Assembly: GCA_030037525.1 (NCBI GenBank)
Contig: JASHRC010000222.1
Span: 1-49,593, forward strand
Length of the DNA stretch: 49,593 nucleotides
Reading direction: 5' to 3'
From: Candidatus Acidiferrales bacterium
GTDB taxonomy: Bacteria > Acidobacteriota > Terriglobia > Acidiferrales > UBA7541
In this document: piece after piece, positions 1 to 49,593 of the stretch
Numbering within the stretch: position 1 is the stretch's first letter
Layout of the letters: every line of letters begins with the position of its first letter
Notes under the pieces: model-generated
What the model saw: only the letters and a program-made list of their open reading frames with translations
Databases searched by the model: none
Told to the model about the DNA's origin: nothing
Position numbers and translations under genes: made by a program

Positions 1-274
1 CCAACTCCATCACCAGGGCGCGTGTGCTGCCCGAGTCCTCGAGTCCGTAGATCGTCGCGATGTTTGAGTGGCTGAGAGAAGCGAGAACCTTGGCTTCGCG
101 CTGGAAGCGGGCCATGCGATCGGCGTCGCGGGCAAAGGTGGCAGGAAGGACTTTAATGGCTACGTCACGGCCTAGCTTGGGATCACGGGCGCGGTAGACT
201 TCTCCCATCCCGCCCGCACCGATAGCGGAGACGATTTCATAGGGGCCCAAGTGGGTGCCGGACTGAATGGCCAT
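1..274 (-). CDS. Ser/Thr protein kinase, N-terminal part (cut by window edge)
   Basis: Reads leftwards off the window; 91 codons are visible. It begins [22 protein letters not shown], followed by the glycine-rich ATP loop (GAGGMGEVY) and the VAIKVLP lysine strand, so it is a Hanks-type (PASTA-less) kinase. The visible protein is nearly the same as the first 90 residues of the kinase at 8381-11044, and the DNA is also closely similar, so the two are recent paralogues. The start is the ATG at 272-274, preceded on the minus strand by a GGGGA ribosome binding site that is also present in the paralogue. The C-terminal sensor half is outside the window; a PD40 propeller would be expected by analogy. 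The identity as a kinase is secure; the specific signal is unknown. Confidence 0.9.
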   Translation of the reverse strand, partial: MAIQSGTHLGPYEIVSAIGAGGMGEVYRARDPKLGRDVAIKVLPATFARDADRMARFQREAKVLASLSHSNIATIYGLEDSGSTRALVMEL

Positions 275-300
275 AGGTCCCCGCGGATTAGAGTTGGGAC

Positions 301-340
301 AGTATATACGACGCGAGGTACGTACACAGCTGATTGATGC
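301..340 (-). promoter_or_regulatory. putative promoter of the left-edge kinase
   Basis: On the minus strand this 40-base block starts GCATCAATC and ends TCGTATATACT, 27 bases before the kinase ATG. The same two end blocks at the same spacing occur upstream of the paralogous kinase (11074-11113), while the 20 bases between them have diverged. TATACT fits a sigma-70 -10 element. No consensus -35 hexamer is seen at 17 bases. Role inferred from conservation only. Confidence 0.5.
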
Positions 341-511
341 CGGCTTGTGGAATCGAACTCCGTCAAGGTTCACCTTGCCCAAAAACACTCCCTCAGCAGC
401 TTCTGTAAACGCCTGATTCGATATGGCCGAAATCTTGTCTTATCCCTGTCCACAAACGGATGTTTTTCGGCAGACTGACCACTCCAAATGATACGGCGCT
501 AGAATTGCCGA

Positions 512-858
512 ATGATGGACCAGCCCAGCTGGCACCGATTCAGAGAATGGGCTCGGCTGCTTCGTAGCGTTCGCGACGAGGTAGTCGGACTCCTCTTCAA
601 CCGTTACGTTTTTCGTACCCACCAAGAGGTCGTACGGAGGAATCCACAATTGCAGGGTCGCCCACGCAGCATATTTGCGGAGTGGGCACACAGGTCGTAT
701 ACGCGGTAGCAACTGCGTTGGGGATTCGACGAATTGCTGGCGGCACGTACGATACCGACGACGTGAACCTAGTTAAACTGCTCGACGATCTTATTCGGGA
801 GCCAACTGGTCTATGGGAGTCCCTCGCAGCCGCGAGAGGGAGGCTTTTTTTTCCCTGA
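512..858 (+). pseudogene. frameshifted AbiU2/HEPN-like protein
   Basis: The first frame (512-709) opens MMDQPSWHRFREWARLL and continues through LFNRYVFRTHQEVVRRNPQL to FAEWAH, then hits TAG. A second frame, shifted within about 681-700, continues VVYAVATALGIRRIAGG and then DTDDVNLVKLLDDLIREP, ending at TGA 856-858. Read together, the two halves look like the AbiU2-type HEPN proteins (helical, W/F-rich N-terminus, then an IRR helix and an SLxxLL-like helix). Those proteins are commonly about 200 residues, so this copy is both frameshifted and short at the C-terminus. A catalytic RxxxxH cannot be assigned. The break could be true decay or a sequence error. Family call from pattern memory, moderate certainty. 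Confidence 0.5.
820..852 (+). terminator. Rho-independent terminator-like hairpin
   Basis: TCCCTC (820-825) can pair with GAGGGA (836-841), with an inner GC/GC pair around an AGCC loop and a two-base GA bulge. The hairpin is followed by GGC and eight T residues at 845-852. It lies inside the last codons of the broken HEPN-like frame and upstream of adc, so it would insulate adc from upstream transcription. The imperfect stem lowers confidence. Confidence 0.5.
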
Positions 859-990
859 AAGCGGCGGAGCTTTCACTGGACTACCAGAATCCTTCTCCTT
901 TCCGTCCAATCTGCCTCGCACGCCGATCGTCCGTGATAAGATGCGCCCCGGAATCGCTTTGTAGCCGTCCGGACAAGTAGGAGAGCACTT

Positions 991-1731
991 ATGGCCCGCC
1001 AAGGAAAACTGAATCCCGCGGCGATAGGCCTGACGATGCCCGTCGACGCTCCCTTCTTCGTCGAGAAGCCGCCCTACTGGCGCGGAGTGCACTCCTACAC
1101 GTTCAACTACGAAACCGATCCCGACACCGCCGCCGCGCTGGTGCCCGCTCCGCTCACCCTTCCCGAGCCTGTGAAGGCCTCTCTCATATTCAACAGCTTC
1201 GACTGGTCCACGGGCGGCCCCTATCGCGAACTCATGCAGGGCGTCCACGTCGAATTCGAAGGTGAGCCCTGCGTCTATTTCACTCAGCTCGCCGTGACGG
1301 AGGCCGTACCGCTCGTCACCGGCCGCGAAGTCTACGGGTTCCCGAAGAAACTCGGCCGTATCGAATTCATCCGTCAGGACGACATCCTTGCCATGTATTA
1401 CGAGCGACCCAAAGGCATTCGCATCTGCTCCGCTGTCTTCCGCCAAATCCGCCCCGTCGCTCCGCCCGCCGAGGACATCTCCATGAAAGCGATGAACCTT
1501 CGCGTCATCACCTGCCCCGAGCCAGGCCGTGACCATTCCCTTTGCGAGCTCATCCTCGCCGAGATCGACATGAGCAACGCCGAAATCTGGGCGGGCGAAG
1601 GCAATTGCAGCTATACCGGCGTCTCCGAACTCGATCCGTGGCACAAGCTGCCCGTCGTGAAGCACCTCGACGCTTCCGTCCTCAACTGCGATTCCACTCT
1701 CAAAGGCGCCCGTATTCTCAAGCGCTGGTAA
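991..1731 (+). CDS. adc: acetoacetate decarboxylase family protein
   Basis: 246 residues, the usual size for the family, which converts acetoacetate to acetone and CO2 through a lysine Schiff base. The key motif GREVYGFPKK lies at 111-120; by comparison with the clostridial enzyme, Lys119 would be the Schiff-base lysine next to Lys120. The start ATG has AGGAG eight bases upstream (AGGAGAGCACTTATG). The gene stands alone, with the terminator-like hairpin before it and a transposase relic on the opposite strand after it; no CoA-transferase partner is seen. Many family members in soil bacteria act on other beta-keto acids or cyclic substrates, so the substrate is open. Confidence 0.88.
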   Translation: MARQGKLNPAAIGLTMPVDAPFFVEKPPYWRGVHSYTFNYETDPDTAAALVPAPLTLPEPVKASLIFNSFDWSTGGPYRELMQGVHVEFEGEPCVYFTQLAVTEAVPLVTGREVYGFPKKLGRIEFIRQDDILAMYYERPKGIRICSAVFRQIRPVAPPAEDISMKAMNLRVITCPEPGRDHSLCELILAEIDMSNAEIWAGEGNCSYTGVSELDPWHKLPVVKHLDASVLNCDSTLKGARILKRW

Positions 1732-1967
1732 TGCGCTCCCGTGCCTCGCGACGGAAGGCGACAGTCCCGAGTCCCGATTAACGGGTTCTCGGAAAAATGA
1801 AGTGCTACTTCAAATGGACGGTCTGGCGACTAGAGTCTGTGTTCTCCTGCCAGTCTCGAAACTTATCAACGGGAGCATCCGGAGTTTGCGCTTCTTCGCC
1901 CAGTCGCCTAAACGGCGAGACCTGGCAGGCTACGCGTCGAGAAATTCTCCATGTTCACCACCGCTTC
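1732..1967. other. intergenic stretch without a recognisable gene
   Basis: About 235 bases between adc and the stop codon of the transposase relic. Open frames here have no ribosome binding site or family signature. It may contain the former end of the insertion element, but no clear terminal inverted repeat was found. Confidence 0.4.
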
Positions 1968-2345
1968 TTACGCAGCCGTGCAGTGGTTTGCTTCCAGCAC
2001 TTGAAAATCGCGCTGTCCACGATCGACGGCCATGAGATAAGCCACCAGCTTTCGTGCCACCGCCAGCGTGGCGCGATTGGCATTGCCTTTCCGTTTCTCC
2101 TGGTCATAGACCAAGGCCAGATGTGGGCTGTAGCGCGGCGCCATCTTCGCCGCTTGGGAAACGGCGGGCTCTGCGAACAATTGCGGCGAGAGATGATATT
2201 TCAAAAAGAATTCGTTGCAAGCCAATACGGGACCCGTTGCGACTCGGGCGCAGTACCGCAGACGTAGACTGGACCGCTCCATCGCCGCGTGCTTGGGTCT
2301 GGCGAGAATCGAGAGGCGCAAATCACCCGCGACAGGTCTTAGGCT
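1968..2345 (-). pseudogene. C-terminal remnant of an IS110/IS1111-like transposase
   Basis: The open frame encodes about 126 residues with no credible start. Its C-terminal part contains RYSPHLALVYDQEKRKG and then ANRATLAVARKLVAYL. This pattern (a basic Lys/Arg-Gly stretch followed by an AVARKL helix near the end) is typical of the C-terminal Transposase_20 region of IS110-family proteins. The N-terminal DEDD nuclease and most of the protein, normally about 330-400 residues, are missing. The frame is directly continuous, after one TAG, with the small Lys-rich gene upstream. Family assignment moderate; remnant status clear from size. Confidence 0.5.
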
Positions 2346-2462
2346 CTAAAGGCCAGGGTCGATAGGCGGTTCAAATAGAGGTTTGAGAGGTTTGGTCGGT
2401 TGTAGTTTCTTGGCCTTTTTCAGGGTTGTCTTGGTCCTGGCCTTCCTTGTTTTCTTTGCCAT
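2346..2462 (-). CDS. 38-residue Lys-rich small protein
   Basis: Begins MAKKTRKARTKTTLKKAKKL and continues QPTKPLKPLFEPPIDPGL before TAG. It has an almost ideal ribosome binding site: AAGGAGG, eight bases before the ATG, on the minus strand. The first half is strongly basic (about 10 Lys and 2 Arg in 20 residues); the second half is Pro-rich and ends with acidic residues. There is no signal peptide, cysteine or Gly-Gly leader site. It is too small for standard gene calling. Similar short proteins with a KKLxxxKPL core occur, to my recollection, as hypothetical proteins in Acidobacteriota. Function unknown; nucleic-acid binding or a modified-peptide precursor are both possible. Confidence 0.6.
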   Translation of the reverse strand: MAKKTRKARTKTTLKKAKKLQPTKPLKPLFEPPIDPGL

Positions 2463-2674
2463 CGCATACACCTCCTTGCGGCACGGGCGAATAATACAGA
2501 TGATGCATGCAAATGACCAAATTGCTTTTCAAAAAAGGCGACGCACTTCCTTTTGAATCTTGAACATACGACGGCAGCAACCTTTGAGCCTATCCGCCCT
2601 CGGGTTTTGAGGTTGAGTTGTTCAACGACATCCGTTGAATTATTAATTGCCCCCAAACTTTCAAGGAATAATCC

Positions 2675-2911
2675 ATGAAGAAACTCAATCCCGATGAAAT
2701 GGCGAAACTAGATGCTCTTGTCCGCTCGCAAATGGCATCTCTCGGCATAAGTCTCGCTCCCCCTGTTCGTGAGTCTACGGACTCAGATGAAATTTGGGCG
2801 GCTCGGGTCGCGTTATATCAATTAGCTTGCAGAGAGGCGGTTTATCGCCGTGTCCTGCTCCGAAGTGACCTACTGTGTGATGGCTGTCGGAATCAAGTGG
2901 ACAGACTTTGA
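2675..2911 (+). CDS. small hypothetical protein
   Basis: 78 residues, with AAGGA eight bases before the ATG. It is helical and mixed-charge (KKLNPDEMAKLDALVRSQM at the start) and ends with CDGCRNQVDRL, a CxxC pair close to the C-terminus. No signal peptide or membrane segment is present and the family is not recognised. Its end overlaps by 19 bases the end of the convergent membrane-protein gene at 2893-3198. Confidence 0.5.
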   Translation: MKKLNPDEMAKLDALVRSQMASLGISLAPPVRESTDSDEIWAARVALYQLACREAVYRRVLLRSDLLCDGCRNQVDRL

Positions 2912-3198
2912 AGGCACAATACTCCATGGGGGCCTTTATCGGCAAAGGGGTTCTTTATTCCCCACAACCATCGGGCCATTAGAATGCATATGAACGTGAG
3001 AACGACAACGGACATGCAGGCTGCGTAGTTCAGTCGAAAGTCCCCTCCATAATCGGGCTGCGGGACGTGCGCTAGTCCCCACGCCAAAAGGAGGCTCAAG
3101 TTACCAAGCACCAAGGTCAGCCAAAAGACGAAACGCCAGAAACCTGTAGGATCGGTTCTTGCGGCACGAACACCTTCGTCGGTCGATTCACGTGGCAT
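2893..3198 (-). CDS. small hypothetical membrane protein
   Basis: 101 residues with two clear membrane segments: about residues 20-43 (FWRFVFWLTLVLGNLSLLLA) and 61-82 (MSVVVLTFICILMARWLWG). The short N-terminus is charged and the loop is hydrophilic. Length and two-helix layout fit a small accessory membrane protein, but no family is recognised and no partner is adjacent. It is convergent with the small gene at 2675-2911. No strong ribosome binding site is seen before the ATG, so the start is uncertain. Confidence 0.45.
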   Translation of the reverse strand: MPRESTDEGVRAARTDPTGFWRFVFWLTLVLGNLSLLLAWGLAHVPQPDYGGDFRLNYAACMSVVVLTFICILMARWLWGIKNPFADKGPHGVLCLQSLST

Positions 3199-3311
3199 GG
3201 GCGCTAGAATAGCCGTCCCCGCCGCGAATTGGAACGATTGACAGTAGTGCGCGGGCGAGCATATTGTCCCTTCACCCCGGGATCCGAATAGACATCAAAG
3301 GGAGAGCTCAA

Positions 3312-3776
3312 ATGCGAAAGTTGCTGGTACTACTGTCTGCGCTTGGATTGGCTGGCGCCTTGTACGCCGCCGATTCATTCTCGGGAACATGGAAGCTCAA
3401 CGTTGCCAAATCGAAGTACGAATCCGGCCCAGCGCCCAAAGAAACGACCGTGACAGTGCAAGAAAGCAAAGGAATGACCGATGTGACGGTAACAGGGACC
3501 GACGGAAGCGGCAAACCGATTGCAACTCACATGACGCATCCGACCGATGGAGGCCCAGTCAAGTTCCTGGAAGGGGGACCCACAGACGGGAGTACCGAAA
3601 GCATAAAGCAGGTGAATGCCACCACTCGCGACATAGCGGTCATGCAGGGTGGCAAGGCAGTCTCAACGGAGCACATCACACTCAGCGCCGACGGCAAGAC
3701 GATGCGGATCGTGGCAAAGGGCACGCTTCCTACTGGCAAGACTTTTACCGACGTCGAGGTCTTCGACAGACAATAA
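3312..3776 (+). CDS. secreted lipocalin-like hypothetical protein
   Basis: 154 residues. The start is placed at MRKLLVLLSALGLAGALYA, which gives a signal peptide cleaved before ADSFSG and has GGGAG about eight bases upstream; a longer frame from 3264 has no such support. The mature part begins with SGTWKLNVAKSKY, a signature of small secreted beta-rich proteins common in Acidobacteriota, and is rich in Thr and Gly in alternating strands. It is probably periplasmic. Function unknown. Confidence 0.75.
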   Translation: MRKLLVLLSALGLAGALYAADSFSGTWKLNVAKSKYESGPAPKETTVTVQESKGMTDVTVTGTDGSGKPIATHMTHPTDGGPVKFLEGGPTDGSTESIKQVNATTRDIAVMQGGKAVSTEHITLSADGKTMRIVAKGTLPTGKTFTDVEVFDRQ

Positions 3777-3779
3777 ATC

Positions 3780-4013
3780 GTGGGGCAACTCTGCCGCGAA
3801 CTTGGCATCTCCGTTGACCTCGACGCCCTGTGCGAGCGCCTGGGCGGGATGACAGACGACGAACTGCTGGCGTTCGGAAAGCAGATGCGCGGGCTGGTCT
3901 ACCCACTGACGCACGGACCGGCCGGTGCAAGCCGTCGGTGTCTCAGTTCAAATGTGCGGCCAGTTGCTTCGATGGAGAAAGATAACTTTCGCCGATTTCG
4001 GAGGTCCCCGTGA
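3780..4013 (+). pseudogene. possible remnant of a small acidobacterial protein
   Basis: This frame is in phase with the preceding gene, three bases after its TAA. The first 40 residues (LGISVDLDALCERLGG and MTDDELLAFGKQMRGLVYP) look like a real helical protein. The rest (RRCLSSNVRP and on) does not, while the next frame over resumes a more protein-like VGVSVQ pattern, suggesting a frameshift near 3920-3945. The start is GTG without a ribosome binding site. Its TGA overlaps the cfa GTG start as GTGA, which could mean coupling or chance. Confidence 0.3.
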
Positions 4014-5173
4014 ATACGTCGGCCCTACCCGAAAATGTTGGCCTCGAGTCTGAAAGTTATCCGGTTTCACTCCCACGCCGAGCGGTCCGCCGCAGCGCGC
4101 CCAAAACCAGCGCGCAAGGGCTTTTCGCGCTTGCCGACGTGCGTGTCAATGGCGGCCGCCCATGGGATATTACCGTGCACGACGACCATTTCTACGAGCG
4201 TGCCCTCACCCAAGGGGCGCTCGGCCTCGGCGAATCCTACATGGACGCATGGTGGGACTGCGTCGACCTCGCTGAGTTCTTCAGCAAGATTCTCGGCGCT
4301 GGCCTCGATGAACGGGTTCGTTTCAACTGGGGCTTGCTGCGCCTGTTCATTAAGTCCCGCATTTTGAATCTGCAGCGAAAATCGAAAGCGCCCGTCAACA
4401 TTCGCCGCCACTACGATATCGGCAACGACCTTTACACGCGCATGCTCGGCCCTCGCATGGTTTACTCCTGTGCGAACTGGGAGCGCGCCTCGACCCTCAG
4501 CCAAGCCGAGGAAGCCAAATTCGACTTCATCGCCCGCAGGCTGTGCATCGAGCCAGGCATGAAGGTTTTGGATATCGGCTGCGGCTGGGGAGGCCTGTTG
4601 AAATATTTGGCAGAAAAACACGGCGCGTGCGTTGTCGGCATCACACTGTCAAAAGAGCAGGCGCAGTTTGCGCGCGGGTCCTGCGCCAGTTTGCCCGTCG
4701 AAATCCGCTTCCAGGACTACCGTGACCTTGAGGAAACATTCGACCGCGTCGTCTCCCTCGGTATGTTCGAGCACGTCGGCTACAAGAACTACCGCGCCTA
4801 TATGAGAGTTGTCCGCCGCTGCCTCAAGCCCGGCGGCATCTTTTTCCTGGACACGATCGGTGTCAACAAGTCAGCCCAGTTCACGAACGAATGGACCGAC
4901 AAATACATCTTCCCCAACTCCATGCTGCCCTCGATCCAGCAAGTCGGTGCCGCTATCGAAGGCCTCTTCATCATGGACGACTGGCAGAATTGGGCGCCGT
5001 TCTACGACCGAACCCTGATGGAATGGTTCCGGAACTTTCACGATACTTGGAGCCAGATCGCCTCACGTTATGGCGACCGCTTCTATCGCATGTGGAAGTA
5101 TTATTTGCTTTCGAGCGCGGGTGCCTTCCGCTGCCGCACGCTCCAGCAGTGGATGATCACGCTCTCCGGCTAG
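4010..5173 (+). CDS. cfa: cyclopropane-fatty-acyl-phospholipid synthase
   Basis: 387 residues, the family size (E. coli 382). It methylenates cis double bonds in membrane phospholipids using S-adenosylmethionine. Visible motifs are the N-terminal substrate domain, RRHYDIGNDLY (about 132-142), the SAM loop VLDIGCGWGG (186-195) and GMFEHVGYKNY. The GTG start has GGAGG five bases upstream. Two oddities: the cysteine normally directly before AGAFR near the C-terminus (Cys354 in E. coli) is Ser369, and the protein stops at MITLSG, about a dozen residues before the usual end. The Cys is conserved but reported as not strictly essential, so activity is plausible. Confidence 0.92.
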   Translation: MNTSALPENVGLESESYPVSLPRRAVRRSAPKTSAQGLFALADVRVNGGRPWDITVHDDHFYERALTQGALGLGESYMDAWWDCVDLAEFFSKILGAGLDERVRFNWGLLRLFIKSRILNLQRKSKAPVNIRRHYDIGNDLYTRMLGPRMVYSCANWERASTLSQAEEAKFDFIARRLCIEPGMKVLDIGCGWGGLLKYLAEKHGACVVGITLSKEQAQFARGSCASLPVEIRFQDYRDLEETFDRVVSLGMFEHVGYKNYRAYMRVVRRCLKPGGIFFLDTIGVNKSAQFTNEWTDKYIFPNSMLPSIQQVGAAIEGLFIMDDWQNWAPFYDRTLMEWFRNFHDTWSQIASRYGDRFYRMWKYYLLSSAGAFRCRTLQQWMITLSG

Positions 5174-5339
5174 CTCGCGGAGAGGGGGCTAGTTCGGACT
5201 GGCCCCTCGGCAAATTCCCAACAAAGGAAGCGGCAGAGGCTCACAGCGCGAGGCTCACGCCGGAGCACGAAGGTGGCCGGTTACACGATCGGGATGTCGG
5301 GGTCCTTGCAACCGTTGGGAACTGGCGTCCTGCGCGGCA

Positions 5340-5822
5340 CTACTTTGCCTGCGGCACTTCGACCAGATGCTCGGCTAGAGCTACCCACTGCCCGTGGCGA
5401 CGGATATAGGTCACCGTGTATCGGTAAACCATGGTGTACGCCGCGCCTTTCTCTGTCCCGCGCACGGTGTCAGTGCCAACCTCGACTGCCGTGTCTTGGT
5501 CGATGACGACAGTCTCGTCGGTCAGCGTTTGAGACTCGGTAGGATCGACATCGCCCGTGACTATTAGCTTGATGAAAGCTTCTTTGTCGTATGGTTTCTC
5601 GGCACCGAAACTGGCGACGAATTTGTCATCAAGAATACGCCGCAGAGTGTTCGCATCGTGTTTAATCTCGGCAGCCACCCATTCCTTCGAAAGGTCGAGC
5701 ACCTGTTGTCTTTCGTCGGCAGGCAGAGTCCTGGAGTTTCTCGGCTCTCCAGCTGCGAACGCTCCAGCCATGCAACAGACGAACGTCAGGCATAGAATCC
5801 TCGCTCTGCAGTGTCGATTCAC
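5340..5822 (-). CDS. secreted NTF2/SnoaL-like (DUF4440-type) protein
   Basis: About 160 residues with an N-terminal signal (RILCLTFVCCMAGAFAAGEP). The mature part is a single NTF2-like cone: a long helix (LDLSKEWVAAEIKHDANTL), the catalytic-cavity segment (RILDDKFVASFG), then beta strands ending YIRRHGQWVALAEHLV. This layout matches DUF4440/SnoaL-like proteins. The start is placed at GTG 5822, nine codons inside the longest frame, because GGGAGG lies about four bases before it. Such proteins often have no assigned substrate. It lies just downstream of the TPR kinase region, on the same strand. Confidence 0.75.
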   Translation of the reverse strand: MNRHCRARILCLTFVCCMAGAFAAGEPRNSRTLPADERQQVLDLSKEWVAAEIKHDANTLRRILDDKFVASFGAEKPYDKEAFIKLIVTGDVDPTESQTLTDETVVIDQDTAVEVGTDTVRGTEKGAAYTMVYRYTVTYIRRHGQWVALAEHLVEVPQAK

Positions 5823-5902
5823 ATTCCCTCCCTGAAAGAAGCTAAACAACCATTGGGTGGCAATGTTAGGCGGACAACTGTCAGATGGTCAATCAAGATG
5901 CG

Positions 5903-5980
5903 CTATTGCAGCCCCGCGTACTCCGCCTTGGCTTGCCTCAGGATGGGGATGTCGGGGTCGGCGTCTTTCCAGATGATCAG
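5903..5980 (-). pseudogene. orphan C-terminal tail of a TPR-type kinase
   Basis: Immediately overlapping the stop of the TPR kinase but in another frame, 25 codons read [20 protein letters not shown] and then YAGLQ before TAG. WKDADPDIP-L--AKAEY--LQ is the common C-terminus of a different subclass of acidobacterial TolB/TPR kinases. There is no start codon and nothing upstream in frame matches. I infer a recombination or deletion between neighbouring kinase paralogues that left only the last codons. Confidence 0.6.
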
Positions 5981-8334
5981 TCCGGGATGCCGATGCGCTT
6001 CACCAGCGCGTCGAACCTCGGATCATCGTGCAAAAAGTCGAAGCACGGATGGACCTTGAGTTCCAAAATAACGCTGTCGTGCGATTGAAACGCTTTCTCC
6101 AGCCACTCGAAGGCCGCTTCTTTCTCTCCTAAACACGCGTGAACGGTTGCGATGAAAAACGGCAGCGGATCACGCGGCTTCCACACTGATTCAGCTTCCT
6201 GGAGGACCTTACGGGCCTCTTCGGTCTTGCCTATTCTGGCGTATATGGCGGCCGTGCCTAGGCGGACGAGTGCGCTCTGGCTCAGCCCCAAGGCCCGCTC
6301 GCACTCCTCCAGAGCCTTTTCTTGCTGGCCCGTCCAGGCATAGGAGTCGGCGATGAGATTATGAGCCGGGATATGACGGGGTTCGATCTCCAGCACCTGG
6401 CGGAATTGCTCGATGGCGCTGTCAAATCGTCTGGCACAGTAGTAGGTAAAGCCTAAACCGAAAGCTATTCGTAGTATTCCGAGCGGTTCAAGGTCACGGG
6501 GGCGTTTCAACATCGTGATTGCGTCATCGAACCGGCCCCGGTGTAGGTTCAGTCCGGCCAAGCCAACGTACCCAACCCAATGATCTGGGCTTAGCTCCAC
6601 GCTGCGCCGAAACTCACGTTCGGCGGCCGAAAAATCCCAATCCGATTGGAACCGAATGGTACCCAGGCTGTAATGTGCGTCAGCGAGTGTTTCGTCCAAT
6701 TCTAGAGCCCTTTGTGCCGCTGCTCTCGCTCGAGAGTAAAACTCGCCCGCTGGGGCGTACCCAAGCAAGGCCGATCCGCTGCAAACAAGTGACAGCATTG
6801 CATACGCCGCTGCATATCTTGGATCGATATCGATCGCTTGCTCGCAAAGCGCAATCGCACGGCGCAATGCCTCGGGCGACGATTGGGACTGGGTGTGCCG
6901 TGCCATCAGCAGTAGCTTGTAGGCCTCGTTGTTTTGAGTGGGGCGCTTGCGAAGTTTCTTCTTCTCTTCCCCGGTGAGCTGCAATCGGAGTTTTTCGGAC
7001 ATCTCCGTAGTCAACTCTTCCTGTAACCCAATCAGGTCCGCCATCTTTCGGTTGTAGCGGCCACCCCAGAGCTGCGCATGCCGCTCGACGTCCACCAGCT
7101 CCACCGACACAATGAGATCATCCCCCCGCTGGATCATGCGCCCTGACAGCACAGCCCTCACTCCCAGCTCCTGTCCTGCTTTCACGGGGTCTATGCCAGG
7201 TCCACGGTAACGGAACGCCGTCGGTCGCGGCACCACGCGGATCTTGCGCAACTGTGCCAGCGTGTTGATCAATGTTTCCGCAATCCCATCGCTTAAGTAT
7301 TCCCTCTCTGGGTCTCCGCCGGCGTTTTCGAGCGGCAATATCGCCAGCGAATCAATCGCCTTGCTCTGCTTCCCGGTCGAAGACTTCTCCTTGCTCTCCG
7401 TCGATCTCGAGGGACCGCCCACTGCACCGTGCACCCCCGCCGGCGGTGAAACAGAGTGGGGCGATCCCAAGTCCCGCCGCAGCCGCTGCAAGTCCGTGCG
7501 CATCTCCGAGGCATGCTGATACCGAAGCGAGCGATCTTTCTCTAGTGCCTTGTTTATGATCTCTTCGAGCTTGTGCGGTAGGTCCGGATTCAATCGCACT
7601 GGTGATGATGGAGCCCTGTTCAGAATCGCCTCGAAGATCATTGCCGACGTGGTCCCCGAAAATGCCTGACGCCCCGTGGCCGCTTCGTACAGCACGATCC
7701 CTAGCGAGAACAGATCGGTCCGTGAATCCACCTCCTCGCCTCGCACCTGCTCGGGGGACATGTACGCAACTGTTCCAAGCGCCACACCGGGACTCGTCAG
7801 GTGCGGGTCTTGATCTTCAGTGGTCGATTCTGCCTTCGCTGCCGCCGCATGAGGCATCTGCTTGGCTAGACCAAAATCGAGAATCTTTACGTGGCCGCTC
7901 TCCGTGATGAAGATGTTTGCTGGCTTGATGTCCCGATGGACGATGCCCTTGGCATGCGCCGCGGCTAGCGCATTCGCAATCTGCGTGCCCAGATCGAGCA
8001 AGGTATCGAGAGGCAGCGGCTTGCCACCGATGCGCTGCCGGAGCGTTTGTCCTTCTAGTAGCTCCATGGCAATGAAACGCTGGCCATCGTGCTCGCCAAT
8101 CTCATGAATCGTGCAGATGTTGGGATGATTCAGTGCAGCCGCTGCACGCGCCTCGCGCAGGAAGCGTTCCAGTGATTGTTTGTCGCTTGAGACTTCACTC
8201 GGAAGAAACTTCAGTGCGACGGTCCGGCCAAGCGTCGTGTCCTCGGCCTTGTAGACCACACCCATTCCTCCGCCGCCGAGCTTCTCGATGATTCGGTAAT
8301 GCGAGACGGTTTGACCAATCATCGTTGACATCAT
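5977..8334 (-). CDS. Ser/Thr kinase with TolB-like and TPR sensor region
   Basis: 785 residues. Kinase domain about 12-285: [13 protein letters not shown] loop, VALKFL lysine, HRDIKPAN catalytic loop, DFGLAK and [11 protein letters not shown] linker rich in Ser, Gly and Pro follows, then a FlgO/TolB-N-like domain (about 329-465, starting [14 protein letters not shown]) and about seven TPR-like helical repeats to the end. Most kinases of this build have one membrane helix between kinase and sensor; none is visible here, so this one looks cytosolic. Either the ATG at 8334 or the next codon ATG can be the start. It lies between two PD40-type kinase paralogues. Catalytic residues are intact; substrate unknown. 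Confidence 0.9.
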
Positions 8335-8380
8335 TTCCCCGCCGGTCTGAGTCCGTAGGGGTCGAGTTTGGTGGCCGGCC

Positions 8381-11044
8381 TCATTTCTTGAGAAGCGAGG
8401 GCCAGTTCACGACGACATTGATTGGTGAGCTCGATTGCTCGACCGCAATGGGAATCAGAAAGCGACCGTCTTTAGTCACATCGAACCCGTCTGCTTCGTT
8501 TCCGCCGATGTGAGGATCGAACAGTGCCTTGGGCGCGCCCACCTCAAAACTCCCGCCCCGTTCGCTCCCTACGTCCACCGCCATCAACCTCCCATCTGTG
8601 CCGATGAAGTAGAGCTCCTTGCCATTCCGGCTCCAGACAGGGCGCGAGCCCCCGTTTATCGACACGGGCCACTTGCCTCCCGGCTTGGGAAATGTCTGGA
8701 CGAAAATCTCAAAGCGCCCCGTCTCGTCAGAGGTGTATGCCAACCATTGGCCGTCTGGCGAGAGCTTGCCTCCAATGTTGTTGAACTGATCCTTCACGTA
8801 AGGGAACCGCTTGCGATCGCCGCCCGCCTGCTCTAAGGACATCGGCAGAACCCAGATCGATCCCTTACCGTTGAAGAAGACACCCTCGATAAGGTATTGG
8901 CCGTCGGCAGACCAATCCAATGGCGCCTTGAGAGTCTCTGGCGTGTTGTCGAGAACCTCGTCTTGACCAATGCCGTTGACTGCTTTCTGGTAGATTCTTA
9001 TGCTTCCCTCGCGGCTTGAACGAAAGGCGACATGACTACCGTCAGGTGACCAGACGGGACCCATATTGAGTTTTCCGTCGAGCGTGAGACGAGACTGAGT
9101 GCCACGCTCCAGGTTGTAAAGCCAGAGGTCCAAACCCTCGCCTTCTTCTCGAGGGACCACTACTGCACTGCCACCTGGTGAGATAGCAGCCCATGCTGGG
9201 TAGACACCAGGCTCTCCCAGTGTCCCGAGAATGTTTCCCTTCCGGTCGAACCACGTAAGCTGCAGCGGTCGCTCTCCTCGGTAGGCCAAGATGCCATCAG
9301 CCGAGAACGTAAATTCCGCCGCTTGTTGGACGATTGGCGCGGGATCACCGCTTAGCTCCATTCGGGCAGTGTCGAAGGCCTGGGCCATCACTGTGCCGTT
9401 TTGCATAAAAGCAAGATGCCCAGTTCCCTGGCTTGACGGTACGTACGCGGCATAGGCAGCAAGGAGCCTTTTGGAGTCTTGCTGCTCAGGTCGGGCATCC
9501 AACGAGCCAAGATAAGTCCCATTGCCCGAACCGAGATAGCGGGAGTAGAGGAAATGCCGACCGTCCGGAAGGAAGGAGGGGAGAATATGAGCGATCTCCC
9601 CTCCAGAGGGGTCCACCTTGGTTACGAGTGAAGGCGTCCCGCCGGTGGCAGAAACCATCTTCACGCCGTCCAAACTGCCAAACACAATTACACCGTCTTG
9701 GTTCCACGAGCCCCCAGTAGGTAGTCCTGCGGTATTACAAATTACTTGCGGAACGCCAGCGGAAATATCCACTTTTTCAAGCTCAGCTCCGTTTTGAAAG
9801 GCGAGCGTGCGACTGTCCGGCGACCAGAAGGGATCAGCGGCTCCTTCCGTACCGGGCAAAGGCCGCGGCTCAAGCGAATCCAGATCGCGAACCCAAAGCT
9901 GCGGAGGACCACTCGGTGCTCTCGCCAAGAACGCCAAATGCCGGCCATCGGGAGACAACGTGATATTGACGCTGACGCTCAAATTCGTATTCGTAACAAC
10001 ATTTGTCTTCTCTGGTGGCAAGATTCCGTAACGCAGTAATTGTGCAGGTGCGACCGGCATTTCGTGGAAGTGAATCCACGCTAGCCACGAGGTGCTGACC
10101 AGAAGCAGCCCTGCAAGGCAAGAGAGAAGCCACAACTTACGCCTGGATGCCAGCTGGGCTGGCCCCGGTGGAACTTGGCGCGCAGCCCCGGAAAGGACTT
10201 CATCGAGGACAATGCGCGCATCTCCAATATCCCTCAGCCGCTGCTTTGGGTCCTTTTGTAAGGAACGCTGCAAGAGAACCCGGACGTGCGTTGGCGTGGC
10301 CTGGGGAAGCTGCGACCAATCCGGTTCCTCTCTGATGATCGACGCGAGTGTGTCGGTCACCGTCTCGCCTGTAAATGCTTGCTTGCCCGTCAGCATCTCG
10401 TAGAGAACGCATCCGAATGCCCAGATGTCTGCGCGACGGTCCACAGGCTTTGCCTTTGCCTGTTCCGGGGACATGTAAGCCGCGGTGCCAAGCAGAACTC
10501 CCTGCTGAGTGGCCATGCGGCTGATCGTTGGCGAAGTGGAGATGTCGATGGAGGCCGGGTCGCCTTCAAGAGCCTTGGCCAGCCCGAAGTCGAGCACCTT
10601 CACGGTATCGTCAGCGGCCACCTTCACGTTCGCAGGTTTCAGGTCCCGGTGAATGATTCCGCGCTCATGCGCATATTCCAGAGCGTCCGCAATTTGCCGG
10701 GCTATGCGAACGGCCTCATCAACTGGAATCGGACCTTGCTTGATACGGTCAGCAAGTGTCGGACCTTCCACCAACTCCATCACTAGGGCTCGTGTGGTGC
10801 CCGAATCTTCGAGTCCGTAAATCGTGGCTATGTTCGGGTGGCTGAGCGAGGCGAGGACCTTGGCCTCACGCTGGAAGCGGGCCATGCGGGCTGCATCGCC
10901 GGCGAAGGCTTCGGGCAAGACCTTGATTGCTACGTCGCGGCCTAGCTTGGGATCGCGGGCACGGTAAACCTCACCCATTCCGCCCGCACCGATAGCTGAG
11001 ACGATTTCATAGGGGCCCAAGTGGGTGCCGGACTGAATGGGCAT
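8381..11044 (-). CDS. Ser/Thr kinase with C-terminal PD40 beta-propeller
   Basis: 887 residues from ATG 11044. That start is preferred because it matches the paralogue at the left edge, has GGGGA upstream, and because the conserved promoter block lies inside the longer frame. Kinase domain about 8-275 with [23 protein letters not shown] and [10 protein letters not shown]; one membrane helix at about 300-327 ([20 protein letters not shown]); then an extracytoplasmic WD40/PD40 propeller with repeated [10 protein letters not shown] / WSPDG-type blades. It is a membrane kinase whose propeller probably senses a periplasmic ligand. It is divergent from the Tricorn-like protease gene, which has the same type of propeller. 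Confidence 0.92.
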
Positions 11045-11073
11045 CGGTCCCCGCAGGCAACTGGAATCCGCGT

Positions 11074-11113
11074 AGTATATACGACCAGTGTTACGCACAA
11101 AGAGGATTGATGC
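11074..11113 (-). promoter_or_regulatory. putative promoter of the PD40 kinase
   Basis: Same 40-base architecture as at 301-340: GCATCAATC, a 20-base variable spacer, then TCGTATATACT, 30 bases before the chosen ATG. TATACT fits a -10 element. The block falls inside the upstream extension of the open frame, which argues that the extension is not translated. Confidence 0.5.
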
Positions 11114-11300
11114 AGTGTGACAAGGACGTGGAAATTCAGGTTATCGTAAAGCCGGAGCGCTGTTTTTGTGCGCCTGACGAGAAGCCCAGCGCACGGCGGC
11201 CACGTCTAAGCTCATGTCCGAAAGCTAATACCAAGCAGTGGGTCGTCCGATCCGGCATCTGTTGGTGCCGCTCGCCAGAATCCTATCTCGGGAGGTAGCG

Positions 11301-14300
11301 ATGCGGAATAAAGTAGAGCTTGCTCTGTGCTTCTTCGCCTCAATTCTGCTTTCGGCAATCCTCGCTTTTCTTACGACTGCCGATTTAGCGGCGCAGTCCG
11401 CCAGCCAGCACGCGCTCTTGCGCAAACCGACGGTCAGCAAAACGCAGATTGCGTTCAGCTATGGCGGCGACCTTTGGATTGTGGATCGCACCGGCGGGGA
11501 AGCCAGACGCCTCACCAGTGACGTAGGAATTGAAATCGACCCCGTGTTTTCGCCCGACGGCACCATGATCGCCTTCACCGGTGAATACGATGGCAACGAG
11601 GACGTTTACGTCATTCCTGCGAGCGGTGGGATCCCCAAGCGGCTGACTTCGCTGCCGGGCGACCAGGTCGTGGGTTGGACGCGCGACGGCCAACGTGTGC
11701 TTTTTCGCTCGGCGCGGCAGAGCTACTCAGGGGCGTTTACACAGTTGTATACCGTGGCCGTGACCGGTGGGTTGCCGGAGCAGTTGCCGCTGCCCATGGC
11801 CGTCGAGGGTTCCTATTCGCCGGACGGCTCGCGCCTCGCCTATGTGCCGTTTACAAATTTCAGGGAATCCTGGCAGTTCCAACGCGGACTGAAGCACTAC
11901 CGCGGCGGCACCGCTTCTCCAATCTGGGTTGCGCAGCTTTCCGATTCCACGGTGCAGAAGGTGCCGCGCAAGGATTCGAACGATTCCTCGCCCATGTGGA
12001 TCGACGACAAAATCTACTTCCTTTCTGATCGAGATGGGCCGGTGAACCTGTACGTCTACGACACCAAGACAAAGCAAGTCAACGCGGCCATAGCGAGCAA
12101 CGGAATCGATATAAAGTCAGCATCGGCGGGACCCGACGCTATCGTCTATGAACAGTTCGGCTCGATTCATCTGTTTGATCCTGTCATCAGCAAAGAGAAG
12201 GCCGTGAATATTCAAGTGACTGGAGATTTTCCAGCCGTGCGGCCCCACTTCGTGAGCGTAGCCAAAGACATCGAGAACGCCAACATTTCACCGACCGGCG
12301 CGCGCGCCGTGTTCGAGGCCCACGGAGAAATCCTGACGGTCCCTGTCGAGCACGGCGATATCCGCAACCTGACGAACACGGTCGGAGTTGCCGAGCGCGA
12401 TCCGGCGTGGTCGCCGGACGGAAAATGGATCGCCTATTTTTCCGATGAGTCGGGCGAATACGCGCTGCACTTACGGCATCAGGACGGCATGGGTGAGGTA
12501 AGAAAGATAGACCTCGGCAACGCGCCGAGTTTTTTCTATTCGCCGACTTGGTCGCCTGACAGCAGGAAGATTGCCTACACAGACCACCGCCTAGGGCTTT
12601 GGTATGTCGATATCGATACGGGCAAACCGATCCGCGTCGACACCAATCCCTATGACACGGGTCCGGGAAACTTCAAGCCCGTTTGGTCACCCGACAGCCG
12701 CTGGATCGCTTACACGCGCCAACTCGACAGCTCCCTGCGGGCCGTGTTTCTCTATGCTGTGGAGGACAAAACCACGCATCAAGTTACCGACGGTTTGAGC
12801 GATGCCGCCTCCGTAGCTTTCGATAAGAATGGGAAGTACCTTTATTTCCTCGCTAGTACGGACGATGGACCCGCTATCGCCAGCAGCATGGGCGCCTACC
12901 AAATTCCCGTCACGCGCAGCGCGTACCTGGTGGTTCTCCAGAAGGACGTAAAATCGCCGTTGGCTCCGCAGAGCGACGAGGAGCAGGTTGCCGCGGATCA
13001 ATCCTCAGGCGGGAATGGCGTTTCTCTCGCAGCTGGCGATGAGTGCAAACCCGAAAGCGAAGCCACGGCCAGTGGCACAGTAGCGACGGAGAAAGCGAGC
13101 AAAAGCGGAGACGCAATCACCGACAAAGAAAGCCAGAAAGAGGGAGAGAAACGGAGCGACAAGGGCTCTGCCGAGACCCAAGAAACGCCCAAAATGATCC
13201 GGATCGATTTCGAGAACATCAGTCAGCGCATCCTCGCGCTTCCCATTCCTTCGCGAGATTATGACCGCCTGCTTGCGGCCAAAACGCACGTGCTTTACCT
13301 CCTCGAGGGTCCCATCGTTGCTGGCAGCGGCCAGGACGGGCGCATCGTGCACAGGTTCGACGTGTGCACGCAGAAGACGGACAAAGTGCTGGATAACGTC
13401 GGTGCCTTCTTCATCTCCGCTAACAGCCAAAAGGCGCTGTATGAGCAGTTGCCACCATGGAACCCGCTGTCGTCTCCCGATCCCGAGGGCCCGCCCCACG
13501 GCACCTGGATGATCAAACCGCTCGAAACCTTGGGCAAACCGAGCGAGCCCGGCAAACCAGATGGCACCCTACACCTGGAATCGATGAAGGTGTACACCGA
13601 CCCGCGCGCCGAATGGCAGCAGATGTTTCGCGAAATGGGACGCATCGAGCGGGACTTCTTCTACGATCCGAACCTGCACGGCGCCAACCTGAAGGCGCTA
13701 ATGGCCGCCTATCAGCCCTACGTGGACAACGCCATGAGCCGCGCGGATCTGAATTACATCTTCGCCGACATGCTGGGCGAAATCACTGCGCAACATGTCT
13801 ACATCGCCGGTGGCGAACGCCCGGAGGTGAAACCAGTGGGTGTGGGTCTGCTGGGCGCGGACTACACAATCGATCACGATCGCTACCGATTTGCCAAAGT
13901 CTACTTTGGCGAGAACTGGAATCCAGGCCTGCGCGCGCCGCTCACGGAACCCGGAGTAAACGTTAACGAAGGAGAATACTTGCTCGCGGTAGACGGCCGT
14001 GAGCTGCATGGAAGCGACGAAATCTTCAGCTTCTTTCTGGAACGAGCCGGGAAGTCCGTTCAACTAAAAGTGGGTCCCGATCCGGGCGGAAAAGACGCCC
14101 GCATGGTGACCGTTGTACCTATCGCCAGCGAGCGTTTGCTCCGTCAACGCGAATGGATCGAAAGCAATAGGAAAAAGGTGGATGAGTTGAGCGGCGGCAA
14201 GCTGGCCTACGTGTATGTTCCAGATACCGGCGTCAACGGTTTTACTTATTTCAACCGTTATTACTTCGCGCAGAATGCCAAGCAGGGCGCGGTCATTGAC

Positions 14301-14867
14301 GAAAGGTTTAATGGCGGTGGATGGATCGCTGATTACATTGTCGATTGGCTGAATCGGCCGCTGCTGATGGCAGGGATGTCTCGCGAGGGCAAAGACCGTC
14401 TCATCCCGCAAGTAATCTTCGGCCCCAAAGTGATGCTGATCAACCAATATGCGGGTTCGGGTGGCGATGCTCTGCCCTGGATGTTCAAAAAGTTAAGCAT
14501 AGGCCCGCTGATCGGCACGCGCACTTGGGGTGGCCTCATCGGGATAGGTGGCTATCCCCCATTAATGGACGGCGGAACTGTGACCGCCCCTCGCACCGGA
14601 CTCTACAATCCCACGACAGGCGAGTTCGACGTCGAGAACAAAGGTGTTCAGCCGGATGTCGAGGTAGATCTCGATCCCGCGCTATGGCGCCAGGGCCACG
14701 ATCCTCAACTGGAGAAGGGCGTGGAGACCGCGCTCAAGGAGTTGCAGGAGCATCCCGTTCAGCCCATCAAACGGCCCAAGTATCCTGTGTACGATTGGTC
14801 CAAGGTCCGGGCCGAAGCGGCAAAACGCCAAACGAACTCAACCACGAGCTCGAATCCGCAGCAGTAG
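11301..14867 (+). CDS. Tricorn-like S41 protease with PD40 propeller
   Basis: 1188 residues from ATG 11301, which has GGGAGG five bases upstream; a longer frame from 11238 lacks support. Signal peptide about 1-32. Domains: two PD40 propeller regions (SYGGDLWIVDR, FSPDGTMIAFTGEYDG and similar), the Tricorn core helix region (VYTDPRAEWQQMFREMGRIE), the His-bearing EITAQHVYI (about 830), a PDZ domain (about 843-936), and the S41 core with ERFNGGG (about 1000) and catalytic Ser in NQYAGSGGDALPW (about 1052). It degrades peptides; the signal suggests periplasmic or surface location, unlike archaeal cytosolic Tricorn. Residues about 557-633 are an unusual charged low-complexity insert rich in Lys, Glu and Ser. 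Confidence 0.92.
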   Translation: MRNKVELALCFFASILLSAILAFLTTADLAAQSASQHALLRKPTVSKTQIAFSYGGDLWIVDRTGGEARRLTSDVGIEIDPVFSPDGTMIAFTGEYDGNEDVYVIPASGGIPKRLTSLPGDQVVGWTRDGQRVLFRSARQSYSGAFTQLYTVAVTGGLPEQLPLPMAVEGSYSPDGSRLAYVPFTNFRESWQFQRGLKHYRGGTASPIWVAQLSDSTVQKVPRKDSNDSSPMWIDDKIYFLSDRDGPVNLYVYDTKTKQVNAAIASNGIDIKSASAGPDAIVYEQFGSIHLFDPVISKEKAVNIQVTGDFPAVRPHFVSVAKDIENANISPTGARAVFEAHGEILTVPVEHGDIRNLTNTVGVAERDPAWSPDGKWIAYFSDESGEYALHLRHQDGMGEVRKIDLGNAPSFFYSPTWSPDSRKIAYTDHRLGLWYVDIDTGKPIRVDTNPYDTGPGNFKPVWSPDSRWIAYTRQLDSSLRAVFLYAVEDKTTHQVTDGLSDAASVAFDKNGKYLYFLASTDDGPAIASSMGAYQIPVTRSAYLVVLQKDVKSPLAPQSDEEQVAADQSSGGNGVSLAAGDECKPESEATASGTVATEKASKSGDAITDKESQKEGEKRSDKGSAETQETPKMIRIDFENISQRILALPIPSRDYDRLLAAKTHVLYLLEGPIVAGSGQDGRIVHRFDVCTQKTDKVLDNVGAFFISANSQKALYEQLPPWNPLSSPDPEGPPHGTWMIKPLETLGKPSEPGKPDGTLHLESMKVYTDPRAEWQQMFREMGRIERDFFYDPNLHGANLKALMAAYQPYVDNAMSRADLNYIFADMLGEITAQHVYIAGGERPEVKPVGVGLLGADYTIDHDRYRFAKVYFGENWNPGLRAPLTEPGVNVNEGEYLLAVDGRELHGSDEIFSFFLERAGKSVQLKVGPDPGGKDARMVTVVPIASERLLRQREWIESNRKKVDELSGGKLAYVYVPDTGVNGFTYFNRYYFAQNAKQGAVIDERFNGGGWIADYIVDWLNRPLLMAGMSREGKDRLIPQVIFGPKVMLINQYAGSGGDALPWMFKKLSIGPLIGTRTWGGLIGIGGYPPLMDGGTVTAPRTGLYNPTTGEFDVENKGVQPDVEVDLDPALWRQGHDPQLEKGVETALKELQEHPVQPIKRPKYPVYDWSKVRAEAAKRQTNSTTSSNPQQ

Positions 14868-14926
14868 TTACCCGGACGCTGGCCCGAACGACATCATCGT
14901 TCGCATCATTCGTGTAACCGGGTGAC

Positions 14927-14990
14927 GACGCGAGGCCCCCGACGAGCAGTGACGCGCTGCCGGAGTTGGCCTCGGGCGTCACTCTGCTCG
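14927..14990. repeat. two competing inverted repeats
   Basis: Stem A pairs GACGCGAGGCC (14927-14937) with 14968-14980 (11 pairs, GG bulge). Stem B pairs CGAGCAGTGACGC (14943-14955) with 14976-14990 (13 pairs, TC bulge). Both need 14976-14980, so only one can form at a time. There is no T-run. It sits between the protease gene and a small membrane-protein gene. It could be a Rho-dependent end, an attenuator, or a repeat-type extragenic hairpin. Confidence 0.5.
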
Positions 14991-15056
14991 ACATCGGCCC
15001 CTGGCCAGTTACACCCGCTCGTGGTCTAATGTGTTGCGGACTCAAAAGAGCATGTT

Positions 15057-15452
15057 ATGAATTCGTTGACAGATAGTTCAACTGCGCTTGCACAGATCCT
15101 CGGGATCATATTTCTCGTGGGAGGCCTTGCCGCGCTCTTCTCGAGGAAGTCCATGTCGGCCGCCATCGATGGTGTGATAGAAAGCCACGCCCTCTCATGG
15201 ATCTGGGGATTCATAAACCTCTTGCTTGGCGCTACCATCGTTGCGTTCCACAGTGCTTGGTCCTCCGACTGGCGCATCATCATCACGGTCGCGGGCTGGG
15301 GCGGGATCCTGAAGGGCGCCCTTTTCATGCTTTTCCCGAATTGGGCGAGGGCACTCTATCGAAAGTGCAACACGCCGGGCATCCTCATGACCGGCGGTAT
15401 CGTTGCCATTCTGCTCGGCGTCTTCCTTCTCTACGCAGGACGCCGCATGTAA
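15057..15452 (+). CDS. hypothetical four-helix membrane protein
   Basis: 131 residues, almost entirely hydrophobic, with about four membrane segments: QILGIIFLVGGLAALFS (12-29), a helix from WIWGFINLLLGATIVAFHS (48-66), IIITVAGWGGILKGALFML (74-92) and GILMTGGIVAILLGVFLLYAG (107-127). It ends with a short basic tail (GRRM). It resembles small inner-membrane proteins of unknown function. No ribosome binding site stands out; the ATG at 15057 gives a natural start. Convergent with the CPBP gene. Confidence 0.65.
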   Translation: MNSLTDSSTALAQILGIIFLVGGLAALFSRKSMSAAIDGVIESHALSWIWGFINLLLGATIVAFHSAWSSDWRIIITVAGWGGILKGALFMLFPNWARALYRKCNTPGILMTGGIVAILLGVFLLYAGRRM

Positions 15453-15476
15453 ATCCCTTCCCTTGGCGGACGGTAG

Positions 15477-16199
15477 TCACCAGCGCACAAACTGAAACAG
15501 ATATCCGCCGTAAATATCTGACCAGGCATGCAAAACCATTCCCGGCCGCAAGTTCTTGCGCCAAAACGCCAGAATGCCAAATAAGATGCCAAACAAGACA
15601 ATCATCACGACGGCCGCAAGCCCCTCGTATCCGTGCGCCACTCCGAAGAGGATCGCCTGAAGAATGATCGCCAATAGCGAACTCCCGGTCATGGCCTCAA
15701 ACTGTTTTTGAAAATATCCTCGAAAGGCCACCTCTTCGCAGAATCCCGCGGACAAGCTGGTCGCAATCCAAAGGACAACTTCGAGCCCGCCTTGTGGAAG
15801 GAGCGCCGACACAGATTTGGAGTTGCCCGGAAGGACGCGGCTTACTCCCGCCTGGATGCCTAGCCATAAAATCCAAACCATAAGGGCAATTACGAGATCG
15901 ATGAGAACTCCCTTACCACTGCGCCATCTCTGACCGATCAGGTCTGTCAGACGTACCCCACGACTGCGGATTCCTGCCCAGACTCCATAGACGAGCAACC
16001 ATTCAACGGCAATCAGGGATAGATAGAGCGGAACGACATTTGGACGTTGCACGCCAGACGTTGATTGCGCGGGCCGCTGGAATATCGCGCCAGCGATTGC
16101 CACTGCAAGGAAGATCCCGACAAGCAACACCGTATGTCGGACGGGCGCAATGAGTTCTTTCGTCCTGGCGACAGAAGCGGAGTTCGAGCCTTCTGCCAT
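15477..16199 (-). CDS. CPBP family intramembrane metalloprotease
   Basis: 240 residues from ATG 16199, chosen because GGAGGAG lies before it (GGAGGAGCAGCCATG); the longer frame reads non-coding-like residues. Several membrane helices. The CPBP/Abi (Rce1-like) motifs are present: CEEVAFRGYF (EExxxR), FGVAHGY (FxxxH) and HAWSD near the end. Members cleave within membranes, e.g. prenylated CaaX substrates in eukaryotes or bacteriocin-immunity roles in bacteria. No bacteriocin gene is adjacent; the upstream neighbours on the same strand are a small membrane protein and the NRAMP-like transporter, 142 bases away. Confidence 0.88.
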   Translation of the reverse strand: MAEGSNSASVARTKELIAPVRHTVLLVGIFLAVAIAGAIFQRPAQSTSGVQRPNVVPLYLSLIAVEWLLVYGVWAGIRSRGVRLTDLIGQRWRSGKGVLIDLVIALMVWILWLGIQAGVSRVLPGNSKSVSALLPQGGLEVVLWIATSLSAGFCEEVAFRGYFQKQFEAMTGSSLLAIILQAILFGVAHGYEGLAAVVMIVLFGILFGILAFWRKNLRPGMVLHAWSDIYGGYLFQFVRW

Positions 16200-16341
16200 G
16201 GCTGCTCCTCCAGCGCAGATCGTAGGTGGCAGGATTCTAATCGATTCTTGATGGCCGGGCTGGATACTTCTTGATAAGTCCCGCCAAATCGGAAACTGAC
16301 CCAACATCTCCGACCGGCGGCACAAGCGAGGAGCTCATGTT

Positions 16342-16605
16342 CTATGGCATGGAACGAACGGCATCGATCACGGAAATCAAAACTATGATCAGCATGACGA
16401 CCACATAGATCCGCAAGCCCCAAAGCATGATTCTTACGCCAACGGAGAGGTGGCGGCGGCCGAAGTGTGTGCGTTGTTTTGCGGCCACGACCTGGTCGGC
16501 TTCCAAAACAGAAAGAACAACGCGGGGATCCTTGAGGTCCGGCGCGGAGATTGGCTCTTCCCCTGGGGCTTGACCGAGGTCGGCGTGTGGGTGTCTGGGC
16601 TTCAT
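16342..16605 (-). CDS. small single-helix membrane protein next to the transporter
   Basis: 87 residues: a Pro/Asp-rich hydrophilic N-terminus, a middle of VLSVLEADQVVAAKQRTHFG, and one C-terminal membrane helix (LWGLRIYVVVMLIIVLISVI). It begins 16 bases after the stop of the NRAMP-like gene, so the two are very probably co-transcribed. No family is recognised; an accessory subunit or assembly factor for the transporter is an inference from spacing only. Confidence 0.6.
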   Translation of the reverse strand: MKPRHPHADLGQAPGEEPISAPDLKDPRVVLSVLEADQVVAAKQRTHFGRRHLSVGVRIMLWGLRIYVVVMLIIVLISVIDAVRSMP

Positions 16606-16621
16606 ACCATGGTCCTTGGGC

Positions 16622-18058
16622 TCAGCCCGCCTGAAGAATCGTGGCCACGCCGAACCCGATTCCGGCCGAGATCAAAAGCACGGTTACGGTCACCGCCGCC
16701 AGGTTCTGCCCAAAGTTGTTTACTTGGTCGCCCATCACGTCTGGATCGTTCACCAGCAGCAGCAGAAAAGCGAGCGCCGGAGGCATGGCCAGCACGGCGA
16801 TCACGTTCACCATGAGCACGATGAACTCGAGGGGAGCGTGGGGAATGAGCACAAGCGCCGCGGCCGCTGCGGCAGAACCCAGAAGGATGGAATAAAACGG
16901 CCAGGCATCGCCGAGCGGTCGATTGAGGCTGTGTCCGGTACCCAATACTTCGCCAAAGGCGTAGGCGGATGAAGTGGAAATCGCGATGGCAGCCACGATG
17001 CCAGCCTCGAAAATGCCCAGCGCGAACAACGCCGCGCCCACATGCCCAATCCAAGGCTTGAGCGCTTCGGCGAACTGCGCCGCCTGAAACTCCGATGCGT
17101 CGATGCCGTGCTGGTACAGTGGCGCGGTGGCAACAATCGTGGCGATCGCAAACAGTGTAGCCAGAACCGCGCCGAGCAAGGTGTCTAGCCGCCCTACGCG
17201 GATGTCCTGCGGCTGCATGCCCTTATCGACCACCGCGCTTTGTTGGAAGAAGATCATCCACGGAGTGACGGTGGCACCGATATCGGCCAAAAGGAGCAGT
17301 AAGATATCGAATGGCTTGCCGTGTGGCAGGGGCAACCAAGTAAGCAGAGAATGGCCCACGGCGTTCCAATTCGGATGGGTCAGCAGGGCTGCGGGAACAA
17401 ACAGGCCGTTGAAGATGGCCAGGGCCATGGTGATTCGCTCCCACTTCCAGTAGCGGCCCGTGGCAATCGCAGCGAATACCACCGCGAGTCCCGCCCCGAC
17501 CGCCAGGACCGGTCGGATGCCGAAGAATCCCAGGCCGGCGCGGATGCCGATGAATTCGGTAACCAGCGTCAGAAAGTTACCAAGGACCAAGTCGCCCAGC
17601 GCAAACAGCCCCCAGAATCGTCCAAAGCGATCGAAGATCAGCTCCGCATGGCCCCGGTGGGTGACCGCGCCGAGCCGCACCGTCATCTCCTGCACGACCA
17701 ATCCCATGGCGAAGGTGAGCACGACGAAGGGAAGGAAGAAGCCGACGCCGAAGCGTGCCCCCGTGGCTGAGTAGGAGAGCATGCTGGGCGCGTCGTTTTC
17801 TCCCAGGAAGACGAGCACGCCCGGCCCCACCAGGAGCCACACCACAGACAACCGTCCGGCGATTTTCGAATGGCGTTCCGTCCAGCGGGCGCGGCGGACG
17901 GCCCAACGGTCGCGGGCGCGATCCACATCCTCATGCGTGAGCAGGCCGGCCAGATCACGAGCCAGGGGAGAGGCGGCGGCAATGTCGGTGGTAGGGTGGG
18001 CATGTCCAAAAGACGGTTCGGAGGAATCCTGGCGGCGTTTGGATGGGTGTCGACTCAT
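16622..18058 (-). CDS. NRAMP-fold metal transporter with altered metal-site motifs
   Basis: 478 residues from ATG 18058, about 11 membrane helices after a basic N-terminal extension of about 70 residues containing EDVDRARDRWAVRRARW. The order of helices and the landmarks GPGVLVFLG in helix 1 and GATVTPW in helix 6 place it in the NRAMP (SLC11) superfamily. Canonical NRAMPs have DPGN in helix 1 and MPH in helix 6; here they read NDAPS (about 88-92) and TPW (about 265-267), followed by FFQQSAVVDKG. The loss of the metal-binding Met and the rearranged Asp/Asn suggest a different cation (NRAMP-related Mg2+-type clade) rather than Mn2+/Fe2+. That substrate inference is uncertain. Followed by a small membrane protein. 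Confidence 0.82.
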   Translation of the reverse strand: MSRHPSKRRQDSSEPSFGHAHPTTDIAAASPLARDLAGLLTHEDVDRARDRWAVRRARWTERHSKIAGRLSVVWLLVGPGVLVFLGENDAPSMLSYSATGARFGVGFFLPFVVLTFAMGLVVQEMTVRLGAVTHRGHAELIFDRFGRFWGLFALGDLVLGNFLTLVTEFIGIRAGLGFFGIRPVLAVGAGLAVVFAAIATGRYWKWERITMALAIFNGLFVPAALLTHPNWNAVGHSLLTWLPLPHGKPFDILLLLLADIGATVTPWMIFFQQSAVVDKGMQPQDIRVGRLDTLLGAVLATLFAIATIVATAPLYQHGIDASEFQAAQFAEALKPWIGHVGAALFALGIFEAGIVAAIAISTSSAYAFGEVLGTGHSLNRPLGDAWPFYSILLGSAAAAAALVLIPHAPLEFIVLMVNVIAVLAMPPALAFLLLLVNDPDVMGDQVNNFGQNLAAVTVTVLLISAGIGFGVATILQAG

Positions 18059-18068
18059 GTTAACCAAG

Positions 18069-18089
18069 CTAAACTAACCGTCTAAACTA
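18069..18089 (-). promoter_or_regulatory. direct repeat, candidate operator of the transporter gene
   Basis: On the minus strand TAGTTTAG occurs twice, 13 bases apart start to start, beginning 11 bases before the transporter ATG. TTAG-rich half-sites recall DtxR/MntR-family operators, but no good palindrome is present. The position would allow repression of the transporter. Low certainty. Confidence 0.3.
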
Positions 18090-18160
18090 CGCTTAACTCG
18101 TCGCACGGTCAATACTGGGCGACATCGGATTTCGACGAGTGATCCGCTACAGCCCCCGTT

Positions 18161-18169
18161 TGCTATAGT
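18161..18169 (+). promoter_or_regulatory. possible extended -10 element
   Basis: TGCTATAGT, an extended -10 pattern, lies 39 bases before the DUF3467 start codon. The hexamer at the -35 position (about 18141-18146) does not match consensus. Suggestive only. Confidence 0.3.
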
Positions 18170-18207
18170 TGACCTGAGCCAGGGGAGCTAGGCACAAGGA
18201 GAGCGCG

Positions 18208-18516
18208 ATGGTGGATGCACCGAAACCGCAGCCACAACAGGTGCAAATCAAGGCCGACGAGAAGGAGTTGCTCGGACAATATTCCAATCTCGTCGTTGTG
18301 CATCACAACGCCGAAGAGTTCACACTCAACTTCATCTATCTGTTTCCCACCGTGCCGCAGGGAAAGCTGGTCGGGAGCATGATCATCAATCCGAGCCACG
18401 CCAAACGGCTGTTGCGAGCTCTGGAAGAAAACGTGGCGCGCTACGAAGCGCAGTTTGGCCCGCTTCCGGAAGGACCGCCGGCAGGACAAGAACCCAAGGT
18501 AGGATTCATTCAGTAG
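18208..18516 (+). CDS. DUF3467 domain protein
   Basis: 102 residues, a typical size. After a Pro/Gln-rich start it carries the DUF3467 pattern: LLGQYSNLVVVHHNAEEFTL, FIYLFP, GKLVGSMIINPSHAKRLLRAL and a helix ENVARYEAQFG. The ATG has AAGGAG seven bases upstream. Family members are small, probably cytosolic proteins with no defined role. It is divergent from the transporter gene and convergent with the PilZ gene, so it is a single-gene unit. Confidence 0.88.
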   Translation: MVDAPKPQPQQVQIKADEKELLGQYSNLVVVHHNAEEFTLNFIYLFPTVPQGKLVGSMIINPSHAKRLLRALEENVARYEAQFGPLPEGPPAGQEPKVGFIQ

Positions 18517-18532
18517 CAGGAACCAGCGCCGC

Positions 18533-18931
18533 TCAAGTGCAATTTCGGTCGCTCACTACCCAGCGCCCGGTCGGTTCGGTGAATTCAAGTCCCACGGCAT
18601 AGCCTGCGCGCGCGGCCGATTGGCAGTAGGCGACGCGTGCCAGAGAGCGAAACGAGCCGGCCACGGTGCTGATGACAAGCCGCTCGTTGATTTTCCACCG
18701 GCGCGTGCTCAAAACCCGGGCCCCCCGCGCGCTTACGTTCTCCGTAAAGGTGGATTCGGTGCCGGGCATTTGGGTGTGCCCGAAGATTCTGACTTCGACT
18801 TCCATGGGCAGGCGTGCGTCGCGCCGCGCAATCGCAAAGGCCCTCGTTTTGGGAACTCCGATTCCAAGCGGCATCTGCTTCGCTCCACCAGGCAAAACCC
18901 TTGCGAGCGTATCCCTACAAGCACGCGGCAA
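18533..18931 (-). CDS. PilZ domain protein (c-di-GMP receptor)
   Basis: 132 residues, single PilZ domain. Both binding motifs are visible: RxxxR at 36-40 (RRDAR) and NxSxxG at 65-70 (NVSARG), followed by beta strands GARVLSTRRW and VGLEFTEP. It should therefore bind cyclic di-GMP. Its start lies 17 bases inside the end of the diguanylate cyclase gene, so the two are translationally coupled and the receptor probably reads the signal made by its neighbour. No output domain is present; it would act by protein contact. Confidence 0.85.
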   Translation of the reverse strand: MPRACRDTLARVLPGGAKQMPLGIGVPKTRAFAIARRDARLPMEVEVRIFGHTQMPGTESTFTENVSARGARVLSTRRWKINERLVISTVAGSFRSLARVAYCQSAARAGYAVGLEFTEPTGRWVVSDRNCT

Positions 18932-20237
18932 TCTGATGCAGACGCAACTTGCCCGTGCCCCGGCGCTTCATTCTATAGAGAGCTGAATCCGCCGCCGCTA
19001 AAAGCTGCTCGATCGACGTTCCATCCTGCGGATAGACCGCCTGGCCGACGCTGACCGAGATGACCGGCTCTTCGCCGTCCTGTAGGAGGCGCTCGCAGAT
19101 GCGCAGTGCGGTTTGCTCGGCCTCGCGCGGTCCAGTCTCGGGCAGCACGAGCGCAAACTCGTCGCCGCCGTAGCGCGCCGGAGTGTCGATCGAGCGGCTG
19201 TTGCTGCGCAGCACGATGCCTAGGCGCTTAATCGCGCGGCTTCCGGTCAGATGGCCAAATCGGTCGTTGATCTTCTTCAGATCGTCGAGATCAAACAGCA
19301 GCACGGAGAAACTGCGATTGGTCCGGCGCGACCGCTGGATCTCGTTTTCCAGTGCTTCGAACAAGCGGCGATGATTGGCAAGCCCGGTCAGCGAATCCGA
19401 TGCTGCCATCCGGCTGACCTGGTCGAATAGCTGCGCGTTATCGAGCAGGGTCCCGCCGAGAACCACCACATAGCTCATCACCATGAGGACGTGGGAGAGC
19501 ATATAAGGCGCGTCGAGAGCCCGCTCGGACTGGCTGATGGTCAGGTGGCACAGGACGTTCAGCGCCGCACCGGCGAACAGTGCGTGGTCAAGCGCGGTGG
19601 TGGTCTGACGCAACCGCCGCCAAAACCCCACGGTCGCCGCCAGGAAAATCACCGCTGGCAGCAGGTCCCAGGGCCGCGGCAAGAAAGCGCCGACGTGAAT
19701 TTTGGGCGCGCGCGGCACCAGAAAGTAGAAGATGCTGGTCAGGTAGGCCGACGCTCCGACGACGAGCACCACTCCGGCGGTTTCCTTGCCCGGATCTCGC
19801 GACACGGGAATTCTCCGCTCAACCAAGAGCGCGGCAAGCAAAACAATGCCCAACAGCGTGCGCCCGGCAAGCCATCCGATCGAGATCTGGTCGTTTACCG
19901 ACGGCGTGACCAGCATGCCGCGGTAGAACGCCATGCTGGCCCCGGCTTCGATCAGTCCAGCGATCACGAAGCCAAACGCCAGGATCAGCGACATCCTGTC
20001 GTGCATTCCCCGGAAGCGCACCAGAGCATTGGCGGCGAAGGTGAAGGCGATCAGGCTGCCCGCCATCAGCAGGTAGGTGTCCAGCAGCGGCTCGGCTTGG
20101 TAGGAGGAAGCGCGCAGGGCCCAGAGCAGTGCGGCATAGGCAGCCAGAGCGGCACCGACCAGCGCGAAGCGGACGCGCAAGTCCCCCCAGATTCGGTCAG
20201 CAACAACCACGATTCCCCCCAACGACGACACCCGCAT
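18915..20237 (-). CDS. membrane diguanylate cyclase (GGDEF)
   Basis: 440 residues: about seven or eight membrane helices (residues about 20-275), a short linker, then a GGDEF domain beginning DSLTGLANHRRLF. The active-site RYGGDEF is intact (about residue 356), and an inhibitory I-site RxxD (RSID) lies exactly five residues before GGDEF, so product feedback is expected. It makes cyclic di-GMP. No EAL domain. A GTG at 20210 preceded by GGGGGGA is an alternative, better supported start. Paired with the overlapping PilZ gene downstream. Confidence 0.9.
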   Translation of the reverse strand: MRVSSLGGIVVVADRIWGDLRVRFALVGAALAAYAALLWALRASSYQAEPLLDTYLLMAGSLIAFTFAANALVRFRGMHDRMSLILAFGFVIAGLIEAGASMAFYRGMLVTPSVNDQISIGWLAGRTLLGIVLLAALLVERRIPVSRDPGKETAGVVLVVGASAYLTSIFYFLVPRAPKIHVGAFLPRPWDLLPAVIFLAATVGFWRRLRQTTTALDHALFAGAALNVLCHLTISQSERALDAPYMLSHVLMVMSYVVVLGGTLLDNAQLFDQVSRMAASDSLTGLANHRRLFEALENEIQRSRRTNRSFSVLLFDLDDLKKINDRFGHLTGSRAIKRLGIVLRSNSRSIDTPARYGGDEFALVLPETGPREAEQTALRICERLLQDGEEPVISVSVGQAVYPQDGTSIEQLLAAADSALYRMKRRGTGKLRLHQIAACL

Positions 20238-20276
20238 TTGGCGTGCCGTTTTGAAAAGGCCTGTCGCCCTTGGCTA

Positions 20277-20282
20277 AGTATA
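20277..20282 (-). promoter_or_regulatory. candidate -10 element for the cyclase-PilZ operon
   Basis: TATACT on the minus strand, about 40 bases before the ATG at 20237. The same hexamer appears in the kinase promoters of this window. No consensus -35 is seen. Confidence 0.35.
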
Positions 20283-20320
20283 CGTGTTTACGGAGCGGCG
20301 TTCGGGGCGGGATCGCGAGC

Positions 20321-20339
20321 GTGTATCAAACTGATACAC
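20321..20339. promoter_or_regulatory. perfect 8-base-arm palindrome, candidate operator
   Basis: GTGTATCA-AAC-TGATACAC: perfect 8-base arms with a 3-base spacer. It lies between the end of the CDGSH gene and the cyclase, about 40 bases upstream of the candidate -10 element, a place typical of activator sites. There is no T-run and low GC, so it is not a terminator. The binding protein is unknown. Confidence 0.55.
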
Positions 20340-20401
20340 AGCCCTCCCCCAGCCGTGCGCAATTGTTATATATCCAAGGACTTATTACCTGGAGGAGGCA
20401 G

Positions 20402-20653
20402 CTAAGGCTTGGCGGGAGCAGGCGAAGAAGGAGCGATGGGCGGCAGATCGTGAGCTTGGATCACACTGTGGAAATTGATTTTCTTGTGCGTGCCGTCGCA
20501 GAACGGTTTTGTTTCCGAATGGCCGCAGCGGCACAGAGCGATTTTGGTTCGCCCTGCCAGGCCGAAAGCTTTGCCGTCCTGATCGACGATTTCAAAGTCT
20601 CCTTCGATTCGGATCGACCCATCGGTGCGTACAGTAATCCTGGTTGCCGCCAT
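20402..20653 (-). CDS. CDGSH iron-sulfur domain protein
   Basis: 83 residues from ATG 20653, which has AGGGAGG five bases upstream. The CDGSH signature is complete: Cys41, Cys43, then PFCDGTH with Cys52 and His56, binding a labile [2Fe-2S] cluster by three Cys and one His as in mitoNEET. It follows moeZ by 22 bases and so appears to be the last gene of the cysM-mec-cysO-moeZ operon. A redox or sulfur/iron-related role beside the sulfur carrier pathway is an inference from context. Confidence 0.9.
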   Translation of the reverse strand: MAATRITVRTDGSIRIEGDFEIVDQDGKAFGLAGRTKIALCRCGHSETKPFCDGTHKKINFHSVIQAHDLPPIAPSSPAPAKP

Positions 20654-20675
20654 TTGATCCTCCCTGGCCCCCACC

Positions 20676-21851
20676 TCAGTATTTCGGCACGTTCGGATCG
20701 ACTTCGTCCGACCAAGCGAGAATACCACCCTTGAGGTTCCATATCTTGCGGAATCCTGCCTTTTCGAGGAACTCGACCGCCTCGGCCGAGCGCTTCCCGC
20801 TGCGGCAGTGAGCGACAATCTCTCGCGAGCTATCCAGTTCGTGGACGCGCCTGGGGAGTTCACCGAGCGGGATCAGGTGACCGTGAATGTTCGAGATCTC
20901 GTACTCGTGCGGCTCACGTACGTCGAGGACGTAGAGATCGTCGCCGCGATCTAGACGCGATTTCAATTCTTTCGCAGTGATTTCAGGAATATTGGTCACT
21001 CGAGTCGGCGCCTCCTCGCCGCGAATGCCGCAAAACTCGACATAGTCGATCAGTTTCGTCACACTGGGATCGGTGCCGCAGACCGGGCAGTCGGGATTCC
21101 GTCGGAGCTTCACCTCGCGGAATTTCATTGCCAGAGCATCGAACAGCAGCAGTCGTCCCACCAGCCGGGAGCCTTTGCCGATAATCAGTTTGAGCGTTTC
21201 GGCAGCCTGAATCGTGCCCACAATTCCGGGCAGCACGCCAAGCACTCCGCCTTCGGCGCAGGACGGAACCAAACCCGGCGGGGGTGGTTCCGGATAGAGG
21301 CAGCGGTAGCACGGCCCGCCGGGGTAGCCGAAAACGGTGATTTGGCCCTCGAAACGGAAGATCGAACCGTAGACGTTTGGCTTGCCGAGCAGCACGCACG
21401 CATCGTTCACTAGATAGCGTGTCGGGAAATTGTCCGTGCCATCGACGATGATGTCGTAGTCTTGAAACAGTTCGAGCGCATTCTCGCTCGAGAGGCGGGC
21501 TTCGATGGCCTCGATCTCGATTTCCGGGTTCAGATTTCGCAGGCGCTCCCCCGCAGCGGTGATCTTGGGCCTGCCCACGTCGCTTGTGCCGAACAAGACC
21601 TGCCTCTGCAGATTGGTGAAATCGACCACGTCAAAATCGACGATTCCGATCCGACCGACGCCCGCCGCCGCAAGATACAGGCCCAGCGGTGCACCCAGTC
21701 CACCGGTGCCAATCAACAGCACCCGCGCCTGCTTCAGCTTCAGCTGTCCCTCCATGCCGACCTCCGGCATGATCAAGTGGCGGCTGTAGCGCTGGATTTC
21801 CTGTTTGGAAAGGGTCGCAGCTTGCTTGTCGGCTACCGTTTTCGTGGCCAT
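20676..21851 (-). CDS. moeZ: ThiF/MoeB-type adenylyltransferase with rhodanese domain
   Basis: 391 residues. Residues about 1-260 are the E1-like adenylating domain: RYSRHLIMPEVG, the nucleotide loop GTGGLG (48-53), VDFDVVDFTNLQRQ, and the zinc cysteines YRCLYP and CPVCG. Residues about 285-391 are a rhodanese domain with the persulfide Cys in AHCRSGKRS. This two-domain build is that of MoeZ, which adenylates the C-terminus of a ubiquitin-like carrier (CysO, MoaD) and transfers sulfur to form a thiocarboxylate. The start overlaps cysO by 19 bases, implying coupled translation. Context with cysO, mec and cysM supports a role in cysteine synthesis. Confidence 0.93.
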   Translation of the reverse strand: MATKTVADKQAATLSKQEIQRYSRHLIMPEVGMEGQLKLKQARVLLIGTGGLGAPLGLYLAAAGVGRIGIVDFDVVDFTNLQRQVLFGTSDVGRPKITAAGERLRNLNPEIEIEAIEARLSSENALELFQDYDIIVDGTDNFPTRYLVNDACVLLGKPNVYGSIFRFEGQITVFGYPGGPCYRCLYPEPPPPGLVPSCAEGGVLGVLPGIVGTIQAAETLKLIIGKGSRLVGRLLLFDALAMKFREVKLRRNPDCPVCGTDPSVTKLIDYVEFCGIRGEEAPTRVTNIPEITAKELKSRLDRGDDLYVLDVREPHEYEISNIHGHLIPLGELPRRVHELDSSREIVAHCRSGKRSAEAVEFLEKAGFRKIWNLKGGILAWSDEVDPNVPKY

Positions 21852-22150
21852 GGAAAAACTCGCCCTCGCTTGGGAGCGCCTCCCGCAATCGACGGCACGA
21901 TGCTGATGGTATCGCCGGCCTTGACGCTCGTCTGATCCCGTTGGAGGTAGCGAATGTCCTCGTCGTTTACATACACGTTCACAAAGCTTCGCAGCTTGCC
22001 GTCCTCGGCGAACAGATGCTTCTTCAAATCGCCGAATTGGGTGGTGAGGGCTGCCAGCGCCTCGGCGACCGTGGCGGCCTGGACTTCTATGCTTTCCCGC
22101 TTGTCGGCATAGGCCCGCAGAGGCGTTGGGATAATTACCTTTACGGCCAT
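21833..22150 (-). CDS. cysO: CysO-like sulfur carrier protein with C-terminal tail
   Basis: 105 residues, ubiquitin-like ThiS/MoaD fold, with GGAGGAG four bases before the ATG. Recognisable parts are the start MAVKVIIPTPLRAYADKRES, FVNVYVNDEDIRYL and the end SIVPSIAGG. In carrier proteins the Gly-Gly is the C-terminus; here it is residues 90-91 and is followed by 14 mostly basic residues (APKRGRVFPWPRKR). The tail would have to be removed before activation, plausibly by the JAMM protease encoded just upstream, as described for QbsE/QbsD-type pairs. The tail-coding region partly overlaps the moeZ start. Confidence 0.9.
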   Translation of the reverse strand: MAVKVIIPTPLRAYADKRESIEVQAATVAEALAALTTQFGDLKKHLFAEDGKLRSFVNVYVNDEDIRYLQRDQTSVKAGDTISIVPSIAGGAPKRGRVFPWPRKR

Positions 22151-22172
22151 TCTACTCCTCCCGTTTGCCCGA

Positions 22173-22622
22173 TTAGATGCCTACCGGATGCGCCACGGTT
22201 TCGATCTCTTCCCGCTCGTATCGGGCGCGGTCCTCTTGCAAGCGCCAGGAAGTCACGTCGCACGCCACGCCTTTTTGGACACTCACGATGACGTAGCTGT
22301 ACCACGGCCAGGCGTGATCGCGATCGTATTCGCTCGGACGCGCCGGCGAATCGGGATGGGAATGATACCATCCGACCAGCTCCAGCCGCTTTTCGTGCGC
22401 CATTTTTTCGGCCAGGCGAACGTCATCGGCCATCACCTCGAAGCGGTTGCGCGGCGAGTCGTCGCGGTGGTTGGCCAGCGGCACCAGCTCGATCACTTCG
22501 CGCCTTCCGTCGCCGTCGCGGCCGAGCAGCGCGCCGCAGCATTCGTGCGGATAAGTGTCAACGCCATGTGCGCGAATCCGTCGCATCACCTCGTCGGGCA
22601 CCGCCAGCCGCACCGCGCTCAT
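22173..22622 (-). CDS. mec: JAMM/MPN+ metalloprotease (Mec-like)
   Basis: About 149 residues. The zinc site is intact: Glu in PHECCGALLG (about 26) and the long motif WYHSHPDSPARPSEYD with two His, Ser and Asp. Mec in Mycobacterium releases cysteine from the CysO-cysteine adduct; related enzymes trim carrier tails. The start is taken as ATG 22622, overlapping the cysM stop by one base with GGAG eight bases upstream; a GTG one codon earlier is possible. Second gene of the operon. Confidence 0.92.
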   Translation of the reverse strand: MSAVRLAVPDEVMRRIRAHGVDTYPHECCGALLGRDGDGRREVIELVPLANHRDDSPRNRFEVMADDVRLAEKMAHEKRLELVGWYHSHPDSPARPSEYDRDHAWPWYSYVIVSVQKGVACDVTSWRLQEDRARYEREEIETVAHPVGI

Positions 22623-23587
22623 CACTCGCTCCAGAATCGTTCGCTCAAATATTTCTCGCCGGAATCGGGGAACACGGTGACGATCAAGGCCCGCTCATCG
22701 CGCCCGAGTCGCTTGGCAACGTCCAGGCAGGCCCACAGCGCCGCGGCCCCGCTTACGCCGACCAAAATTCCCTCCTCCCGCGCTAGGCGCTTGGCCATCC
22801 GCTGCGCCGCTTCGGTTTCCACTTCCATGTTCTCGTCGGCGAGATTGGGGTCATAGATCGGCGGCACCAGCGCCGTGGGCATGTGCTTGAGTCCTTCCAG
22901 GCCATGGAAGCCCGAATCGGGCTGCATGCTGATGCAGCGGACTTGCGGGTTCAGTTCCTTCAACCGCCGCGTCGACCCGACGAAGGTTCCGCTCGTTCCC
23001 AGACCGGCGACGAAATGCGTGATGCGCCCGCCGGTTTGCTGCCAGATTTCAGGAGCTGTCGTCGAGTAATGCGCCGCTGGATTGGCGGGATTTCCGTACT
23101 GATCGGGATAAAAGTACTTGTCGGGATCGGCCCGGTAAATTTCACGGACCCGCCGGATCGCGCCGTCGGTTCCCTCGTCGCCAGGGGTATAGACAATCTC
23201 GACCCCATACGCCGCTAGAATCTGCTTTCGCTCCGGGGACGCGCTCGACGGCAGGCACAACTTCACGCGATAGCCGAGAGCCGCCCCGATCATGGCGTAG
23301 GCGATTCCGGTGTTGCCGCTGGTCGCGTCCAGGATCACTTTTCCCGGCCGCAACTTGCCCGAACGCTCGCCCTCCCGAATCATGGAATATGCAGCGCGGT
23401 CCTTCACACTGCCACCGGGATTGAACCACTCCGCCTTGGCGCAAATCTGCACGCCCGGGAACTCGGCTCCTATTCGCGACAGCCGGATGAGAGGCGTGTT
23501 GCCGATGCGCTCGACCAAACGCTGGCCTATGGGCGCCGACGCGGCGGGCTTTTCCGTCGATCGCAGCGGTTTGTCAGTTGTCGTCAA
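22622..23587 (-). CDS. cysM: cysteine synthase CysM (probably O-phosphoserine dependent)
   Basis: 321 residues, PLP fold type II. PLP Lys62 in GGSVKDR, the substrate loop TSGNTG (about 89-94) and the GTSGT phosphate loop (about 197-201) are present. Mycobacterial CysM uses O-phosphoserine and the CysO thiocarboxylate; its specificity-giving Arg220 aligns by eye with Lys234 here (EGLKHM), another positive side chain, consistent with a phosphorylated substrate. The start is TTG 23587 with GAGGA upstream. First gene of an operon with mec, cysO, moeZ and a CDGSH gene. Confidence 0.9.
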   Translation of the reverse strand: MTTTDKPLRSTEKPAASAPIGQRLVERIGNTPLIRLSRIGAEFPGVQICAKAEWFNPGGSVKDRAAYSMIREGERSGKLRPGKVILDATSGNTGIAYAMIGAALGYRVKLCLPSSASPERKQILAAYGVEIVYTPGDEGTDGAIRRVREIYRADPDKYFYPDQYGNPANPAAHYSTTAPEIWQQTGGRITHFVAGLGTSGTFVGSTRRLKELNPQVRCISMQPDSGFHGLEGLKHMPTALVPPIYDPNLADENMEVETEAAQRMAKRLAREEGILVGVSGAAALWACLDVAKRLGRDERALIVTVFPDSGEKYLSERFWSE

Positions 23588-23891
23588 TACCTATCTTCCT
23601 CGACTGCGGAAACTCGCTTGTGCTTGCTTGTACTTCGCTAATTCGGAACAGTTTAGCAGATCAGAGTTGTGGTCTACAGCGACAGGAAGCAGACTGGCCG
23701 TGAGCGCAGCGAAGCATAGCAATATGATGCTCGAAGGTACTCTGCCGAAGCAAGCCTTGTCATCGCATCGACCCGAATACCGGGAATGTCCCGACCACCA
23801 GGCAGCGGCTCCCTAAGCCGGAGGGTCGGGCGATCGTCTGGTGTAATCCAGGGATGACCGTCGGATCGTGGGCGTACTCCCCGGCCCTCGC
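23588..23891. other. intergenic region, no gene seen
   Basis: About 300 bases between the convergent-facing ends of transcription units on the same strand: downstream of the ester hydrolase and upstream of cysM. It should contain the cysM promoter. No ribosome-binding-site-supported frame, RNA fold or family signature was recognised. Confidence 0.5.
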
Positions 23892-25826
23892 TCATCGGTC
23901 CTGAACCACGGGCAATTCGATGAGGCTCCCCTGCCCGGGAGCATGATAGATCCGCTCGGTCGCCTTGACGTAATCCTGCGGTTTCGCAAAAAAGATATTG
24001 GGCACATACGTCTGCGGATTCCGATCGTAGAGCGGAAACAAGCTCGATTGAACCTGTACCATGATCCGGTGGCCCGGCCGAAACACGTGATTGACCATGG
24101 GCAAGCTGAAGCGATAGGTGAGCGGAACATCTGGCGCGACCGGGCCCGGCCGCTCAAAACTCTCCCGGTAACGTCCGCGAAAAATGTCCAGCGCAATGCT
24201 GAGCTCGTAGCCGCTCATTTCAGGCTGGCTGGGCACCTCGTCCGGATACACGTCGATCAGCTTCACGACCCAATCGCTATCACTGCCGCTGGTCGCCGCT
24301 GCCAGATGGACCACAGGAGCGCCGCCAAGACGCAACGGTTCGGTTAGGGGAGGGCTCACATAAGTCAATACATCGGGCCGCCCATCGACAAACCGCTGGT
24401 CGGTCACAAGCCATCTTCGCCACGCTTCGGTGTCTTGTGGCTTCACGGGCCGCGGCAAGTAGGGCACCGGCTTCGCCGGGTCGGAGACATACTCGTCGTA
24501 CGGAGGTTCGGTTTGGCCACTCGGTTTGGTGAAAGACAGTCGAAATCCCGCCGTCAAATAAAGCGGCTTTGAAGCATTCGGGCAGCCGCTCTCACAAGCC
24601 AGGGGCCAGGCCTGGAAGCGGTCCCAGTGGTTCTCGCCCGTGTTGTAGATAAGGACAGGCGGCGTATCGGCCTTCGGCGCACCATCTTTCAAATACTGAT
24701 CGAAAAAGGGCTTGAGTACATCGCGTCGAAATTGGAGAGCGGTATCCCCGTTCCACCGAAGGGGACCGAGCGAGGAGCCGTCGGAGTTGACGCCGCTGTG
24801 CCGCCAGGGGCCCATCACCAGATAATTCATGTCGTTGTGCGTGTCTTTTGGTTCGATCGCCAAATAACAGTGGATGGCACCCCACATGTCCTCCTGATCC
24901 CACAGCCCTTGAATCCATATCGTCGGAACCTTCAGCGGTTGGGCAGCCATGGTCTGATCAAGCGCCTGGTCTTGCCAGAACGTGTCATAAGCGGGGTGCT
25001 CACTCATCTTGTGCCACCAGGGAAGCTGGTCGAGGCCGGCCGCCCGGGCGAAATCACTCGCCGAACCAGCGCGCAGAAAGTTCTCGTAGTCGTCTTCGCC
25101 CTGCCGGACGATGGCGTGGCCGCCGACACGGGCAGTCGTTTGGTCTGTAGTGTAGTCGAGGTTCGGCTGTCGAAAGGCGCCGAAATGAAACCAGTCGTCT
25201 CCCATCCAACCGTCCACCATCGGACTCTCGGGAGCCGCCACTTTCAGTGCCGGGTGCGGATTGACCAGCGCCATAACCACCGTCCAGCCTTCGTAGGAAC
25301 TGCCCAGCATGCCGACTTTGCCGTTTGATTCCGGCACGTTCTTGACCAGCCAATCGATCGTGTCGTACGCGTCGGTGGAATCATCGGTGCTTGTCGAATT
25401 GAGCGGGCCGCGCAGTGGCCGGGTCATGATGTAATCGCCCTCGGAGCCGTATTTGCCTCGAATGTCCTGAAACACGCGGATGTAGCCGTCAGCCACGAAT
25501 ACCTCATCGCCCTGAGGTAGCGCGGCCAGCATACGGGGAGAACGGTTTCGCTCGGCATGGCTCGAAGCGTCGTAGGGCGTTCGCGTCAGCAGTATCGGCG
25601 CATTCTTTGCTCCCCGCGGAATCACAATCACGGTGTGCAGCTTGACCCCATCCCGCATCGGAATCATCACGTCGCGTTTGACATAGTCATAGCCGGCGGT
25701 CGGCTCCTCGAAGTGTGGCGGGATGTCGGGAGTTTGGGGCGAGGTCTGCGCCGGTGCGGGGGAACCGGGGATCGCCAGTATTGCGATCGTTACTGCGGAA
25801 AACAGGGAAAGCCTACGGTGGATCAC
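23892..25826 (-). CDS. CocE/NonD-type hydrolase, probable alpha-amino-acid ester hydrolase
   Basis: 644 residues from GTG 25826, which has AGGAG seven bases upstream and begins a signal peptide (HRRLSLFSAVTIAILAIPGS). The longer frame starts in a beta-lactamase relic and is rejected. The S15-like alpha/beta hydrolase triad is visible: Ser in GSSYEGWT, Asp in GLWDQEDMWG, His in GPWRHSG. A jelly-roll domain follows (PLRLGGAPVVHLAAATSG onwards). GSSYEG plus the acidic cluster matches alpha-amino-acid ester hydrolases, which act on amino-acid esters and beta-lactam side chains. Periplasmic. Other CocE-family esters cannot be excluded. Confidence 0.87.
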   Translation of the reverse strand: MIHRRLSLFSAVTIAILAIPGSPAPAQTSPQTPDIPPHFEEPTAGYDYVKRDVMIPMRDGVKLHTVIVIPRGAKNAPILLTRTPYDASSHAERNRSPRMLAALPQGDEVFVADGYIRVFQDIRGKYGSEGDYIMTRPLRGPLNSTSTDDSTDAYDTIDWLVKNVPESNGKVGMLGSSYEGWTVVMALVNPHPALKVAAPESPMVDGWMGDDWFHFGAFRQPNLDYTTDQTTARVGGHAIVRQGEDDYENFLRAGSASDFARAAGLDQLPWWHKMSEHPAYDTFWQDQALDQTMAAQPLKVPTIWIQGLWDQEDMWGAIHCYLAIEPKDTHNDMNYLVMGPWRHSGVNSDGSSLGPLRWNGDTALQFRRDVLKPFFDQYLKDGAPKADTPPVLIYNTGENHWDRFQAWPLACESGCPNASKPLYLTAGFRLSFTKPSGQTEPPYDEYVSDPAKPVPYLPRPVKPQDTEAWRRWLVTDQRFVDGRPDVLTYVSPPLTEPLRLGGAPVVHLAAATSGSDSDWVVKLIDVYPDEVPSQPEMSGYELSIALDIFRGRYRESFERPGPVAPDVPLTYRFSLPMVNHVFRPGHRIMVQVQSSLFPLYDRNPQTYVPNIFFAKPQDYVKATERIYHAPGQGSLIELPVVQDR

Positions 25827-25859
25827 CCGCCAACTCCTGGCGATATCGGTCCGAGGCCC

Positions 25860-26041
25860 CGCCCCAATGGCATCGACACCAGTCGCAATTCCAGCGTTGG
25901 ACAGCACGCCACGCCGGTCTGTTTCATCGCGTCAAAAGCAACGAAGGACAAGTATCCTCCTGTCCCGCCGTTGTGCCAAACCATCTCCCTGCCATTCCTC
26001 GCCAAGATGTGCCAGCAAGCGTAGTCTCCGACTGAGACCGT
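25860..26041 (-). pseudogene. C-terminal remnant of a serine beta-lactamase-like protein
   Basis: Starting three bases after the stop of the PQQ gene, the frame reads VSVGDYACWHILARNGREMV, then WHNGGTGGYLSFVAFDAMKQ and TGV. After a one-base loss near 25908 it continues VLSNAGIATGVDAIG in the next frame. HNGGTGGYxSF is the third conserved box (KTG equivalent) of class C beta-lactamase-like serine hydrolases, followed as usual by a VVLSN strand and a helix. The SxxK and YxN parts are absent. It is a 3-prime relic, trapped between two intact genes. Confidence 0.7.
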
Positions 26042-26043
26042 GC

Positions 26044-27918
26044 TCAGTAGTTTGATCCTGCGCCCGCCGGCACCAGCTCGAAGGCCAGCAGCAGGTTGCC
26101 CGGCATGCCGGCGGTGACGTCAAATCCTGATGTGACGTAAAGCATGTTGCCCGCGACGGTGGGCCCGGTGCCGCTGATCGAACCGCCGTGCGCCCGAACG
26201 CCATTCACAGTCTGGAAATCGGGCGTGGTATCAAAGTCCCACAGGATTTTGCCGTCTTTGGTCGAATAGGCACGCAGGTGGCCGTCCATTGACGCGGAAA
26301 ACACCACGCCGGGAACCAGTGTGACCGCGGCCAGTTGGCCTGCGCTACATCCTGCCCTCCCCTCGCAGGCCGGTTTGGGAGGCATTACTTTCCAGACCAG
26401 CTTACCCGTGCGAATGTCGATAGCCGCAAGCCCTCCCGGCGGAGGCGCCGTTTCGCCTGGCTCGAGCCGCGTCAGAGTCGAAATATCCGAGTTGGCAGCG
26501 TAAACCTGTTTGCCGTCGCTCGCCGAACCCCATTCGATTCCTCCCAAGCCGCTGCCGTGTCCGATGCGGACCTCCCAGAGCTCTCGACCGCCATCGTCGG
26601 GATCCAGACCATACATGACGCCCGTCTTCTGGCCTGCAAGCAGAATGCGACGCCCGTGGCCGAGATCTTGCAAAATCGGAGAGGAGCCGAAATCCACGTC
26701 CGGGCCGGGTTTCGGCGGACAATTGATCCGCTCGGGCGCGAGGCAGCCGAAATTAAAAACATCATTTGGGGTCTTCTGCTGGACCCACAGCCGCCCTCCC
26801 GTCAATAGATCGAACGCCATGATGGCGTCGGTGCCGTCGGCCGCCGGATCCACGTAGGCGTCGCCTGTGCCCACATAGACTCTGCCGAGCTTGGTGTCAA
26901 TTGTGGGCGCATCCCAAATCGCCGCCCCCGCGGGAGTGAATTTGGCATGGCTCTCGCCCGGCCTTGCCTGGTGCGGCTCTTGGGTGATGGCGTATCCCTT
27001 CCAGGTGATTTTGCCGGTGAGGGCATCGACCGCCGTGACGCTGCCGCGAAACGTGCAGCAAGGATAATCCGGGTCGCCACCGTCGAGCTCCTCATTGCCA
27101 GCGGTGCCGACGTAGAGCCGCCCGCGATAGAGCGTTGGTGCTCCGGTGATCCTGGCCGTGCGGTGCGCATCGGCTTTTATCTTCCAGACAAGCGTTCCAT
27201 CCTTCGCATCGACTGCATAGAGATTTGCCTCGCCGTCGCCGAAGTAGGCGAGGAATTGTCCTCCGCTGCCGGGGCCCCCCACGATTGCGGTTCGCACCGT
27301 TGTCTCCGCCTGATAGACCCAGATCGTGCAGCCCGTCTTGGCATCGAGCGCGTACACTTTGCCGTCACCGGAGCCCAGGAAGAGCCGACCGCCTACAATC
27401 GTTGGCTGTCCGTAGGCCGTGCTCGCGTCGGGTACGCCAAACGCCCACTTCAGTTTCAGGCGGGAAAGATTGTCGGCCGCAATCGAAGTGTGCTTCTGAT
27501 ATCGGGAGTTCGCAATATCCAGTCCCCAGCCGTTCCACTTTTCCGGGTCGCGGAGAGCGGCCGGCGTGAGTGGTTCGGCCGAAGTGCACCGGTTCGCCGC
27601 GGCTTGGGCCCCGCTGTTTCCCGGATTTGAAGAAAGATATGCCGCCACGGCTTTTCGTTCAACTTCGGTCAACCGGTTTCCGTAAATCACCATCACGCCC
27701 GATTCGAGCGCGCGCAAAATTTCTTCCTGTGTTTTTCCGGCTAACACGGCCGGCGAGGGTGCGCGATTGGCTCCGGTGGCTCGGTCGCTGTGGCACATCG
27801 CGCAGTGTGCTTCGAACAGCGCCTGCCCACTGGGCGCCTGGGCGATGGCGCTTTGGACCAGCGCTCCGATGCCGAGCAACAGCCCGAAAACCCGCGCAGC
27901 CGTGCCTGGATTCTTCAT
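26044..27918 (-). CDS. PQQ-dependent dehydrogenase with N-terminal cytochrome c (PVA dehydrogenase-like)
   Basis: 624 residues from ATG 27918 (a longer frame exists but only this start gives a signal peptide, cut about after AIAQ). Heme site CAMCH at 39-43, then an eight-bladed PQQ propeller with repeated blades such as LYAVDAKDGTLVWK, VTAVDALTGKITWK and LAAIDIRTGKLVWK. A vicinal Cys pair (YPCCTF, about 285) is present. This fused cytochrome-propeller build is that of polyvinyl-alcohol dehydrogenases, which pass electrons from secondary or polymeric alcohols to the respiratory chain. The true substrate is unknown. A paralogue lies at 30136-32010. Calcium-site residues were not assigned. Confidence 0.9.
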   Translation of the reverse strand: MKNPGTAARVFGLLLGIGALVQSAIAQAPSGQALFEAHCAMCHSDRATGANRAPSPAVLAGKTQEEILRALESGVMVIYGNRLTEVERKAVAAYLSSNPGNSGAQAAANRCTSAEPLTPAALRDPEKWNGWGLDIANSRYQKHTSIAADNLSRLKLKWAFGVPDASTAYGQPTIVGGRLFLGSGDGKVYALDAKTGCTIWVYQAETTVRTAIVGGPGSGGQFLAYFGDGEANLYAVDAKDGTLVWKIKADAHRTARITGAPTLYRGRLYVGTAGNEELDGGDPDYPCCTFRGSVTAVDALTGKITWKGYAITQEPHQARPGESHAKFTPAGAAIWDAPTIDTKLGRVYVGTGDAYVDPAADGTDAIMAFDLLTGGRLWVQQKTPNDVFNFGCLAPERINCPPKPGPDVDFGSSPILQDLGHGRRILLAGQKTGVMYGLDPDDGGRELWEVRIGHGSGLGGIEWGSASDGKQVYAANSDISTLTRLEPGETAPPPGGLAAIDIRTGKLVWKVMPPKPACEGRAGCSAGQLAAVTLVPGVVFSASMDGHLRAYSTKDGKILWDFDTTPDFQTVNGVRAHGGSISGTGPTVAGNMLYVTSGFDVTAGMPGNLLLAFELVPAGAGSNY

Positions 27919-28076
27919 TCGGTGGTTATAGCGGCTTTGACCGGAAAGAGCAACGATTGTGGCCGGCCGTTCGACTGGGTTCCCGAGCATCCCGGCGATT
28001 TGTGCTGGCTGTCTCAGGGCTGCTCGAGCATTTTTGTCTTTACAGGGCGGCCGCTGAATTCTTATCCTGATCGCTC

Positions 28077-28517
28077 ATGTGGTACGTCAAAAAGTCCTTC
28101 ACCCAAACCCAGGTCGAGTCGGTCGCCGCCCAGGGTTTTACGGTGCGTAGCTCGGGGGGAGTGGCGCGCATTGAAAAATATGGCTGCGGGGCGGAACTGC
28201 GCAAAGACCCCAATGGCAATTTCCAGATGACCATCATTCCCTCGATTATGTTCCATGGACAATTCACGCATCTGTGGGATGCAGGCTACCAGAAATTTCT
28301 TCTCACTCATGATGGCCGTAAGGTTCCGATCCGCGTCAATGAACTCGCCGACCTGCGCCGTTTCAACGAAGAGTTGCGCACCGCGCTCGGCGTCGACACC
28401 TATTACAACGAGGCGCTCGGCTCGACTTGTCACTACAGTGTGTACGACCGCGTCAAGGGCCGCGTCGGCGACGTGCCGGATGAAACCGTCGGCGCCCGCG
28501 AACCGTTCCACCAATAG
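28077..28517 (+). CDS. hypothetical protein
   Basis: 146 residues, no signal peptide, mixed alpha/beta composition. It starts MWYVKKSFTQTQVESVAAQG and carries a KFLLTHDGRKVPIRV strand-turn and a LGSTCHYSVYDRVKGR segment near the end. The family is not recognised. It lies 158 bases from the divergent PQQ gene and about 100 bases before the oxygenase gene on the same strand, so it may share a transcript with the oxygenase. No strong ribosome binding site. Confidence 0.6.
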   Translation: MWYVKKSFTQTQVESVAAQGFTVRSSGGVARIEKYGCGAELRKDPNGNFQMTIIPSIMFHGQFTHLWDAGYQKFLLTHDGRKVPIRVNELADLRRFNEELRTALGVDTYYNEALGSTCHYSVYDRVKGRVGDVPDETVGAREPFHQ

Positions 28518-28616
28518 AAGCCAGCTCCTGCTGGTTTGACAAGCCAATTCCGTACAGCTAGCATCCTTGCCAGATGGCCCTGCGGCTGGAACACCGCACG
28601 GCAGGGAGTCGACACC

Positions 28617-30125
28617 ATGGGCAGCATCTATCTGGAAGAGTTGTCAGCGGTAGGCGCAGTGCGTTTTCCCGATATTCCGCTCTATCAAGGTTTTGGGGCA
28701 CCGGTGCGCCTGGAAGCCGACCTCCGCGATTGCGAAGTCATCTCGGGCGCTGTGCCGAAGGATCTCAATGGCATCCTCTATCGCTGCGGGCCCGATCGCC
28801 AGTATCCGCCCATGGGTGGCGACGACATCTTCATCGACGGCGAAGGCATGGTGGTCATGTTCCGCTTCGAGAACGGACACGTCGATTTCAGGAGCCGCTA
28901 CGTCCGCACCGAGCGCTTCCGCATTCAGGAAACGCACCGGCGAGCGCTGTTTGGCCGCTATCGCAACCGCTACACGCGTGACCCCATGGCGCAGAACTGC
29001 AACCCCGGCACCGCAAATACAAATGTCGTTTGGCACGGAGGCAAGCTGCTCGTGCTCAAAGAAGACGACATGCCCTACGAGCTCGATCCCTACACGCTTC
29101 AAACGATCGGCCGCTATGATTACGAAGGCACCATCAAATCCGTGTGGATGTCTGCGCACCCGCACCTGGATCAGACCACCAACGAGCTTCTGACGTTCGC
29201 CTATCAGGCCAAAGGCGACGGAACGACCGATGTCGCCTACTACGTGATCGGTCCTGACGGCAAACTGAAGCACGAGGTGTGGTTCAACGCGCCCTGGGCG
29301 GGAATGGTTCACGACTTCGCCATTTCCGACCGATACGTGATCTTTCCCTTCTTCCCCCTGCTGACCGATGTGGACGTGCTCAAGAAGGGCGGGCCGTTTT
29401 ACACCTGGCATCGCGATCTGCAGACGGTCGTCGCCATCGTGCCGCGATACGGCACGGCCGATCAGGTTCGCTGGTTCCGCGGCGATACCAGCTTTGCCGG
29501 ACACATGATGAACGGCAGCACGGACGGCTCGAAAGTGAGTCTGGATGTCTGCCTGTCGCGGGGCAGCTCATTCTTTTTCTTCCCCAATCACGATGGGACG
29601 CCGCCTGATCCGAATCAAGGCATCCCTCATCTGACGCGCCTGACGTTTGATATGGCAGGGAACACCGAGAGCTACAAGACCAACCAGCTCTACGACTGGC
29701 TGTGCGAAATGCCGCGCGCCGATGACCGCTATTATGGCAACCGAACCTATCGTAAAGGCTACGTGATCTGCCACGATCCCAGCCGCAAATCGGCGGGTGG
29801 TATTGGCTTGAGCTCGGTCGGGCAATTCGATCACCCGACCGGCAGCGCCAAGCTGTGGAATCCGGGCCCGGATTCAGGAGTGCAGGAGCCGCTGTTTGCG
29901 CCTCGCAAGCCGAATTCGTCTGAGGGTGAAGGCTACCTGCTGGCGCTGGTCAACCGCCTGGCGGAAAATCGCAGCGATCTGGCCATCCTCGATGCGCAGA
30001 ACGTTGAGGCGGGGCCGATCGCGCTCGTGAAGCTGCCGCATCGCGTGCGCATGACCTTCCATGGCATGTGGGTCGCCGAGGAAGCGCTCTCGACCGGGCG
30101 CTACCCGGCCGTTCGCACCGCCTAA
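28617..30125 (+). CDS. carotenoid/lignostilbene oxygenase family protein
   Basis: 502 residues from ATG 28617, with GGGAG about nine bases upstream. Seven-bladed propeller of the RPE65/CCD/lignostilbene dioxygenase family. The four iron-binding His sites are recognisable: SAHPHLD, GMVHDFAIS, FAGHMMNG and MTFHGMWV at the C-terminus. Also typical are LNGILYRCGP near the start and FFPLLTDVDVLKKGGPFYTW. The enzyme cleaves a carbon-carbon double bond with O2, giving two carbonyl products. No carotenoid genes are nearby; the neighbouring PQQ dehydrogenases suggest an aromatic stilbene-type or other exogenous substrate. Convergent with the second PQQ gene. Confidence 0.92.
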   Translation: MGSIYLEELSAVGAVRFPDIPLYQGFGAPVRLEADLRDCEVISGAVPKDLNGILYRCGPDRQYPPMGGDDIFIDGEGMVVMFRFENGHVDFRSRYVRTERFRIQETHRRALFGRYRNRYTRDPMAQNCNPGTANTNVVWHGGKLLVLKEDDMPYELDPYTLQTIGRYDYEGTIKSVWMSAHPHLDQTTNELLTFAYQAKGDGTTDVAYYVIGPDGKLKHEVWFNAPWAGMVHDFAISDRYVIFPFFPLLTDVDVLKKGGPFYTWHRDLQTVVAIVPRYGTADQVRWFRGDTSFAGHMMNGSTDGSKVSLDVCLSRGSSFFFFPNHDGTPPDPNQGIPHLTRLTFDMAGNTESYKTNQLYDWLCEMPRADDRYYGNRTYRKGYVICHDPSRKSAGGIGLSSVGQFDHPTGSAKLWNPGPDSGVQEPLFAPRKPNSSEGEGYLLALVNRLAENRSDLAILDAQNVEAGPIALVKLPHRVRMTFHGMWVAEEALSTGRYPAVRTA

Positions 30126-30135
30126 GTGCGCTTCC

Positions 30136-32010
30136 TCATTCTCCAGAAAAAGCCAGCAGCACGTTGCCGGAATTCGTGCCGGTCACGGCGTAGCCCGAGC
30201 CGATAAAAATCATTCCGTTCACGATGGAAGGTCCGATGGACGCGATGGCTCCGCCTCTTGCGGGGACTTTGTTGACCGTCTGGAAGGGTTTTGCCGTGTC
30301 ATATTCCCAGAGAACGTGGCCATCGGCAGCCGAAAGCGCGTGCAGCTTCCCGTCCGATCCGGCCAGGAACACCACACCGGGCAGGGCGGTCGCCGCGGCC
30401 GAATTGCTGATGCGGGTGCCGGGCGGCGTCGGAAATTTCGCGCGCCAGGCCACCTCTCCGGTCCCGAGCTTGAGCGCGACCATCCCCCCCGACTGCAATC
30501 CGTAATAGACGTTTTGATCGTCCGCCGCTCCGCCCCAGACCACGCCATTTAACTGCGCATAGAAACTGTTTTCCTGTCCCTTGGGAATTTCGACGACGCG
30601 CGCCTGCCAGAGAATCGTGCCTTTGTTGTCGGGGTCGAGCGCAAAGACCTTTCCATTCTTCATGCCAAACACCACTACGCTTTTGCCGTTCGGGAGCTTG
30701 CGCAAAATCGGCGAGTTGCCGATATCCTGATCAGGCCCGTTCACTTTCGGGCAGTTGTCGGTTCGCGTGGGCCCGTTGCAGCCGCCCATGAACGCGTCAT
30801 TGGCCTGGGCCTCATAAAACCACAGCATCTTGCCCGTTTTCAGGTCGAGCGCGACAACCGCATCGGTCGTATCCGGCACCGGGTCGCTCTGGCCGTCTCC
30901 GGTCCCCATGTAGATTGCGCTGCGTTCGGTATCGATGGTTGGCGAATTCCAAATGGAGCCCCCCGAAGGCGAGTACTGCTGTACGCCTCTGGAGTTTTTC
31001 CGAGTCGGTTTGGGCTCCGGCACCATGTACGTCTTCCAGACCCGCGCGCCGGTGTCGGCGTCAAGCGCCACCAAACTTCCGCGGCCTGTGCAACAGGGAT
31101 AGTCGAGATCGGAGGCAGAAAATTCCTCCGAAGAGGATACCGGCACGTACACGCGTCCAGCGTAGACCTTCGGCGCCGCGGTAATGCGCGCCACGAAGTG
31201 ATCATCGACACGCGTCGTCCAAAGCTCCTGGCCGGTCTGGGCGTCTACCGCGTAGATGTTCGCGTGCGCGTCTCCGAAATAGGCCGCGTATTTCGTTCCG
31301 CTGTGTCCTTCGACTCGCGCCACGCTGACCGCTGGACGCACCGCGCCTTTCGCTTGGTAGGACCAGTAGACACAGCCGGTCGCGACATCGAGCGAATAGA
31401 CAAAACCCGTATCGCTCCCCACGAAGACGCGGCCGGAAACGATGCTCGGTTGGCCGTAGGCCGAAAGCCCGTCGGGATAGCCGAAGGCCCATTTCAGTTT
31501 GAGTTGGGGCACCCCATCCGGCCTGAGGCCTGCGGCGTTGGCAGGCTGGAACCGCGAATTCGCCAGGTCGGGGCTCCACCCGTTCCATTCCGGACCTGCG
31601 GCGGGATCGCTCATCGGCGGGTTGGAGGCGCAGTGATTGGGCATGTTCCGCGCATCGCCCGACTGCATGCTTCCCAGCGGGCGGCCGCTCAGAAACGTCG
31701 CCAACATTCTGCGCTGGTCTTCCGTGAGGGCGTCACCCTGCGGTTTCATCGAGCCGGTCGTCAGTGCCTCGTAGATTTTCTCCGGGCTCATCTGCCGGAT
31801 GGCATCCGGCGCGGGCGCGAGCGGCACGTTTGGATTTCCGTGGCAGCCCATGCAGCGCTGCTGGAACGTGGCGATCCCGCTTTCTGTGCCGGGACCGGCA
31901 GTTACGGGCCGCCCTTGCGGGTTCTCCTGGGCCCGGGCCGCCAGGCCCATGCCTAGACCGATGGCCAATGATAGAACTGCGGTTCCTTTGCCGTTTCCCG
32001 TTTTTCGCAC
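30136..32010 (-). CDS. PQQ-dependent dehydrogenase with N-terminal cytochrome c, second copy
   Basis: 624 residues, exactly the length of the paralogue at 26044-27918. Start GTG 32010, directly after the TAA of the preceding gene. Signal peptide to about ARAQ28, heme motif CMGCH (53-57), then the PQQ propeller (VYSLDVATGCVYWSY, IYAVDAQTGQELWT, LVALDADTGARVWK). It shares the vicinal Cys pair (YPCCTG, about 304) and the WNGWSPDLANSRFQ segment. Sequence divergence from the other copy is substantial, so the two may differ in substrate. It forms a tight unit with two secreted DUF8021-like genes upstream. Confidence 0.9.
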   Translation of the reverse strand: MRKTGNGKGTAVLSLAIGLGMGLAARAQENPQGRPVTAGPGTESGIATFQQRCMGCHGNPNVPLAPAPDAIRQMSPEKIYEALTTGSMKPQGDALTEDQRRMLATFLSGRPLGSMQSGDARNMPNHCASNPPMSDPAAGPEWNGWSPDLANSRFQPANAAGLRPDGVPQLKLKWAFGYPDGLSAYGQPSIVSGRVFVGSDTGFVYSLDVATGCVYWSYQAKGAVRPAVSVARVEGHSGTKYAAYFGDAHANIYAVDAQTGQELWTTRVDDHFVARITAAPKVYAGRVYVPVSSSEEFSASDLDYPCCTGRGSLVALDADTGARVWKTYMVPEPKPTRKNSRGVQQYSPSGGSIWNSPTIDTERSAIYMGTGDGQSDPVPDTTDAVVALDLKTGKMLWFYEAQANDAFMGGCNGPTRTDNCPKVNGPDQDIGNSPILRKLPNGKSVVVFGMKNGKVFALDPDNKGTILWQARVVEIPKGQENSFYAQLNGVVWGGAADDQNVYYGLQSGGMVALKLGTGEVAWRAKFPTPPGTRISNSAAATALPGVVFLAGSDGKLHALSAADGHVLWEYDTAKPFQTVNKVPARGGAIASIGPSIVNGMIFIGSGYAVTGTNSGNVLLAFSGE

Positions 32011-32011
32011 G

Positions 32012-32983
32012 TTACTTGTCGCTGATCCCGCCCCACGCGCTGTTCAAGTGATACTGCAAGCCCGATCCCGTCATTTCGATGCGCCGAATCTTACCATTTG
32101 TGATTTTAAAAACCTCGGTCACTTCCAGGCTGCTCGGTCGGTTGAAGATTCCCATCGACACGGTTTGGCCGTTGGTCAGCTTGATCGTGTGCACGGTGCC
32201 ATTCTGGTCGAAGATCACGTTGGCCCACACGGCGCCGCGCTCTTCATCCACGATGGGGAACCGGCGAGAGTGAATCCGCGTGACCACGGCGTAATAACCG
32301 CTCTTGAATTGCGCCATGCAACTGAGCGCAAACGCGTTGAAGGGCGCGTTGGGCGAAAGCGTCGGATTGTTCGTGGTGCGAGTTCCATTTTCAATGCGAT
32401 CGCAGTCGTCGGCGAACGGGTAATCGCCCTTCCCGTCATTATTCTCGAGCCCTCGAAAGTACTTGTTGGCGGTCGAGATCAATTGCTGGCGTGAGGCGCG
32501 CTCGGCTGTGGGAATCGTTTCGAACCAGATCGGATCGGGCTTGCTCGAATCAAGACCGCTGATGTTATTTGGGCCGCCTCCCCCTTGCCGGTAGTAGGTC
32601 GTCTCAACTTCGGTAATGCGGCCCAGCTCGACGCGCAGCCGCACGCCCATGATCAGCAGGTGATCGCCTTCGTGCATGGTCACGATACAGCCGATCTGCT
32701 CTTCGGTCGTATCGGAGAAACAATGCCGGTAATGGCCGACCTCGGTCGCCGTGCCCCAGAATCCATCGCCGATGCTCATCACCTGGTCCTGCTCGGTATA
32801 CTTCACGTCCGCCGCGAAGGGCATTTTCTTCGGATCGTGCGCGACGAGCGCCTGAAGATACCCGGTGGCCAGATCTTCCAGGCAGGCACGATCGCAATCG
32901 CTCGGAATCGGCCCGGCGGCTTCGACCAATTTCCCGGCCGCGACCAACAGCACTAGAGCCAGCGTTACTTTCATCACTCGCAT
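32012..32983 (-). CDS. secreted DUF8021-like protein, copy 1
   Basis: 323 residues with a signal peptide (about 1-22). The mature N-terminus has CDRACLEDLATGYLQALVAH then DPKKMPFAADVKYTE, a pattern shared with the next gene and resembling the family labelled DUF8021; two NTF2-like halves are suggested by the second GGISxxE-like strand pattern (GRITEVETTYY). Four Cys in the mature part suggest disulfides. It is separated from the PQQ dehydrogenase gene by one base, so co-translation is likely. The function is unknown; a substrate-handling or isomerase-type role beside the dehydrogenase is an inference. Confidence 0.72.
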   Translation of the reverse strand: MRVMKVTLALVLLVAAGKLVEAAGPIPSDCDRACLEDLATGYLQALVAHDPKKMPFAADVKYTEQDQVMSIGDGFWGTATEVGHYRHCFSDTTEEQIGCIVTMHEGDHLLIMGVRLRVELGRITEVETTYYRQGGGGPNNISGLDSSKPDPIWFETIPTAERASRQQLISTANKYFRGLENNDGKGDYPFADDCDRIENGTRTTNNPTLSPNAPFNAFALSCMAQFKSGYYAVVTRIHSRRFPIVDEERGAVWANVIFDQNGTVHTIKLTNGQTVSMGIFNRPSSLEVTEVFKITNGKIRRIEMTGSGLQYHLNSAWGGISDK

Positions 32984-33001
32984 CGTTCCACCCCTCTCGA
33001 G

Positions 33002-34030
33002 CTATCGCCCGGACTCTTCTGTCCAGCCATTGCCCAGGCCATACGGAATGGTTACAAAAGGCATTGCCTCCACCTCATGGATCCGTCCGCCGCGGATTCC
33101 GAAGGTTTCCATGGTCACCAGATTCTGCAACATGCCCGGAGGTGCATCGGGCGGCGCGCCGCGGCGCGTTCCATCGTGCACGAACAACGGGAAGGTGGCC
33201 ACCAGCCCCTTCTGCTCGTCAATTACGAGCGCCCGCCGCGGTCGGATGTGTTTCATGAACGCAAACGTCTTCGTGTCAACCTGCTGCGCGCACGTCAGCA
33301 TGCTGAACTTGAGCTGCGCTCGGCCCTGCTCGGTATTTGGATCGGGAAGCGTGGGTGCGGGCATCATGCGCCCGCCCGGCGGCGGATTATTCACCGTTTG
33401 GTAGCCATTTTCATCCCGCACGCAATCATCGGCGAACGCTCCTATCTTTCCGTCATCCCCTTCGAGCGCATCGAAGTAGGAATTGGCCGCCCAATACAAG
33501 AGATCTCGCGACTCTCTTTCCGATGGCGGAAGATCGGCGACCAGCCCCGGCCGAGGCGTGGTCAAAAGAGGAATGGCCGCTGGATTGATGTTGCCGGCCC
33601 AAAGCTGCTCGACCTCCGAGATTTTTCCCCGGTCGATTTTCAGGCGCACCGCAACCAGAGTGTCGCGGCCCCCAACTTTCAGGCGGGCCTGCAGGGCGAC
33701 CTGGCCCGAGACTGGATCGGCAATATAGATTTTAAAGCTGGTCGGTTCGACCTTCGATCGCCACAACATTCCCTCGCCGATATCCATCGGCGCCGTGTTC
33801 TCCGTCATGCGCACGTCCAGTTGCACCGGCGGCACCGCTGCGGGGTCGTGTTGGAAGATGGCGTTCATGTATCGGTCGATCAACCCGACCAGACACGGGC
33901 GATCGCACGGTTTCACGAGGGAGGGGCTCCATTCCGGCTCCGGTCCCTGGTAGTGCTGCGGCCAAGCGGCGCTTGGTCCCGCTGTCGCGAGGCCCACGAG
34001 CGCACACAGGGCAAGCGAATTTTTTCTCAT
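33002..34030 (-). CDS. secreted DUF8021-like protein, copy 2
   Basis: 342 residues from ATG 34030. This start is preferred because AAGGAGGGG lies eight to nine bases upstream; an ATG two codons earlier is too close. Signal peptide MRKNSLALCALVGLATAG onward. Mature start CDRPCLVGLIDRYMNAIFQH then DPAAVPPVQLDVRMTENT aligns directly with copy 1 (CDRACL, Y-x-x-A, DP, TE). Both also share a middle ADDC-R-ENG segment and a late GRIHEVEAM/GKIRRIEMT strand. It opens the three-gene unit with copy 1 (18-base gap) and the second PQQ dehydrogenase. Confidence 0.75.
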   Translation of the reverse strand: MRKNSLALCALVGLATAGPSAAWPQHYQGPEPEWSPSLVKPCDRPCLVGLIDRYMNAIFQHDPAAVPPVQLDVRMTENTAPMDIGEGMLWRSKVEPTSFKIYIADPVSGQVALQARLKVGGRDTLVAVRLKIDRGKISEVEQLWAGNINPAAIPLLTTPRPGLVADLPPSERESRDLLYWAANSYFDALEGDDGKIGAFADDCVRDENGYQTVNNPPPGGRMMPAPTLPDPNTEQGRAQLKFSMLTCAQQVDTKTFAFMKHIRPRRALVIDEQKGLVATFPLFVHDGTRRGAPPDAPPGMLQNLVTMETFGIRGGRIHEVEAMPFVTIPYGLGNGWTEESGR

Positions 34031-34188
34031 TTCCATCCCCTCCTTGGCCTACCATGCCCCTGTTATGTGGCGTGACGATATCGCGCCCCGACGTACAGGT
34101 CAACCGGAGCGTGTCGCCCTGAGCTCTCTCGGGAGGATGTGAAAGTGTTTGCGGCTGCCGCGCGTATGGTGGGAAGAGGCCTCCAGCG

Positions 34189-34923
34189 ATGACAATGGAA
34201 GCGAGTGAATTTGAATTTCGCAACCGCTTCTGGTTTATCGCCGGGATCTTCACGGTGGGCTTCTTCCTATACCGATTCGATCGCGTGAACGCGTCGGAAG
34301 CGCTCAGCCGCTGGGTTCTGCGAGGCGCTCCTGACGAAAGTTCTCGAGCCTTCGGCCACTGGATTACGGTTTTTTTTGCGCTTGGGACGCTCCTGGTGGT
34401 CATGGGCGCGCTGGTTCGTTCCTGGGCGGAATCCTACCTGCACAGTTCGATCGTCCACGATCGTAAGCTGCACGGCGAGAAGCTGGTCGCCGATGGGCCG
34501 TATCGCCATGTCCGCAATCCGCTGTATCTCGGAAATCTCTTTCTGGCCTTCGGAGTGGGATTTCTGGCGAGCCGCCTGGGGTTTCTGGTAATTTCCGCGG
34601 GGATGGTGCTGTTTGTTTATCGCCTGATCCTGCGCGAAGAGACGACGCTCATCCGAGCTCAGGGCGAAAACTACCAGCGTTATTTCGCTGCAGTTCCGCG
34701 CTTATTTCCCGCCCTCGTTCCGCGTGTTCCCGCGGGAGGAGCAAAGCCAAACTGGCTCGACGGTTTTACCGGAGAGATTTTTATGTGGGCAGGAGCTGCG
34801 GCCATGGGCGTCTTCACCTTCACGCACAGTGTCCGGTGGTTCTGGATCGTCTTTGGCGGCGGCTGGGCCATCTACTTCTTCCTGTACTCTGTGCGCCACC
34901 GCCGCACCCGCCCGAACACCTAA
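34189..34923 (+). CDS. ICMT/NnrU-like membrane methyltransferase
   Basis: 244 residues with about six membrane helices. The isoprenylcysteine/phospholipid methyltransferase signature is present: GPYRHVRNPLYLGN (about 104-117), then EETTLIRAQGENYQRYFAAVPR. These residues bind S-adenosylmethionine in the family, which methylates small lipophilic or membrane substrates. The ATG at 34189 has AGAGG upstream. No prenyltransferase is adjacent, so the substrate is open. Convergent with the PH-domain gene (2-base gap). Confidence 0.85.
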   Translation: MTMEASEFEFRNRFWFIAGIFTVGFFLYRFDRVNASEALSRWVLRGAPDESSRAFGHWITVFFALGTLLVVMGALVRSWAESYLHSSIVHDRKLHGEKLVADGPYRHVRNPLYLGNLFLAFGVGFLASRLGFLVISAGMVLFVYRLILREETTLIRAQGENYQRYFAAVPRLFPALVPRVPAGGAKPNWLDGFTGEIFMWAGAAAMGVFTFTHSVRWFWIVFGGGWAIYFFLYSVRHRRTRPNT

Positions 34924-34925
34924 CT

Positions 34926-35396
34926 TCAGTTCCGGGAAGCGTCGGCCTGTTCCTGCACGTGCTTGCGGAACTCGGAGGGATGAGCGATTCGGTCGAACGG
35001 TTCTGGTGTCCCGCCCGTGCCGTGGATCACGACGGTCCCGTATCCGAACACCCTGCCCAGGAAGGGCTCGGTGATTCCGATGCTCTCCACCTTGGGCAGC
35101 ATGATTTCGAGCGATCTGCGACTGGTCACGCCCGTCTTGATGATCACTCGTCGGTTGGTCACCGCAATTTCCGTTGCGTTTCGCTTTACCGCGGCCGCCG
35201 TGAGGATCGCCAGGCCCAGGATCAGCAGCGCCGCGCCCGCGTACAAGAAATCGGAATCCTTCTGGACCAAACATACGACGGCGCCCGCAGCGAGCACGAC
35301 CGCGATCACCACCGGCCAGAAAAGTATGCTCCAGTGCACGCCGGTCTGGTAAACCAGTGACTCCCCCGTTGCCAGATTCTTGGTGACGTAGCTCAC
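34926..35396 (-). CDS. bacterial PH (bPH/DUF304-type) membrane protein
   Basis: 156 residues from GTG 35396, with GAGG eight bases upstream. Two membrane helices (about 24-43 and 50-70) precede a bacterial pleckstrin-like domain: AVTNRRVIIKTGVTSRRSLEIML and VFGYGTVVIHGTGG are diagnostic of the YdbS/DUF304 family. The longer frame adds Cys-rich residues without a ribosome binding site. These proteins are small membrane-anchored beta-sandwich proteins of unknown role, often linked to envelope stress. Confidence 0.85.
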   Translation of the reverse strand: MSYVTKNLATGESLVYQTGVHWSILFWPVVIAVVLAAGAVVCLVQKDSDFLYAGAALLILGLAILTAAAVKRNATEIAVTNRRVIIKTGVTSRRSLEIMLPKVESIGITEPFLGRVFGYGTVVIHGTGGTPEPFDRIAHPSEFRKHVQEQADASRN

Positions 35397-35565
35397 AAGC
35401 GTCCTCGCCCCAACCGAGAGTACCCCGGCCCGCTCACACCCGCAACCGCTCAAACCGGGGCGCCTGGCGGAGTGTCATTTTGGGACGCTTGCCGGCCCAC
35501 GTCGGTCCTTAGGGCAACAGAGATGATACGATTTTTGCGTTCGGTTGTGCCGATCTGAGGGCCGC

Positions 35566-36411
35566 GTGAGTAAGACTTCACCCGCAAAAGACGGCGGCGA
35601 CAAGCGCCGCAGCACGCGTTTAGCTCTGGTCCTGCCCATCAAGGTCAAGGGACTCGACGCCTTAAAGGAGCCGTTTTCCGAAGCCACCCGGACGATCATA
35701 GTGAGTTGCCACGGCTGCCGGTATCTTTCCCACACTTACGTTCCCAAGGGATCTTCCGTAACGCTGGAAATTCCCCGCGGAGATCCGAAGCGCCCGCCGC
35801 GGGAGGTCACCGCGAAGGTAGCTCATATCCAGCGGCCCAAAGCCGCGCGTGAAATGCTGCATATCGGACTGAACTTCGACGTGCCCGGAAACGTGTGGGA
35901 CATTCCGATGCCACCCGACGACTGGTTCCCGCTTCCCGGCGAGCCGATGTTTATGCTGGAAGAGCCGCCGCCTCCACCCGCGCCGCCCGTCGTGCCTCCG
36001 CCTGCGCCGGTTACGCTGACGGCATCGTGGGACGCAAGCGAGATCCTGGTGATGGCCGGCCGCGCTGAGGGGCGCGAAGCCGAACTCGCCGCTGCGCTCA
36101 AAATGGCCAAGACGGCCGTTGCGGTCGAACAGCCGGTCCGGCCTCAGCCGGAAGTGGTACACAGGTCGAGCGAAGAGCTCCACGAGAGGCTCGAAGAAGC
36201 GCTACGGGCATCGATTGAACGCCTGTCTGCATTCGCGGTCGAGAAGATTGTGGAACGCGCATCCGGGCATATGGCCGAAATCGTGGAAGAGGCCCGGAAG
36301 GCCTACCAGCAAGCAACCGAAGAGCTGGATCGAAAGATTCACAAAGCCGTGCGAGAGGCGCTCGATGGCGAGCGTCCGAACCGCCACGGCCGCGGCCGGC
36401 GTCGGCGGTAG
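35566..36411 (+). CDS. PilZ-like domain protein with Pro-rich linker and coiled coil
   Basis: 281 residues from GTG 35566, with GAGG five bases upstream. Residues about 10-115 look like a PilZ-like beta-barrel (DKRRSTRLALVLPIKVKG, then VTLEIPRGDPKRPPREVTAK and HIGLNFDVPG). A proline-rich linker (about 133-147), then a long Glu/Ala helix predicted to form a coiled coil (about 195-265), and a basic tail GRGRRRR. The RxxxR motif is RRSTR, but the NxSxxG motif is replaced by VSCHGC, so c-di-GMP binding is doubtful. Architecture otherwise unrecognised. Confidence 0.65.
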   Translation: MSKTSPAKDGGDKRRSTRLALVLPIKVKGLDALKEPFSEATRTIIVSCHGCRYLSHTYVPKGSSVTLEIPRGDPKRPPREVTAKVAHIQRPKAAREMLHIGLNFDVPGNVWDIPMPPDDWFPLPGEPMFMLEEPPPPPAPPVVPPPAPVTLTASWDASEILVMAGRAEGREAELAAALKMAKTAVAVEQPVRPQPEVVHRSSEELHERLEEALRASIERLSAFAVEKIVERASGHMAEIVEEARKAYQQATEELDRKIHKAVREALDGERPNRHGRGRRRR

Positions 36412-36447
36412 GGCCCGCCGAAATCTAGTGCTATCATTCCCGCCAGC

Positions 36448-37719
36448 ATGCAAAAGTCCCTCATTTTTCTGGTCTGCGCCTGGGGTCTGGCCGCCCAATC
36501 CCAATCTGCGCCTTCGCCCGCAACCGTGCTCAAGGCCGCGCGCTTGCTCGACGTGGAAGCGGGGAGGATCATCGCACCGGGCGAAGTGCTAGTCGAACGG
36601 GACCGAATCGTCGAAGCCGGCTCCTCGGTGTCGCATCCTGCAGGCGCCCAGATGATTGACCTGGGCGACACGACGCTTCTGCCCGGGCTCATCGACGCAC
36701 ATGTCCATCTGTTTTTGCATCCCGGCGCCGAAGACATGCAGACCATCGAAGAATCGGTGCCCGAGCGCACGATCATGGCGACCCTGGCCGCCCGCAACGA
36801 TCTGCTCGCGGGTTTCACCGCCGAGCGCGACATGGGCACCGAAGGTGCCGGCTCTGCCGATACGGCCGTCCGCGATGCGATCAATGCCGGCCGCATCCCA
36901 GGGCCGCGTCTGCGTATCAGCGGCAACGCCATCAATATCCTCGGCGGTCACGAAGATGCCATCGGCTACAACCCGGCCCAGCATGTGCTGCCCAACGCCG
37001 ACTACGCAAATAATGCCGCCGAATTGATTGCCGTCATGCGCGAACAGTACAAGGAGGGCGCGGACTTCACCAAGATTTACCAGACCGGCCCGGATTCAGT
37101 CCACGACGGGCGGGCCTGGACGCCATATCAGTACACCGAGGAGGAATTGGCTCGGGCGGTCGATGAGGCCGCGCGTGTGGGCGGCCGCGTTGCCGTCCAC
37201 GCGACCGGCGAGCCCGGAGCGCTTTTCGCCGCGCAAGCCGGCGTCGTTTCGATCGACCATGCCAATCATCTGGACGGCGAAACGATCCGCCTGATGCGCG
37301 AAAAACACATTTTTGCCGTCCCCACTCTCACGATCTTTGAATACTTCGCCGAACATCCCGAGAAGCCCGAGACCGCCGCGCTCAGCCGCCAGCTATTCGA
37401 TCTCAAGGTGCGGGAATTTCCCAAGCAGGTTGCGGCAGGGGTGCCCATGGCCGTCGGCTCCGATGTCGGCCCATTCCCGCACGGAACACAGGCCCGCGAA
37501 TTGGAGCTGATGGTGAAATACGGAATGACTCCCCGGGCCGTGCTGGAGGCCGATCTTCTAAACGGCGCAAAACTGCTCGGCTGGGAGGGCCAGATCGGCG
37601 CGCTAAAGCCGGGTTACTACGCCGACGTGATCGCCGTCGCCGGCAATCCTCTGGAGGACATTGGCGCGCTCGAGAAGGTCGTTTTTGTGATGAAAGGCGG
37701 CGTCGTCTACCGAAAATGA
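36448..37719 (+). CDS. secreted metal-dependent amidohydrolase
   Basis: 423 residues with a short signal peptide (about 1-16). The amidohydrolase metal sites are visible: HVH (85-87) after PGLIDA, a probable carboxylated Lys in DFTKIYQ, His in AVHATGE and in DHANHLD, and Asp in GSDVGPFPHG. It resembles imidazolonepropionase-like / Xaa-Pro dipeptidase-type amidohydrolases that cleave cyclic amides or dipeptides. The C-terminus returns to the small beta domain (PGYYADVIAVAGNPL). It follows the PilZ-like gene by 36 bases on the same strand. Confidence 0.88.
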   Translation: MQKSLIFLVCAWGLAAQSQSAPSPATVLKAARLLDVEAGRIIAPGEVLVERDRIVEAGSSVSHPAGAQMIDLGDTTLLPGLIDAHVHLFLHPGAEDMQTIEESVPERTIMATLAARNDLLAGFTAERDMGTEGAGSADTAVRDAINAGRIPGPRLRISGNAINILGGHEDAIGYNPAQHVLPNADYANNAAELIAVMREQYKEGADFTKIYQTGPDSVHDGRAWTPYQYTEEELARAVDEAARVGGRVAVHATGEPGALFAAQAGVVSIDHANHLDGETIRLMREKHIFAVPTLTIFEYFAEHPEKPETAALSRQLFDLKVREFPKQVAAGVPMAVGSDVGPFPHGTQARELELMVKYGMTPRAVLEADLLNGAKLLGWEGQIGALKPGYYADVIAVAGNPLEDIGALEKVVFVMKGGVVYRK

Positions 37720-37726
37720 CTCCGTG

Positions 37727-39070
37727 CTACGGACGGGAAGCGCCGCCCAGGACGCGGTGGATGAGCGGGCGGGCCGACACGGGTCGATCTCCGATCGCGT
37801 AGCTTTGGGCGACCCGCTGCTTGGCTAGAGTAGCGCGAGACGGGGAGTTGTAGTCCAGGGTCGCCAGAGGCTCGCCAGCCGAGACCTGATCGCCGACTTT
37901 CTTGTGCAGGACGATTCCGACCGCGGGGTCAATGGAGTCTTCCTTCCTTTCGCGGCCGCCACCCAAAATCACGCACGCAGTTCCGACCGTTTCGCACTCA
38001 ATCTTGCGAACATAGCCGCTCTCTGGGCTCGGCACGTCCACCCTATGTTTCCCCCGCGGCAGCCTTTCGGGATCGTCGATTACGCCGGGATCGCCGCCCT
38101 GCAGGGCGATCATCTCGCGAAATTTTTCCAGCGCCTGGCCCGAGCGAATCAGCCCTTCGGCGAGCTGCTTGCCCTCGGCGAGGGTGCCGGCGCGGCGGCC
38201 GAGATGAAACATCCATGCCGCCAGTTCCAGCGAGAGTTCGCGCAGGTCAGCCGGGCCGCCTCCGCCCAGCGCCTGGATCGACTCTCTGACTTCGAGCGAG
38301 TTGCCGACCGCAAGGCCAAGAGGTTGGTCCATGTCGGTGATGAGCGCGACGGTTTGGGTGCCCATGCGCTGGCCCGCGTCAACCATCAGCTCGGCCAGCG
38401 AAGCCGCCTCCTCGAGTGTTTTCATGAAGGCGCCCGACCCGGTCTTCACGTCGAGAACCAGCGCGTCGATGCCTTCGGCCAGTTTCTTGCTCATGATCGA
38501 AGCGCAGATGAGCTGCGAGCTCTCGATGGTGCCCGTGACGTCGCGCAGAGCATAGAATTTTCGGTCGGCGGGAGCGATTTCGGCGGTCTGGCCGATCATC
38601 GAACAGCCGCAGGCACCAAGCACCTGGCGAAAGCGTTCGAGCGAAAGATCGACCCGAAAGCCGGGGATCGACTCGAGCTTGTCGAGAGTGCCGCCAGTGT
38701 GGCCGAGGCCGCGTCCGCTGATCATCGGGACGATGAGCCCGCCGGCGGCGACCAGGGGAGCCAAGATGAGCGAGGTTTTGTCGCCGACGCCGCCGGTTGA
38801 ATGTTTGTCGACCTTCGCGGCGGCGAATTCGGCAAGGTCGAGCACTTCGCCCGAGCGCAGCATCGCCTCTGTCAGCGCGGCGGTCTCGGCGCGGCTCAGC
38901 CCGCGAATGAGCGCGGCCATCAGCCAAGCGGAGATTTGATAATCGGGAATTTCACCGCGCACTGACCCCATGACGAGGTGGGTGATTTCCGCTCGAGAGA
39001 GCTCGCGTCCATCGCGCTTGCGGCGGATCACTTCGGTGGTGCGGATGGCGGTGTCTTCCGGGGCACTCAA
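37727..39070 (-). CDS. deoA: thymidine / pyrimidine-nucleoside phosphorylase
   Basis: 447 residues, usual size. The phosphate loop KHSTGGVGDKTS (89-100) and the family signature SGRGLGHTGGTLDKLE are intact. It converts thymidine or deoxyuridine plus phosphate to base and deoxyribose 1-phosphate. Its start overlaps the end of cdd by four bases (ATGA), so the two are one operon; divergent from them is deoC. Together they deaminate deoxycytidine, release deoxyribose phosphate and cleave it; the phosphopentomutase needed between is not in the window. Confidence 0.95.
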   Translation of the reverse strand: MSAPEDTAIRTTEVIRRKRDGRELSRAEITHLVMGSVRGEIPDYQISAWLMAALIRGLSRAETAALTEAMLRSGEVLDLAEFAAAKVDKHSTGGVGDKTSLILAPLVAAGGLIVPMISGRGLGHTGGTLDKLESIPGFRVDLSLERFRQVLGACGCSMIGQTAEIAPADRKFYALRDVTGTIESSQLICASIMSKKLAEGIDALVLDVKTGSGAFMKTLEEAASLAELMVDAGQRMGTQTVALITDMDQPLGLAVGNSLEVRESIQALGGGGPADLRELSLELAAWMFHLGRRAGTLAEGKQLAEGLIRSGQALEKFREMIALQGGDPGVIDDPERLPRGKHRVDVPSPESGYVRKIECETVGTACVILGGGRERKEDSIDPAVGIVLHKKVGDQVSAGEPLATLDYNSPSRATLAKQRVAQSYAIGDRPVSARPLIHRVLGGASRP

Positions 39071-39480
39071 CGGAGGCGGAATCCCTCCGGCAGAAGCTTT
39101 TCGATGGGAAGTTCCTGCCAGCCTGTTTGACTGAGGAAAATGACCGTTGAATTCGGACCAAATTCATAGATTACTTGGCGGCAGGCGCCGCACGGCGAAC
39201 AAGGGGTGCCCTCGCGACTGGCCACGGCGATCGCTTGAATTTTCATTTGCGGGCCAACCCCGGCCACGGCCGAAAAGATCGCCGAACGTTCCGCGCAGTT
39301 GGTAAGTCCGTAGGACGAGTTTTCCACATTGCAGCCGGTAAAAAGGGCGCCGGAGGTGGTCAGGAGCGCCGCGCCCACTTGAAATTTTGAGTAAGGCGCG
39401 TAGGCGCTTCGCCGGGCGGAGCGCGCAGCTGCAAGCAGGCGCTCGCGAGTTCCGCGCTTGGATCGGGGACGAGCCGTCAT
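39067..39480 (-). CDS. cdd: cytidine deaminase
   Basis: 137 residues, the homotetrameric short type. Zinc ligands and catalytic Glu are in NCAERSA (Cys62, Glu64) and PCGAC (Cys97, Cys100). SAYAPYSKFQVGAAL and GCNVENSSYG are also typical. It hydrolyses cytidine or deoxycytidine to (deoxy)uridine. Only 45 bases separate it from the divergent deoC start, so a shared control region is likely. Confidence 0.95.
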   Translation of the reverse strand: MTARPRSKRGTRERLLAAARSARRSAYAPYSKFQVGAALLTTSGALFTGCNVENSSYGLTNCAERSAIFSAVAGVGPQMKIQAIAVASREGTPCSPCGACRQVIYEFGPNSTVIFLSQTGWQELPIEKLLPEGFRLR

Positions 39481-39525
39481 CTGCCGGTGCGTTCTTCCGG
39501 GCTAGCGTAGTAAGATTCTCCGTTT

Positions 39526-40242
39526 ATGTCGAGCCGAAATTCAGGGGTCGATCGCCAAGGGATCGGGCCGGGCTGGCAAGCTGTGGCGAAAATGATCGAC
39601 CACACCCTTCTGCGCCCCGACGCCAGGCCCGATGAGATCGTCCGGCTGTGCCAGCAAGCGCGCGAATACGGCTTCGGCGCCGTGGTGATCAATCCCTGCT
39701 ATGTGGCGCTGGCACACAAGCAGCTCGAGAGGAGCGGGGTGAAGGTGGGCGCTGTGGTGGGATTCCCCTTTGGCGCAACGCTCACCAGCGTGAAGGTGTT
39801 CGAAGCCCAAGAGGCGATCAAGCTCGGCGCGAGTGAGATCGATATGGTGATCGCGATCGGCGCGCTCAAGGCGGGCGAGAGGGACAGGGTCTTTGCGGAT
39901 GTTGAAGGCGTGGCCGAAGCAGTTCACGCGCGCGGAGGGCTCCTGAAAGTGATCCTGGAAACGGGACTCCTCACGGATGAAGAAAAAGTGTTGGCTTGCC
40001 AGATCGCTGAACAAGCGCGAGCGGACTTTGTCAAGACCTCCACGGGATTTCTCGGGGGCGGCGCGAAGGTGGAGGACGTTCGCTTGATGCGGAGGGCGGT
40101 CAGGATCGGGGTGAAGGCGTCGGGCGGGATTCGCAGCGCCGCCGATGCGCGTCGGATGATCGAGGCAGGAGCCGACAGGCTGGGAACGAGCAGCGGAGTC
40201 GAGATCGTCACTGAACTGCGCGAGCAAGCAGCCGAACGCTGA
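39526..40242 (+). CDS. deoC: deoxyribose-phosphate aldolase
   Basis: 238 residues, TIM barrel. Schiff-base Lys170 in FVKTSTGF, second Lys197 in GVKASGGIR, and Asp106 in SEIDMVI are present. It cleaves 2-deoxyribose 5-phosphate to glyceraldehyde 3-phosphate and acetaldehyde. It is divergent from cdd-deoA. The last codons (ELREQAAER) overlap, in another frame, the beginning of a subtilisin remnant, so the natural C-terminus may have been changed by that junction; the barrel itself is complete. Confidence 0.95.
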
Positions 40243-40565
40243 AAGCGACGCTTGCCCTGGCGTTGGCCGGGCTGCACGCGCCGAGCGGCCTGTGGGATGA
40301 CACGCCAGTCACCTATTACGGCACGACCGTCCCGGCGGGATACGTGAACCAGCCCGCTGTCAGCGTCGTGAGCCTCTCCCAGGCCCACAGCACGTTCAAC
40401 GTGAGCGGCGCGGGGATCATCGCGGATATTGACACGGGAGTTGACCCCACACACCCGGCCCTCCAGGGTGTGTTGCTCGAGGGGTACGACTTTAGGAGAA
40501 ACCAGCCGGGCGGATCGGAGATGAATGACATCCCCGAGTCCAGCCCGCCCTCATGCAATTCCTGC
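40215..40565 (+). pseudogene. N-terminal remnant of a subtilisin-like (S8) protease
   Basis: An open frame without a good start reads [17 protein letters not shown] (signal-like), VTYYGTTVPAGYVNQPA, then AGIIADIDTGVDPTHPAL and GYDFRRNQPGGSEMND. The DTGVDPTHP box carries the catalytic Asp of subtilases, and the later segment matches acidobacterial secreted S8 enzymes. The His and Ser boxes are absent: after about 40565 the frame loses all similarity. The first codons overlap the 3-prime end of deoC. A truncated relic. Confidence 0.7.
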
Positions 40566-41048
40566 GAACCGGTGTTTGTCGGGAGGCAAGCGGGACGCAA
40601 TTCGATCCCGACGTGGTGCGTCATTTCCTTCCGCTTGCTCAGGCAGAGGTATCGGCTGTGTTCGCTGCCGCCGGAACCACTGTTTCGGCAGTCCTGTGAT
40701 TCCAGGAACACGTCCCGAATATCGCGAGTACCGCAATCTTCTTATTTGTTTCGCCACTCTTTCTCCTCTGGGCTCTGGCCGTCAATCGAGTAAATCTTTC
40801 CAACAGCAGTAAATCCGGCCATATCAACATGTAAGCACCCTCTGTCAACCGCCGCAATCAGCGAGGCTTAGAACCGAAGAGTTGTGGAAGCAGACGTGCA
40901 CCGCGCCTAGTTGGCCGCTCGGGCGCTGCTAACCGTCTCGGTTTGCCAGCTCTTTCGCGGGGCTTGGTGGCCGGTTTCGCTTCTGCCCTTTCCGGGTTGC
41001 GCGTCGCCACCCCGGACTGCTCGCCGGTTATTTCTGAGGGGTTATGAG
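40566..41048. other. long intergenic region, no gene recognised
   Basis: About 480 bases between the subtilase relic and the ABC exporter. Several short frames exist on both strands, but none has a ribosome binding site with a recognisable product. It must hold the promoter of the exporter operon. Confidence 0.45.
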
Positions 41049-42887
41049 ATGGACCAAGCGTCTAGCTCAGTTCGAAGCCAGAGTCCGACTTCCAGGTGGC
41101 ATGACCGAATCAAGGCGCTTGGGAACATTCCTCCCATTTTCCGAATGGTTTGGGAGTCGGCGCCGAAGGCTGTCACCGCCGGATTGCTCTTCCGATTCCT
41201 GGTGGCTTTGACGCCCGTTGCCCTGCTGGCTGTAACGCGATACATCATCGACTCGCTCTACCGCTTCCTGTCGCACGAACAAGCCCTTCCTGGGTACTTC
41301 TGGTGGTTGGTCGCGCTGGAATTCGCATTGGCGTGTTTGGCGACCCTCCTGGGCCGGCTTGTTGATTTTTGTGACAGCGTGCTCGCGGACAAGTTTGTCC
41401 GTCACATCAGCACCAAGATCATGGAGCACGCTTCGCGGCTCGACCTGACGCTCTATGAGGATCCCGCCTTTTGCGACAAGATGGAGCGCGCCCGAGTTCA
41501 GGGGACCGACCGCGTGATGATGATTCAGATGATCGGTCGCCTGATCGGGCAAGCGATTACCACCGTCAGCTTGGCAGCCGGGATCTTTTTCTACTCACCG
41601 TGGCTGTTGCTGTTCTTGGTCCTCTGTGTGGTGCCCGCATTCCTGGGCGAAACGCATTTCGCCTTTCTTGGCTATTCACTGAATTTCGAGCAGACCCCGG
41701 CGCGCCGCCTGCTCGAGTACCTCCGTGTCCTTGGCGGCAGCAAGGAGAGCGCCAAGGAGTTGAAGCTGTTCGGTCTGGGTCCGTTCCTGGTAGGGCGGTA
41801 CAAGAACCTCTCCGACGAGCTTCACCGCGAGACCGTTCAGCTAGCCAAGCGCCGCCTGGTGAGCGGCTCTCTGCTGACGCTGCTCGGTACGGTGGGCTAC
41901 TATGGGACCTACGCCTACGTTATCTACCGAACCGTGCAGGGGGCTTTGAGCTTGGGCCAATTGACCTTCCTCGCGGGGGCCATTGCCGGTGCCAGCACAA
42001 ATATTCAAACGCTGTTCTCCACGTTCTCTGGCATCGCCGACCAGGCTCTGTTCTTAACCGACCTGCTCGAATTTCTTGCCGTTCGGCCGCGGGTGATTTC
42101 CAAACCCGGCGCCCTTTCGACGCCGCGCCCGATTCGGCAGGGAATCGAGTTTCGCAATGTGTCATTTGCTTACCCCTCGAACCCCCAGCTGGTGCTGCGC
42201 GGCATCCACCTTCACCTTTCGCCCGGGGAGCGCCTGGCTTTGGTGGGAGAAAACGGGCAGGGAAAGACCACCATCGCCAAGTTGATCACCCGTCTGTACG
42301 ATCCGACCGAAGGCGAGATCCTGCTCGACGGTCGGGACCTGCGCGAGTACGACTTGGAAGACCTGTGGAAGGAAGTCGGTGTGATTTTTCAAGACTTCAT
42401 GCGCTATGACATGACGGCGCAGGAAAACATCGGCATGGGGCGCGTCGAAGTCGCGAGCAACCGATTTCAGATTCGGGCCGCAGCCATCAAGAGTTATGCC
42501 GAGAACCTGATCACGAAACTGCCGAAAGGCTACGACCAATTGCTCGGCTGCCGCTTTGAGGGCGGCGTTGAGCTCTCGGGCGGAGAGTGGCAGAAGATTG
42601 CACTGGCCCGGGCCCACCTGCGCGATGCGCAGCTGCTGATCCTGGACGAGCCCACCGCGGCGCTCGATGCACGCTCCGAGCACGAGATTTTTGAGCGCTT
42701 CACGGAGCTTGTACGGGGCAAGATGACGATCTTGATTTCGCATCGCTTCTCGACGGTTCGGATGGCCGATCGCATTCTGGTTCTGAAGGGCGGTCGCATC
42801 GCCGAACAAGGGTCGCATGATCAACTGGTGAAAAAAGGCGGCCACTACGCGGAGATGTTCGAGCTGCAGGCCGCCGGCTATCGGTAA
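41049..42887 (+). CDS. ABC exporter, fused permease and ATPase (possible glucan exporter)
   Basis: 612 residues from ATG 41049, with GAGGGG eight bases upstream; a longer frame lacks support. Six membrane helices (about 30-330) followed by the nucleotide-binding domain: Walker A GENGQGKTT (about 400), signature LSGGEWQK (about 509), Walker B LLILDEP (about 530) and the switch His in ISHRFSTV. It is a type IV half-transporter that would act as a homodimer. It is 21 bases before the cyclic-glucan-synthase-like gene, the same pairing as NdvA/ChvA with NdvB/ChvB, so glucan export is a reasonable inference; sequence alone does not prove it. Confidence 0.9.
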   Translation: MDQASSSVRSQSPTSRWHDRIKALGNIPPIFRMVWESAPKAVTAGLLFRFLVALTPVALLAVTRYIIDSLYRFLSHEQALPGYFWWLVALEFALACLATLLGRLVDFCDSVLADKFVRHISTKIMEHASRLDLTLYEDPAFCDKMERARVQGTDRVMMIQMIGRLIGQAITTVSLAAGIFFYSPWLLLFLVLCVVPAFLGETHFAFLGYSLNFEQTPARRLLEYLRVLGGSKESAKELKLFGLGPFLVGRYKNLSDELHRETVQLAKRRLVSGSLLTLLGTVGYYGTYAYVIYRTVQGALSLGQLTFLAGAIAGASTNIQTLFSTFSGIADQALFLTDLLEFLAVRPRVISKPGALSTPRPIRQGIEFRNVSFAYPSNPQLVLRGIHLHLSPGERLALVGENGQGKTTIAKLITRLYDPTEGEILLDGRDLREYDLEDLWKEVGVIFQDFMRYDMTAQENIGMGRVEVASNRFQIRAAAIKSYAENLITKLPKGYDQLLGCRFEGGVELSGGEWQKIALARAHLRDAQLLILDEPTAALDARSEHEIFERFTELVRGKMTILISHRFSTVRMADRILVLKGGRIAEQGSHDQLVKKGGHYAEMFELQAAGYR

Positions 42888-42908
42888 AGAAAGCGTAAGC
42901 GGATTGCA

Positions 42909-45900
42909 ATGGCTACGGTTGAACAGTACCCACTCAATCTGACGCTGCTGGTTCCTGCGCCGGAACCGGCCGTCGCTTCCGGGCCGGCTACGGGCGACGG
43001 AAGGAAGTTTGATTTCTGGCTGCGCGCACTCGAGCGCTGGGAACCGGTTGAGGCCGGAGATTCCGCCGACGCCCTGGAGGGCAGCTGGAAGGCTGCTTCG
43101 AAACGAATCGCCGAGACCGCTGAACAGTTGCGGCAAGTCATCGCGACGGGAAAAGTCCTGCGGGGCGAAGCACGGGTCCTCTCTGACAACCTCACTCTCC
43201 TTCGCGCCGCCCTGGACGAGGCCCACGCCGGCATCGAAGCTGCCCGCAAGCTTCCGCGTGCAAGACAGAAGGTCTCAAACGAGATCGTGCCGCGCGCTTT
43301 TTCGCTCGCTACCACGTATCTCGAATCGGCTCTGTATGCCTTCGATGAACATGATTTCGGAGAGTTTCTTGCGGCCGCCCAGCGGAGTGTTCCGGTTCGC
43401 ATGGCCGAACTGTGGAGCCTCAAGGCCTTTCTCTCGCTCGTGCTTCTCTCGGAAATTGCCAACCTGATTTCCAGACCGATTGCTGCTGCCACCTGCGACT
43501 TTGCGGGCTTTCCCGATTCCGAACTCCGTTTGCCGGCGCTTGTCGAAAGCCTCCGGACGCTCGCTGATTTACAGTGGAAGGGGTTTTTCGAGCGCTACGC
43601 CTCGAGTGAGCAGATTCTGCGCGAAGACCCTTTCGGTGCTTACGAGGGGATGGATTTTGAGAGTCGCGAAGCCTATCGCACGGTCGTTGCCGATCTGGCC
43701 GAGCACTCGGATAGGACCGAGCAGGAAATCGCCCGGTCCGCCGTCAACCTGGCCGAAACGGCCAAACGATCCCGCGGCCAGAGCGCCAGAACGAAGGAAC
43801 GCACAACCCATGTGGGCTACTACTTGATGGGCCCGGGACAAGCTCGCCTGAAAGCCAAAATTGGATATCGGCCGCCATTTCTTCGGCGCATCCGGGAAGA
43901 ACTGTTGCGGTGGCCGGACTTCTTCTACCTCATCGGAATCGAACTGGCTACCCTGGCGGCGCTCGGGTTGTTGGCGAGTTTCTCGCACCTGCCCCCGCTC
44001 CCACTGGTGCTCTTCCTGGTGTTGCCGGCCATTGAGTGCGCCGTGGCGATCCTGAATCTGGTGGCTACGCGCTGGTTTCCTCCCCGGCGCCTCCCCAGGC
44101 TCGATTTTTCCAAGGGAATACCAGACGACTCGGCCGCTTTGGTAGCCGTTCCGATCCTGTTGACCAGCGAGGCGCAGGTGCGGGCTGCCGTTCAGGGTCT
44201 GGAAATTCGGTTCTTGGCCAATCGGGACAAAAACCTGCACTTTGCGCTTCTCACCGATCTCCCCGACTCGAGCGAGGAATTCGATGATCAGGACCGGCTT
44301 GCCGGTTTTTGCTCAGAACTGATCGAGCAGCTCAACCGGAAATACGCCCACGCCCAGAAAGGTTCCTTCTTTCAATTCCATCGAAACCGCACCTACAACC
44401 CCTCGGAAGGGCTATGGATGGGTTGGGAAAGAAAACGGGGGAAACTGCTGGATCTCAACCGATTCCTTCTCCGCCAAAGCGATCGGTTCCCGATTAAAGT
44501 GGGGAATTTGTCGCTTCTCGCTCGCATCCGCTACGTGATTACGCTCGATCTCGACACGCAGCTGCCGGCCGACGCGGGCCGTCGCCTCGTGGGAACGATT
44601 GCGCATCCGCTGAACCGGCCGGTGATCGATCCCGCCACCGATACGGTCGTCGAGGGATACGGCATTCTGCAGCCGCGCGTCGATATCAGCATTCGCTCGG
44701 CGAGCCGTTCTCGCTTCGCTGCTCTTCTTTCCGGGGACACCGGAGTCGACTTCTATACGCGGGCCGTTTCTAACGTGTACCAGGACCTGTTCGGGGAAGG
44801 GATTTTTGCCGGCAAGGGCATTTATGACGTGGAGGCGTTTCAAAGAGTGCTCGAGCATCGTTTCCCTTGTAACGCGGTTCTCAGCCACGATTTGATCGAG
44901 GGCGTGTATGCCCGCACGGGCCTGGTTTCCGATATCGACGTAGTCGACGACTACCCCTCGCATTTCAGCGCCTACAGCCGCAGGAAACACCGCTGGGTCC
45001 GCGGCGACTGGCAGATCATTTTTGGGTTGTTCCCTCGGGTGCGCAACTCGTTCGGCAAGATGGTCCGAAATCCGCTCAGTCATATCTCGCGCTGGAAGAT
45101 CATTGACAACCTTCGCCGCAGCTTGATGGATCTGGCCATCTTCTTGGTTTTCCTCGGCGGATGGCTGTGGCTTCCGGGTAATCCGGCCTACTGGACGCTG
45201 GCGGCGCTTGCCATCATGTTGTTTCCGACGTGTTTCCAGTTCGTGTTCACGATTCTGACGGCCCGGGGCGCCTGGCTGGAGAGCCGCTTCTGGAAGAATC
45301 TGGTGGCTGACTTTGCCAGCGGACAGTCCCGCGTGTTCTTCCGTCTGACGTTTCTCTGCCACCAGACGTTTGTGAGCGTTGACGCGGTGGTGCGAACGCT
45401 GGTTCGCATGAAGTTTACCCACAAGAGGTTGCTGCAGTGGGAGACGGCAGCCGATGCCGAGGTGGGCACCGGACACAGTCTCGTGGATGTCTACCTGCGA
45501 TGGAGCCCGGTCATCGCCGTGGCCATCGGCGCGCTGGCCTTCTTGGTTCGCCCGGCCGCTCTCGGCCCCGCGCTCCCGATCCTGATTCTGTGGGCGGCGT
45601 CCAACAGCATCTCGAAATGGCTCGACAAGCCTCCGCGGCCCGGCGAGTCGCGCATCCGCCTGGAGGATCGCGAGCTCATCAGAAACATGGCTCTCCGGAC
45701 CTGGCGCTTCTTCCGCGAGTACAGCTCCGCGGAAGAGAATTGGCTCATTCCTGACATCGTGCAGCAGACGCCTCCGCAGATTGCGCACCGCATTTCGACC
45801 ACGAATCTGGGCCTTTTGCTCAATGCCCGGCAGGCGGCGCTCGATTTTGGATTCCTCACGCTCGGTGAATTCACGCGAGACACCGGCCGCACGCTCCAGA

Positions 45901-47486
45901 CCGTCGCCCGAATGCCCAAATTCAAGGGCCATCTGTACAACTGGTACGCGACCGACACGCTCGAACCGGTAGCGCCACGTTTCGTTTCCACGGTCGATAA
46001 CGGGAACCTCGTCGCGAGCCTGTGGACCTTAAAACAAGGGTGCCTGGAAGCGGCGAGGCAGCCGATCTTTCGGCCGGCTCTCTGGCGTGGAATCCACGAT
46101 ATCGCCGATTTGATGGTCGAACTGGTCGGCTCTGGGAACAACCCGCTCCTCGCTCGAGCGCGAGATCTCAGCCAAAGAGTGCGCGAGCTGGCCGGTCCTG
46201 ACAGGAACCGGTTCGACGTCATTCCAGGACTGGAAATCGATGTGGCCATCTTTGCCGAAAAAGTTTCGCGCTACGGCGCAAGCGCTGAGGTTTCCTGGTG
46301 GACTCATGAGCTAGAGTTGCGCGTGGCCAACCTGAAGCAACTGGTCGAAACCATGGCGCCGTGGCTTGCTCCGCCGTTCCGCGACTTCCCCATGGTGCGA
46401 TCGAGCGGAATCAAGAACATCCTGGAGAAACTTACCCTGGAATCGCTGCCAGATCTTTACCGGGTCAGCTTCGCCGGCGGTTCCGATGCCGAACTGCTGT
46501 CTGGCGCTTTGAAACAATCGATTCGCGCCGCCGAAGAACTTCTAGACCAACTCGCTTCTCTGGCTCGATCGGCCGACCGCATCGCCCAAGAAATGGACTT
46601 CCGCTTCTTGTACGACGAGGCGAAAAAACAACTTTCCATCGGCTACGACGGACAAGAAGATTCGGTCAGCAAGTATCACTATGATCTGCTCGCGTCGGAA
46701 GCACGCGCAGCCGTTTTCGTGGCTATCGCCAAAGGCGAAATACCTCAAGAGAGCTGGCTCGAGCTGGGTAGATCCTACGCGCCCTACAAAGGTGAGCCCG
46801 TCCTCCGCTCGTGGACCGGGACTGCCTTCGAATACCTGATGCCATGCCTGTGGATGAGAACCTACCCGAACACGCTTCTGGAGAGTGCGAGCAAGGCTGC
46901 CATCCGGGCACAGCAGCGCTTCGTGCCTCGAAGGAAGATTCCTTGGGGGATCTCGGAATCGGCATGCAATCAGCGGAATCCTGATGGCCACTATCGCTAT
47001 CACGCATTTGGCGTGCCCGGCTTGGCCATGAATCGGGACGATTGTTCAGGCGACATCGTGATTGCGCCCTACGCCACGTTTTTGGCGCTTCCGTTTGAAG
47101 CTGCCCGCTCGGTTCGAAACCTCAAGAAGATGAAGAAGCTTGGCTGGCTTTCCGCTTACGGGTTCTATGAGGCCGCTGATTTTACGCCGCGGCGCGTGCC
47201 GGATGGGAAAACGCACGAAATCATCCGCAGCTGGATGGCCCATCACGAGGGAATGACGCTTGTTGCCATTGCCAATGCTCTGTGCGATTCGGCGATGCTG
47301 CGCCGCTTCCACGCCGAACCGTGCGTGGCAGCCCACGAGCGTCTGCTGCACGAGCGTCGACCGAGTGCTCTACCGATTGAGAAGACAAATGAGATCCCGG
47401 AAACGGCGCCCAAGCGCCTGTTGAGTCTCATGGAGCGAGCCATCGACCACCCGGGATTTGCGAGCCTGGCTCCAAAAACGCAGTGA
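42909..47486 (+). CDS. cyclic beta-1,2-glucan synthase-like protein without phosphorylase domain
   Basis: 1525 residues. N-terminal helical region (about 1-330), membrane helices (about 337-390), a GT84-like glycosyltransferase core with TLDLDTQLP (about 546) and RRKHRWVRGDWQ (about 698), more membrane helices (about 737-787 and 860-897), and a glucoamylase-like (GH189-type cyclising) domain that includes RKIPWGISESACN and MAHHEGMTLVAIANAL. It ends shortly after. Classical NdvB/ChvB proteins are about 2800 residues with a further GH94 phosphorylase region that sets ring size; here that region is absent. It probably makes beta-1,2-linked or related glucans of different length control. Middle gene of a three-gene operon. 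Confidence 0.85.
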   Translation: MATVEQYPLNLTLLVPAPEPAVASGPATGDGRKFDFWLRALERWEPVEAGDSADALEGSWKAASKRIAETAEQLRQVIATGKVLRGEARVLSDNLTLLRAALDEAHAGIEAARKLPRARQKVSNEIVPRAFSLATTYLESALYAFDEHDFGEFLAAAQRSVPVRMAELWSLKAFLSLVLLSEIANLISRPIAAATCDFAGFPDSELRLPALVESLRTLADLQWKGFFERYASSEQILREDPFGAYEGMDFESREAYRTVVADLAEHSDRTEQEIARSAVNLAETAKRSRGQSARTKERTTHVGYYLMGPGQARLKAKIGYRPPFLRRIREELLRWPDFFYLIGIELATLAALGLLASFSHLPPLPLVLFLVLPAIECAVAILNLVATRWFPPRRLPRLDFSKGIPDDSAALVAVPILLTSEAQVRAAVQGLEIRFLANRDKNLHFALLTDLPDSSEEFDDQDRLAGFCSELIEQLNRKYAHAQKGSFFQFHRNRTYNPSEGLWMGWERKRGKLLDLNRFLLRQSDRFPIKVGNLSLLARIRYVITLDLDTQLPADAGRRLVGTIAHPLNRPVIDPATDTVVEGYGILQPRVDISIRSASRSRFAALLSGDTGVDFYTRAVSNVYQDLFGEGIFAGKGIYDVEAFQRVLEHRFPCNAVLSHDLIEGVYARTGLVSDIDVVDDYPSHFSAYSRRKHRWVRGDWQIIFGLFPRVRNSFGKMVRNPLSHISRWKIIDNLRRSLMDLAIFLVFLGGWLWLPGNPAYWTLAALAIMLFPTCFQFVFTILTARGAWLESRFWKNLVADFASGQSRVFFRLTFLCHQTFVSVDAVVRTLVRMKFTHKRLLQWETAADAEVGTGHSLVDVYLRWSPVIAVAIGALAFLVRPAALGPALPILILWAASNSISKWLDKPPRPGESRIRLEDRELIRNMALRTWRFFREYSSAEENWLIPDIVQQTPPQIAHRISTTNLGLLLNARQAALDFGFLTLGEFTRDTGRTLQTVARMPKFKGHLYNWYATDTLEPVAPRFVSTVDNGNLVASLWTLKQGCLEAARQPIFRPALWRGIHDIADLMVELVGSGNNPLLARARDLSQRVRELAGPDRNRFDVIPGLEIDVAIFAEKVSRYGASAEVSWWTHELELRVANLKQLVETMAPWLAPPFRDFPMVRSSGIKNILEKLTLESLPDLYRVSFAGGSDAELLSGALKQSIRAAEELLDQLASLARSADRIAQEMDFRFLYDEAKKQLSIGYDGQEDSVSKYHYDLLASEARAAVFVAIAKGEIPQESWLELGRSYAPYKGEPVLRSWTGTAFEYLMPCLWMRTYPNTLLESASKAAIRAQQRFVPRRKIPWGISESACNQRNPDGHYRYHAFGVPGLAMNRDDCSGDIVIAPYATFLALPFEAARSVRNLKKMKKLGWLSAYGFYEAADFTPRRVPDGKTHEIIRSWMAHHEGMTLVAIANALCDSAMLRRFHAEPCVAAHERLLHERRPSALPIEKTNEIPETAPKRLLSLMERAIDHPGFASLAPKTQ

Positions 47487-49000
47487 AACGGCTTCTCGAA
47501 ACTCTGGCATGGCTCGTTTGTGCCTGCCTACTAGCCGCAGCCGCTCGGGCGCAGGCCGGCCAAACCGCATCAACCACCCCAGAGTCCCTCATCGTAGATC
47601 CCTCCACACCCTCGCGCCCTTTTCCGCACTTTTGGGACGAGATGTTTGGCTCGGGCCGGGCGATTCTTAGCCTGCGCAGCAGCTACCGGGACGATTTGCG
47701 CGAAGTCAAGCGCGCGACCGGGCTCCACTACATTCGGTTCCACGCCATCTTCGATGATGAGGTGGGCGTCTACGACGAGGATGAGCAGGGCAACCCCAGG
47801 TACAACTTCTCCTACGTGGATCAGATCTACGATGGCTTGCTCGCAAGCGGAGTGCGTCCCTTCGTCGAGCTCAGCTTCATGCCGCGCAAACTGGCTGCCC
47901 GCGAGATCGTGCAAGCTTTCTGGTACAGGCCCATCGTTTCTCCTCCCAAATCCTGGGAGCGCTGGGGAGAGCTCATCTCGCATTTTGCCCAGCACCTTGT
48001 GGACCGCTACGGTATCGACGAAGTCTCACGGTGGTATTTCGAAGTGTGGAACGAACCGAATCTCGATTTTTGGGCGGGAGAACCGAAGGAAGAGACCTAT
48101 TACAAACTCTATGACACTACGGCCCAGGCGCTCAAGGCCGTAAGCCCCCGCCTGCGCGTGGGGGGGCCTGCGACAGCCCAAGCGGCCTGGGTCGACCGTT
48201 TTATTCGCCATGCGACCGAAAATCACGTTCCCGTCGATTTCGTCTCTACGCACGTCTACGGCAACGACTCGGCAAAAGACGTATTCGGCACCGATCAGGT
48301 GATCCCCCGCACCAAGATGGTCTGCCTGGCCGTAAAGAAGGTCCATACCCAGATTCAGCAGTCGGCTCGGCCCGATCTGCCGCTCATTTGGAGTGAGTTC
48401 AACGCCAGTTACAAGAACGAGCCAGACGTCACCGATTCGCTCTTTATGGGGCCGTGGCTCGCCGACACCATCCGCCAGTGCGACGGTTTGGTGGACATCC
48501 TGTCCTACTGGACCTTTTCCGACGTCTTTGAGGAACAGGGCGTGGTCAAACGCCCGTTTTATGGCGGATTTGGTTTGATCGCAGAGGACGGCCTTCCCAA
48601 GCCGTCCTTCAATGCCTTCAAGCTCTTCAACCGGCTGGGCAGTCGGCGCCTGGAGAACGACTCGACTTCGGCACTGGTAACCAAGCGAGCCGACAACACG
48701 CTGGTCATCGCCGTCTGGAACCTATTCCTGCCCGAGGAGGCCGGCACGCCGAAGAAGGTGAAAATCCGGGTGAAGGGCCGCGAGAGCGCACGCGCCCTCG
48801 TCTATCGCCTCGATTCCGCGCACGGTTCTTTGCTTGCGGCTTATGACCAGATGGGGAGACCCGCCTATCCCGCCTCGCAGCAAATCTCCGAGCTTCGTCA
48901 AGCGGCAAAGCTCGGGCCGCCGGCCGCGATCTCGCTCGCCCAAGGGGAGATGAGCATCGAACTTCCACCCCAGGGTCTGGCGCTTATCGAAGTGAAGTAG
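47483..49000 (+). CDS. secreted GH39-family glycoside hydrolase
   Basis: 505 residues with a signal peptide ending at about ARAQ. GTG start overlaps the stop of the synthase gene as GTGA, so translation is coupled. GH39 (beta-xylosidase / alpha-iduronidase clan A) barrel: acid/base Glu in VWNEPNLDFW (about 190) and nucleophile Glu in IWSEFNASY (about 303). The C-terminal beta domain carries ALVTKRADNTLVIAVWN. In this operon it may trim or recycle the glucan made and exported by the two genes before it; the exact linkage is unknown, as GH39 now covers several specificities. Confidence 0.88.
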   Translation: MKRLLETLAWLVCACLLAAAARAQAGQTASTTPESLIVDPSTPSRPFPHFWDEMFGSGRAILSLRSSYRDDLREVKRATGLHYIRFHAIFDDEVGVYDEDEQGNPRYNFSYVDQIYDGLLASGVRPFVELSFMPRKLAAREIVQAFWYRPIVSPPKSWERWGELISHFAQHLVDRYGIDEVSRWYFEVWNEPNLDFWAGEPKEETYYKLYDTTAQALKAVSPRLRVGGPATAQAAWVDRFIRHATENHVPVDFVSTHVYGNDSAKDVFGTDQVIPRTKMVCLAVKKVHTQIQQSARPDLPLIWSEFNASYKNEPDVTDSLFMGPWLADTIRQCDGLVDILSYWTFSDVFEEQGVVKRPFYGGFGLIAEDGLPKPSFNAFKLFNRLGSRRLENDSTSALVTKRADNTLVIAVWNLFLPEEAGTPKKVKIRVKGRESARALVYRLDSAHGSLLAAYDQMGRPAYPASQQISELRQAAKLGPPAAISLAQGEMSIELPPQGLALIEVK

Positions 49001-49206
49001 CTCGCCTGTTCCCGTCCCAACTGTATCTGTCAGTGGCTAGGTGACCCTCGACACAATCAAACACGTACCAACTTCAGCATGCGCTCGCCGGGGTCGTTTC
49101 CATTTTTGGTATGAGCTCGTCACCAGGGCCGCTGATTTCTGAGCTCACTTGCCAGTATATCCGTTCAGTTGCAACTACTTGGATCATGGCTTTCTACTGT
49201 CGATTA

Positions 49207-49232
49207 GTATCCCACTTGTGGTATCCCATTTG
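49207..49232 (+). promoter_or_regulatory. tandem direct repeat upstream of the receptor gene
   Basis: GTATCCCACTTG and GTATCCCATTTG stand 14 bases apart start to start, about 73 bases before the receptor ATG. A two-site operator is possible; one mismatch between copies. The rest of 49001-49304 shows no gene. Confidence 0.35.
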
Positions 49233-49304
49233 CTGAGTCGCACTTGACCGAAACCCCGACGTGCCTTGATTTCTCCGGTCAATTAGACACCGAGGAGGCG
49301 GGAC

Positions 49305-49593
49305 ATGAACCATAAACGGCTGGTGGTGATCGTGTTCCTTCTGGCGGTATTGGTCGCCCAAGCGAGAGTAGCCCGGGCGGACTTATATGGCAGCATCCGG
49401 GGCACGGTTATCGATCAAACCGGGGCGGCGGTCGTTGGCGTGGCGCTGACGGCGACCAATGTGGCCACAAACGTCTCGCAATCGGTGACCAGTGGCGCCG
49501 ATGGTTCTTACAGCTTCCTCGAACTGCCAATCGGGGATTACACGCTCCAAGCAGAAAAGTCAGGGTTCGAGACATTCACCGCGACCCGGATCC
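49305..49593 (+). CDS. TonB-dependent receptor, N-terminal part (cut by window edge)
   Basis: 96 codons visible. The ATG has GAGGAGG about seven bases upstream. A signal peptide (LVVIVFLLAVLVAQARVARA) is followed by a carboxypeptidase-regulatory-like domain: GSIRGTVIDQTGAAVVGVAL, then ATNVATNVSQ and DGSYSFLELPIGDYTLQAEK. This start is typical of the large acidobacterial TonB-dependent outer-membrane receptors, which import polymer fragments or siderophores; the barrel lies outside the window. It follows the glucan operon by 304 bases with its own upstream region. Confidence 0.88.
   Translation, partial: MNHKRLVVIVFLLAVLVAQARVARADLYGSIRGTVIDQTGAAVVGVALTATNVATNVSQSVTSGADGSYSFLELPIGDYTLQAEKSGFETFTATRI

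What the first reader, a model, noticed from the sequence alone, without database searches (positions are those of the whole stretch)
41049..49000. Glucan operon: exporter, short cyclic-glucan synthase, GH39 hydrolase
The synthase keeps the transferase and cyclising (GH189-type) parts but lacks the GH94 part that controls chain length in NdvB/ChvB. The exporter gene is 21 bases away and a secreted GH39 enzyme overlaps the synthase stop. This may be a new arrangement for making, exporting and trimming a beta-glucan, with the hydrolase replacing the phosphorylase as size control.
Basis: partly seen in the sequence, partly recalled or inferred. Interest (0 to 1): 0.75.

Follow-up and report, generated by a model that had tools for sequence, protein, structure and literature searches.

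The report
GH94-free cyclic glucan synthase operon
A soil bacterium carries a half-length version of the enzyme that makes ring-shaped sugar polymers, without the part thought to set ring size; it sits beside an export pump gene, and the sugar-cutting enzymes nearby seem to belong to the same pathway but do not stand in for the missing part.

Summary
[quoted passage not shown] The catalytic and priming residues checked are kept. The short synthases form one clade (47 of 47 rows) nested among GH94-type synthases: one loss of the C-terminal half, seen here in Acidobacteriota only. No NdvB-type GH94 was found in 42 genomes with only the short type. The exporter lies directly upstream in 41 of 41 short loci. 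The same GH39, the exporter and a secreted GH144-type beta-1,2-glucanase (SGL) also flank full-length GH94 synthases, and GH39 adjoins a minority of short ones. The window contig most likely continues in a second contig (30 of 31 terminal bases match) that carries an outer-membrane receptor and the SGL. Best reading: a make-and-export unit plus a periplasmic beta-1,2-glucan turnover set, with ring size set without phosphorolysis. It matters because deleting this half abolishes function in Agrobacterium, yet a whole clade lacks it. The GH39 substrate is unproven; its sugar pocket still looks like a xylosidase.

The parts
41049..42887 (+). ABC exporter (ABCB/MsbA-type permease-ATPase), 612 aa; proposed glucan exporter, not of the NdvA/ChvA equivalog
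   Evidence: (MsbA 291 bits against a cut-off of 602; ChvA model 177 bits against 585); upstream of 41 of 41 short CGS
42909..47486 (+). [quoted passage not shown]
44754..44756 (+). Codon of Y616, counterpart of the primer tyrosine Y694 of Agrobacterium Cgs
   Evidence: alignment; Y in 47 of 47 short and 95 of 95 long rows; Y694 role from PMC10901819 passages
45801..47435 (+). GH189 cyclisation (beta-1,2-glucanotransferase) domain, residues 965-1509
   Evidence: AlphaFold model pLDDT 85.5, top PDB match 8wy1 (TM 0.81)
46698..46700 (+). Codon of E1264, counterpart of GH189 acid/base E1356 of TiCGS (E1300 of the R. radiobacter enzyme)
   Evidence: PMC10834661 passages, PMC11842490 passages
46956..46958 (+). 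Codon of E1350, counterpart of GH189 nucleophile E1442 of TiCGS (E1386)
   Evidence: PMC10834661 passages
47483..49000 (+). GH39 glycoside hydrolase with N-terminal signal-like segment, 505 aa; acid/base E191, nucleophile E305
49305..49593 (+). Start of an outer-membrane beta-barrel receptor ORF (TonB-dependent, Oar-like, by recall), cut by the contig end; most likely continues in G000:C149:1-3222
   Evidence: PF25183 4e-192 on the C149 part. SGL follows at C149:3233-4606 (-), PF10091 2e-71, nearest PDB 8xul XcSGL 7e-70

Best explanation
A two-gene make-and-export unit plus a linked periplasmic turnover set for beta-1,2-glucan. The short synthase primes itself on Y616, extends a beta-1,2-glucan from UDP-glucose with its GT84 domain and closes the ring with its GH189 domain. 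There is no phosphorolytic trimming step, so ring size is set by GT processivity and by the minimum length GH189 accepts. The ABC protein exports the product to the periplasm. The secreted GH144-type enzyme (just past the contig end) cuts beta-1,2-glucan; GH39 removes terminal units or a substituent from the fragments; the outer-membrane receptor may import fragments. Shown: gene order, domains, residues, clade, absence of NdvB-type GH94, linkage. Inferred: product, ring formation, export, GH39 substrate, recycling.
For: GT84/GH189 alignment to solved Cgs and TiCGS; D547, D549, D661, Y616, W696 in 47 of 47 short rows, and E1264, E1350, H1445, H1446 in 46 of 46 short rows that cover them; GH189 model matches 8wy1. 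GH94 in 0 of 16 short-type genomes of the order against 14 of 14 long-type ones, and no NdvB-type GH94 in 26 short-only class genomes, four of them in one contig. Short clade monophyletic, support 100, one change on the tree. ABC directly upstream in 41 of 41. ABC orthologues (64-72%) occur in nine long-CGS genomes of the family, within 6 kb of the long synthase in five, and the window's ABC groups with two of these (98/89) inside a 13-row clade mixing both kinds (100/99): one exporter lineage goes with both synthase types. 23 of 27 close GH39s in 36 genomes adjoin SGL, CGS or ABC, and 2 more share a locus with SGL. [quoted passage not shown] An isolated GH189 domain makes rings of DP 17 and up (PMC10834661 passages).
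Against: Removing the C-terminal half of Agrobacterium Cgs abolishes function in vivo (PMC10901819 section 9), so a synthase without it might be inactive or make linear glucan. The residues named as the sugar site of a GH39 xylosidase are kept in this GH39, apart from one Phe-to-Trp (hand mapping), and its nearest structures are beta-xylosidases. Some GH39s of this type in the class sit near an FGGY kinase or a GH38 mannosidase without an SGL in the stretch read (L270, L275, L276). 7 of 20 class genomes without a short CGS still have this GH39, all 7 without any CGS match. Most short loci with good flanks have neither GH39 nor SGL nearby (24 of 33).
Confidence: 0.62

Rival explanations
1. One reading: GH39 replaces GH94 as the size control; the exported glucan is trimmed to length by GH39.
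For: GH39 overlaps the synthase stop here and follows the short CGS in 8 of 16 short-type genomes of the order.
Against: GH39 also adjoins GH94-type synthases (L166, L168, L173, L111, L126); within 6 kb of only 6 of 33 well-flanked short loci; an exported enzyme would not reach the enzyme-bound chain before ring closure, and the GH39 pocket looks like that of an exo-xylosidase (inference).
Confidence: 0.07
2. The short synthase makes long linear (or mixed) beta-1,2-glucan rather than rings, because the missing half is the scaffold that arranges the chain for cyclisation; the SGL then cuts it to size, as OpgD is thought to do for linear periplasmic glucans in E. coli.
For: Truncated Agrobacterium Cgs fails in vivo. 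An opgD mutant makes longer chains (PMC11842490 passages), and OpgG and OpgD are beta-1,2-glucanases (PMC12369401 passages). A secreted-looking SGL-type gene is in the locus.
Against: GH189 acid/base, nucleophile and HH pair are intact across the clade, which would be odd if cyclisation were lost; the isolated GH189 domain of TiCGS cyclises by itself; SGL also flanks GH94-bearing synthases.
Confidence: 0.2
3. GH39, SGL and receptor are a catabolic locus for foreign beta-1,2-glucan or another glycan, with no role in the cell's own glucan; their place beside the synthase is shared regulation or chance.
For: Receptor-GH39-SGL loci occur in class genomes without CGS (L284, L285, L287); LacI-type regulator-like ORFs are seen in some GH39 loci (L284, L289, by eye); xylosidase-like GH39 site.
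Against: Repeated linkage to CGS and ABC of both types in several lineages, and to CGS in three phyla; overlap with the synthase stop in the window; in the class, GH39 in 23 of 26 short-CGS genomes against 7 of 20 others (not corrected for kinship).
Confidence: 0.25

Closest known systems
[quoted passage not shown] tumefaciens, PDB 8rf0/8rf9)
   Same: N-terminal, GT84 and GH189 domains, primer tyrosine and catalytic residues
   Different: Lacks the whole GH94 half (median 26 residues after a GH189 anchor against 1322 in long rows) that trims the chain and is needed, apparently as scaffold, in Agrobacterium
TiCGS cyclisation domain, founding GH189 (PDB 8wy1)
   Same: Fold and catalytic residues of the cyclisation domain
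   Different: Studied as a cut-out domain; here the GT-GH189 unit ends naturally after GH189
NdvA/ChvA/Cgt glucan exporter
   Same: ABCB-type exporter encoded with a CGS
   Different: Scores far below the ChvA and glucan-ABC model cut-offs (177 of 585, 223 of 733 bits); directly upstream of the synthase
GH39 beta-xylosidases XynB1, CcXynB2, XacXynB
   Same: Fold, catalytic glutamates and nearly all listed -1/+1 residues
   Different: One residue shorter in the +1 loop, Trp for Phe at the 118 position (hand mapping); linked to beta-1,2-glucan genes
CmGH1, a GH39 beta-glucosidase (5z3k)
   Same: GH39 fold; shows that glucosidase activity exists in the family (PMC6933502 passages)
   Different: Distant (16% identity); lacks the two catalytic Glu; reported on pNP-glucoside and cellobiose
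GH144 beta-1,2-glucanases (XcSGL 8xul, CpSGL 5gzk)
   Same: The SGL gene of G000 matches XcSGL at 7e-70
   Different: Found beside the synthase of the same polymer

Membership tests
[quoted passage not shown]
   D547, D549, D661, W696, Y616 in 47 of 47 short rows; motif names recalled
[quoted passage not shown]
   E1264, E1350; model to 8wy1 TM 0.81
[quoted passage not shown]
   hence a variant, not a standard CGS
[quoted passage not shown]
   no product data
NdvA/ChvA glucan exporter (TIGR01192, NF010178) | Score over the curated cut-off | tested here: not met
   177 against 585 and 223 against 733 bits
GH39 | Family profile, fold and two catalytic Glu | tested here: met
   E191 and E305 invariant in the 14 rows of A3
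GH39 beta-xylosidase | Activity on beta-xylosides | not testable with these tools
   pocket residues mostly kept; genomic context points to beta-1,2-glucan
GH144 (SGL on C149) | Kinship to GH144 enzymes | tested here: met
   8xul 7e-70, 5gzh 2e-46; XcSGL is called GH144 in PMC12102758 passages; the sister-family structure 8xuk matches at only 1e-13; no tree of the clan was built

The most novel reading that the evidence does not exclude
A whole clade of bacteria makes beta-1,2-glucan rings with a synthase that has dispensed with both the length-control phosphorylase and its scaffold, and turns the glucan over with a GH39 sub-family whose natural substrate is beta-1,2-glucan fragments, a specificity I found reported for no GH39; synthases of either type have been swapped under one constant exporter-hydrolase module.
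Probability: 0.33. Interest if true: 0.68.

Novelty: new variant of a known kind. Interest (0 to 1): 0.55.

Why it matters
Why the Agrobacterium synthase fails without a half whose catalytic activity it hardly needs is only hinted at in the structural paper (a scaffold), and what sets ring size without that half is open. A natural clade of intact-looking synthases ending right after GH189, some in named isolates such as Terriglobus albidus DSM 26559 and Granulicella, makes the question directly testable: compare product sizes with and without GH94. The exporter and SGL links give a genetic handle on glucan biology in Acidobacteriota, and the GH39 link names a candidate new activity for that family.

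Tried and rejected
GH39 as stand-in for GH94: rejected, since GH39 also sits by GH94-type synthases. ABC as a mark of short synthases only: suggested, overturned, which found orthologues in nine long-CGS genomes of the same family. A separate GH94 gene elsewhere: searched in 16 short-type genomes of the order and 26 short-only genomes of the class. Three of the 26 gave partial matches over the cut-off in ORFs of 739-947 aa (G188, G257, G101) and one a match below it (G391); I read these as relatives, not NdvB-type, without a further test. Mis-assembly or chance as source of the short form: rejected, since it is closed by a stop in 45 loci besides the window (exact duplicates removed, close kin not). 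GH39 specificity from the active site: inconclusive; the mapping was done by hand from the alignment and the residue list, and the Phe118 position is the least sure. Literature: no paper on a GH94-free CGS or on GH39 acting on beta-1,2-glucan turned up in the searches. That is a limit of an open-access library and of the terms, not proof of absence.

Rows dropped or called by length: L180, L185, L197 (identical cores); L167 and L174 (no CGS); L039, L040, L041, L047, L048 and the short-flank loci L001-L030 (except L007, L013) and L129-L157 were not put into the table; 6 split or partial short rows and 4 open-ended rows were kept out of the counts. Of the 95 long rows, 83 show GH94 in the same ORF; the other 12 are long by ORF length alone. 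One of these 12, L069 (Chloroflexi), is closed by a stop at 1991 aa 98 bases before its contig end, so I cannot tell whether it is a second kind of shortened CGS or a broken one. The first ABC tree lacked the window's own row and held the odd row L043; one search replaced it.
Full report
Observation. Profiles give ABC_tran/ABC_membrane, PF10091 as the only match over its cut-off in the synthase, and GH39. The synthase aligns with Agrobacterium Cgs (8rf0) over the N-terminal, GT84 and cyclisation parts and stops near the equivalent of residue 1544, where the phosphorylase half begins. GH94 gave no match in the 4.2-Mb genome, 93% complete.

Is the short synthase a working enzyme? The GT84 residues D547, D549, D661, W696 and the counterpart of the primer tyrosine (Y616 for Y694) are present in 47 of 47 short and 95 of 95 long rows. 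The GH189 acid/base E1264, nucleophile E1350 and the pair H1445-H1446 are present in 46 of 46 short rows that cover them and 95 of 95 long rows; E1308 is Ala in one short row. Of the 95 long rows, 83 show GH94 in the same ORF and 12 are called long by length. Roles come from passages of PMC10834661, PMC10901819 and PMC11842490. An AlphaFold model of residues 965-1525 (mean pLDDT 85.5) matches the TiCGS cyclisation domain 8wy1 best (TM 0.81, E 7e-34).

One loss, one clade. In 95 genomes of the order, 37 hold a CGS match at 1e-30. I sort these into a short type (G000 and 15 others, several on broken contigs) and a long type of about 2900 aa, mostly 38-40% identical to the window's. GH94 is found in 0 of 16 short-type and 14 of 14 long-type genomes tested (30 of the 37). 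In a draw of 396 phylum genomes, 104 hold a CGS. Of 29 of these tested for GH94, 26 are short-only: 22 have no match, three have partial matches over the cut-off in ORFs of 739-947 aa and one a sub-cut-off match. Two (G219, G461) carry both a short and a long CGS, and their GH94 lies in the long one; G383 is long. On a FastTree of 142 cores the 47 short rows form one clade (support 100) inside the long forms, sister to one long form of the same class (L207), with a single change of state. Among 80 named loci, all 19 closed short forms come from Acidobacteriota records.

Exporter. Of 41 short loci with at least 1.9 kb upstream, 41 have the ABC gene directly upstream on the same strand. Against my first impression, the ABC is not a mark of the short type. 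Orthologues of 64-72% identity exist in nine long-CGS genomes of the window's family, within 6 kb of the long synthase in five of the loci read. On an IQ-TREE of 50 ABCs the window's ABC groups with two ABCs from long-CGS genomes (98/89), next to one from a short locus (99/94), in a 13-row clade (100/99) that mixes both kinds; two further short-linked ABCs of the family (L037, L040) fall outside it. The long synthases of the family form a separate clade with other Acidobacteriota long forms. So the synthase seems to have been exchanged under a constant exporter. Of 66 long loci elsewhere with 6 kb or more of flank in total, none has this ABC (250 bits or more) within 6 kb. The ABC is not an NdvA/ChvA equivalog by score.

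GH39 and the hidden partner. Next to GH39 in relatives lies a secreted-looking PF10091 gene (SGL; [quoted passage not shown] PMC12102758 passages). In the window's own genome the SGL is on contig C149. The last 31 bases of the window and the first 31 of C149 match at 30 positions and continue one reading frame of an outer-membrane receptor (PF25183). The ORF beside SGL on C149 (355 aa, no Pfam match) has homologues of 42-72% identity in 13 other loci (14 with the duplicate L180), each of which also shows an SGL; in L034 and L046 it lies just past the CGS-GH39-SGL cluster. So the locus most likely reads ABC > CGS > GH39 > receptor > < SGL. The SGL copy matches 8xul at 7e-70.

How firm is the GH39 link? 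In 36 genomes of the order that I chose (30 with CGS), 27 GH39 matches are at or below 1e-80. Of these 23 directly adjoin SGL, CGS or ABC, two more share a locus with SGL (about 5-6 kb, receptor between), and two do not (G076:C40, and G046:C350 at a contig edge). In the class, 23 of 26 short-CGS genomes and 7 of 20 others have this GH39 (Fisher p 4e-4, not corrected for kinship). Synthase-adjacent GH39 is a minority state: 6 of 33 short loci with 6 kb on both sides (SGL 9 of 33), and 8 of 16 short-type genomes in the order. GH39 also adjoins GH94-type synthases in the window's genus (L166, L168, L173). A second GH39 clade, in the order CGS-GH39-SGL, does so in a Chthoniobacterales and a gammaproteobacterial genome whose GH39s are 58% identical. 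This removes the idea that GH39 replaces GH94 and supports GH39 as a beta-1,2-glucan pathway enzyme. Against that: mapped by hand on the residue list for XacXynB (PMC7242879 passages), E191, E305, F196, Y259, W343, E351, F363 and Y310 are all kept, only Phe118 becomes Trp147, and the +1 loop is one residue shorter. So the sugar pocket is still xylosidase-like, and the nearest folds are XynB enzymes. In 20 class regions around GH39 that I chose, 8 hold an SGL and 13 a receptor; some hold an FGGY kinase or GH38 instead.

Mechanism and verdict. The best reading is a make-and-export pair whose synthase closes rings without phosphorolytic sizing, with SGL and GH39 as periplasmic turnover enzymes shared with GH94-type systems. 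The isolated TiCGS GH189 domain makes rings of DP 17 and above (PMC10834661 passages), which gives a way to set a lower size limit without GH94. The strongest point against is that truncating the C-terminal half of Agrobacterium Cgs, wholly or in part, leads to loss of activity in the growth assay, while the GH94 catalytic mutant has only a minor effect (PMC10901819 section 9): the missing half hints at a scaffold there. A clade that lives without it is the interesting part. One case of decay fits a shared pathway: G065 has an ABC-CGS fused remnant and no match for SGL or GH39.

What was read. PMC10901819: passages and section 9. PMC11842490: passages and section 11. PMC10834661, PMC7242879, PMC6933502 and PMC12369401: passages. 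PMC12102758: abstract, outline and passages. Other papers: search listings only.

Noticed in passing
window 49305-49593 and L248 (G000:C149): Window contig end overlaps the start of contig C149 by 31 bases with one mismatch, in frame through an outer-membrane receptor; C149 brings the SGL gene.
   Followed up: yes
L248:4638-5705 (+), homologues in L267, L255, L158, L076, L034, L178, L268, L046, L056, L057, L062, L280, L059: Uncharacterised 355-aa protein (no Pfam match) encoded divergently from SGL on C149 and found in many SGL loci: a possible further member of the pathway.
   Followed up: partly
window 40263-40793: ORF with a subtilase-like stretch by eye (DIDTGVDPTHPAL) but no Pfam match; possibly a decayed S8 peptidase.
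   Followed up: partly
window 37727-40242: Pyrimidine nucleoside phosphorylase and DeoC-type aldolase with a cytidine-deaminase-like ORF (by eye) between them: a nucleoside salvage cluster upstream, seemingly unrelated.
   Followed up: partly
L043 (G065:C30): ABC N-terminal part fused in one 711-aa ORF to a middle piece of CGS; the genome gave no match for SGL or GH39: a decayed locus.
   Followed up: partly
L111, L126: CGS(long)-GH39-SGL cassette in Verrucomicrobiota and Gammaproteobacteria with GH39s 58% identical: suggests lateral transfer.
   Followed up: partly
L069:4028-10003: Chloroflexi CGS closed by a stop at 1991 aa just before the contig end: second shortened kind or broken gene, undecided.
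   Followed up: no
L270, L271, L272, L278: Tandem GH39 genes behind a receptor gene in class genomes; in L270 an FGGY sugar kinase is near: GH39 paralogues may serve other glycans.
   Followed up: partly
L195/L213 (G219), L197/L214 (G461): Genomes that carry both a short and a long CGS at separate places; natural test pairs.
   Followed up: no
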